This document shows positions 1 through 64,000 of a stretch of 64,000 nucleotides of DNA, in pieces. Origin of the DNA: Syncephalis fuscata. Taxonomy: Eukaryota; Zoopagomycota; Zoopagomycetes; Zoopagales; Piptocephalidaceae. The notes below the pieces were generated by a model that did not search any database, was not told the origin of the DNA, and was given only the letters and a program-made list of their open reading frames with translations. The position numbers were made by a program, and so were the translations under genes. Where the stretch lies: assembly GCA_025786725.1 (NCBI GenBank), contig JAHLTZ010000002.1, positions 868,001-932,000 on the forward strand, written 5' to 3'. The number at the start of each line of letters is the position of its first letter. Position 1 is the first letter of the stretch.

Positions 1-2974
1 TTATTATGCAAGTAGAGATAATACAAGTATTATCGACATGGGGCATTTCAAAAACCACGACGAGTAATAGCGATCATGCCTATTTACCTGTATCTATACT
101 TGTATGTAGATAGAAATAAAACCATGACCTATGTGTTCAATTCAGCACATGTTTAGAAAGCCATGTGTGCACCCTGATACACAGCATGCCATTAGATGAT
201 TGATGTCGAGTAAAGCGTGCTAACCAGCAAGTAATTCCTGACACCGCATGAACAAGCATGGCAATGGCCATGGTAATTGCTGTTATCATTGCAGCATGGC
301 TTGTGTATTATGCTATCCAACAACAAAAACAACACCACCAGTAATTATCCTTTTTCTCGACGTAGTCACCACATGTGGAGCAAATAGGCGAATGAGTTGA
401 AGTTGTTGTGGTTAAGGTTTGATAATTGTGCCATATTGTTTCTTTCTCCTTCTTCCTCCTTCTTACTACGACGGTCGTTGTCGTCGTTTATACTATTACT
501 ATTACTATATTGCTAGTTCGTTGATTCGTCATTTAGCAAGAATTTCATTCTTTATATACATAGTAATAACTCACATATACTTTATATTAGTTATTGCTAC
601 TACAGCGACTACGTATTCCTTTCTTTCTCTCTCTCTCTCTCTCTACTCTCTTTCCCTTTCCTCTTCTCTTTATCTATCTATCTATCTATAGTAGTTATAC
701 ACTATACTATCATAGCTTGTGTCTGCCACTATTATTGCTACCGCTCTTCTTTTCATTCTTCTTCTTTTGTTCTTCTACAATACCCCTAACACCACCACCA
801 CTACTACTACCACTACTACTACCATATTACTACTATTTACACTATTGCTATACTACGTTTTAGCAATCAACGCTATACCTATTGTCACTGCTGGTGTAGG
901 ACTAGAAATACACGATTTGTTATTTACAACAACTCTGCTGACCTGCAATTGGCAGCACTTACTTTTATACTCTTCTATATTCGCTCTTTTACAGCAACTC
1001 CGCGTGTGAACTCGTTATCAGCTATTTGGTGAATATTTACCTTTTTTTCTACTTCTTCTTCCTCTTCTTTCTCCACAGCCCCACACTGACACTTCTTCTT
1101 ATCGTTTTATAGTGTGAGTAAGTGTGCGTGCCTGTGCGTAGTTAGTATTGGCGCTATTTACTACGGTTACCTTTTTCTCGTTGATTCTTTCTCTTCTCGA
1201 CTCCCTCTGTGAGTGTGAGTACCAAGTACGAGTGAGTAAACAAGCCAGCTGAACTGTGTGTATGGGTGCACTTGAGAGTAGCCACTTGTTTCTATTCTAT
1301 CAGTGTATCTCTACTATTCACCCACCGCTTATAGTTCTTTCTCGCTTTACACACCTACTTTATATTACGCTTGCGCACTACAATTGCTTTTTTAACTGTT
1401 GCTATAACCATTCAACAACAACAGTCAATCAGTAGCACTACTACCAACAGCAACTACAATAACACTAGTTTCAACAACCATACACTTTATTTCGAGACTG
1501 TGATCTTTTGTTGACGATTGTCACGGCAAACTTGGTAAGTAACTACTATTGAAACCTTCTCTCTTTCTCTCTCTCTAGTTGCGGCGGTCACGTTTTTCTG
1601 TGCATACACTTGTATGCATCAATTGATGGATATATGCGGACATATGGATGATAGTACAATAGGCCGGTGTTTTTACTATGCCTACTTGCTACTATTACAG
1701 CTATCATTGCTGGTTTTTTTAGCCAATACTTGCTCATTAACGTCCCGCCTAACGCCACGCGGCAAAGGCAATACTGGCTTTTCTCATCTTCTTGACTTTG
1801 CTTGCTAGTGTCTAGATAGATTTACACTTGTGCTAGATCTATAGTCATAATTGCTACTTTTCTTTCATCTTAATCGTATCATCTAGTATTTCATCTATAT
1901 AATTGCCATTCGTTTATTACGACTGGGCTTCAACGACGGCTATTGATCAGCGATAACAACAACGACGTTATTGTTTGTGAGTCGATAGTGACCGCCGTGC
2001 TATTCTTCTTCTGTGGCTTGCCAATCCTTTTGTTCTACTTTGTTTTGCTATACACAGTTCTTGCTTTCTATAACGCTTATATTATTGGCGTAGTATTATT
2101 AGTGCAAGCAGTATTGGCTTGTTGTAGGATTGGTTGTTATTAACAGCTAGTAATCAATGTGGGTATTATAGTGACGCGCACAGTTTATGCAACATGCCTT
2201 GTACTGTACATATTTATGTTATACGTATGTATTCTAATATAGATGCTAACCTTTGGATTTTGTAGTTGTTTTTGCCTCTAGCTATATACACTTACAGTGA
2301 CGATCACGTTTCCTCGTCTCATTGATACTTGCGTTTTTTGGTAAGCATTTAGTTATGCTATACTCTTTCGATTGATTAATATTTATATAGGCGCTTTTTA
2401 ATCGCTATTACTCAATAGTTTATTCGATAAGACAACAACAGAAGAAGAATTGATATAGTTTATTTGACGACAATGTAAGCTTTGCAATTGACAGTTATTA
2501 ATTAGATTATTGTTACTAACCAGCCATTCATTTGTTTCACTGTCGATCATTGGACTATGGTCATCTGACGTGTACCATCATTATACTTGCTTTTTTTAGA
2601 AGACTACCCTTTTGTTGCTACTTATTATATTCCTTTTGCTTCTTTGATCCTTCTAGAAACCGTCTGTTATTGTTATTATTTCTATTTCGTCATTCTCTCC
2701 TTTTGACTGAACTTACTGTTTTGCCGTCAATTAATCTACACTCTAGCATTTTGTGCGTCAGTTTGGTTAAGAGAACGAAAGAAGTAAAAGCAATACACTC
2801 GACCGACATATTAACAAAATCCATCGTTATACATCGATTAAGAATAGCTATATACACGGTAAATAGACATAGCTGTTTTAAAAAGCATCTATTAAACAAC
2901 GGTGTAGATACACGCACGCAACTATATATATACACACTCGTGTGCACTACACACATCAATCGCCATTTAAATCG
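1..2974. other. Long AT/pyrimidine-rich 5' region, no gene recognised
   Basis: No credible coding sequence is visible on either strand. The open frames here are low-complexity translations of simple repeats: a CT run at about 627-649, TATC units at about 671-690 and CCA/CTA triplets at about 790-830. From about 1000 to 2970 the plus strand is pyrimidine-rich with scattered GTAAGT-like sites (for example near 1537), as expected of a long 5' UTR or promoter of the phosphodiesterase gene that starts at 2975. Whether 5' UTR introns exist cannot be decided without transcripts. Confidence 0.5.
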
Positions 2975-5365
2975 ATGGACCCAGCCGGATGCAATGTTTT
3001 GCTTGTCGGCAGCACCTATCTTAACGATAGCGGCTCTGGTCTTTATGTAGCGCGTACTGCATGTCCACACGTTACTTCATATGGTCGTAAATACCTTACA
3101 GGCCCCTGCCATTGTGAACGCTATCGTAGACCGCAGGATCCAGCAGCTGTGCGCGAGGAGAACCGACAAGCACTAGAATTTATCCAGGCACTGTTAGAAA
3201 CGTATTCACACGTTACGGCTGTTACTTGTGGCCAAATTGCTTTATCGAGTTTACATACACAGCATCCAGGCCGTAACACCATTTTACTTATAGATTTGGA
3301 TCATTTTTCCCCTAAAGAGGATGAAATACCTAAACACGATTCGGGCGTAGAACTAGAGGACATGTATGGTCTAGACTTTTTAAAAGTAGTTGCAGATGAA
3401 TTGCAAGCGGGTCAGATTAAGCAAGTCTATCCCATTGTCTGCTCACACAACCCATCTCCTGATCTAATGACTCATTGTCTTAATCTTGGAGCAGCCGACT
3501 ATTTGGTTAAGCCTATTGGATCTGAAGTTGTCAAAACACTATGGCTAAACGTATTACGTCGACTAAGGAAGGATGGCGAATTCCAAGTGCCAGTCAATGC
3601 CATGGAAATGGCTCGTCTACGCCAATATAATGGCGAATTTCTAGAAGAGCGATTGGCAGAGACATTTTCACGAGATGCTACGTAAGTGCATAATCATCAT
3701 CATTATATAGCTATTTATAATCAGATATTAATTATATGTTAATTTAGACTTGCTGAAATGATTGTAAACTATTATACACCACCATTTCGCCGGGTAGATC
3801 CCTTGGACTTTCCACGCTTAGATAACAATGCTTCCCAAGAACGTCAGCAGTTTCTTTATCTCCAACTAAATAGCTGGTCATTTTGTCCACACGATCTTTC
3901 GGACGATGATCTTCTTCGCTGTGTAGAGATTATTTTTACAAAGGTGATGGCCATGGACGGATTGGAAATGATCCATGCAACGCAAGGTAAATAGCCAAAT
4001 AGAATAAGCAATGAATGAAAAGTACTAAATCTAACGTTAAATTGTCTAGATACACTGCATCGTTTCATATTGGCAATTCGCAGTTCATATCATGCCACGA
4101 ATCCATATCATGATTTCTATCATGCTGTTGATGTGCTACAAGCAACCTTTTACATTCTTAATGCACTTGGCATCATTCCCGGCGATAAGAGCAAATCAAC
4201 GCAACTAGGCGAAGCGGGTCAGCGACGACGCACAGCTCTTCAACGCGTATTCCGTTCTAAAGATGTATTTGCGCTTATGGTAGCCAGTCTTGGTCATGAT
4301 GTTGGTCATCCTGGCGTAAATAACTTTTACATGATTAACGCACGTACACCATTGGCCGAGCTATATAACGATCAATCAGTACTTGAAAACTACCATGCCA
4401 CCTCACTATTCCTACTGATGCGCAAACATGGACTGAACTTTTACGATAATGACCAAGGACCAGTATTTAAAGGTAAATATTGAATATTAACTTGCTAATC
4501 TATTTAATTAATAATATTAATCATTTGTAATAGATTTCCGTTCTAGTGTTGTTAATGCCATTCTGGCCACAGATATGGGTACACATTTCGACTATGTCCG
4601 TCAAATCCACGAGCAATCAGATCGAATTGAACAGTTGGCCGATGTTAACACGACTGTTACCGATACTGATCGCCGTTTATTGACGGCGGCCATTATCAAG
4701 TGTGCCGATATTTGTAACGCAACCCGTCCATTTAAAATTGCCCGACAGTGGTGCCATGAATTGTTACGTGAATTCTCAATGCAATCAGAATTGGAAAAGA
4801 AGATGGGCGTGCCCGTATCGATGCCAGTCGATGATTCACCAGTAGCTCAGGCCAAGTCTCAGATTGATTTTATCAGTGCATTGGCCATGCCATTGTTTGC
4901 CGCTGTATCTCAAGTGTTCCCTGAATTGCAATACACGGTAGATCAATTATCTGCCAACAAAACAACCTGGGAAGGTATTCGGGCGGCAGAATTAGCTGCA
5001 CAAACGACAAAAACAATCGCTACAACGGCAGCAGCAGCATCGGCATCGTGTACAAGCCTTGCTACTTCACGTCGAGCCAATGAGCGTCTTCTCGGAGAAG
5101 ATGCGACTGCACATGCTCGTCGTCTATCATTGCCATATCCAGGACTAAAAAGAACAAGAGCCGTTCCAACTCGCAATTGTCCATTAAATCTGAAGTGGCA
5201 CGTCCTCGTCGTCCATTGTCAGGAGACTGTGCCGTACGCACGAGCAATGGCTCTACACCGATGCCCACACCACCTGCCAATGTTGCACGTCGTCTATCAA
5301 GTCGTCTTAGCGTCTGTAGTCAACGACGATATTCGGATGCCGTAGCCGATTACTTGTTCAGCTAG
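2975..5365 (+). CDS. 3',5'-cyclic nucleotide phosphodiesterase (class I) with N-terminal receiver-like domain
   Basis: Hydrolyses cAMP and/or cGMP, ending cyclic-nucleotide signals. Exons read as 2975-3681, 3748-3986, 4050-4472 and 4534-5365, about 733 aa. The catalytic domain shows the family's metal and catalytic signatures: YHDFYHAVDVLQ, GHDVGHPGVNN and KCADICNATRP. Before it, roughly residues 75-215 resemble a response-regulator receiver fold (ILLIDLDHF near the acceptor position, a late LVKPI), an architecture known from metazoan PDE8. The first ATG of the frame (2975) was preferred to an upstream GTG. The frame breaks in the A run at 5147-5151: upstream reads ARRLSLPYPGLK, downstream a similar Arg/Ser-rich tail (ARRLSSRLS) that ends at 5365. 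Without one extra base the protein would end at 5345 with an unrelated tail. Substrate specificity is not readable; the family call is very sure. Confidence 0.93.
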
Positions 5366-6120
5366 AGATTCTCTTCGTATCATTCATCTATTTGTCATTC
5401 AATTTGTTTGTTTGTTTGTTTGTTTGTTTTTGCACTTGTTTCCCCCTCAGTCATATGATATATTCATATTTCTTTTCCGTGTGTTTTTTCTTTTGGCATT
5501 TTAATTGCGTTTCATTTTCCTTTTCCATCTTTTTGTGTTGTTGTTGTTACTACTGCTACTGCTGCTATTGCTCTTATTGTGGCTATATAAATATTGTTTT
5601 TTAGGTTGTGGTAATATGATTTTATTCATCTATTTAACAACAACACCTATAACATACACATATATACACACACTCTCTCTTTACTACTACTACTACCACT
5701 CTTTTCTAAAGACCACGATCCAAATACAAATAGATAGATATTTTTATCTATCAACACGCATACATATCATCACACGTCATTGAAGAGAAAGTGAGTCCAT
5801 ATTTTTACTCACTTTCTTTTAATCGTCGTATCTGCATGATTCTTTTTCTTTTTCTTCGCTTATTATTTTATATACACATGCGCTCAGTAGTCATGCTATA
5901 GAAACCGTTAAGATAGCAATGACCATAGAAGGAAATAAGCTTCTGGTTTAGCCTACTTTCTATCTTTCTTTCTTATCTGCGTTCTAATCAATAGCTACTC
6001 TTTCTCCTTTTGTATAAATGAAATTCAATAACAATAACAACGAGAATAATTACGATAAATTCACCATTAATGTTATAATACTATAATATGTCTATATAAA
6101 CTACTATTATTATATTATTA
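5366..6120. other. Intergenic 3' regions of two convergent genes
   Basis: A spacer between the convergent phosphodiesterase and EMC2 genes. It holds a GTTT repeat (about 5405-5430), pyrimidine-rich and CTG/TTG-rich stretches and an imperfect inverted repeat with AAAGTGAGT-type arms near 5785-5820 that could form a hairpin in either 3' UTR. No coding signal was seen. Confidence 0.5.
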
Positions 6121-7454
6121 TTATTTAGTTGATGATGTACGTAGCCAAATATCAACCACTGATCTGGTTGTAACCTTGTTTGTTTGTGTTGATGATGACG
6201 TGTTTTTTGTGTAAGCTGTTGTTAATCGACTTGTAGCTAGTGCATCTAAATCACATAGCACTTTATCTGATGGTGGATCCACTTGTTGAGTTACTATACC
6301 ACGAGAAGTATGTGTTACAGCTTGACTATGACTACCACTACTACCACTGCCAGTACTGCTGCCTTGTGATTTCATTAATCGAGTTGCACACTATGGTGAT
6401 TATATATACATATATATTGATATTAATATAGGACTGTATTAATTAACTATAATGACTGACCAGTTTAACGCCATACCATCCACGTGTTTGAGTTGGACTT
6501 AATTCAACAACTCGGCAATATTCTTTTAAAGCTAGAGCTATTTGACCAGTTGTATAAAGTATCTATTATGAATAAATATAAGTGAAATAATAAATATAGC
6601 ATTTCTAATATACCTCAGCATATTTAAGATGAAATCCTGGATTTTGTGGCTGCATAACAATCACTTCTTCCATACAGAATATAGCTTGAGCATACCTATT
6701 ACCATTTAATCGATGGTTAACTATTAATTAACTATTTAACAAGTAAATAAATAAATAAATACGTACATGCATTCACTTAAATAGAGTTCACACAATTCCA
6801 TCCATCCTTCTTGATCTGAATGGTAAATATCAAGAAATGCGACCAGTGCAGTGATTGCATCTTGTATACGACCCTTTTGCTTTAAAATAGCAATATGTCG
6901 TTTAGCCGCCAACTATTTATAATACATATTAATAAGTATAATGATATGAATATAGATAGAATATTAGTAGACACAGTCCATACTCTACTAATATAATTAA
7001 TAACTAGTACTAACTTACCATATTGGTCTCGTCAGTTTCGAGTAGTGCAGCATATAGATTACTAGCAACTTCGGTATTACCTTTTGCTTCGTGAAGCATA
7101 CCTTCAAGACGCCCGACACGCATTGATCCCGGGAAACGAGCAGTTAATGCATCTAAACACGACTATAGTCCATGATGAACATAAAAAGGCCATTGCGTTC
7201 TATTAGCAATAATATAGTTATATCGACTCTTTGCAACCTACCTGAGCTAGTGACCAGCGCGCTGTATGTAAAGCAGCCACAAACAACTGTTCATAAAAGG
7301 CCCATACTTCATCGCCTAGATGTGAGGTATAGCCGGCAAGCATCAATTGTTCGCCATATTGCACCACAAGGTCAGGTGGTCCGTCACAACGTTGACGATA
7401 TTCGGCAAGAGTAGCCGCCAATTGTCCGTTTGATAAAACCGATGACTGAGTCAT
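6121..7454 (-). CDS. EMC2: ER membrane protein complex subunit 2 (TPR protein)
   Basis: Cytosolic TPR subunit of the ER membrane protein complex, the insertase for tail-anchored and multipass membrane proteins. Six exons on the minus strand: 7242-7454, 7019-7162, 6767-6912, 6614-6695, 6461-6562 and 6121-6390, giving 318 aa, close to the family's roughly 300. Recognised from the order of conserved segments: VVQYGEQLM, LGDEVWAFYEQLFVAALHTA, RFPGSMRVGRLEGM, AALLETDETN, LDIYHSDQEGWMELCELYL, AIFCMEEVIVMQPQNP and ILYTTGQIALALKEY. These helix pairs form the TPR solenoid. The Ser/Thr/Gly-rich C-terminal tail after about residue 230 is not conserved. The start is the first ATG of the frame; only non-ATG codons lie upstream. 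All splice phases close without correction. Confidence 0.93.
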
Positions 7455-8380
7455 AATAGTAGAACAACAAATAGAAACAATCAAAAATAGTAGGACTATT
7501 TAAAGCAGAGAAGAGAAAGAAAAGTTAAATATACAACGATATTAGTAAATAAAGAGGGTAAATTAGTTAACGTAAACACTATTATAACTATTAACAACAA
7601 CACTATTAAACAGCACCAATAGTATTAACTGAATTAAACACTTTATTGATTGGTCTATTATTATCTATTGTCTATATCGGTGGATTGTCTATACGTGATG
7701 CACATAGTCAGTCCATGGTTGTTGTTGTACTCATCTTATGATATGCATGATGGACTGAATATAGCACTTTTGCTTTTACTGCTACACAGCACCTCATCTT
7801 TCTTTTGCTTTTCATTAACAAGCTGAAATTCAGTTCGGCATCGGGTATGTAGGTGTATGTCTATTATCAATACTTTATATATACACTTCCTTTGTTATCT
7901 ATTATACATTTATATATATATTATACATATACATATACATATATTAACCACTATCTAGTATCATTTTTGATTAGTTGTTTAGAGTGACGAACGCGTACAG
8001 TGGTATTCTTTTAGTTAAATACCGTCACTATCGTTTATTCTCTTTCTCTTTCTCTCCGCTCGACCACCGACCATTTCTATATTCGTCCTTCTCTTTCCTT
8101 GACTATTTCTCCTACTCGTTCTCACTCTACTTCAATCTATTGATTCTTATGGTTTATTGTAGGGCCATAGGAGTATTGCTTGGTTAACTGGACTCTTTTA
8201 TCTTTGACTTTGTGTGTGTGTGTGTACACCTTTGGTAGAATACACTTTTACTTTTACTTTTACTACCGACTGTTGATATCCAATTGACGTTAGTAGACAC
8301 GCCAGTGTTACTGCCTATTGACCTACCAATCTACCAATCTACCTATCAATCTATCTATTTACTTACCTATATTCCTATCT

Positions 8381-8423
<43 letters not shown>

Positions 8424-8565
8424 CTTAAGTGGACGTGGAATTCGTTCATTCATCTCTCTCGCACATCACACGTTTATTTGCATTGATACAGCTAACCGCG
8501 ACGCGTGAAGACGCCTTGTCATCAGGAAGCATAGTCACGCGTACACCACTCTTACTAGCACCATC
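7455..8565. other. Divergent promoter region with TATC microsatellite
   Basis: Shared upstream region of the divergent EMC2 (-) and kinesin-13 (+) genes. It contains AT-rich tracts, a short GT run near 8210-8224 and a TATC/CTAT microsatellite at about 8382-8423. The open frames here are translations of that repeat and of pyrimidine tracts, not genes. Confidence 0.55.
8382..8423. repeat. TATC tetranucleotide microsatellite
   Basis: About ten near-perfect TATC (CTAT) units just upstream of the kinesin-13 start, likely variable in length between isolates. Confidence 0.9.
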
Positions 8566-11792
<3,227 letters not shown>

Positions 11793-12008
11793 GAGATTAT
11801 CAAGCTTAAATGAAAGCATTATAATCGAGTCATCATTAGGACGCACATTTATTGGAATTTAGATTTGTAGATGGCATTGTCACTTAAACAGTCTGTCGTT
11901 GTTGTTCAATCGAATACATACATCATCTATCGATGCATTGTTCGATTTATTAAAGAAGTATTTAGCGTAGTCAATCATTTGTGTTACTATTGGTGAATTG
12001 TGTCATAG

Positions 12009-12014
12009 TTTATT
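12009..12014 (-). terminator. Candidate poly(A) signal of the selenoprotein-H gene
   Basis: Read on the minus strand this is AATAAA, about 180 nt after the TAA stop at 12190 and downstream of the SECIS-like fold, so a transcript ending here would keep the fold in its 3' UTR. Confidence 0.45.
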
Positions 12015-12070
12015 AACAAATCAATAATACATAAAGAGAACAACGAGAATGCAAGTGTTGTAGGCACTGG

Positions 12071-12155
12071 CATGAATGAATCCAATAGACGTGACGCTCG
12101 TCGTTTAAGACGATATAAATGCTTTAGACGCCAGACTATTTTCACTACTCGGTTC
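12071..12155 (-). promoter_or_regulatory. Candidate eukaryotic SECIS element (type II-like) in the selenoprotein-H 3' UTR
   Basis: Read 5' to 3' on the minus strand. The 5' core GTGAA lies at 12145-12141 and the 3' core GGAT at 12083-12080, allowing the non-Watson-Crick quartet (T.T, G.A, A.G, A.G) that SBP2 recognises. Between them a helix of about 12 pairs forms, with one T.T mismatch and one bulged C (strand AATAGTCTGGCGT against GCGTCACGTCTATT). It is followed by unpaired AAA (CTAAAGC) on the 5' side and a small hairpin, TCGTC/GACGA. Below the quartet about five pairs with a mismatch form a weak helix I. The element starts about 45 nt after the stop codon. Found by eye, without energy calculation. 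Confidence 0.6.
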
Positions 12156-12189
12156 ATCTCTATTCAATCATCGACCTGTTAGCTGTTTA

Positions 12190-12899
12190 TTACTTTGACT
12201 GTTTACTAGCTGCATTGATAACATTGGCAACTAGACTGACAACATGCGCTTCATCAGGAAACTTTTCCTTCCTCGGTGGCCCCTAAACAGCAAATGGGAT
12301 ATGAATTACTAATTATTTAATTGTATTTATTAGACTAGTATTTACCTTTTTGATGCCACTCCAAATGAGTTGGCCATCAGATGAATCCGCTTCCGTAAGA
12401 ACGGTGATTTCAAAGCTTTTTGAACGAGGCTTTGTTGGATTCATTTCAATAATAGCATTGGGAAATTGCGCTACAATCGCCTGAATTTAGTATTATTTGA
12501 TTAATAAATATTAGCGTAGTAATAATAAGGGTCTAGATAGTATACGAACATTGCCCATATTGGTTGCATTTCGGCCGTATACTCGTCAGCTTTTACTAAT
12601 TGCATTATTAGTCTTTTTGTTAGTAAAATGCTAATTAACTTACCAGTGTTCAAACACCACGGTAAAGGGTGGCTATTTACACGTTCGCTGGAAGATGAGT
12701 CAGTAACAGGTGAAATTGCATTACTCGGCGTTGGTTGTGATTCTTCGAGTCTTGCTTTCTTCGTTGGTGCTGCGTCAGTTACAGTACTGGCGCGCTTGGC
12801 TTTTCTCGAAGGTTTTGTCTGTTCAGCAGGTGTGGCATAAGGGCGTTTGCCCAGCCGTGCACTGCGTCGTGTAGACTTGGAAGTCGATTCGGGGGGCAT
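12190..12899 (-). CDS. SELENOH: Selenoprotein H homologue with in-frame TGA (selenocysteine) in a CxxU motif
   Basis: Rdx-family, thioredoxin-fold redox protein, nuclear or nucleolar in animals. Minus-strand exons: 12644-12899, 12550-12595, 12346-12480 and 12190-12282; about 176 aa. Recognised from VVFEHC-K-S-(TGA)-R-VYGRNA, then MNPTKPRSKSFEITVL, LIWSGIKKGPPRK and KFPDE, in the order of animal SELENOH. The Cys codon spans an intron (TG|T) and the TGA at 12588-12586 sits exactly at the Sec of CxxU. The N-terminal 60 residues are Lys/Arg/Ser-rich (KSTRRSARLGKRPY, PTKKARLEE), fitting nuclear targeting. Near 12672 one base is missing from frame: AGC then CAC should be followed by CCC-TTT-ACC-GTG. 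A single lost C repairs it. The alternative is a 110-nt intron (12673-12782) or a 35-nt one (12673-12707). Sec rather than stop is supported by conservation after the TGA and by the SECIS-like fold. Confidence 0.85.
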
Positions 12900-13880
12900 A
12901 TTAGTATAGAAAGAAGAGTAGATAATTATAAGCAAATAAATTTAATGGTTATATTTATATCTACTAAAACGTAGTTTTAATCACCTTAAAAACTATAGTA
13001 GATAAATTACTACTTTGTTTATAAATAGCATAAGTATTAGTTATTGCTAAATATTATTAATTTCATCGTTTATTGAATTGATGTAAAAACGTATACATTG
13101 AGCTGAGTAAATAGATTTGATCTATTTATATAAAAAGGGAGATTTACCAAAATACACCGTTTTTTATTTTAAATTTTAAAATTTAGTTAGTTGTATTTGT
13201 CACAATATATCGTTGGAAGTATTTTAACAAATAAAATACAATTGACATTGCTGTTAACATTGCTACAATTAACTAAACTACGTAAATAATCAGTTTTAAA
13301 TTAAAATTTGTTGCATTTATTATTATTAGTTTTTTCCCATCAGAAATTTTAACTTTGCAGCTTTTATCATTAAACACTATTATAAATACATAATACAGCT
13401 ACTCAAATAATAATAATAATAGCATTACTGAACTATTATAATTGTTAGTATATATTAAATAATAAAATATATACTTAACACTTTTATTTATACACTTCTT
13501 GATTTAACATTTGAAAATGTAGCAACATTATTTGTAATGTATCTAGTAATAAATTTAATAGTATCATTACCATAATTATATGAACAACTATCAAAATGCT
13601 TAAGATTGCATTGAAAAATCTTTACTAGACCAGTTTTCTGCTTTGTGGCAGTCAATATAAATCAACATTTGTTGCTGGAATTGTCTTTATGAAAACAAAT
13701 AATATGCAATCTTTTTGAAACACTATTTTTCGCTTAAAATCACAATTGCCAACAAGTCTAAACTCGTCAACAATAATTCTCGGTTTTTTAATACTGGTAA
13801 ATATAGCCCCAAACAGTTTGTTAGACATTACATATAATGAAAAATACAGCTAGACTATCGCAGTTACTTGTGGCATACTG

Positions 13881-14400
13881 CGACGATTAGCAACTTAATG
13901 GCTATCGCCTTGTTTATATTTCTATCATTTAATCGTTAGTGACTACTGATTAATTGCTTGCCTTAGTATAACATGAACCTGATGCTATTATAAAATAGTC
14001 AATAACTGATTCTCCTTTTAATTATCAATTACCCCAGTTAAGCTTTTAATAGCCGAATAGCATTTTTAATTAAAGTAGATAAAATAACATATAACCAAAT
14101 ATATAGATATGTTTATTATAATTCCAATAAAGCTAGTTGTTTATAGTAAATACCATTGTTAATGGAACTTGACCTTGTTCATATGACTGATCATGTGCAG
14201 TAAATACTTGTTATTTACTGGTTATGTCTTTGGATAGCTGTTTGTTTATGCTTGTTAGTACTAGTATTTAGTATATTGCTGTTGTGACTATTCACATGTT
14301 ACCATCGGCATGTTGTTTGATTACATGGTGGATGTCATGGATCATCGTATGATAGATAATTATGTGACCATAATACCGTAATTCAATACCGTAACAACAT
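13881..14400 (+). repeat. Dispersed ~520-bp repeat, copy 1
   Basis: Nearly identical over its length to 16768-17290 and 18673-19191, same orientation. It starts around the shared motif GCAACTTAATGG and ends around GTAACAACAT. No open reading frame and no terminal inverted repeat was seen. Internally it can form a hairpin; in this copy the stem lost a C (CAGTAAATA / TATTTACTG). The 3' end repeats AATACCGTAA twice. Confidence 0.9.
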
Positions 14401-15811
14401 CCTGTCATTTTTATTGTCAAGTGAATTAACAGAGGACCGACATTATAACAGTTAAACTGATATCTTATTAGTACAATATCTGATATTAAATACTACAAAT
14501 TTACACATAATATAAACTACATATTTATAGTTGAAAATGGTGCTAATACTACTTTACATTTACTTTAGTTGTATATGCTTTTATGAAACAAATGACCGAC
14601 ATAAATGATTCTGAGTACGCATTTCGATCTAATAGATAATATTTCTTTTCTCTGTTTAATAACTTACAACATATGGAATCATTGTTATGATATGTAACTA
14701 TATTAATCTTATTTTAACCTATAATGCCCTCATGAGTAGCTATTTGTTGACAATATATCCACTATTGTCTATTTCTTGTCGGTTGTTCACCCTCGCCTCA
14801 AATACTACCCTTATACAATTCAAAGCATAACAGCATGTGTGTATTTTGCAGTTTTATTAAATGCTATGTACAATGCTATTGCTTTAATGCGTTACTTTCG
14901 TTTAGCGCTATTGCTCTAGCTGCATCATCAACAGTTGGGTCGTTGATAAACTCAGTCTAACATTGTATGACAATAATAGTTTGCTATAAGCTAAACCAGT
15001 AAGCCTTGAGCTGTTAATTGTTTTCCATTGGTTTCTGCTTTGCTTGTTCTTTACATTCATCTTGCTTAACTTGTCAGAAGTGGTTTCAGAAATGTGGACA
15101 GCACTTAGGTTTTGGATGATTACCGGTTAGTATACATCCACAGCCATTATGCACTCGAATTGCTGGTAATTGGCCAGAGCTTTTTATTGTGTCTAGTCTA
15201 GTGTCTACATATTGTATTGCATATAATTTATGTAATGCAATTTAGTCTACAGCTGAAAAACTGATAAAAGTGATTTGTTGGATGTTCCATTACTCAAAAT
15301 GCCGTGATGCATCACCCTACAAATAGTACTTATTGTATAGTCGATTTCAAATAATTAGGATTAGCCGCCATGTGAATGATGGTAGTTGCACAACATATAG
15401 CATGATATGCTTGAATGTGATGGATTTGTGAATTCGAAACAACGATTACCCCATAGCAATGGGCATAGTGTCAAATGGAATGCATACATGTACTAATTAA
15501 TGCACTTTCTGATTTAAAAATTACAATTGATTTATATATAGCAGTAAAAACTTGTATAAAGTATCAGTTTGATACATTAAACTTGTTTTTTGCATCAACA
15601 TTGTGTGTTATTTTGTATGTATGCAGATATTGAAAGCCAAAGCAGTGGAAGTGACAGCAAAGGCATTATTGCCCCATTTACAAAGCTAAACAATACATTT
15701 GTTTTACGAAATAGTTAAATCGTGTAACAAAAATACAGACTAATATGTTTATTTCTATCACACATGTGCTGGCTTGTTAGCGTCGTCCCATTATTCGTGC
15801 GAGTGACTAGC

Positions 15812-15894
15812 AGGTTGGAGTATAGACTGTTCAGGTTAAAATTGAGACTGGTCAGGTTGAAGTAAAAACCAGGCAGGTCAAAATCAAAACTGGG
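15812..15894. repeat. 21-bp degenerate minisatellite, four units
   Basis: Four units of 20-21 bp, each starting AGGT(T/C) and ending in ACTGGTC-like sequence. On the minus strand it stays open as a 7-residue repeat (pattern xxFxFNL) within a 61-codon frame at 15715-15900. I do not call that frame a gene because nothing else supports it. Confidence 0.6.
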
Positions 15895-16030
15895 AGGCAT
15901 AGTATTATACCCTGAATCTATTGGTACATGTGCATCTCAAACCACTATTTGGATTGTTTTATTGGTTCATATTACACATCAATGGTACATCTCGTATACT
16001 ACAGTATACTAGCATCTCAACATAGCCATA

Positions 16031-16040
16031 AGTATAAATA
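16031..16040 (+). promoter_or_regulatory. TATA box of the small secreted peptide gene
   Basis: GTATAAATAG lies about 140 bp upstream of the ATG at 16178, followed by an A/C-rich leader without ATG, a typical layout for a strongly expressed short gene. Confidence 0.5.
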
Positions 16041-16177
16041 GTTCACAAAATATACACAACTAACTGCAATATTATCATCACATTTTACTTCTTACTAAAC
16101 ACACACTATTATACACTCTATACCAACCACACTCTACTATTTCTTTTATTTGTTTGTCTCAACAAGTCAATATCACC

Positions 16178-16393
16178 ATGAAGCTTTCTATTGCCGTCGT
16201 TTGCACCATTGTCGTAGCTCTTGTGGCCAGTACAGCCATGGTGGATGCTAAACCAGACTTAGTTCGTCGTGGTGCTCAAGAATGCGAGGACTGTGTGCAC
16301 ATATGCGCGAGCGCTAAGGACAGATACGGCAACAGGAACAGTGCAGATTGGTGCAGATCTGAAAGGGGTAATTGCGCGATCCCATGTCGATAA
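16178..16393 (+). CDS. Small secreted cysteine-rich peptide (six Cys)
   Basis: 71 codons, intronless. Residues 1 to about 24 form a clear signal peptide (MKLSIAVVCTIVVALVAS). A dibasic site (LVRR, residues 28-31) suggests Kex2-type cleavage, releasing a peptide of about 40 residues with six cysteines at 36, 39, 43, 59, 66 and 70 (pattern CxxCxxxC...C...C...C), compatible with three disulfides. Charge is mixed and net basic. The start is the ATG following ATCACC; only a TTG lies upstream in frame. It sits between copies 1 and 2 of the dispersed repeat. No family was recognised. The form resembles fungal small secreted proteins, antimicrobial-type peptides or pheromone-like peptides, and no activity can be assigned. 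Confidence 0.65.
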   Translation: MKLSIAVVCTIVVALVASTAMVDAKPDLVRRGAQECEDCVHICASAKDRYGNRNSADWCRSERGNCAIPCR

Positions 16394-16767
16394 TCGATGG
16401 TTTCAAGACATCAGCATTGGTAGTGCAACCAAATCACTATTCCAATACACTTTAGGTATATATTCGGTGAAATGCAAATTATTGACAACTACGCCGATCA
16501 GTCTATTTATATATCAAGTTTTGGCCAATGCTTTGGCTTATTTAGTCTTTAACCAATGGAAGCATTATTTTATCAGCAAGTTCGCACCTAGTTGTTCCTA
16601 TTCAACTGTGCAAACTTGTAATAATAAACCTATGGTTCCATCCTAACTATATACAATCAAATTACTATATATATAATCATGTTCTATTTGCATCCAATAA
16701 TGAAATGATATTATGCTGGTATTGATATAAGGACAATTGTTGATTTTAACAATCTAGCACTAAGCTA

Positions 16768-17290
16768 TGACTACTAACAACTTAATGGCTACCATCTTGT
16801 TTACGCTTATTTCTATCACCTAAGCGTTAGTAATTACTAATTAATTGCTTGCCTTAGTATAACATGAACCTGATGCTATTATAAAATAGTCAATAAATGA
16901 TTCTCCTTTTAATTATCAATTACCCCAGTTAAGCTTTTAATAGCCGAATAGCATTTTTAATTAAAGTAGATAAAATAACATATAACCAAATATATAGATA
17001 TGTTTATTATAATTCCAATAAAGCTAGTTGTTTATAGTAAATACCATTGTTAATGGAACTTGAGCCTTGTTCATATGACTGATCATGTGCCAGTAAATAC
17101 TTGTTATTTACTGGTTATGTCTTTGGATAGCTGTTTGTTTATGCTTGTTAGTACTAGTATTTAGTATATTGCTGTTGTGACTATTCACATGTTACATCGG
17201 CATGTTGTTCGATTACATGATGGATGTCATGGATCATCGTATAGTAGATGATTACATGATCATAATACCGTAATTTGATACTACAACGAT
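16768..17290 (+). repeat. Dispersed ~520-bp repeat, copy 2
   Basis: Direct copy of 13881-14400, more diverged in the first ~90 bp. It contains an intact inverted repeat at 17090-17114: CCAGTAAATA, 5-nt loop, TATTTACTGG (10 perfect pairs). It lies 3' of the Cys-rich peptide gene and 3' of the oppositely oriented SOD-like gene. Confidence 0.9.
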
Positions 17291-17528
17291 ATTAGACATG
17301 AAGATTTATAATTATGTATATTACAATGTAATATATAGATAGAGAGCGCGTATTATTACACACTATACATATAGTGCAATGTAATAACATTCTACACACA
17401 TATATATGTTACATTAACATTAACAAAATTCGATTGTGCATAAAATTTAAAATATTTTACTACATACATTTATTCAAACAGCACAAGTAATGCGTCATTG
17501 ATACACTCCTGCACTTTCCATGGCGCTT

Positions 17529-18113
17529 TTATTTCTTCTGGAACTTCGTTTGAGCGTCAATCTGGATTTTTTCAATATTACCGCAGGCAATACGAGCACC
17601 AGATGGATCGTAAATGACGAGTGAACGACCAAGAACACTATGTTCGCCATCGCTTAGAGCAATGGTGGGATCTAGATAGGCTATGTTTTCAAACTGCACC
17701 TTTTCAGTGCTCGCAAACTTAATTTTGCCAAATTTGCCACTCATATCGCCTAGCTCACACTTGTTCAGCGTTTCCTTTGTGCACTGGGCTCCTTTCATCT
17801 TGTATGGGTCAAAATGCCCCCCTGTGGCAGCGCAGTCGCCATTCGCTGGTACCGGATTCTCGTGGACATAATAGGTGTATTCACCACATTTAGGAATTTT
17901 GCCGCCCATCGAACCATAAAAGGCTACACCCGCACCCGACTTCCATGGCCTAATGAAAAAGAAAGCTTCAAATTCATTTGCCTTAGCGCTAACATAGGCA
18001 TGCTGGAATGGAGTCATGTCCTCGGTTGTTTCGGCTGGGAGAGCTGTCACGGTCAAGCTGGTGAAAGCAAGTGCAAGCATGCAAGCGTGGAATACATTCT
18101 TGAGGCCCATCAT
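17529..18113 (-). CDS. Secreted Cu/Zn-superoxide-dismutase-like protein lacking two copper ligands
   Basis: 194 aa, intronless, signal peptide at residues 1-26 (VFHACMLALAFTSLTVTALP). The SOD_Cu fold is shown by VHENPVPANGDC, GGHFDP and GRSLV...GARIACG, and is closest in style to fungal secreted Cu-only SODs. Against the human SOD1 scheme: His46 is Tyr82 (YYVHE instead of HxH), His48 is His84, His63 is His100, His120 is Tyr168 (LVIYD instead of LVVH). Arg143 is kept (Arg174), as are the disulfide cysteines (94, 177). The zinc histidines are absent. With only two copper ligands left, catalysis is doubtful; metal binding or a structural or surface role is possible. The MMGLKN start is preferred because it places the signal peptide at the N terminus; an ATG 14 codons upstream also exists. 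Confidence 0.85.
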   Translation of the reverse strand: MMGLKNVFHACMLALAFTSLTVTALPAETTEDMTPFQHAYVSAKANEFEAFFFIRPWKSGAGVAFYGSMGGKIPKCGEYTYYVHENPVPANGDCAATGGHFDPYKMKGAQCTKETLNKCELGDMSGKFGKIKFASTEKVQFENIAYLDPTIALSDGEHSVLGRSLVIYDPSGARIACGNIEKIQIDAQTKFQKK

Positions 18114-18155
18114 TTTAAATATGCGTGTTGACTGGAAATAGACAGAGGCTATCAA

Positions 18156-20327
18156 TGGAAAATGCAGACAATGGAATATGCAAAATGCTAAAATGTGTTG
18201 CTGTAGAAGCTAGGAGTGCAGATGAAAGGATACTGCGCTAACATCACCGCTAACAAGACCGGATATTTAAGTAAAGTGACGTAGTACACACACGTCACGC
18301 ATGAACAAAGAAATATCGTGTTTATTTTATGTGCTGCTAAGGCCTGGCTTTATTATCTTTGTTTATTTAAAAATAGAATGCACAGCTCATTGTTCAAAAT
18401 TTGTGCATGTCATTTATCACACTAATTTGGTAGAACAATCAACTTACTGAGTAAATCATTGGCTTTCTATTTTCCATTGATAACTAAAGCTGATAATGTT
18501 ACAAAATCATACACTGTTGTAGCAATGCGATAACAGTCAACGAGCTAGCACGTTTGCCTAACTGAAACAGAAAATATATTATAAATAAAATAACAGCGTA
18601 GATTAGAGTGTTGAGGGAGTAAAAATGATAGTATTTAATTAATAATAATGTCAAAGTACTTGTATATTGTAACGACTAGCAACTTAATGGCCACCGCCTT
18701 GTTTATATTTCTATCATTTAATCGTTAGTGACTACTGATTAATTGCTTGCCTTAGTATAACATGAACCTGATGCTATTATAAAATAGTCAATAACTGATT
18801 CTCCTTTTAATTATCAATTACCCCAGTTAAGCTTTTAATAGCCGAATAGCATTTTTAATTAAAGTAGATAAAATAACATATAACCAAATATATAGATATG
18901 TTTATTATAATTCCAATAAAGCTAGTTGTTTATAGTAAATACCATTGTTAATGGAACTTGAGCCTTGTTCATATGACTGATCATGTGCCAGTAAATACTT
19001 GTTATTTACTGGTTATGTCTTTGGATAGCTGTTTGTTTATGATTGTTAGTACTAGTATTTAGTATATTGCTGTTGTGACTATTCACATGTTACCATCGGC
19101 ATGTTGTTCGATTACATGATGGATGTCATGCATCATCGTATAGTAGATGATTACATAGTCATAATACTGTAATTTGGTACTGTAACAACATTTATTCATT
19201 TAACGGCAATAAAGTGTTTGTAAAATTTTGTCATTCCAGAATTTGCCGATATTTATTAATAAAGAAAATTCAATAATTTTTTTATATTTTATTATGTTCG
19301 CTAAGCACTGCATCATCAAGTATAATAAGTAGCATCTTTTTGCAGTTTTCAGTTTATTAAATATAACTATTTTTATTATCGACGTTAGACTGGGCAATTA
19401 AATTGATATGTGCAATTAATGGGCATAGAAATTAAAGGTATACGTCACCTTTATATTCCTAGTACACGAATGGCATCCTATAATATAAATACGCCTATAA
19501 TTGTCTATTTTAAATTAGCTTATGCATAAATCTGTCTTTAAACGTATCGTGTAACTGTATTTCTATTGTTATGGATTGCAGTTGCATGATTAATCTACGC
19601 AGTAATATATTTTATTGCTACTAATACTTTATTATTGTGATAGACTTGAATTGGGCTATTATAATATTACTTTTGCAATAAACACTGCTATGGTAAACTT
19701 GATACTTGTGCTACACCATTGAAATACTAAATAGTATATGCACTGCACTCTTAATACTTTGACCATATATTTAATACATTAGTGGCATATGAAATAAACA
19801 AATTGTTTAAAAAACTTTCTGACAAAATGTATGACACAAAAATATTGGTTCTTGAAATAAATGTTTGCGTGGCATTTATTTTTGCACTGTCAGTAAAATC
19901 ATCATTGCATTGACTGTGGTCGCTGATTGGCCCATATATCCTTTGTTAGTGCATAGCCAATAGCAATGGCCGACCATTGTGAGCCTAACGCAAGCTATGT
20001 TAATTGCAAAGGTTGCTATCAAAATTGCACCATTAGTATCTTTTCTAATGGAAAACTGAATATTACATTTGTGACTAATTTAGATATACATATAGGCTGT
20101 TTGTGTTTCACTGATTGGACATGATGATAATTGCATATGATGTCAGACAAAGAAGTTGGCATTGCGTTGAAAATCACCTATTTGTTGCATGTGCAACCAT
20201 TAAACCTGTATGTAATGCTAAAATTCAAAGGTCTTCACTGTTAAATACACAGCCGCATGGTAGTTCGTCAACAGTTCACGCTTCGCCTTTCTTTGTCTAT
20301 ATTCGCCACTATTTTGCTCTATTGACC
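18156..20327. other. AT-rich spacer with third repeat copy
   Basis: Between the SOD-like gene and the seven-TM gene. A TATTTAAG element near 18265 may belong to the SOD-like promoter (minus strand). The third repeat copy occupies 18673-19191. The remainder is AT-rich without a convincing gene. Confidence 0.5.
18673..19191 (+). repeat. Dispersed ~520-bp repeat, copy 3
   Basis: Direct copy, closest to copy 1 at its 5' end and to copy 2 in the centre, where it keeps the same CCAGTAAATA/TATTTACTGG hairpin arms. Spacing between copy starts is about 2.9 and 1.9 kb. Confidence 0.9.
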
Positions 20328-22345
20328 ATGTACGCATTTTCGTTAAAATGTACTTGTTTATTAGTCTTTTGGACACTTTTTTGCGCCAATATTGGCAAAG
20401 CAAAGCTTATAGCAAATTTGTACAACAATGCTACAACTGTAGAGTTTCCGACACTCAACTACTTTCTCTATCGGCAGCCCCACTATTTTTACAATGGCGT
20501 AGCTATTGAATGGATGTTTAAAGAAAATAGCACAAACTGTAACTTTGCAACTACCAATAGGATGAAGTCGTCTTTACCCAGCATAAGCGACATCAAAGCA
20601 CGCAATATAACGCTAGCTATTGCCGTAAGAATCGGCATTGCTAATCATTTTGGCTGCCAAACAATTGCCCAGGTAAGTGGTGTACCATCTAATCTTCATC
20701 TATCTATATCTATGCATACCAACATTTGGATAGCTTGGTGCGGCGGTGGAAGCAACGTCAAACGAACTGATACAAGCTGGATATCCGTCGTTTAAGCTTA
20801 TTATAATCAGCTCTGCTAGTAATCATACTACAGATTGGGGCCCCGACACTATGGAATATTATACGAAAAATCCATCAATCATATCTGACGGTCCACCTCC
20901 AATCCCCGTCACGCTGCTAGATCATATTCGAAGTCTAGACTTGGATAATTCCTTACGAATGGCACCTACCTTTGGGTTTACAGCTGAACCAGGTAGGCAA
21001 TAGCAAACAGGCCATTAAAATTATAGTAATACAACATTAAACTTAAGAACCTGGGCCATGGAACAAGGTATTTCTTTCAGTTGAATATATTTCTCGTCAG
21101 TGGATGTACTTTATCATTGTAGGTTAAGCCGGTGATTCAATAAAAATTAACTAAAATTATTTCACCACCTTTAGATCTCAATATCAATAATATACGCATA
21201 TGCTCGTTTACTGCGACTACTACTACTTCGCCGACTAAAGAAAGATATTAGAATAGTTGTATTTTGCATAACATTCGTATACTGTATTAGTAAGTAGTAC
21301 ACTGACTATATCCCAGTGCTTGATTATTAATCAAGAATCCCTCAGCATTGTTATATGTCATCATCATACCATTTAATAATTTTACAGGCAAGTTTCTCGA
21401 TATACTCAACGATACATTATCCAAAGTCCCTTTTGATTTTGTTCTACTATACTGGTATGATATAAGCAGTCGTATTTAACACATACTAATGTTTCCATCA
21501 ATTTACTTAAGGTCTTATGTTGTCAAACCTTTATTTGCACATTGGGTCATTATAGGTTTTCGAACAATCGTCGTACTTGATTTGTTTTCAAACGTTATAT
21601 CTTTTATGCTTCGCCTTCTTGCGCTTTATCAAATGTTTCTAATTGATCCAAAGTACAGCATTGATGTATCTTTAAATCATATCGAAAATCCAAGCAATTA
21701 CATTGACACAACTATATTTGGCGGGCTTTGTAAGTAACAGTAGCATATCATATAATATTGAACACTAAAAAGGCACCAATGTATAGCATTATGGTTTGGA
21801 TGGAGTATTTATCGAATGCGAAAAGATGAAGTAATTCAAAAACAATTTATTAAGGTAATTACGACCAAACTTATTTACTTTTATCGTGGATATTAATATA
21901 GCTACTTCAGTTTACAACCTTTACAATGCTGGCTTTCTTCACATTTCTGTTATCTGAAATAGAGAAAACACAACTTATCAACAATCAATATGTCACGGTT
22001 AAGCGATACGCCACTCACCATATCGTCAGCGACACGGTCTATCTTATCCGAGCACTGATGTTTCTATCGTTCTTTGGCATTATCTGGCCGCGGAAGAAAC
22101 CGAAAACAAGGGCGCGTACACGCACTGACGACATGATTAGTCCATCACTGTACAATGACTGGAGCGAGGAGATAGAAAAGGATAAGATTTCATATAATCA
22201 ACAAGACATGTCCGATCGCTTTAGCAAGTTCGATCAGCTTAGCAAATCCGATAAAAGTACGGCAAGAACATCAGTCAAAATCATTTCGGCACAGTTCAGC
22301 CATTTTGATGCACCCAGCGAATTCAATGAATATATGTATCGTTAA
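20328..22345 (+). CDS. Seven-transmembrane protein with secreted PA-like N-terminal domain (paralogue A)
   Basis: Eight exons: 20328-20672, 20734-20992, 21048-21118, 21175-21289, 21388-21454, 21512-21729, 21787-21854 and 21902-22345; 528 aa. It has a signal peptide (CTCLLVFWTLFCANIGKA) and a luminal or extracellular domain of about 200 residues with N-glycosylation sequons and a GCQTIAQ...AGYPSFKLIIIS stretch resembling a protease-associated fold. About seven hydrophobic segments follow, starting at RQWMYFIISISIIYAYA. A charged cytoplasmic tail of about 80 residues holds a repeated Ser/Lys/Asp motif (SDRFSKFD, SKSDKS). The gene at 43453-45362 is a paralogue with identical intron phases. Topology suggests a receptor or sorting protein; the family is not recognised and the ligand unknown. 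The ATG was chosen because it begins the signal peptide. Confidence 0.8.
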
Positions 22346-22437
22346 ATAATTATTAAATAATTGTGTTGAATTATATTATACGGGTCATTTGTATTATTCT
22401 TAACAGTTTATAGCTATTCTGCCTAGCGGCAATTTTA

Positions 22438-24253
22438 TTAGTTGTTGTTATTAGCGTTAAAATAAAAAACCACTGCAAATGGCAACAGCACACTGGTGAT
22501 CAATATCATCAACGGCTCAAATAGCGAATGCTCTTTCGATTTGGGCAATTTAGCCAGATCAGTCAGCATTTTGTTTAATCTATTAACAAATGCCGTAAGT
22601 GTAAATTGGCGGCGTACCCAACCGCGCCCCTGTTCGCCTAAAGCGGTTGATGCTTTTTGAGGCAAAGATGACAAATGGCCGCTGCAAACTCGGCCGAATC
22701 CGCTTTACACAAATAGCCGGTCTTGCCGTCAAGTACAGTCTCAGTGGGGCCGCCATCGGCCACTGCCACTACAGGAAGTCGGGCGTACATCGCTTCAACT
22801 GGTACAATGCCAAAATGTTCACCACTTGGGGTATAAAGCAAACAACGAGCCGTTTCCAACAAATAACTACGTTGAATTTCATCAAAGGATGGAAGAAAGA
22901 CTACTTGGGCATCATTTGGTGTTGCCGCCGTGTGATCCCATACTGTATAGGTTGTTAAATGATAATCTGTACTAGCCAACTCATCTAGTTCTTTAAGATA
23001 CTCGACATTCTCAATAACGCGTTTATCATAACCGCCTAGAATAGAATAGCTGTTAGTATACAATTGATAAATTCAATACACTGTTAATATGGACTGACCA
23101 GCAACAATCAATCGCAGTTGCTTGAATTCCTCTTCAGATACAAGTGCATCATCTCTTAGTTTAGCAAATGCTTGAATAGCGAGTGCAATATTCTTCTTTC
23201 GTTCAAACCGATTTACTGATACAATTGTCGTACGTTCACTAGCCATTATAACGATTAAATTAACTACAAATTAATATTACTAAATAGCATACAAATGCCC
23301 AACTTACGTTTTAAGTGGTGCCAATGTAGTAGCCTCTGGATTAATTGGACGGTCGTAGGCATCTAAACGAATGCCTGGATAAAGTACTTGCGGTTTATGT
23401 GATATCCGAGTAAAGGTTTGTTTGAATACACCGGCCGTAAATTGACTATTAACAGCAATACTATCAGCCATACCTATATATCCACACTATTGTAAGTAGC
23501 AAATAGTTGAATTAATATTAATATATACCCGTTGTCACTTCTTCGAATACATCTACCGGCCAACGATATAGTTTCTTAAGTAATCCACGTCGATTTGATA
23601 AAAGTAAATCAGGAAAATGGCAATAGAAGAATACCTAGTCCATAATATCCATTATAACGTCATTTAACACGAATAAACAATACACACACATATATATATA
23701 TATATATACTACTCATTAATCAACTTACCCGTGCACCAGCATATTTGAGAATAGGAATCCAAGCGGAACTTGATCACAAAATACAACATCTGCCTCTCTT
23801 AATGCACCTATGAGCGTGACCACCATAGCAAGGTAAATACCGCGTAGAATGGCACACAGCACCATAAATCGACCAAAAATACTACGCGGTAAAAAGTCGC
23901 CATAAACGTTTACTTCAAGCGTGCCTAAATAACAGCATTCAACATAAATACCAGCTACATTCTTGGTATTCATAACTAGCTAATTACTTACCGTCGCGTG
24001 TCTCTTCAAAACAGTGCGTAACGTCATGATGACTCGTATAGATGGTGACTGTATGGCCAATCGCTTGTAAGCCTACAGCGGCATCGACGACTAGCCGTTC
24101 TGCACCGCCTAAATAGTCGTCATCGCGCACCCACCACCGTAACTATATGTAAGCACATGCGTATTACTACGTCCCATTTCTTACCAATACCAAGATCGGA
24201 TGAAGGATTAGAACGCGCAAAGGAGCGGGATTGGTTGTTTGACTATTCTTCAT
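22438..24253 (-). CDS. ALG2: Alpha-1,3/1,6-mannosyltransferase Alg2 (three apparent 1-base deletions)
   Basis: Adds the second and third mannoses to Man1GlcNAc2-PP-dolichol on the cytosolic ER face. Minus-strand exons: 24185-24253, 23992-24108, 23729-23924, 23529-23634, 23308-23473, 23099-23238 and 22438-23035; about 464 aa. Recognised from GGAERLVVDAAVGLQ, TIYTSHHD, CFEETRDGTLEVNVYGDFLPR, FFYCHFPDLLLS, GGYDKRVIENVEYL, the GT4 signature GEHFGIVPVEAMYA, and GGPTETVLDGKTGYLC. The C-terminal membrane segment (LMILITSVLLPFAVVFYF) is family-typical. Frame is lost by exactly one base at three points: 24198-24199 (HPDLGIG), 23765-23766 (QVPAWIPIL) and 22664-22666 (CHLLPQKAS). Each is repaired by lengthening a CC or TTT run. 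An essential gene broken three ways while otherwise conserved argues for assembly error, not a pseudogene. Confidence 0.9.
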
Positions 24254-25313
24254 TGGATAGTTAGTAGTATAAAGATCATTAATAAGAATAATACTAATAA
24301 GTATGGCTATATGCCTATTATGTAGAATAAAACATTTGTAATGTGCACACATTTATTATAGATCAATGATGGTAACCTAGTCCATGCCCATATGTTTCCA
24401 ATTACACGTGGATCTATTGTTTCAAATAGACAACATAGAGACAAATATAATCTTGTATTCAATATCAATCCACGAAAATTTTAATTTCTGTCTTCTTGTT
24501 ATGAACGTGTACTCAATCCTATGCACACACAAAACTTGATGGCGTACACATGCATACATGTACAGAAAAGAAAACTTGTAGCTGCGTGTCAATGGGAACC
24601 TCGTATGTAAACTACGACGGTTGAGTAGATGAATGAATGAATGATAGATGTGTGCGTGTATGTATGTGTGAGCGATTGATGAATGATAAGGATTGATGGA
24701 TTGAATAAATGAATATGTAAATGAATGTACGAGTGAACAAGTAAATATTCAGTCAAATGATAATAATCGATGTTATTTATGAAATAGTGTGATGACGACA
24801 ACGACGCTCACTTCTACCATTAAACAGCATATGCCTTATCTCGTGTATACAGATAAACCCCCAGCGCACCAGTCGAACCATCAAGGCGGGCTTCGTGAAG
24901 CTATAGAAAGAGACGAGAGGCATGTTGTAAAACGATAGAATACATGAATGCAGAATGTGTGTGTGTGTGTGTGTGTGATGGAAATAGAAGAGAAACCAGG
25001 AGAGAGAGATGAATGAACAAATACATAACTGTTAATAATTAGTTATGTAATAGTAAAATTAGAATAGTAGCAATAATGTTAATGATCGTGGCAAATGAAA
25101 ATAAAGAAAAAATATAACGATGGTGATAATGACAGCGTGTAATATACGTAATGAAATCTATGCCTATAATACTATGTGAATACATCATCTAGACAATGAT
25201 ATAAATATAATTGACTAGTGAATACACAAGTATATAGAGAGATTTACACGCATATTATACACGTTCTATTATTCTCCTATGGCCACGTCATTCGTTCATT
25301 GTATCTATTCTTT
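24254..25313. other. Spacer with GT repeat; possible short terminal exon
   Basis: It contains an ATGAATGA-like repetitive patch (about 24630-24740) and a GT run at 24957-24977. At 24820-24900 the minus strand has an acceptor-like TTTCTATAG followed by 26 open codons (LHEARLDGSTGALGVYLYTR) and TAA. It could be a terminal exon of an unrecognised gene or chance. Nothing else coding was seen. Confidence 0.35.
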
Positions 25314-27471
25314 CTAGACTTGAATACCCTTGGATTCTGCCTCTAATAGTACCGTCTCGAATACTTTAAGCATCTTGCGTCGAGCACCTAGTGCGGCCAC
25401 ACCTTTATCCGACAGCTGTTGGTCATCCAATTTAACTAGTTCGCGCCACGTCATCGTTTCAAACAGTGGCGTGTATTTGTGAAGACGCATGCTACGGAAC
25501 CAGGCCGAAATATCTTCCAACACAGCAAAGTCAACTGGTTCTTGTGGCTTTGGTGACTTTTCACCGGCCTCTAAAGCACTTTCAGCGGTCGTGGCGCGTT
25601 TCTTTGCGTCTTTAAGTCCCAATTTGGCACTCTTATTACTTAGCATACGACTAATAGCCGCAGCTTCTTTACTATTAACCTTTGTATCCATCAATCGACC
25701 ATCTGACAATAGACCAGCTGAAAAGTCGCGTAGCATTGTTGACTTTTTCGGATTGGGGTCCCAATGATGCATGGTAACTGGCGTTGGCGTAGTTGGAGTA
25801 GCACCAGAGAATAGACCAGGCGGCAACGCCGGAGAGGCCGCAGCACGTAGACCCATGTTTCTAATTGGATCTGCCGTCAATGGTTCACGATGCATAAATT
25901 TACCGGTTGGTGTACGTGCACTGCCAGGTGGACGAGCAAAGAAGTTGCGTTCTTGGTCGCCACCAGCAGGTGGTGGACCCAATGGTGCACGTGAAGCAAA
26001 TACTTGACCAAATTTCGCACTTTGTGGCCAGTTTTTACCATTGGCCATGTTTGGATTCAATTGATTCGGAGTATTTTGGGCCGGTGTTGCACCTGGACGA
26101 TCCGCTTCAGCAGCTGAACGGGGACGTTCAATTGTTTTTGCCATTTCAGAGAAGGTTGAGAAGGTTGGCGTCAATGGCTGCCATTTACCAGAAGCGGCGG
26201 CGGCAGCAGCAGCAGCAGCGGTAGCTGCATCTAACTCGTGATTATCACCGCCTAAACGGCTGATAGCAGATGGCAAATCGCTATAAGTGGCGCTATCCAG
26301 TCCACCGGTGCGTAGAGCTGGTGAAATGCCATTATGCGACCAGCGCTGCTGCTGTTGCTGGAACGTACCCAATTGCGCAGTTTTTGGACGTACATTATAA
26401 AGAGCCGATGTACGGTTTGACGTCTCTTTGAATGGCTGCGCAGTCATTGGTGCATTTACCGTTGGACGAGTAGGCGACATATAGTCTGGCGATGGTTCTT
26501 CGCCGTACATACGTGCATACTTCTCATTGGTACCGGTGATGGTAAGTTGCGGCTTACCAGGAATACGACGATTGCGATTCTTATTTTATCTGCACCGGCA
26601 TTTCTAGCGGCATTTGCATTTTCACGACGAATAAGTTGCTGTAAAAAGGCGACAAAAAAGCCTTGTTGGACACGCGTGGTATGTTGCAACAAACTGTATA
26701 GTGTGGCGGTACGCTCAGCTTCCGACAACACTTGGAACCATTGCTCGATGGCATTTAGCTCGTCCTTGAAGTTTTGATCTAGACTAGCACGTGCCATCGC
26801 CTCCATGGTCTCTTCATAACTGGCCAGATCGTCGAACCAGCGATCAATAGCCTCAGCTGCAATTATTAATAAAATACAATCAATTGTTAGTAAATATTGC
26901 TGGTATTACATATTACTTCAAATGACCCATCCTATTTGCACTATATGCACCATAGTTGCTGTGTAACAGTATCAACCAAAGAGGCAACCAACTTTATCGG
27001 CATCGGTCATTTCATTCATAGCACACAAATAACTTGTGCCGATCCATCCATACACACACATATATATCCACACACACATACACATACATACGCATACACA
27101 CACACAAATGATCCATCATGCATATACCCACACGACATACAAGTCGTGTGATCATAACTGTCCCAAATACTCATTAATATTCGTACATGCGGTAGCATGC
27201 AAATATCACCATGGCACTTTATAGTTAGTCATCGTCCGCTTACCTTCAGAAGATTTTGGCATATCCTTGGAAATGATTTCTGATACAGGGCGTTGGTGGT
27301 GCACGGCTGAATCCACGGTGGCACCATTGGTCATATGGCTCATATGACTGCCATTAGCACCAGTGTCGGCTTTGCCAATAGTGCTGCATCCTTAACGGCA
27401 GCGGCAACATCGGAGAACGCAAACGTATCCGATACTGGACGCTGCGCAGGCGGCGGTTGAGCTGCAGACAT
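25314..27471 (-). CDS. VTS1: Vts1/Smaug-like SAM-domain RNA-binding protein (two apparent 1-base deletions)
   Basis: Post-transcriptional regulator that binds stem-loops with CNGG-type loops through its SAM domain and recruits deadenylation in yeast. Minus-strand exons 27244-27471 and 25314-26856, about 590 aa. The N-terminal part has the fungal Vts1 block [20 protein letters not shown] ... [21 protein letters not shown]; the middle is Pro/Ala/Thr-rich; the C terminus is the SAM domain ([20 protein letters not shown] ... [16 protein letters not shown]). Repeated RPVSDTF/RPVSEII motifs lie near the N terminus. Frame is lost by one base near 27375-27380 ([13 protein letters not shown] needs GGG) and at 26584-26587 ([14 protein letters not shown] needs one more A). 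The start ATG is the first of the frame. Function is inferred from the family. Confidence 0.88.
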
Positions 27472-30400
27472 GATATAAATCAATGGTAATCAACGGGATA
27501 AGCTTCTGATTGTGCCGTAGTAAACAATAGTGTACTGCGCAGTCAAAGTAGTTGAGAAAGATACACACGCACGTAACAAATAACCAAGTTTAGCTAGCTG
27601 TAGTGCCAATGGTAATAACAACCGTATGAGGTATAGTAATAGTATGTAGTAAAAGTCTGGATCGCCGGATCACAGAAGGAATGTTGTAGTGCAAATAAAA
27701 ACGACAATCGACGTCGTCTGCAGTGCGTCCAAGGCGGCTAGCGCACGTGCGCGGGCAAGTAGTAAGTAGAAGTAGTAGTAGTAGTAAATAGTAGTAATAC
27801 GAGCGAGCGTGTAAACAACAACAACAAGTCGAAACAATCGAGCAGTAGCAACGGTTGTTTATGCGTAGAAACTGCACAGAATTTAGTAAAGACTATTGCA
27901 AACAATAGCGCGATGATCTGAGCGCGAAAGCACACCAGTATATAAAGATGAGAGCGATGGTATAGGTATGGCTGTGGTGATGGTTGTTTGTTTGTCTGTT
28001 TGTTTGTTATTTGGTAAAGGTAGGAGCGGGCGAACGAAAGAGAATAGCAGGCTGGCTGGCAGGCTGGCCGACGCGCAAGCAATAAGTAGTCGAAACAAAT
28101 GAACGAGAAAGTAGACGAAAGTGCAGAGAAAAGAACACAATAGCAACAACACAGTAGTAACAAAGATGATGTTTTGTAAATAAGTGCGTGTGTGCGTGTG
28201 TGTGTACGTGTGGTGCGTGCAGGATGATGAAAAAGACAGAACAAAACGCAAAGCTGGGCGTTTGCGAAGTGTAAAAGTAAGAAAGAGTGAGAATAAAAGA
28301 GTAGAGAGAGGAATAGGAGAGAGAATATAAGTCTCGATGTAGTGTGTGTGCGTGTGTGTGTGTGTGTGGATGAATAGAAGCTGATTCGTTGGTTAGTTGA
28401 TGAGTTGGTCAAGAAAGGAGAAAGTGATGTGTGGTGTGGGTGTGTGTACTGTTACTAATTATTGGATATGGAAAAAAGGAGTGTATGCTCGATAATGTGA
28501 TGTTGATGGTAGGCTTATCCTGCCATGTGTATTCTACAGTGTGTGTGTTCATCGGTGATACTTTTATGGAGGGAAAATGGAATGACTGTGAGAGAATGAA
28601 CCAGTTAAAGGAGGCCAAGTGAATATCATCAACAGTTCTGGTTGGCTGAGAATAAGAGCCGTGAGAGAGAATATAAATATATTTATTGGTAGTATATGTA
28701 CATATATAGAGAAAGGAGCACTGGTGAATGCATCTATGCCGCGCCATCGCTATTTGGACCATTATCGCGTAAACCCTTAATAGAAATATCCACGCCATCA
28801 TTACAGTCTATATTTTATAGAAATAATAATGACTGGAAATGAAATAGATGCTATTTAAACTTTTACCTTAATTATCTGTTATGTAATTATCCAGGTGAGC
28901 TTTGTTAAAGATGAATAAATCGGTATCCAAGTACAAGGATCAATGATCCATGGTTCATTATGTTAAATAAATACAAGACAATGAACGATAGTTACCAGGG
29001 AAGGCTTTATCTATCCAAAATAAGAAAATAAAGATTACCAAAGGTGAATTAATATGGAGAGAGGCGATGGGGCTGTACAAAGGTTGTTATAGTCAACTGG
29101 TAGGCCTTTATTAAGATTTGAATAAAATATTAATGTAATAGATTGAATTGTACTTGCGTCCCCTGTTTTGAGTGTTCAGAGTAGATTTGTTTCAATTGAG
29201 GTTATACTGTTGTTATGCGTAACATAATAATATTACTTTTTATTAAAACATTGTTAATAAATTGATTTAAATAAACAATGTGACATAATATTTTGATTTC
29301 TTTGAAACATATAAGACCGATTATTGTTAGCCATGTATAAAAAGATTGATCGAATATTAATATATTACAATGAGTTACATTCACTACAATTACAACCATG
29401 TTAGCTATTTTAGCAATGATATCAATAATTAGTTAACTGTTCTATTTGATCATACTAGTGTTGTTGTATTAATATATACATACTATGTACCATTTCATTT
29501 TTAACTTTTAATTTTGATACTTGTTAATTGAGTTAAATAAACTGCATTATTATACAATTTAATTGAATTTATTGGCCATTTATTATAATTTGTGGTTAAA
29601 ATAACTACTTTAATAACATTCAATTTATTGAACATGATGATGGATGATGAGTAACATTAAATATCAAATTGTAATGTTTTGAATACTTTAAAGTAACAAT
29701 ATTTGAATTAATAGTTATTTATTATCATCACATCCATTTATTCTCAGTTTAAGGCTAGGAGGCATAGAGTAAAATAACATCGTGTAATGATAAAATGTAT
29801 TAATAATGACATTATCAACGTTAGTACATTTTATTTGTAGTGTTCCTTTTAAACTTCTCTTACACTTTGATTCACTGTTTTGTAACACAAAGCAGACGGG
29901 TTGGGTCGAGTCAATTTTTCTGGTATTTATTTACCACTCTATCTTGCCTGTATGCGCGTGTATGCGTACTCTTCTCCCATCACTTATCTTCGATTGCTTT
30001 CTTTGATCGCTCCCCTCTACTTTTCTTCTTCTCCGTGTCTCATTGATTGCTTTGAACTGTTACTTACCACTTGGTTGTTAGTAGGAGTAATAGTAATAGT
30101 ACCATTGCAATAGCCATTAGTCACAGATCATTTAGCAAAGACCAAGCGTGGAAGAAGGTGGGTACACAACAAAGCGTTAAGCATATAGAGTGGCGTATAG
30201 AAGTAGAAGCCATACAAGAGATAGACAAATATGGCGCAGTTGCGATCATCTATATAGCAGCTTGCCTATGTTGCCGCTTAATCTTGCCTGTTCACCATTG
30301 CGTATGAATAGACTATCTTGTTATTGCACAGTAATAGATTGGTTTATTTTAGCCAATATACGATCTATGCGTACACAATGACATGTATTGGTTTCCTCTT

Positions 30401-31187
30401 TTTATCTCCTTTTTGAATAGTTATAGTAATTAACAAATCATATAATAGTTTGTTATTAAGATAATTAATATTTAGTTACTGTAATATATTATTACAACAG
30501 CTATTATTGTTACATTAATAAGAATAATAATTGTATTATATGAGCACTGTATTATTACACTATTGTTATTATTGTTATTGTTACTACTGCATGGCTACAT
30601 TTACACTTTGAACTTTTCCTCTTTCTCTCTTTTTTCCCTTTTATTACTCACAACGCACACACAAAACACACACACACACACACAAAAGATAACTTTTTAG
30701 TTGTGCTTGTTCTTTTTCATCTTGGCTCGATTCTATTGAATATACTGGTTAAGAGAATAGTAGCTCTTTTGCTATTTCATATATATATATATATATACTA
30801 CGTATATCTTTATCAATCTTTTATCAGCCTCATTATAGTGTGTTGTTGTTGTTAGTGTGTTGTCACTATCACTATTGCTAGTGCCATTGTCTCTATAGTT
30901 GATTCTATACGCGTGCGTGGACACGAGTGTTTGTATCGTTTGTATCGTTTGTAATTGTGTCGCCTTGTGGACGTAAAACGATTGCCATAACCGCCAAACC
31001 GCCAATTTGGCCCCACTCAAGTCATCGGATTTTCCTCTTTCTCTCTTTCTTTCTCTTTCTTTTCCCTCTCTTTTACTTTTCTTTCTCTTTGGTTTGCTTG
31101 CCTTGAGGGTTTCTTTTACGTGTTGCACGGCCACTTACCAATTCGATATATTATTATTATCATTGTTATACTATCACTAGCATACAG
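27472..31187. other. Long low-complexity intergenic region
   Basis: Upstream region shared by the divergent VTS1 (-) and PP1 (+) genes. It is rich in simple repeats: GTAGTA-type at 27750-27800, GT runs at 28185-28210 and 28342-28369, CA near 30662-30684, AT at 30781-30798 and TTTC/CTTT near 31035-31090. Open frames here are repeat translations. At 28734-28807 (minus) an acceptor-like TATAG precedes 23 open codons with normal codon use (NDGVDISIKGLRDNGPNSDG) and TAG, a possible isolated terminal exon, low confidence. The long pyrimidine-rich stretch before 31188 probably includes the PP1 leader. Confidence 0.4.
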
Positions 31188-32666
<1,479 letters not shown>

Positions 32667-33400
32667 TACGAAAGAAGAGTAAAGCGAGGAGGGTAAGAAG
32701 GATAGTCCCATTGTTGCTCCGCCGGACGATGCCAACCACCACCACCATTTATCCATTCAACAATAGTAACAACAATATACTTAACTTTGACTATTATTAC
32801 TACTATTACTACTACTTAACTACTACTACTACTACTATTACGCCATCACTTGTTCCTTTTCTTTTTCTTAATCGTACACACTTTTATACACGCATTACAT
32901 ACAACACCATTGACATTGACACGACCCGGTGAAGATTTAAAAGATACGCCAATGGCAATGTGTGTGTGTATGTCTACGTTCAGTGTGTTTCTGTGTTTGT
33001 GCGCGTCTATTTTGTGTAAGAGTGCTATTGTTGTTATTGTTGTTGTCATTGTTGTTGTTGTTGTTTTTACGTAGACATACTTCACGTTGAGCATGCTGGG
33101 ATTTGATCAGAAATATATTAACTCTACCTACCTTAAACCAACCACTACCTATTGCTGCACAATAAATTAGTTTGTCGGTAAGTCATTGAGTATTTAAGAT
33201 GTATAGGTTGTTATATATATATGTGTGTGTATGTGTGTTTGTTTACATGTGTGTTTATGTATGCGTATTTATATTTGTGTAAATAGATCCATGTTTTTAT
33301 TCTAGTCATTAGTATAATAGACTCGATAAGAGTGAGTTAAATGAAATAGTGAAATAGTTTATTACGTAAAGATCAATAGCCGATTTATTTAATGGCTGCT
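32667..33400. other. Convergent 3' regions of PP1 and PWP2
   Basis: Trinucleotide-rich 3' sequence (TACTAT/CTACTA at about 32780-32840, TTG at 33020-33065) and GT-rich tracts near 33220-33270. AATAAA at about 33160 could serve PP1. No coding signal. Confidence 0.5.
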
Positions 33401-36400
33401 TTATAATGACGTGTCGAGTTGCATCGAGGCCATATTTGTTTCTAAAGATTGAATACGTTGACGTTCATCGGTTAGATATCGGATTAAATAGGTATTTTCA
33501 TTGCAACTATATACAAATAAAATATTTAATCTATCGTTAGTATTATACTCATTAACATAATATATAAATAATAACTTACGTTTTAGCAAGTGTTTCATGC
33601 ATACGTGCTAAACCTTTTCTTAAAGCACGCATTGTTGGTTGTAATTGGCCGGCATGGTCGCGTAAATAAGTGGCATGTTCGCCAAGAAGTGCCACCGACC
33701 ATACAAGGTGAAAGTGAAGATGGCGCGACTTTTCAAGTTCTTCAGCAATAAACCGTAATAGTCGTTCAAGATATTTCGTAGGTAAAGCGTTGGCCACAAG
33801 TGGTACATCAACAGGTGGTATAGCTTCATAACTGCGCCGCATTAATTCAACGTCATTAAGTCGAATGGACATGGCTAGCGCACGCAACCAAGCACGTTCA
33901 TTCAATGAAACAAGTACAGCATCAGGTGTTAGATCCATATCAAGTTCAATCGGATCGAATTGGCTGGCATCATCAAGTGAAAAGATAACAAGGCCATCGG
34001 TAGCGGCGGCGGCCCAGCAACGGCCAGTTGGGGAGAATCGTACCCACTTTGTACGCATTTCTGGCTTTACTGAACGTACAGATAGGTCGCCTTTTTGAAC
34101 ACCGGGTAAAGCACGGTCACGCAATGTACTTTGACCACGACCACGTCGTTTACTCTCGCGTAGCTCTTCTTCCTCTTCGCTATCGGTCATCGGCGTAGCG
34201 TCAGGTCCGGCCTCGGTAATTCGTTTACTATTAAGCATTTCACGTACACCATCGTAGGAGAAGTTACGTGAAATTTCAAATCGACGTAATAATGCACGAC
34301 TATCAATGTCATAAAGACAAACAAATCGACAATTGCCACCACCTAATAGGCTACGACCATCGGCTGTATAGCAGATACTATTGAAGTAGCGATCGGAATC
34401 ACGATTATTCGTAGCACGTCGATCAACTTGGCGACGGCCCAAGCCAATATCGCGACGTACATCCATCACACCAAGTTGGCGGCCGTGTTCTGAATCCCAA
34501 AAGGTAAGTTCGCCATTAAGTGTTGCTGCCGCAATACGACGACCATCAGGACGATAAGCAATAGCGAGTACTTCGGCCTGGTGCTGGAACACTTCGACTG
34601 CTCTACCTCTACCGAATACATCCCATGTACGAACGCTATGATCCCATGATCCAGAGGCTAGTACGTTATCGACTGGTGAAAACGCCAGTGCACTTACAGG
34701 TCCTTCGTGACCAGCAAGTACATCGAGTAGTCGACCCGTTTGCATAGACCATACAAAGATTTCAAAGGAATCACGTGAACCGGCACAAACAATTTCACCG
34801 CTTGGATCACAAGCTAGACTGGCGAATTGTTTTGGTTCTGGTGTTAAAAAAGTACGGAAATTACGATAACGAGTCATATCATAGGCGCGTACCGTTCCGT
34901 CTAACGAGGCCGATAATACAACTTGACCTTGTTTAACAAACTCAACAGCCGTTACCGCTGCTGTGTGCTCTGAAAATGTAATAAAACAGAATCCAGATGC
35001 AGTATTCCACACTTTAACCTTGCCATCGGCACCGCCGGTCACTACATGTTGTCCATCGGGCGAGAAGGCCAGCGTATCCATGTCATAGTAGTGGCCTTGC
35101 TGTTTCAACACATATGATTCAGATTGCCATTCCCAAACAAGTAGCTGACCAAGTTTAGCCGATCCAAATGCTAGCCACTCGCCAGTATTATTGATGGCAC
35201 AAGTGTCAATACGATGCTGTGAAATACTAAATAATTCAATCCTTTTAATACAATTCGTTGTAATTATACTAGTTATTACCTTAGTGTATGAATGTTATTA
35301 AAATCTGGCATTTCCCAAATACCAAATACACCACTAGCAAATCCTACACATAACAATCCATTACGTGGTTGATATGTGGCACAGATAACACGAGCATAAT
35401 TCTGTTTAAACATGCGACGTTCAACAATCTTCCAGTTACGTGCGTCGGTAATACGAGATGCATCTGCATCGGCCATCTCTGTTTGTGGCTTATTATTGTC
35501 TTCTTCCTCTTCCTCTTCTTCCTCTTCAGTATCTGACTCTGATGTTTTGCGATTATTGTAACGTCTACGTTTTAATTTGCATCGCCATGCAAATAGACTA
35601 GCATCGCGACTAATCGTATAAATCTAATAGGCCATTAATATCACTTAAATAACCTGTTATGTTAAACAATACTTACTGTTTTTTGGTCTTTGGAGAAAAA
35701 AGCATTAACAATAGCTGCTTTATGGCCTGATAATGTAACTGCACCAAAGCCTTCAATCGGATCCAACGAGTAAAGCCGACAGGTCATATCTTTAGACCCA
35801 CTAACAAAGAATCTAATAAATCAAATATTAACAAAACTGCTACTAAATAGTATTAAATAGTATTAGATAGTATTTACCGTGAATCAGGTGACCATTGAAT
35901 TGAAGTAACATCATCCAAATGACCAGGGAAAGTACGATAATGAACAAATGGTGCAAATTCAGGATTCAATCCAGGTGAACGCCACACTTGAATTTGTTTA
36001 CCAATGGTCACTGCAAAGTATCTAATGTTAAATTAGTTAAGTGATTAATTGATCAGTATTATTGCTATTTTTACTATTATTTCTACTATTAAATACTTAC
36101 TTGCCATCCGGACTGAATTGTAAATTACGCACTGGACTTTTAAAGTTAAATTCACTTAGTAGAACACGTCGTTGAAAGTTAACAAGAATAGCTCGACCCG
36201 CTAATTGATATTATCCAGACATTGATAAATACATCTATAACTAGATAGATACCATCTATATCATATTTTAGTACTTACATTGGTCAATGGCTAGTAAAAG
36301 CGCATCGCTAGGTGAAAGTGCAATATGGGCAATATTCTGCTTGGTCTCACAAGGCAATGTATACGATTGATTGCTGTAATACATTATTACCATTAGTTAT

Positions 36401-36648
36401 GTTATTTCTTTATTACCTTTTATTTATTCAACAAAAGTTACAACTTACTTTACAAGATCGAAAACCGACACGCGATTACCAACAGGACTTAGTAGTGTGC
36501 TGCCATCTTTAGTAAACACTAAATTGCCCTCACGATAAACCGTGCCACATAAATTGGCAAACTATAGTGACATGCATTATTATTGTTATTATTAACAAGA
36601 GCATTATAATGATATCAACACGCAAACTACCTTATAGTTTGTCTTCAT
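33401..36648 (-). CDS. PWP2: Periodic tryptophan protein 2 (Pwp2/UTP1), WD40 ribosome-biogenesis factor
   Basis: Subunit of the UTP-B complex of the small-subunit processome, acting in the nucleolus on 18S pre-rRNA. Minus-strand exons: 36631-36648, 36449-36561, 36279-36373, 36101-36200, 35878-36021, 35677-35812, 35280-35623, 33580-35226 and 33401-33506; 900 aa, similar to yeast (923). It begins MKTNYKFANLCGTVYREGN as in other Pwp2 proteins. Two WD40 propellers are visible (GRAILVNF, SRFFVSGSKDMTCRLYSLD, GQLLVWEWQSESYVLKQQGH, DGKVKVWNTASGFC, LASGSWDHSVRTWDV). An acidic insertion (SDTEEEEEEEEED) falls where fungal homologues carry one. The UTP12-like C-terminal domain ends with a short helix. 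The first exon has only six codons. Confidence 0.97.
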
Positions 36649-37002
36649 TTCGTCTACGTTTACTTAAGCCGTATAATCGTATAAAAGAATGGAGTAGAGT
36701 GCAAAATACCAAGTAAATTCACAATATGAAAAAAAGAAAAATAAAATAAAAACTCAAATCACTAAGCGATCATTTATTCATTTGCTCACTAAAACAATAG
36801 TAACACCATTTATATTAGTCAATCAATTAATTAATTAGTTGATAAACAACAATAGTTAATCAGCTTTTTTACTATTATTATGATGATGATTATAATTATA
36901 ATTACTATCTAATACACAATACAAACAAATAGAGGATTATATACCAACCCGTACACCGCCGTATCCCGACGAGATTTAATGAAATAAACAAAAAACATGA
37001 AA

Positions 37003-38714
37003 TTATTTAGCACGGAAGAATTCCGCAGCATTGGATAAATGACGACGGATATCCAGTGATTGAACACCTCGATGGCCAGGACGAGTACCATTTGCCGTTG
37101 TTGCTGTTCGCATAGTGGCTGATGTTGATTTACGCGATGTGGGCATATCATCTTTACGCAATGCTCGTTGATTCTCAAATCGTTCTGGTGCCGATGTGAT
37201 AATACATTCAATGGCTTCATAGTCACTCATTGAATATCGCTTCTGATGTTGCCATACGCGTGGCATTTCTGCATCTTGATTACTCATACGCAGTTCATCC
37301 AATCGACGAATACGTGTCATAATACCTTCAATAAACATATCGCGTTGTTTCTGTCCACTCATCGTATATCGTTGGCGAACATAGGCACTAGGTGTACGTT
37401 GTAGGCGTTGGGTTATTCGCGAAATATCGTCCTCTCGTTGTAATTGTGGATTCATCCAATCCTAGTTTATAGTATATTGCATTAGCTATATTCATTACTA
37501 GTATACCAACAACGCTTACCTGGTCTGTCAATCGAGTACGATCCATTTTCTCGACTAAAGCCGTTACGCGTGCCAGCTGCATACGACGGTCGAGTGATTG
37601 GTCAATTGCTACACGTTGATCAACCATTTGATGGCCGCTACGCTCAATAGCATCTGTAAGTTCTACAAGTGCCGATTGGCGTGTAGAACGCAACTCAACC
37701 CGCTGGCTATCCATTCGCTTTGACAAACGAATAATACGTTTTGCCAAATCAACTGCAGCCATTTCTTCTTGTTTATCTGTTGATAGTGTAACACGTTGAT
37801 CGGCAAATGCATCGCCAGTCATTACGGCCAATCGATCAATGTCATTAAGTACTTCGGTAAGTGCTTCAAGCGAATCGGGTGCCAAATGGTCCATTGCCTC
37901 TACGGCTTGTCGATATTGGGGCAGCATATCGGTATCAGAGGTGGCCTGGGCCTCGTAAAATTCGGTAAACAATGAGGCTATTGGTTTAAGCTGATCCGGA
38001 TCAATACTTGAAAGACGTGGATCGGTCTCAGCTATGACAGATGCGGACTTCAATGGAAATCCGTCGGATTTTGGCTGACCAGTTTGATCATGACATTCCG
38101 ATGCAATAGTTGTCGTTTCCGCATCCGACATTTGCTGTGGATGACGTTGAGTGTTACTATTATTAACATGCTGATTATCAGGCTCTACTAATTGAAGAAA
38201 GTCTTCAAGTAAGCTGTTACGGGCTGTATTTTCAGTGTCTGTGCGGAATATCTTGGTCAATACCGCTTCTGAACCAATCGTATCATTCGTATCGGTTCTA
38301 GTTAGCACATCTGGCAGTGCAGGAATTTCTACCATTTCAGATGAACTATCCTCAACAATATTATGACTTGCTATAATTAATCCACTCTCATCTTCATTTA
38401 TATCGTTTAAATTGGATGGCTACATAAGAAATGTAATATAAATGTACGTGTTAATGAATAGAAATAGAGTAAATTTACTAATTGCATCTAAACGCCACTC
38501 TTTCTAGCATATCTCCACACACATCCAATACACTAAGCAATACAGCAATAGCCCTTGGGTCATTGTGTCCCCTTTTTCTATCAGACCCAATATATGTTGC
38601 AAAAAAAGCTGTGCATAGATGGATATGCGTACAGGTACATATCCAATCGTCTATCCACCCATCTACCAAAGTACCGATACTTACCTCAGTGTGATCAACA
38701 GTCGAGGTAGGCAT
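37003..38714 (-). CDS. Unrecognised coiled-coil protein
   Basis: Three exons: 38685-38714, 37520-38419 and 37003-37461; 462 aa, all phase 0. The first exon is only ten codons (MPTSTVDHTE) and intron 1 is 265 nt, long for this window. Residues 11-190 are acidic and Ser/Thr/Asp-rich, probably disordered. About 190-310 are Glu/Arg/Gln-rich and likely coiled coil, with a repeated RVTL/RVEL/RVAI plus Asp-Gln pattern (ADQRVTL, DSQRVEL, VDQRVAI). The last 150 residues are basic (DWMNPQLQRED, RQRYTMSGQKQRDMF, PRVWQHQKRYSM, MPTSRKST). No family was recognised, no membrane segment or signal peptide. It is tandem with PWP2, about 350 nt upstream of its start codon. Confidence 0.7.
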
Positions 38715-39616
38715 GATAGAGGTGTATTAATAATAGTAATAATAGCACAAGGTGTTGGTTGGTTGGTTATTGCTTTAGTTGCAAGTCTTGGATGAGAAGT
38801 TAGAATGCCAGCACAAGAAACGTCTTTTCACAGTAGGTATCGAGAGTAATATGAATTGGTATAAAGGATTGGTAACAGACCAGGCTGCAATAAACGAAAG
38901 TGCTAACACAATAAAAAGACAAAGCAACAAAAATGCCCACGCATATACTTGGTCAGTGCAATGTGTTAAAATAAACGCTGGCTAGTTCAAAAATATGAAA
39001 TGAGAAAAGAAAAGTATAGTAACGAGGTGCTATTGTTGTTACTAAACGGAACGGCACTCAAACGCTGATAATAAAAGGTAAACGACACAAAGAGGAATAG
39101 AAAGAAGGACAAAGTGAGCGAGTAACCGAACTATCAATAAGAACAAACGAGAGAGAGAGGAGAGAAGAGAGAGAGGCTGTTGTAGTCAATGATAGACACA
39201 ATGGTGTATCAACTTTGCAGGTCACATGGATTCAATACCACGTGATTATTGAGTGTATTAATCATATTAACAATGAGATAGTTTGAGATGTCATGGTCCT
39301 GTTACACTGGATCAGGTCATTTACTAAGATTTCATATAGCCTATGTCTAATCGTATTTAATAATGACGAAATACTAATAGATAAGGCTTATTTGATCTTT
39401 TGTTCTATTATTTATATACTGTTTATTATTAGATGATTACTTGAATGTAAAATGCGGTATTCTTGTTAGTAAATTAACATTTGTAATCATAAAATGTCTG
39501 TATTTAGTACAAATAATAGATATGACGATTAATAGGATTAGTAAAACAGCATATGTATGTGTATTGAATATAACCATTGGTATAATAAACGTTATATTTA
39601 TTGCTTGTTACTATTC
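38715..39616. other. Spacer, no gene seen
   Basis: Upstream of the coiled-coil gene and downstream of the fumarylacetoacetase gene (both minus). AG-rich in 39100-39180 and AT-rich afterwards. The short open frame at 38779-38985 has no supporting features. Confidence 0.5.
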
Positions 39617-41469
39617 TTAAAGAATAGCTGGAAGGATTTTACCATTGCATGGACCAAATCCAATACGGTAATCTTGTCCCTGGCAGTAGCCTGCTAAGTT
39701 GACCTGGTCACCATCTTCAATAAATTTACGAGTTAGTCCACTGCCAACATCGACGTCTTTTTGACCGGTCCAGGATAGTTCTAACATAGAACCAAATGAT
39801 TCTTCCACCTAGCAACACATGGTAAGTTGTCTATATACTCTTGATAATCATTATACTACTTACTGGTCCACTGATGGTGCCACTACCGCACAAATCACCA
39901 GTACGCATGTTACAGCCATTAACCGTGTGATGAACTAGCTGCTGTTTGAATGTCCAGTACATATACTTGAGATTGGATTGGCAAACTGTCTTGGCTTCAC
40001 TATGACCAGCCGCTATAGTTGTATTGACATTATTGTATTTAAATTAGATTAAATAATAAAATATAGCACTTGATACTTGCGTGTAATTTGGACCTCTAGA
40101 TTAATGTCATAGCCACTTGATACACTATCACACAAATATCCCAATGGTTTGGGGTCCTAATAGTAATATAGTATAGTATAGTATAGTATATTATAGTATA
40201 ATATAATTAGATCAATCTAATAAATACTAATTATGATAATTACCTGGACAGGTGGTGAACAACGGAATGGCTCCAATGCATCCATAGTGACTACCCATGC
40301 AGAAATAGTAGTGCCAAAGTTTTTACCCAAGAATGGACCTAATGGAACATACTCCCATGCTTGAATGTCGCGTGCTTATAACAATGAGTAAGTATTATAG
40401 AACACAGTTAATATAGCAGTGTTATTAACTTACCACTCCAGTCATTGAGAAGAACGGCACCAAAGATATGATTATCAGCTTCGTGCATAGTAATTGGCTT
40501 GCCCAATGGATTGCCTGTGCCAACGAGGAATCCCTATAATTCAATTATATACAGATACAGTTACCTATTAGTTGTTTTATTATTGTTTTATCTTTTTAAT
40601 TACCATTTCCAATTCAAAATCAAGACGGGTAGAGGCACCAAACACAGGTGGCTGATCCTTTACCGGGCATCGTTGACCACATGGACGACGTAGTTCAGTG
40701 CCACTGACTACTACCGATGAGGCACGTCCATGATATCCAACGGGTAGATGTGTCCTATTACACACACATATATATATATTAATTAGCTATTGGTTAGTAT
40801 TACAAGTAAACTAGCTTACCAGTTGGGCATCAAAGCATTCTCTTTGCCGCGGAACATGATACCAACATTAGTGGCATGCTCTTTTGATGCATAAAAGTCG
40901 GTGTAGTCGCCAATTTCGACAGGAAGATGCATTTTTACACTAGATAGTGAAATCAATGCTTTTTGGCGGAGTGTTGTATTGTCACGTAGTACTGGCTCGT
41001 CCACCGATAGAATATGTTGCAAGAAACGACGGGTTGCTTGCCATATGGGTTTACCTAGTGACATGAATGCATTAAGAGTAGACTATATGCACATAGCAAT
41101 GTGAATGATTAATGATTATATCACCATCATATTGTTATAACCATTAGTATTCAACTCATTTAGCATTTTTTATTTATTTACCTGAGAAAAAACATGAAGG
41201 GCCTTCTCGCCTAACTCTGGAACGTGCTTTTCAATCAAGCCAGAAGCAGCCAATGCATTCATATCTACAACATAGTCTCCAATGGCCACACCTGGCCGAG
41301 GTGTTGGCTATAAACAATCAGTTAATGTACAATGTTTTATTGGCTACAAATAGACTGCTTGGCCATTAAAGCTTACGTTATGTACAGTGGAAAAGATACC
41401 CCATGGAAGGTTTTGAATAGGAAAGTCAGAGTCGGGTGACACTTGAATAAACGACTGAAGTGAAGCCAT
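39617..41469 (-). CDS. FAH: Fumarylacetoacetase (tyrosine/phenylalanine degradation)
   Basis: Cleaves 4-fumarylacetoacetate to fumarate and acetoacetate, the last step of tyrosine catabolism. Nine exons: 41377-41469, 41182-41307, 40820-41082, 40604-40754, 40434-40533, 40244-40374, 40081-40156, 39864-40012 and 39617-39808; 426 aa, the family length. Key blocks: [15 protein letters not shown] (metal Asp and catalytic His region), [60 protein letters not shown]-type [14 protein letters not shown] and GYCQG...RIGFG. The seventh intron (40013-40080) has a GC donor (GCAAGT) instead of GT; no GT choice keeps the frame. It is divergent from the aldehyde dehydrogenase, the two ATGs about 260 bp apart. 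Confidence 0.97.
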
Positions 41470-41730
41470 GGCAGCAGTAAATGTTAAAATGTTCAGCAGG
41501 CGTGGGAGTAATATTAGAGCAGTGGCAAATAGAAAGGAAAGGAAAAGGAAAGGAAAATGGGGCAGTGTTCAAATGACGTATTCAAATAAGTCGGTGCACG
41601 TTATGCGTAGTGACGTGCCCACGTGTATTTATAGAAAGAATAGAGTACAAGTGAGGGCTGTATTGATTTAAATAGCTACAATGCAGGTACCAATAAATGA
41701 TTATTCCAATTCTGTTCTATTGTTATTCCA
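41470..41730. promoter_or_regulatory. Bidirectional promoter between FAH and aldehyde dehydrogenase
   Basis: Only about 260 bp separate the two divergent start codons. A GGAAAGGAAAAGG purine tract lies at about 41536-41560 and TATTTATAG at about 41626-41634. Co-regulation of the two catabolic genes is an inference. Confidence 0.45.
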
Positions 41731-43239
41731 ATGTCTATTACTGCCTCTTTAAAACAGCAGTTGCGTGGCTGTATTGCGCCGTTTATTGGTGGACAGTTTT
41801 TAACCAGTGCCGCTCGACCCACCCGTTCCGTAACTAGCCCTATAGATGGCGCTGAGTTGGCCAGTATAGCCCATGCCACCATAGCCGATGTTGATCAAGC
41901 CGTGGACCAAGCACGCAAGGCCATCCATCGAGATGCACCATGGGCCAATTTTACAGGCGCTCATCGTCGTGACGTGCTTCTATCGTTGTCTGATGTAGTA
42001 CGCGATCATCGCGATGAATTTGCCGCGCTAGAATCAGCTAACAGTGGAAAACCACTTGACGATGCGTATCTCGAAATGGATGATGTTATCGAGTGCTTCA
42101 GATGGTATGCTGGGTGTGCCGATCGTCTTCATGGAGTCATGGCTTTGCCAGGAGGCACGAATCCAACGATGCGCCAGTATACGCTACGGCAGCCAGCCGG
42201 CGTCTGTTCCATGGTCGTTAGTTTTAACTATCCATTGATGTTGGCTGCGTGGAAGCTGGCACCAGCACTGGCGTGTGGCAATGCCGTTATATTGAAACCA
42301 GCCATTCAAACGCCATTAAGCAGTTTAAGATTTGCTGAATTAACGGCAAAATTATTACCGCCTGGTGTACTTAATGTATTACCAGGTGGTGCGGATATTG
42401 GCCAAGCATTATCAAATCATGTAAATATTGATCGTTGTAGCTTTACCGGATCTACGGCAGTGGGCCGTGAGATATTGCGTGCATCAGCCGGTAGTAATTT
42501 GAAGCGGTGTACACTTGAATTGGGCGGCAAAGCAGCAATGATTGTTATGCCCGATGCCGATATGAAACGAGCTATTCGTGATGTTTTTGACATGGCATTC
42601 ACCAATACTGGACAAAACTGCTGTGCGGGTACACGTCTTTTAGTACATGCAGATATTTACGATAGCTTTATTGCTCAATTAAAGGCCCATACTGAGGCAG
42701 CACAGCTTGGCGTAGCAAAAGGATGCGTGATGGGTCCGCTAATTGATAGAATACAACGAGATCGTGTTGTTGCTTACATTGAACGTGCCATTGCTGATCA
42801 TGGACAGCAAGGGGAATTGCTATGCGGTGGACCCAATCTATCGAATGTGCAAGCAGCTTCATTGCCAAAGGAATATCTTGGTATACCGCCAACTATTTTC
42901 CATAAAGTACCCGAGGATGCTCCGCTAGCCTGTGAAGAGATCTTTGGGCCAGTGCTGTCTGTGCTAGCACCATTCCATAGCCTTGATGAGGCGATTGATC
43001 GAGCCAATAGAACACCATACGGATTGTCGGCGGCCATTTGGACACGATCACTATCTAGTGCGGATCGAGCAGTTCGCTTATTGAAAGCGGGAACCGTTTG
43101 GGTAAATCATTGCAATACACTGTATCCTTACTTGCCATTTGGCGGCATCGGACAGAGTGGCTTTGGAAAAGATCTTGGCCAAGAGGCACTCGATGAATTC
43201 AGTGATATTAAAACAGCGTCGATGCTGATGGATGAATAA
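41731..43239 (+). CDS. NAD(P)+-dependent aldehyde dehydrogenase (ALDH9/betaine-aldehyde-like)
   Basis: 502 aa, intronless, unusual here. Oxidises an aldehyde to the acid. The ALDH fold is complete: SFNYPLMLAAWKLAPALACGNAVILKPA (cofactor region; the usual PWN is SFN, the catalytic Asn kept), FTGSTAVGREI, LELGGKAAMIV (general base Glu), NTGQNCCAGTR with nucleophile Cys297, EEIFGPVLSVL and LPFGGIGQSGFGKDLG. Overall resemblance is to ALDH9A1 and betaine/4-trimethylaminobutyraldehyde dehydrogenases, but substrate is not readable from sequence. No targeting peptide is obvious (MSITASLKQQLRG). Lack of introns could mean retrocopying or simple loss; codon use looks like its neighbours. Confidence 0.93.
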   Translation: MSITASLKQQLRGCIAPFIGGQFLTSAARPTRSVTSPIDGAELASIAHATIADVDQAVDQARKAIHRDAPWANFTGAHRRDVLLSLSDVVRDHRDEFAALESANSGKPLDDAYLEMDDVIECFRWYAGCADRLHGVMALPGGTNPTMRQYTLRQPAGVCSMVVSFNYPLMLAAWKLAPALACGNAVILKPAIQTPLSSLRFAELTAKLLPPGVLNVLPGGADIGQALSNHVNIDRCSFTGSTAVGREILRASAGSNLKRCTLELGGKAAMIVMPDADMKRAIRDVFDMAFTNTGQNCCAGTRLLVHADIYDSFIAQLKAHTEAAQLGVAKGCVMGPLIDRIQRDRVVAYIERAIADHGQQGELLCGGPNLSNVQAASLPKEYLGIPPTIFHKVPEDAPLACEEIFGPVLSVLAPFHSLDEAIDRANRTPYGLSAAIWTRSLSSADRAVRLLKAGTVWVNHCNTLYPYLPFGGIGQSGFGKDLGQEALDEFSDIKTASMLMDE

Positions 43240-43452
43240 ATAATTGGGCTTTTGCAACAATCTAGATTAACATATACATTTATCGTTTTATTGGCTGATA
43301 TTGTGGCTTACAAAGTAATAAATATTAACATAGATGTAATCAATTATAATGTTATTAATCCAATTTTACTATCTATGACATTTTTACTATTTATATATTT
43401 ATATATGCTACTAATTTAAATAATAAAAAGCCAAGTTTAATTAAATATTTTA

Positions 43453-45362
43453 TTAATCAAGTAGCGAGTTTCGGTAAACTCTGGCCATTTTGGTGATGTG
43501 CCTCGTTAATCGACGATACGGGGGATTTTCTTCAACGATGGTTTCGCATCCAATTGTAGTCATGCCGCCAAATGGCATATGATTCTTAACCGTTTTATCA
43601 AGTTTAGGCCAGCGAATGCCAAGTGCCGCTAGAAATACAAGTGCGCGAATGAGGTAGGCTGTGTCGTACATGCCATCGATCGTGGCAAACTGTTGAAGGG
43701 ATGATAGTGTTTCGTTCTTTAAAATTATTATAAACCATATTCCAAATATTAAATAAGTGATACAGCCAAATGCAGAAAAACATGCTAGCTAATGATATAT
43801 AATGTTTAGTGCCTAAATTATATATTTCAGCTGTTGTTTACCTGAATAAAACGAAAATAGCCTTCGGGATGTTTCTTTAGTTTGTGTGCACTACGTCCAA
43901 ACCATATTGCTATTGCACCATATATTGTTATGCGTTTATTCGTTGACACGGTTCAATTACTTACTGAATCCGCCGAAAATAAGAACATCCATAAAGTACG
44001 CCAGATGTATCATATACAATAGCACATATACAAAGTCAACCTTGCTTGCACTCCATAGGTAGCTAGTGTCGTAGGAGGTTAGTCTGCATATGAATAGAGC
44101 AATTTGCATTGCCAAGTCCAAAATAATCATTATTCGAAGAAACAGAATAGATTTTTTTGAAAACATATTTCTTCCAACAATTGACCTAAATAATTATTAG
44201 TACTGCTATTTCTGTTTTTTTTTGCTTATATGTTTAAAGTTGGTTCATTACATACCAGTGCCAAAGTATCAATTCAAAGGGCAGCTTTGATAAAGTGCTA
44301 TAGATTGCACTTTGATTGGAAAAGACTTCAGTCATACTAATTAAATGCATCGAAAATACTAAATTTGAAATTCAATTAATACGTATTAATAAGCGTGTTA
44401 CATTTACATACATATGCAATATACGATAGTAATAATAAATGATAATAAAAGAAGATCTGAATACAGTTTCTTCAGCTTGATCAGCATCAAAGTACGTGCA
44501 CATGCATAGCTAAAAGCTATAAGCAACTGCGAAAATAGAATTAGCAATAGTTATACGATAGCAGAGCTACATACCAGTGAAAAGTATAACCATTTGTAGG
44601 CAATGAAGCCAGAAGATAAAAATAAATCATTCCATTCGCCGGGTTCTATTCAAATGGTCTAATGCTTAGTAAAACTATAATTTGTATTCAAATCCTCAGA
44701 TACCTTGTTCGGCAACATAGTAAATGGCGCTTTGATTGTTGAGCAGTAGATTTTTAATAATCTCACTATTATCAGAATTGATGGTAGTGACAGTCATGGA
44801 TGGAGGTCTAACAGGATCTACAAATACTTGATCCTTAATGTATGAAACCATTTCGGCATCCCATAAACCATGTAAATCGATATAGTCGAGCAAAATCAAA
44901 AGTCGGATAGGCGGGAATCCAGCGTGCGACAATTGCTGCGTCATATTGTTGATGGCTCTAACAGCCTACAAGAAACGTCAATACAGTGCTGCTACTAACA
45001 AACAGACCTACCTGCTCTTTAGTCTCACAATTGGCTTTTTTCATACTATAGTAGTTGAGAATTAAAGCCGAGTCTGGATAAGCAGAAGCTATTTTTGCTT
45101 GTTTCTGGATATTTGGACTGAATGTACGAAAAGGTTTAACGATACAGGCACCGTAAGATGCCTCATTTTCAAACCTTCCAGCAACAGCAATGCCATCATA
45201 TCTATAATATGGCACTCTATCGAGAAAATAGTCTGAGGTAGGATAGGATGTTTCCGTATTGTTATCTCCTATTACGGTAATTTTTGCATTGGCAATATTA
45301 AGCTGAACAAACAAATAAATACATACAATTAATACTAAGCGATTAAAATTGAATTGATACAT
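43453..45362 (-). CDS. Seven-transmembrane protein with secreted PA-like N-terminal domain (paralogue B)
   Basis: Minus-strand exons: 45012-45362, 44704-44965, 44575-44645, 44412-44526, 44256-44358, 43965-44185, 43842-43909 and 43453-43716; 484 aa. It has a signal peptide (LVLIVCIYLFVQLNIANA), an ectodomain with matching landmarks (SDYFLDRVPYYRYDGIAVA, NCETKEQ, AGFPPIRLLILLDYIDLHG), EPGEWNDLFLS before TM1, and the same series of hydrophobic segments ending TAYLIRALVFLAALGIRWP. Intron phases 0,1,0,1,2,1,0 equal those of 20328-22345, and exons 3, 4 and 7 have the same length (71, 115, 68). The cytoplasmic tail is much shorter (about 40 residues). Function unknown; same hypotheses as paralogue A. 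Confidence 0.8.
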
Positions 45363-46665
45363 AGTGTATAATGAAAGAAAATGAAATAATGCAAAAACGG
45401 TTGAAATAGTCAATGGCCTTAATAAAAGAAACCATGCCTTGTATCCGCATGATTAATAACCGGTTTAATCAACCAGTGTGTTCCATGCGTTACGCATTCA
45501 GTGCATTAAGCATATGTTCGGTAGTAAACGATCACATGGCGTTTTGATGCTGAGGGCATTGAACTGTGCAGACATGCGTGCTTTCACATGGATTTTCAAC
45601 ACATGCGCCATTTAAGTTACAGAGACTTTCTGAAATTAAGCACAAACATTCCAACGCTGGTCATTGCAATTGCTTTTGCCACAGCTTAAAGTTTATCAAA
45701 TCAGGATTTGTTAAACTGTAATATGGTTGGTTATTACCTGGATTTGACTCAATGTGAGTGCTGCGCTCTAGGCTTGATACTATTTTTGCCACATTTTCTA
45801 TTTCTACTGGATACACACAGGTAAGTTAAGGCCTCAAAGTTTTTTTATTTTTTAAATATTGTTTTATACATTTGTTAGTATAGAATGCGATACTTTATAA
45901 TATACTGCAACTTTTATGAGCAGCATATATCATGGCACTGTTGCCTCATTCAATCATAAGTCAGTATATGGTGCAATGACGACGCCGCCATTGCGAGAGC
46001 GGTATAATCATTTTATATTTCATAAATCCAATAAATAAACATAGCATTTAGAAAGAATTACTTTATGCTGTGCTTTGAATAAAGGTATGTTGCGTTTAAA
46101 TCCATTTACAAATGCGATTTGTGACTTAGTATCATGCTTTTAAAAGTATTTTAAAAAACATTCGTTTCCTCATTGTTAATAAACCGCTCCCTATTGGAAT
46201 GGCATTTTTAAAGCTGATAAACTATAATTTACATTCGCCTTTCTTTTCAATGACATGACTATTTATAAAATTTATTAATATAGACATTGATAAACAATAG
46301 TATGCTTACTTTTAATATTTATGTAAGCAAACCATACCAGTTTCTTTATAGCGCTGAGATATAGTCATATTTTATATTATATAAAACAATACAAACTTGT
46401 GTTTTCTGCAACTAATCGTAATATACAGGGCATATTTTCATAATATTTTTTTATTTGTTTTAGTTTCTTATACACTATGGAGTAATACTTTTGACATGTT
46501 ATTGTCGTGATTAGACTATTATTACAAAAGATATGACGCATCTAAGGGTTACACAATATAAATATTCAAAATACACTTCTAACATGTGTCCATTATAAGT
46601 AGGAGTATATTATCTATTAATAAACTATTGACTGTAAAAGCCAATAAGGGTTTATTGTTCGTCAA
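45363..46665. other. AT-rich spacer, no gene seen
   Basis: No convincing frame, repeat or RNA gene was recognised between the seven-TM gene and the small secreted protein gene. Confidence 0.5.
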
Positions 46666-47198
46666 TTATTTTTGGTTTGGAATGATAACGCATTGATATC
46701 CATTTTCGAGGGTAAACGTATCGATGAGTTTAGGAGATTTAGTAATCTTGGTTCTTTGCTGTTTTTAGTAATAATTGTTAGTTTCGTATGTCTATTGTTA
46801 TAAAAATACTTGCCAGATAATTTAAATAGAACTCCTCGCGTGTCTTTGTGGGTGGTCGACACCCAACTGTAACTTTAGCTCCCATTAAAAATTCAAATCC
46901 CTTTGGAGCTTGCTTGTTAGCCATAATTGAAGCCATATATTTCATATCATCAGAAGTCATTTCCATGCCGTTAAACCTGATACCGCGTTGGGTGAATGGA
47001 CTAGCTGGATCATTATTTTGATACCCCATGAATGCTGTATGATTAATAGTGTTAGTAAAATAAAACAAATAACTTGAGTAAATACTTACAAAGAAAATCC
47101 ATCGGATCGTCCATGGGCTGACTAACTGCGGGCTGGGTGGCCGATACTAGCATGAGTGCAGTAGCAGTGATAGCAAGAATGGATTTCATCGTAAACAT
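46666..47198 (-). CDS. Small secreted protein, two cysteines
   Basis: Three exons: 47090-47198, 46814-47034 and 46666-46758; 140 aa from the first ATG (137 from the second). Residues 4-27 form a signal peptide (MKSILAITATALMLVSATQPAVS). The mature part is Met-rich (MDDPMDFLSFMGYQ, NGMEMTSDDMKYM) with two cysteines (TVGCRPP and YQCVIIPNQK) that could pair. The second intron (46759-46813) has a GC donor (GCAAGT); using the nearby GT three bases on gives a stop within six codons. A TATTTATAG box on the minus strand lies at 47311-47319. No family was recognised. Confidence 0.6.
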
Positions 47199-49626
47199 GG
47201 CTATGATAAAGTTCAGTTGTTGAGTAAAAGACTGTGCTTTCTAAGAGAATATGCGTAAAGAAAAGGTAGTATGTGATGGTTAGCCAAACAAGTATGCTAA
47301 AAAATGCAGGTATTTATAGTAAAATACACCATATAACAGTCGATGTATTTACTATGGCGTTGAACAAATACAGTATACACATGTCTGAGTTGAAGCTATA
47401 AAAGCAGCTCATGGAAATAAATTGAAATCAGCAACCTCCGTTATTCAAATACGGAGTTTGAAAATATAAATGTTTCAGAGTAGCATTTTACTTCCATGTA
47501 TGTATATACTAGATAGTACAAAATAAGCAAGATGCAATTCAATGCAGTAATGCCATTTTTATGTGACTGTTATCTCAAATACCGATATCAAAAAAATTAT
47601 GCAAAAAACTTTTTTAGATGTTGTGAATCGAGGCTATCTTTTTTGGAGCTATTAATTGATACTCAGATAGAGATGCTGTAGATCTAAACACAGATTCTGA
47701 TAACATGCATTGTGGCTAATTAGAGAGTATGTAACTTTTAAAACAAGACAAATGATTGTGATTATGATAGTTAGTAGTTTTGAGTTGTATCATTTAGTAA
47801 TAGATTATCATTTGATTCAAATATCAGTATATACATAAAGTATGATGCATGAGTTTAGACATTATAGTATTAAGAGTTATAAGCCTTGCTTTAAAAGAAT
47901 AATAAAATTAAATAATGCCGAATTGACGGCTCATTTGATAATATTATACTCTGACACGCAAAAAGATTTTGCTTAAACTAGAAGGCTTAGAATGGCAATG
48001 GCCATGCTTAAGGAAATGGTTTGTTACGGAATTGGTTTGAGTTTACAATTTCAGTTTTATTCCTAAGCTTATTTTTAGTAAAACATTTTGCTTTTGCATT
48101 TTTGCGGTCACCATATACAAATCTTAATGGAAATACTATTTTTACATTCTATAGAATATTCTGTATACTACAAATGTGTTAAATATTAAAATGGCGCATA
48201 ATTGAATATACTAATATAGCCTAAGACTGGTTTACTACATATCAAACTCGATACAGTCAGCTTGTCAGTTTGAGCATTTTGTTTTTTTTTTTGTCAGTTT
48301 TGTAGTCTATTTTGTTCTAGCTAAGCATGCCGATTTAGCCAAATTCCTAACAATTTAACGATTAGATTTGCATATTAGTTCACACAGTAAATCACTGTCC
48401 ATTGGTTGCTTGTTAGGTATTGCAGGTCAATCGGCGTACATAACTATAAATAATAGAATAGCTAGTTTGATGCGCCATACATAATATTTTATTAATAAAA
48501 TATTCATTACCAATTGCATATATTTCATTAGTTGATTTTACTCCAATCCATGTTTTCTACGGTATTCTGATGCTCTTGTAAAACGTGGATGCATTGTGCA
48601 ATAGTTTATAAAGTTGATTGTTTGTACAAAACTACTTTATCATGCTATTTACAGCCTAATATTACCTAACTATTGATGCATGTGTAGGATTGTATGGCTA
48701 ATATATATATATATAACTAGTGTCGATCGTTTGTAAGATTAAGTATACAAATAGTTTATAAAAATAAAGCACAGTAAATACAGAAATCTTTGATAAACAA
48801 TGATATAACTACAAAGCCATATATAATCAGTTTTAATTGATGTGCATTCTAGTGGCGCTGTAATTTCTTACTTTAGATGGCATTATAATAAAATAACCTG
48901 TTTATACGAATACAACTTTAATTCATAAATGTGGTACAGGGGTGAATGCTGGTTATATGGTAGAATTGCAATGGTGATATTACAATTGCTTATTGTAGTC
49001 TATTATCAATCTTAATTTAAATATTTGCTTGCGTAAAAAAGGTGTTATAACATTAAATTATTACGACTACAAAAGCATCATTATAATAGTCATGTAATTC
49101 AATTAATCCCATATATACTTTTATTCAAAATCTGGTACTATTTAAGTTATTGCCATTAAATATACATATTACTAGTAGATATTGATTTTAACATTTTTTG
49201 TATAATGTTGTGTCTAAAATTACTCATTGCTATTAGTGTATTTAATACATACTGTTTTATTTTCTATTTATACTGGATATTTAACTTAAACATCCATCTA
49301 TCTATAATTGAATAAAACTCTTACATAACTTATTGACACCAATAGAGTTGTCACATCGCATAATTTAACTTCTAAAAGTTAATATATGGTGTAATGGCTG
49401 TGGCATCCAAGTGGAAATAATACATTAATAGTAAATCGCTAAACAGTTGTATTTTATTTTTCACTTGCTTCAATAATATTGTTTGACGATTTATTCTTGC
49501 TAAATTCTTTTTCTTAGATTCCAATCTATTTTGTGCGTTTTGAACATATGCTAGCGTGCATAAGGTTTTTGTCTAACACTTTATTCTAGTAATTGACAGC
49601 GTGTACCCGTGCAGTAACTGTGTCGC
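47199..49626. other. AT-rich gene-poor stretch
   Basis: About 2.4 kb without coding potential, RNA gene or repeat that I can recognise. It separates the accessory genes from the conserved block starting with DNA polymerase gamma. Confidence 0.5.
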
Positions 49627-52600
49627 ATGTGGTCGGCGACAAGACAATGTCGCCTGGCGATCCTAGCCAGTACGCATTATGGCGGCAAAGTACAGCGCTT
49701 AGGCTGTAGTCGGTCAACTAAGCTAATGAATGCAGCACGCAATAGCTGCATTAGTCGTTCACTATCAGCTCAGTATTATCATAAAAGCAATGCAGCGGCG
49801 CAAACAACCACTGCGGCATCTACTGCTCCATTAAGCCCTGTAGATATTGGCGCAATGACGGGTATTAGCTTTAAATGATATATTAAAATTAACGTATTAA
49901 CGCGATCAATAGAGCGTAGAATGAACAAACTTGGTGTACAAATGCTAACACCCACCTTATGGACACAGCTATTTGGACGGGAGGGTCGCTTGGCTGAGGA
50001 ATTAGGCGCAGAAGAGCTTGAAATTGCAAAAGCACATTTGCAACAACAAGGCATTTGGGGAAAACTAGGAGAGCCGGTTGAGGATACACCATTTTCATTG
50101 CCATCTCTACATGGTAAAAATATTGAAGAACATATATCTAATATTGGCAGTCAAATGGCACAACCTTATTTACAAATGGCCAAGACATTTGCTGAAAATA
50201 TAAAAATACCAGATCGACCAGATCGATGGCTATTTAATTCAGGCTGGACGCGATATACACCCGATGGACGAGCAGAGCCTGTGCCATGGCCCACCGAAAA
50301 TGTATTGGTATTTGATGTTGAGACATTGCCACGAGAAAGCCCGCATGCAGTGCTGGCCTGTGCTGCCTCCTCGAAGGCATGGTATGGATGGTTATCGCCA
50401 TGGCTAACAAATGAATCCACCTCAAGTGAGCATTTGATTCCAATGGGAGGTGGGCCCGACAAGAAGGAGCGTGTCATCATTGGACATCATGTAGGCTATG
50501 ATCGCGCGCGTGTACTTGATGACTATAACCTACAAGCATCAAACATCGGCTACATAGACACATTGAGTCTGCACGTAGCTGTAAGTGGTCTATGTACACG
50601 ACAACGTTCTGGCTGGTTGAAATTCTCTAAAGCTGTTGATCAAGGTGATTACGAATATTTAAAAGAACACCATGAATCAATGAAGTACTTTGACGTTAGT
50701 TCTGTGAATAGTTTACGTGAAGTAGCACGATTTCATTGTCAAATTGAACTGAAAAAAGAGCTACGCGATATATTTACAGAGGGTGCACTTTATGACGTAC
50801 AATCCAACTTTCAGCATTTAATGCACTATTGCGCACTTGATGTCAAAGCAACACACGGTATTTATTGCGTTGTATTTCCTAAATTTCTAAAGAAATGTCC
50901 ACATCCCGTTGCATTTTTTGGTATGCTGCAAATGGGCAGCTCATTTCTTACCGTTAATGAAGGCTGGCCGCAGTATATTGCTCGATCCGAGTGTACTTAC
51001 CAGCAACGTTCAAAGCGCGTTGAAAGTAAATTAAGAGAGCTGGCACAAACAGCATTGGAAGAAGCAAATCCTTTATTAGATCCTTGGCTGCGCCAACTTG
51101 ATTGGAAAAAAGCCGAGTTGCGTATGACTAAGCCAAAGTATCTTAAAAATGGCAACTATGCGAAAAATGGTGAGCCGCGTCCAGTAGCACGACAATTTAT
51201 GCCTGGATATCCCCAATGGTATCGTGATTTGTGCGATAGAACGACAAAGCTGCCCAAACTAAGTACAAGAGCAAGAATTGCGCCACTGCTTCTTAAGCTG
51301 AAATGGAATGGCTTTCCATTGTATTATAGTCAACTGCATGGATGGACATTTAGAGTGCCACGCGATGCCGATTTCACCACCAAATCTAAGCCATTAAACT
51401 TTCCACGTAAACCACTTGAAGATGGAGTAGCTAATCCTAGTCTAGAAACATCGGATCTTGTAGATCTACTTCCTTCTGATCAGGATCCAGAAGATATCGA
51501 GCTGCTTAATGCCGAATACGAACCTATTCCGGCCGAGGATCTTGACGGCATTTACTATCGAATTCCGCATAAAGATGGCGATGCGGCACGATGCGGTAAT
51601 CCATTGGCTAAAAATTACATTAGTGCATTTGAAGATGGCATACTTACATCCGAGTATCCATTGGCGCGAGAAGCATTAGCAATGAATGCATCATGTTCCT
51701 ACTGGATCAGTGCACGTGAACGAGTTCGTTCTCAGTTTGTAGTTTGGGACGATACAACTGATGCCACAGCTATTAAAAGCAATGTTGAGCATCTTACAGC
51801 AAAGCTAGGCTATGCCAGCGTGGCCAAATTCGATACGGAAGACAGTAGCTCAATCGGATTGGATGAAAAGATACTGACTGTTCCTCAAGTACGGCCTACC
51901 GCCGGTGTTCATTTGGGTGTGCCTTCTCGCGGACCAGGCACAGGCAATGGCATGATTTTGCCACAAATTAATACGATGGGTACAATTACTCGTCGAGCAG
52001 TTGAACCAACTTGGATGACCGCCAGTAATGCAAAGAAGAACCGTATTGGATCGGAACTGAAATCGACCATCCGTGCACCGCCCGGCTATCGAATTATTGG
52101 TGCCGATGTCGACTCGGAAGAACTATGGATCTCTAGTCTAATTGGAGATGCACAATTCGGTGCCCATGGAGCCACGGCATTTGGTTGGATGACGCTACAA
52201 GGCACCAAGTCAGCCGGCACCGATATGCATTCCAAAACAGCGAGTATTCTTGGTATTAATCGTGACCATGCTAAGATATTTAATTATGGACGAATTTATG
52301 GTGCGGGCATTAAGTTTGCCACTCAGTTATTAATGCAATTTAATCCAAATATGGACGAGGAAACGGCACAACGACGATCGTGGGATTTATACGCGGCTAC
52401 CAAAGGTAATAAATGGCACAGCGATACGCCATTTAATCGAGGATTTTGGTTTGGTGGCAGTGAAAGTTACGTATTTAATGCCCTGGAGAGTATTGCCACG
52501 TCAGATGCACCAAAAACGCCAGTTCTAGGCTGTTCAATTACCGATGCGCTTACACCGGAATATACAGAACGACAGGTAAGTTGTTGTGTATCAACATAAG

Positions 52601-53529
52601 TGAATTACTGTATAGTTAATCTATTATAAACTAGTTTATGACATCGCGTGTTAATTGGGTCGTACAATCTTCAGGCGTTGATTATTTACATTTATTAATT
52701 ACATCAATGGCCTATTTAATACGCCGTTATAAAATTAATGCCCGATTCATGTTATCAGTTCATGACGAAATACGATATTTAGTTAAAGAAGAAGATCAAT
52801 ACCGTGCAGCTCTTGCATTACAAATTAGTAATTTATGGACACGGGCACTATTTAGCTACAAACTAAATATTAATGATTTACCTCAAGTAAGTAATTCACT
52901 ATTAATTAGTTGGCTGTTTATTAATTGTTTATTCATTTAAATAGTCGGTAGCATTCTTTTCTTGCGTTGATATAGATCATGTATTGCGCAAAGAAGTCGA
53001 TATGGACTGTGTAACACCGTCCAATCCTGATCCTATTGCTCCAGGAGAGAAAATAACCATTAATGAGCTATTAAAACTAACTAATGGAAAGATTGAGCCA
53101 GATGGAATGGCAACTGAATCAGCATTAAAAGATGTAATTAATCATATACCTCAGTCAAAGCATAGATCGACATCAATGCAAAAACGCGATCAAAACAAAC
53201 AACTTACTTATTTAAAGGCACAACAATGTGAGACAAAACCCATGGTCGTTAAATGTCTTCAAAAAGCAGGTTTATTAAAGAATAACAGTGAAACGAGCCG
53301 AGGAAATACATCTCGAACCACGAGAACTGCTAGAGCTTTAGTAACAGCAGCAGCAACAAAATCAACAGCTAACTATAAATATTCAAAATCTAATAGCACA
53401 GAAGAGGATACAACTATTTTATCAAGCGACGATGTGCCAAAGTTATCACGTTCTCGATTTGCAACACAAAATTCACGTAAATATAAAAATCGACTGGTTT
53501 CATTAGGTGATCGTATTCCCGATATTTAA
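49627..53529 (+). CDS. MIP1: Mitochondrial DNA polymerase gamma catalytic subunit
   Basis: Replicates mitochondrial DNA. Exons 49627-49861, 49913-52575, 52635-52886 and 52945-53529; 1244 aa. A basic, Ser/Ala-rich N terminus (residues 1-75) fits a mitochondrial presequence. Exonuclease motif I is FDVETLP (about 212-218), with [15 protein letters not shown] and [12 protein letters not shown] as later exo motifs. Family A polymerase motifs: [18 protein letters not shown] (about 808); [17 protein letters not shown] (about 862); C, VHDE near 1009. About 190 residues of Lys/Ser/Thr-rich tail follow motif C, as in fungal Mip1, whose C-terminal extension is absent from animals. The 51-nt first intron carries the in-frame TGA that otherwise separates presequence and body. 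Confidence 0.96.
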
Positions 53530-56654
<3,125 letters not shown>

Positions 56655-56718
56655 CTTTCTTTAATGTGAAAGCGTATATACATATCGTGGTAATAACGAT
56701 AATAAAGGCTGCAGTTTA

Positions 56719-58302
56719 TTATTTAATTTGGCATTCTTGCATTAAATTAGCAGGAATGAGCGATGACAAATGGTCAAGATAGATAGATAAAGGACAGTTT
56801 GGTGTATTACACCAAGGTAGAGTCAAAACACGGCCATTATAAATAATCCGAACAATATACTCGGATGCAGTCGACCTGTTACTATCGTTTAAGTTGGCGT
56901 TAGATTGCCATACTTCGAATAGTAGATTCGACGCCTAATGATTAATTAGTATAAATGATTAATTAATTAACTAAAAATCTTACATAAGGTGGCCAACGTA
57001 AATCTAATTCCCCCAATGAGCCAATAATTCCGTAAATTGTACTATCGTGACCAGAGAACAGTTCGAAAGTTGGCTTAAAGAGGGCTGATGAATCTGACGA
57101 TGTATTAAACGTATCGACTGCCTTAACAATTCGATCACGTAACTCACCAAGAAAGTAGCCAAGCGTTAATCGATTATATTCGGCTGCTTCAGTAGATAGT
57201 CGACCACTACGCAGTATAGCGTATGTTCTACTAACACCATCAAGTAACGCTTCTGCATCTTGATCGGTAACACAGCCATGAACACCATGGCATGGTAATG
57301 CTTTATTATGACAATAACGTGCATAGATTGGATCCATGTATTGCATTAGAAAACGATGATCATTATCATATGGCGATTGATTTGCAGTATTGAGTATTTG
57401 TTCAAGGCGATGACGTAGCGGCTGATACTGATCAATCAGTGCACGATAAGAAGTGGATGTTGTTTGCAAGTGATCAAGTAACGCAGCCGCTCGTGGACAT
57501 TCACGTACGTGGCCCCACATCGTTTCAATAGCTGTTGGGTAGACATTAAAGTTGTTAAAAAGTGAATGGCTTGTATTACGTTTTGTGGCCGGCCATAGTC
57601 CAGCAAGTAATGCAGCAGCCGAAGCTAGTGTACGTTGTGTATCTGAGCTACGAACGTAAAGGGACGCTGAAGATGCCGTTAGCTGATCAGGTAGAACGCC
57701 AAGCCCATCAATATAAATTTCACGTAGGTTTTGACCAAGTGCTTTATGTTGTTCAACGCCTTTACGCGTTAGTTGACCAACAGTACAAGTACCTGATGAC
57801 CAAATAGCTCTAGGATAAGCTTTCGATTCAGGTATAACTATACGTCGTATATAGCCGGTAGTTGACGCGAGCATTAGTGATGCATCCTCATCATTATCGG
57901 GTGTCAACATATGTGTTGCTTCTTGAGCATCAGCACACTGCCAATCAGCCTGTTCGTAAGGCAATATACCTACAACAGGAGCACGATCGCCATGACGTGT
58001 TACTAATTGGATATGTACAAGTTGGGCATTATTCTAGATATTGCTATATTATTAATTGGATTAATATACTAATGTATTAATCTTACTAATGGTTTGTACG
58101 TTGACCAAGTGGGGAAATTGGCTTGACATAACGTATAGTCAATTGAATGATTGCCCCACTGTAAATTGTCAGATATATAAACATATTCTAATTTAAATAG
58201 CGATAATAAAGGCTGCAACAATGGAGTAAACACAGCTAGCAATAATACTGCACTAATCGACATAACAATCGAATAAGTGTATGTTTGTAGTAAATAAAGC
58301 AT
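56719..58302 (-). CDS. Histidine acid phosphatase (membrane-anchored)
   Basis: Histidine-phosphatase clan 2 enzyme using a phospho-histidine intermediate. Exons 58087-58302, 56984-58033 and 56719-56934; 493 aa. The N terminus holds one hydrophobic anchor (MSISAVLLLAVFTPLLQPLLSLF), suggesting a type II membrane or secreted protein. The catalytic RHGDRAP is in exon 2 (LVTRHGDRAPVVG), and the proton-donor motif is FSGHDSTIYGIIGSLG. The last exon carries the ASNLLFEVWQ segment typical of lysosomal acid phosphatase and PXYLP1-type proteins, and a late CNTPNCPL pair. LYVRSSDTQRTLASA is the second conserved Arg region. Substrate is unknown; acid phosphatase and 2-phosphoxylose phosphatase are the nearest types. 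The splice junction (CCA TTA | AAT AAT GCC) keeps phase 0. Confidence 0.9.
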
Positions 58303-58431
58303 ATTGTTCGTATCTTTATCAGCTACGTAGAAGTTGGGTGGTTAAAAGGAAAAGAAGGAAAATGAATAGTTGATAATTGATGTCATTTATTAATGGTGAT
58401 GTCATTGGCGTATCACAAATAATAACAATCA

Positions 58432-59911
58432 TTAATCAATAGTCATTACAATTTTACCACGACTTTGATTACTTTCCATGTAGCGATGTGCATCGGCTAC
58501 TTCACGCCAGGAAAATACACGGTCTACTACATGTTTTAATGTTCCATTTAAAATGTTAGGCAACACATCGGTAGCAAATAGTTCACGTAGTCGGCATTGG
58601 TATTCTGAAGATCGAGAACGGAGTGTCGTGCCTTCCAACTAACATAATCACTAATTAACCGACATTAATTTAAGCTTGTTAACCACTTACTCTTAAGCGT
58701 TTACGAAGTAGTGGAGCAATGTTAAAATCAGCTACTTTGGTGCCTATTGTATGATGGGATTATTATTAGATTTGATAAAACATACGTAATCATTCAAGCA
58801 ACATTACCTGACATAAAGGCCAATAGAACATATCGGCCATCAAGAGCAAGTGATTCAATGTTATCAACCCAGTAATCGGCACCTATCATATCAATGACAA
58901 CATTAACACCTTGGCCATCCGTCCATTCAGAAATCTATTAAATGTATAAGCTAATAAGGAATGGTAGTAATAATGTATCATTAATGTACCTTTGATCTAA
59001 ATGAGTCTGTTTTATAATTAACACCATGAGTGGCACCCAGCTCTTTACAAAATGCTATTTTCTCCTCAGAGCCACAGGTAACAATAATACGGCGCCTAAA
59101 CAGAATATAATAAGCAATAGAATGGCAATGGCTTGGTGGAAATAACATACGCTTTAGCCAATTTAGCTAATTGTATAGCAGCTATACCAACTCCACTTGC
59201 TCCACCGTGAATAAGTATATCTTGACCGGCTTGTAGTCCACCAATAAGATGGAGTGCTTGATAGGCAGTGTACCATACCTATATTATAACAGTTATAGCC
59301 AATAGTTTAGATATAATCATATTAAGGCTTACTTCAGGCATACTTGATGCCTCTTCAAATGATAAAGACTCGGGCATACTAATGGTTGCACCTTCATCAA
59401 TAACACAATACTGTACAGTAATGCAATAATGGTTAATAAGCGATATAGCTTGGCAGTGAATAACAAAACTTACTTCGGCATAGGCACCGCCAGTCATTAA
59501 GCCAAAAACACGATCTCCTGGCTTAAAGCGACTAACTATTCGTTTGTTTGTTTATTTGTTAAAATAAGTACTAGCCATTACTAATGCTGCTGTATCTAAT
59601 TACCTTGAGATCCACATGCTTCAACGATACCGGCCATTTCAACGCCTAGAATAGAACTGGCACCGGGAGGCACGGGATAAAGACCATGTCGTTGCAGTAT
59701 ATCCATACGATTCAGTGCACATGCCTTAACATGCACCAGTAGTTCGTTGTCTTTTGGTGTTGGTTTATCCGTCGAGCCGATAAACAGCTGACTAGCGTCT
59801 CCTATTAATTTATATTGATAGACGTATTCAATACAATAATAATAAATAACAATAATAATAATGCTATTTATTTTATTTATTACCTGGCTCTTTAACAAGA
59901 ACTGCTTCCAT
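58432..59911 (-). CDS. NADPH:quinone oxidoreductase, TP53I3/PIG3 type
   Basis: Zinc-free medium-chain reductase. Nine exons: 59884-59911, 59604-59801, 59474-59535, 59333-59410, 59151-59278, 58990-59095, 58808-58934, 58691-58743 and 58432-58638; 328 aa, matching the family. Signature blocks: VKACALNRMDILQRHGLYPVPPGASSILGVEMAG, GDRVFGLMTGGAYAE, ISMPESLSFEEASSMPE and the dinucleotide fold ILIHGGASGVGIAAIQLAK. The end is EVADAHRYMESNQSRGKIVMT. No targeting signal. It likely reduces quinones with NADPH; in this family some members are crystallin-like. Tandem with, and downstream of, nothing conserved; the acid phosphatase lies next on the same strand. Confidence 0.95.
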
Positions 59912-61855
59912 AGTGCTGCTGATAGTAGTAGTTGTGATAGTAGTAGTAGTAAGGAAAGGAATAGAAAAGATGGGGCATTAATTATTAATCAACTAACTGA
60001 GGGTATTTATAGAGTGACGTAGAATTGAGATGTACCTTTCTCAATATCACATATGCCGACTTTTAAAAACTATGTGATTATTTTGTTTATATTAATAAGC
60101 AGGAACTTTAACCCCCGCATTTTTATTTGCCCATTTCACTCCCCTTTTATTAATACTTTAGACACAACTAAACATTCATCCATTACTATTCCATGTGCAC
60201 TGTAACATGTATAATACTGTTATGACTGTATGATTAATTAGATTGTTGTTGATCAGTGTAAGAAAGACGCTGCCATTACCATGTTTTTATTTGATATTGT
60301 GAATAAATGTATAGTATACGTAATGCTAGTATCGACTATCTTGTATATATTAAAAAAATAGGCTATTCTTTATACAAATATTGTATTAATTAGTTAATAG
60401 CAAGATTATCCACAGTTTAAAAATGATTACAAAATACAATATTATTATTAATATAGTAAAATCGTAGAATAAACATTATAGGAATAACTAAGGTAATGCA
60501 TAATTATTGAAACATAATAAATCATTTGTTCAAACGCTACTATTGATAAAACTATATACATGTGTGTGTATGTATGTAAGTGCGTATATCGTTGGTCTAT
60601 TTCAATTGAATTACGTGTCCAATTACTGCTTATTTAAATCAACTGTAGTTAGTACAACAATGCGTGTAATATTTAGTTTATATAAAATAACTTCATACTA
60701 ACATAAATCCGTCACATTGATTAACTTTTACCAATTGTTTACACTCAATAGGCTTGTTTATTACTATAAAATATAATGTACTTCGCACAATCATAACAGT
60801 AGGTGTTGCGTTCTATTTAGTGTATACAGCTATAGCCAGTGAAGATGTAGATATTGCGCTATTGACACCAGCTAATTTTAATAAGGAAAGTCTTGGTCAG
60901 CTCTAAAATATACTGTATTTATTCGTATACAATAGATCGTTGATGGAAGTAAATGTGTTTTTGTAAACTTCTATACTTTATATTGCTTCCATTACAAACT
61001 CCTAGCTTCAGCAAGCCATTTTTATAGAAAAATAACAGTTGCTTTTGCCAGACAAGAAAACATGCATATTTATTTATTGTTTGAAATTATAGATAAAAGT
61101 TAATGATCTATCGTGTAGGTGACTATTGCATCATTGAGTGTTTTACTATGCATTAGTAAAACAGTTTGCTGTGGCATCTAGAAATAAACAATGATCGATT
61201 ATTGAAAAAGCAACAAGATTGATCGAAACTATAGACTTGGAATAAGTATTAAAACTTAAATAGCACGCTATATACTCAACCAATAATTTTATAGTGAGGT
61301 TAGATGTTGTATTAAAGTAATGAACGATATTTACAAAGTGCCAGATTATGCTACGAAATAATTACAACGTATTAGCAACATGCTACATAATGATGCTGCC
61401 GTTGATAATGAGTTCGATTTTTGTACTATTCATCAAAATATTTTTCGCTACTTTAAAGCAAATACAAGAATTGAAGTTGACAAAAAACATGATGGCCTCT
61501 CGTCATAGCGATAACAACTTATAATAATAGTTATAATGCTGATGAAAACAATCCAACAGCTAATTAGCTCTTATTTGCTCAATGAAATGGCCTAGTTTGC
61601 GCTATTTAAGTTTATATAAAACATAATTCATCATGTTATTAAATACCACACAAAACGACTCAATTTAGATGCATGCATCTGGGCACTTTGTTACTTTTCT
61701 TTTTGCATTCGTTCCTTCAAACTATTTACTACCCATCCATACATTCTTATAGCCTTGCTACGACCAGTGATCTTTCTAAAGCATATAGCTACTTTTGATA
61801 GCAACGCGTTATTATTGCCATAACAAAGTCTATCTGTAATACACTTTAACCGACC
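59912..61855. other. AT-rich spacer with one coding-like relic
   Basis: Intergenic between divergent quinone oxidoreductase (-) and NC2-beta (+). Apart from the fragment at 60776-60906 nothing coding was recognised. Confidence 0.5.
60776..60906 (+). pseudogene. Possible relic of a secreted protein's first exon (PDI-like N terminus)
   Basis: After ATG-TA the frame beginning CTT at 60781 reads a signal-peptide-like stretch (LRTIITVGVAFYLVYTAIA) then SEDVDIALLTPANFNKES and a TAA. This resembles the start of protein disulfide isomerases (signal, then ...V..LT..NF). The ATG is out of frame by one base (ATGTACTT would need ATGNTACTT), the same type of defect as elsewhere in this window. No CxxC thioredoxin motif was found in the following kilobase, so the gene, if ever real, is truncated. 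A TATAAAATA lies just upstream. Could also be chance. Confidence 0.25.
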
Positions 61856-62627
61856 ATGAGTGACATTGAAGGCTCAGGAGGATTAGATGACGATCTATCT
61901 CTACCAAAAGGTAAATCATATTATAGCTGCAATAACAACTCTATTAAAGACTACGCGCTAACTGCTTCTATATTTTGTATCATTGTTTTTATATTAGCAA
62001 CCGTGCAAAAACTTATCAATGAAATGATGCCGTCAGATATTTCCTGCGCCAAAGAGACACGCGATTTGTTAATTGAATGCTGTGTTGGTAAGAAGAAGAG
62101 CTGTCATAGAGACGGAACAGCTACTGAGCTGCGCTAATACGGTATTTATTAGAGTTTATTCATTTAATTGCCTCAGAAGCAAACGAGATTTGTGAAAAGG
62201 AAGCAAAGAAGACGATTGCACCAGAACATGTTTTATCGGCACTTAAGGTAAGCTTATTGATTGATATAGCACTATTTGTAATCTATTACTGATTGCTGCT
62301 TGTACTATACATCATGTATATAGGCACTTGGATTTGAGACGTATTTAAACGAGGTACAAGAAGCATGCGAGGAACATCGACAGCATCAAAAGGTACATGT
62401 TTATTTTTAACGACAATGACTACGTACTAATACCTAGTTAACTACTAACTACAACATTAATGGTAATAATATAGGTGCGAGAGCGTAAATCTTCTAAATT
62501 GACAAAATCCGGTATGTCCGAAGAAGAGCTATTGAGAATGCAACAGGAACTATTTAGTCAAGCAAGACAACGAATGGAGGCCAACCAGGGCGGTTCATCG
62601 GGAACACAGCCGCCGACATCTGAGTGA
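61856..62627 (+). CDS. Negative cofactor 2 beta (DR1), histone-fold TBP regulator
   Basis: Subunit of NC2, which binds TBP on promoters and blocks TFIIA/TFIIB entry. Five exons: 61856-61910, 61998-62087, 62153-62247, 62324-62392 and 62475-62627; 153 aa. The histone-fold core is plain: DDDLSLPKATVQKLINEMMP, ETRDLLIECCVEFIHLIASEANEIC, EKEAKKTIAPEHVLSALKALGF and YLNEVQEACEEH. The SKLTKSGMSEEELLRMQQELFSQARQ segment is the family's C-terminal extension; the longer Gln-rich tail of animals is missing. The stop is TGA, showing that TGA ends translation in this genome outside selenoprotein context. Confidence 0.97.
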
Positions 62628-62921
62628 CCAAAATGAATGTTAAAAGCACATTATGGTGGCTCTAGTAATAATAGTAGCCCCATTGCTAGCAATAGTATAG
62701 AGTTGCTTTTTGTATTTGAGTATCACGATAACATTGTATTTTGTCTAATACAATTGTATATCGAAATATTAAAATTGATTATTTGAACTATTTGTGTATT
62801 TATATTAACATTTTAATGCCAAGACCATTTCTATCTCCTTTCCACGACTAGTGCTTGTTGTGGCTGTTATTGCTTATCGTTACTACTGCCTTCTAGCACA
62901 CACACTTACTATTCATTTACT

Positions 62922-64000
62922 ATGGCAAATACGACGTTGAATCGCCGCCGCAATCAGTCAGAGGGACTGCAGGAAGAGGAAGACGTGTACGATTTGGACA
63001 ATATCACGCCACAGGTTAACAGCAGCACTTCATTGTCTGTATCTGCTTTTATCGCGCAGATATTCGTCCAGCTAAGCGTGTTATGGCTGGCCCTATGGGC
63101 ACCATTTGGACGCAAGCTACTAGATGATCCGGTTGTGCGTTTGCAAACTGCCATCTTAATACTTGGTATTGTTCGGATCGCTCAATGTGCACTGACAGCG
63201 AAATGTGGCGGCTACGCTGGCTGTTACACGGCTAAAGGAAGACGCGCAGGCAATACGGCCAATAGTTCCACTTCAAGATACCAGGTAAGCAATTTGTGCT
63301 AATAGACTGGCAGTGAAGTATTAATGGCTTTAATACTATTATAACTAGGCATGGATAACCACGGTTGGATTAACGCTGGCTGGCACAGTACTGCTACATA
63401 TTATGGCCATTCTTTTCGGCGCTCAACTTGTTGGGTAAGTTGCAACAGCAAGAATAATTATAGATTACACGGCAATGAACCATAGTCCAGTATAAGCATT
63501 TATTAATACTAAAACACTATGTCAAACATAGTCAATTCTCGCAAACATGGCATGGTGCTTTATTTATATCATTAATGGCCGTAACACCAGTCGCAATCGT
63601 TCTTGGCAATCAATGGTCGGACTGGCTAAGAATATTTGGTGAACATCGGTAGGTTGTTGTTATTACAAGTTATCAATTATAGCATATTTACGGTAATCAA
63701 CCAATATCAATAATGATTGTTTAGACCAGAATACGCACTGGAACGTAGTATTTATTATCCATTAGTATTGACCATTGTAGGTGCATGGATAGGCGGAATA
63801 GTACTTCCATTAGATTGGGATAGACCATGGCAGGTACGAATACAACACTAGCAATAACGATAATATTTATGATCAATCTATAACATACTATATACTTACA
63901 CAAACTATACATATATTGGTTGATTAGGCATGGCCTATTCCATCTGTGGTAGGCGCTACCGGTGGTTATACAGCTGGTCTATTAATCTCTTTACTTATAA
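62922..64000 (+). CDS. GPI11: GPI ethanolamine-phosphate transferase cofactor Gpi11/PIG-F (partial, 3' end outside window)
   Basis: ER multipass protein that partners the ethanolamine-phosphate transferases in GPI-anchor assembly. Exons 62922-63284, 63349-63434, 63532-63648, 63725-63833 and from 63928, running off the window with the frame open. Recognised from [38 protein letters not shown] (the family's most conserved block) and the preceding membrane segments (IFVQLSVLWLALWAPFG, TVGLTLAGTVLLHIMAILFGAQLVG, YPLVLTIVGAWIGGIVL). The first 35 residues are charged and not conserved. For the third exon the acceptor at 63530-63531 was chosen since the earlier TAG at 63483-63485 leads to an immediate stop. 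Confidence 0.93.

Follow-up and report, generated by a model that had tools for sequence, protein, structure and literature searches.

Does an in-frame TGA in a small gene of Syncephalis fuscata, a mycoparasitic fungus of the order Zoopagales (Zoopagomycotina), specify selenocysteine (Sec), and does the genome that carries this gene possess the means to decode it? The question was raised by a first-pass annotation of a 64,000-nt stretch of genomic DNA (hereafter the window), which proposed a selenoprotein H (SELENOH) gene truncated or overlooked by ORF-based annotation and suggested from it that the genome decodes Sec. Published accounts conflict on Sec use in fungi: PMC7988114 and PMC8559351 conclude, from annotated proteomes, that fungi do not use Sec, whereas the study of Mariotti et al. 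2019, as summarized in PMC12611240, PMC10386755 and PMC11378755, recorded nine Sec-using fungal species, seven of them Harpellales, and PMC11378755 names the phyla Chytridiomycota, Zoopagomycota and Mucoromycota. The analysis described below leads us to regard this locus, with high confidence, as a genuine S. fuscata SELENOH gene, whose UGA at 12588-12586 would be decoded as Sec by resident machinery.

Gene structure and family assignment

The predicted gene lies on the minus strand, occurs once in the genome and is summarized in Table 1.

Table 1. The SELENOH locus of S. fuscata (window coordinates; splicing as predicted)
Feature	Position	Strand	Remarks
SELENOH gene, four exons	12899-12190	minus	ATG 12899-12897, stop TAA
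Exon 1, coding part	12644..12899	minus	basic N-terminus from ATG 12899, then PPFTVVFEHC(TG)
Intron 1, 48 nt	12643-12596	minus	GTAAGT..TTAG, includes TACTAAC; divides Cys codon TG|T
Exon 2	12595-12550	minus	(C)KSURVYGRNATNMGN
In-frame TGA, U of CxxU	12588-12586	minus	in exon 2
Intron 2, 69 nt	12549-12481	minus	donor GTTCGT, unusual
Exon 3	12480-12346	minus	AIVAQFPNAIIEMNPTKPRSKSFEITVLTEADSSDGQLIWSGIKK
Intron 3, 63 nt	12345-12283	minus	
Exon 4	12282-12190	minus	GPPRKEKFPDEAHVVSLVANVINAASKQSK, then stop TAA
Candidate SECIS	12078..12148	minus	GUGA .. UAAA .. GGAU; weak

The first-pass annotation had TGA at the U of a CxxU motif whose Cys codon becomes TGT only upon splicing, and both points hold: exon 1 ends in CAC TG at 12644 and exon 2 continues (TG)T AAA AGC TGA CGA GTA TAC GGC CGA AAT GCA, i.e. 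C K S U R V Y G R N A. It had further distributed the family blocks over three further exons; their order stands, but the gene has four exons in total and the TGA is in the second. Exons 2-4 are open except for this single TGA, with the conserved blocks intact, and skipping of exon 2 would still lose the frame, as (TG)GCGATTGTAG then reads TGG CGA TTG TAG. The donor of intron 2 was picked for preserving both the frame and the family length.

In profile searches with a 100-aa core of the protein, in which U was written as C, we recovered the Pfam Rdx domain (E 4.2e-10, 40.1 bits; cut-off 22.6) and the NCBIfam CXXU_selWTH family (E 1.7e-15, 57.1 bits; cut-off 34.2), and a search of public proteins scored 21 candidates, of which 20 were kept. 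All these matches are far above chance. Six of the 20 proteins (P0005, P0006, P0008-P0011) bear the source name Selenoprotein H and four have a precomputed Rdx domain, while neither SelW nor SelT appears among the nine with a source name; judged by these matches, the closest relatives of the core would be SelenoH rather than SelW/SelT. Identity to six aligned relatives is 39-53%. Three matches that lack a source name (P0001-P0003) display W in the Sec column of the alignment, within CKS-W-(R/Q)VY, which presumably results from translation of TGA as Trp by an annotation pipeline. The protein resembles animal SELENOH in sharing the VV(I/F)EHC-x-S-U-RVYGRNA, NPxKPR, SFE and WSGIKKGPPRK blocks in the same order, here with CKS-TGA-RVYGRN at the redox motif and WSGIKKGPPRKEKFP corresponding to the C-terminal GIKKGPPRK; it may also share a basic N-terminus, should the K/R-rich ATG frame prove continuous with the core frame, and it differs in its weak SECIS candidate. 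No relative was found in PDB (best E 0.74).

As suspected at the outset, annotation seems to have passed over the gene: Syncephalis is absent from the nine matches with a source name. Moreover, a PF10262 profile search of the whole genome gave 0 matches and missed even this SELENOH gene, implying that small multi-exon selenoproteins can escape such searches; the locus is a concrete case of annotation hiding selenoprotein genes.

Selenocysteine machinery and further TGA-containing genes

Six components of the Sec machinery were sought, and by sequence comparison all six are present: tRNA-Sec, eEFSec, SepSecS, PSTK, SPS and an SBP2-like protein. tRNA-Sec(TCA) was detected at two loci (76.9 bits, cut-off 47) and labelled SeC(tca) by ARAGORN, whereas a third match of the search proved to be a tRNA-Ser. 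The regions around the two loci, on contigs C132 and C68, are 99.6% identical over 5.9 kb; they are either alleles, with the 15-kb C132 possibly the allelic copy, or a recent duplication. The eEFSec gene on C238 matched eEFSec in PDB with E 2e-100, against 3.7e-41 for archaeal SelB and 4.8e-31 for the best EF-Tu, and contains the Pfam euk_SelB_III domain (8.1e-9). The two best TIGR00475 matches, on C245 and C101, had at first been taken as eEFSec; on reading them we take these, by eye, to be mitochondrial EF-Tu and eEF1A, respectively. SepSecS (E 8.2e-73) is encoded on C223 and SPS (E 6e-104) on C225. The SepSecS region (C223:878500-891000) holds a further, partial copy of the gene, inverted relative to the first and 99.7% identical to it over 1532 bases. 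PSTK, also on C223, is the weakest identification of the set: its best PDB match is archaeal PSTK (E 6e-11), it displays a KTI12-type kinase domain and its TIGR03575 matches fall below the cut-off. In the family searches, where genes are split by exons, eEFSec, SPS and PSTK all stayed below the NCBIfam cut-offs (TIGR00475, TIGR00476 and TIGR03575, respectively).

The SBP2-like gene on C79 encodes an L7Ae domain that, together with the stretch just before it, resembles human SECISBP2 (SBP2; PDB 7zjw, query 1-139 against chain 638-767, E 1.2e-17; next eL30, 8.7e-5), which sets it nearer to SBP2 and farther from the L7Ae proteins of the ribosome. Unlike in human SECISBP2, the domain continues within one exon, with no stop between, into ankyrin repeats (Ank_2, E 5.4e-30). 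A PF01248 profile search of the genome returned 11 matches; the seven loci read were discarded as SBP2 candidates, as by eye we take them to be ordinary L7Ae-type ribosomal or snoRNP proteins, and the C79 gene is the SBP2-like one. The public annotation of this gene (C79:299000-308900) is an ankyrin repeat-containing domain protein. A public S. fuscata protein (P0141) combines both L7Ae and ankyrin regions and is 98% identical over 93% of the searched region. A search with the L7Ae region scored 588 candidates, and one, the S. fuscata protein itself, reached E 0.001; as this search depends on common five-residue words, its outcome does not imply absence in other organisms. We found no report of a fungal SECIS-binding protein with ankyrin repeats in the literature searched.

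SPS itself contains TGA, in the context LKG-TGA-GCK, where SEPHS1 has T and SEPHS2 has U. Likewise, a GPX4-like gene (C223:519441-519893; GPX4, E 1.3e-61) has TGA within NVASK-TGA-GFTK and also ends in TGA. Thus, in three families (SELENOH, SPS and GPx) TGA occurs inside a conserved core, each time at the Sec position. With tRNA-Sec and eEFSec both in place (the first-pass annotation had named their absence as evidence against it), the other machinery genes and the TGAs of SPS and GPx, the idea that this genome decodes Sec gains clear support. In a PF00578 search none of the 7 matches had an internal TGA. The genome search for GPx gave 5 matches at two loci, on C223 and C231. The C231 locus (41500-45000) is a broken copy with TGC at the Sec codon, which lacks three of the four introns of the C223 gene (517500-521500) and in whose 3' flank the candidate SECIS element of GPx, described below, has lost its 5' arm to a 57-nt gap; it looks like a retrocopy.

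Candidate SECIS elements and a proposed recoding scheme

We searched 540-nt 3' flanks with a SECIS descriptor comprising a 5' UGA, a 3' GA, a closed helix and unpaired AA inside. The flanks of SELENOH and SPS each yielded one candidate, whose UGA begins 46 and 56 nt past the stop, respectively. When the window was cut into 236 pieces of 540 nt as background, 8 of them, SELENOH's own included, gave a candidate at 50-75 nt and an inner energy <= -12. The two are alike in their upper helix, G(A/G)CGU/GCGUC, in C(U)AAA and in a small hairpin stacked above. The SPS candidate is near-canonical, sharing with eukaryotic SECIS (Rfam SECIS_1) an AUGA/UGAU core, the helix, unpaired AAA and the small apical hairpin (z -2.9; 3 of 500 shuffles equally stable). 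The SELENOH candidate, with a GUGA/GGAU core, is weak and no more stable than shuffled sequence (z -0.23; 197/500), and its role as the SECIS element of this gene is putative. That of GPx is longer and non-canonical (-27.2), and was obtained at looser settings chosen with the gene already known, at which 29 of the 236 background pieces reach <= -12, 6 reach -20 and 1 reaches -25. The Rfam SECIS_1 model departs from these elements in that it has no match in the SELENOH or SPS 3' ends, nor in the whole genome. When a covariance model was built from just the SPS element, it gave no meaningful match to the SELENOH element, and the two did not align in MAFFT. Consensus SECIS elements are reportedly absent from most fungal selenoproteins (Mariotti 2019), a statement that the weak and non-canonical candidates of S. 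fuscata would fit.

Based on these observations, we propose that seryl-tRNA-Sec(UCA) would be phosphorylated by PSTK and then converted by SepSecS, using selenophosphate from the itself TGA-bearing SPS, and that eEFSec would deliver the resulting Sec-tRNA to the UGA at 12588-12586, with a 3' UTR element bound by the SBP2-like protein directing the predicted Sec insertion. The SELENOH product would be a small, basic CxxU protein of the Rdx (SelW/T/H) family with a presumptive redox role. More tentatively, and with somewhat less than an even chance of being right, Zoopagales may have retained Sec with an altered recoding apparatus, in which an L7Ae-ankyrin SBP2 acts on divergent 3' UTR elements that range from near-canonical (SPS) to non-canonical (SELENOH and GPx). 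If true, this genome could reveal in what ways fungi insert Sec differently from animals; the three 3' UTRs and the unusual SBP2 provide material for asking how fungi mark UGA for Sec.

The frame break in exon 1

The first-pass annotation had noted a frame defect near 12672. Such a defect is indeed present, though it probably reflects an indel in the assembly and not a biological change. The frame encoding VVFEHC meets TAG at 12675-12673 and has no ATG below it, and the K/R-rich frame starting at ATG 12899 continues past this TAG, such that, as assembled, exon 1 is not open and the ATG frame has no junction to the core frame. The break leaves the Sec exon untouched. Enumeration of introns that might span it produced 2 GT-AG and 9 GC-AG readings, every one ending in AAATAG (12673); an intron is disfavoured relative to an indel because these candidates have 43-50% GC, well above the 22-25% of introns 1-3.

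Four pairs of nearly identical assembly segments were compared, and in their longest matches homopolymers account for 13/16, 5/7, 2/6 and 0/1 of the indels. The first two pairs each include a small conserved gene whose second copy is no longer one open frame; its aligned identity falls to 59% and 51%, versus 100%, at a DNA identity of 99.1% and 99.5%. Since homopolymer indels are this frequent, an assembly indel is the likeliest cause of the exon 1 break, which lies upstream of 12672 and is probably not biological. The near-identical pairs L035/L039 and L036/L040 carry small conserved genes of the L7Ae family and differ mostly by homopolymer indels, which break the second copy; this points to residual assembly indel errors or to pseudogenes.

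Alternative readings of the locus

Could the gene instead be a decaying pseudogene, in which the TGA and the exon 1 break are both inactivating? The TAG lying between the frame of the ATG and that of the core, and the weak SECIS candidate, are what one might cite for decay, and yet beyond exon 1 the only interruption is one TGA lying exactly at U, amid intact conserved blocks; SPS and GPx show the same pattern in a genome with the Sec machinery, and homopolymer indels break the second copies of two other small conserved genes in this very assembly. We consider decay improbable. Still harder to sustain is the notion that TGA is a sense codon for Trp or Cys in this nucleus, with no Sec at all. 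The window's ten long ORFs, which end in TAA (7) or TAG (3) and never in TGA, would agree with it; however, in a peptide look-up of gene ends a stop followed 10 of 11 peptides and was TGA in two, GPx and mitochondrial EF-Tu. Because TGA terminates these genes, it is not a reassigned codon in S. fuscata. Furthermore, a PWP2-like ORF of the window uses TGG for Trp 9 times and TGA 0 times, tRNA-Sec(TCA) and its enzymes exist, and the three TGAs occupy Sec rather than Trp positions, leaving reassignment with hardly any probability.

Syncephalis grows on a mould host, and the machinery or the SELENOH gene might come from another organism in the culture rather than from one and the same genome. The PWP2-like ORF (33576-35081) is 79% identical to its counterpart in Thamnocephalis sphaerospora and at most 58% identical to the other organism-named matches among the best 120 of 6915. 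A tree was built from the window protein together with 21 of these 120; there the window protein clusters with Thamnocephalis and a single metagenome protein (SH-aLRT 100), the composition of the window and Thamnocephalis rows departing from the rest. This ties C112, the contig with SELENOH, to Zoopagales, as the S. fuscata protein P0141 ties C79, with the SBP2-like gene. The tie covers these two of the six contigs concerned (C112, C223, C225, C238, C68 and C79), which leaves some room for foreign origin, but all six are 173-996 kb long and the two tied ones carry SELENOH and the SBP2-like gene themselves; contamination is very unlikely to explain the data.

Relation to known fungal selenoproteins

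The Sec form of SelenoH is of a kind already known in fungi. The first-pass annotation had pointed to reported Sec use in some early-branching phyla; such a protein is published for Harpellales (PMC12611240), and the lineage can now be refined to Zoopagales. S. fuscata shares with Zancudomyces culisetae and other Harpellales both a UGA-encoded Sec SelenoH and the Sec machinery gene set; it differs in belonging to another subphylum, and in S. fuscata a TGA-bearing GPx occurs as well. The Zoopagales instance is apparently new, with no earlier report of Sec use in Zoopagales or Syncephalis in the literature searched, outside which most subscription papers fall, and would extend Sec use to this order. 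The six machinery components sought and three genes with TGA at Sec positions, all in an assembly of long contigs that represents a different subphylum of zoopagomycetes, offer independent support for the Sec trait in fungi.

Elsewhere in the window, an intronless 502-aa ORF (41731-43239), which by eye we take to be aldehyde-dehydrogenase-like, lies among intron-bearing genes and is a candidate for bacterial origin.
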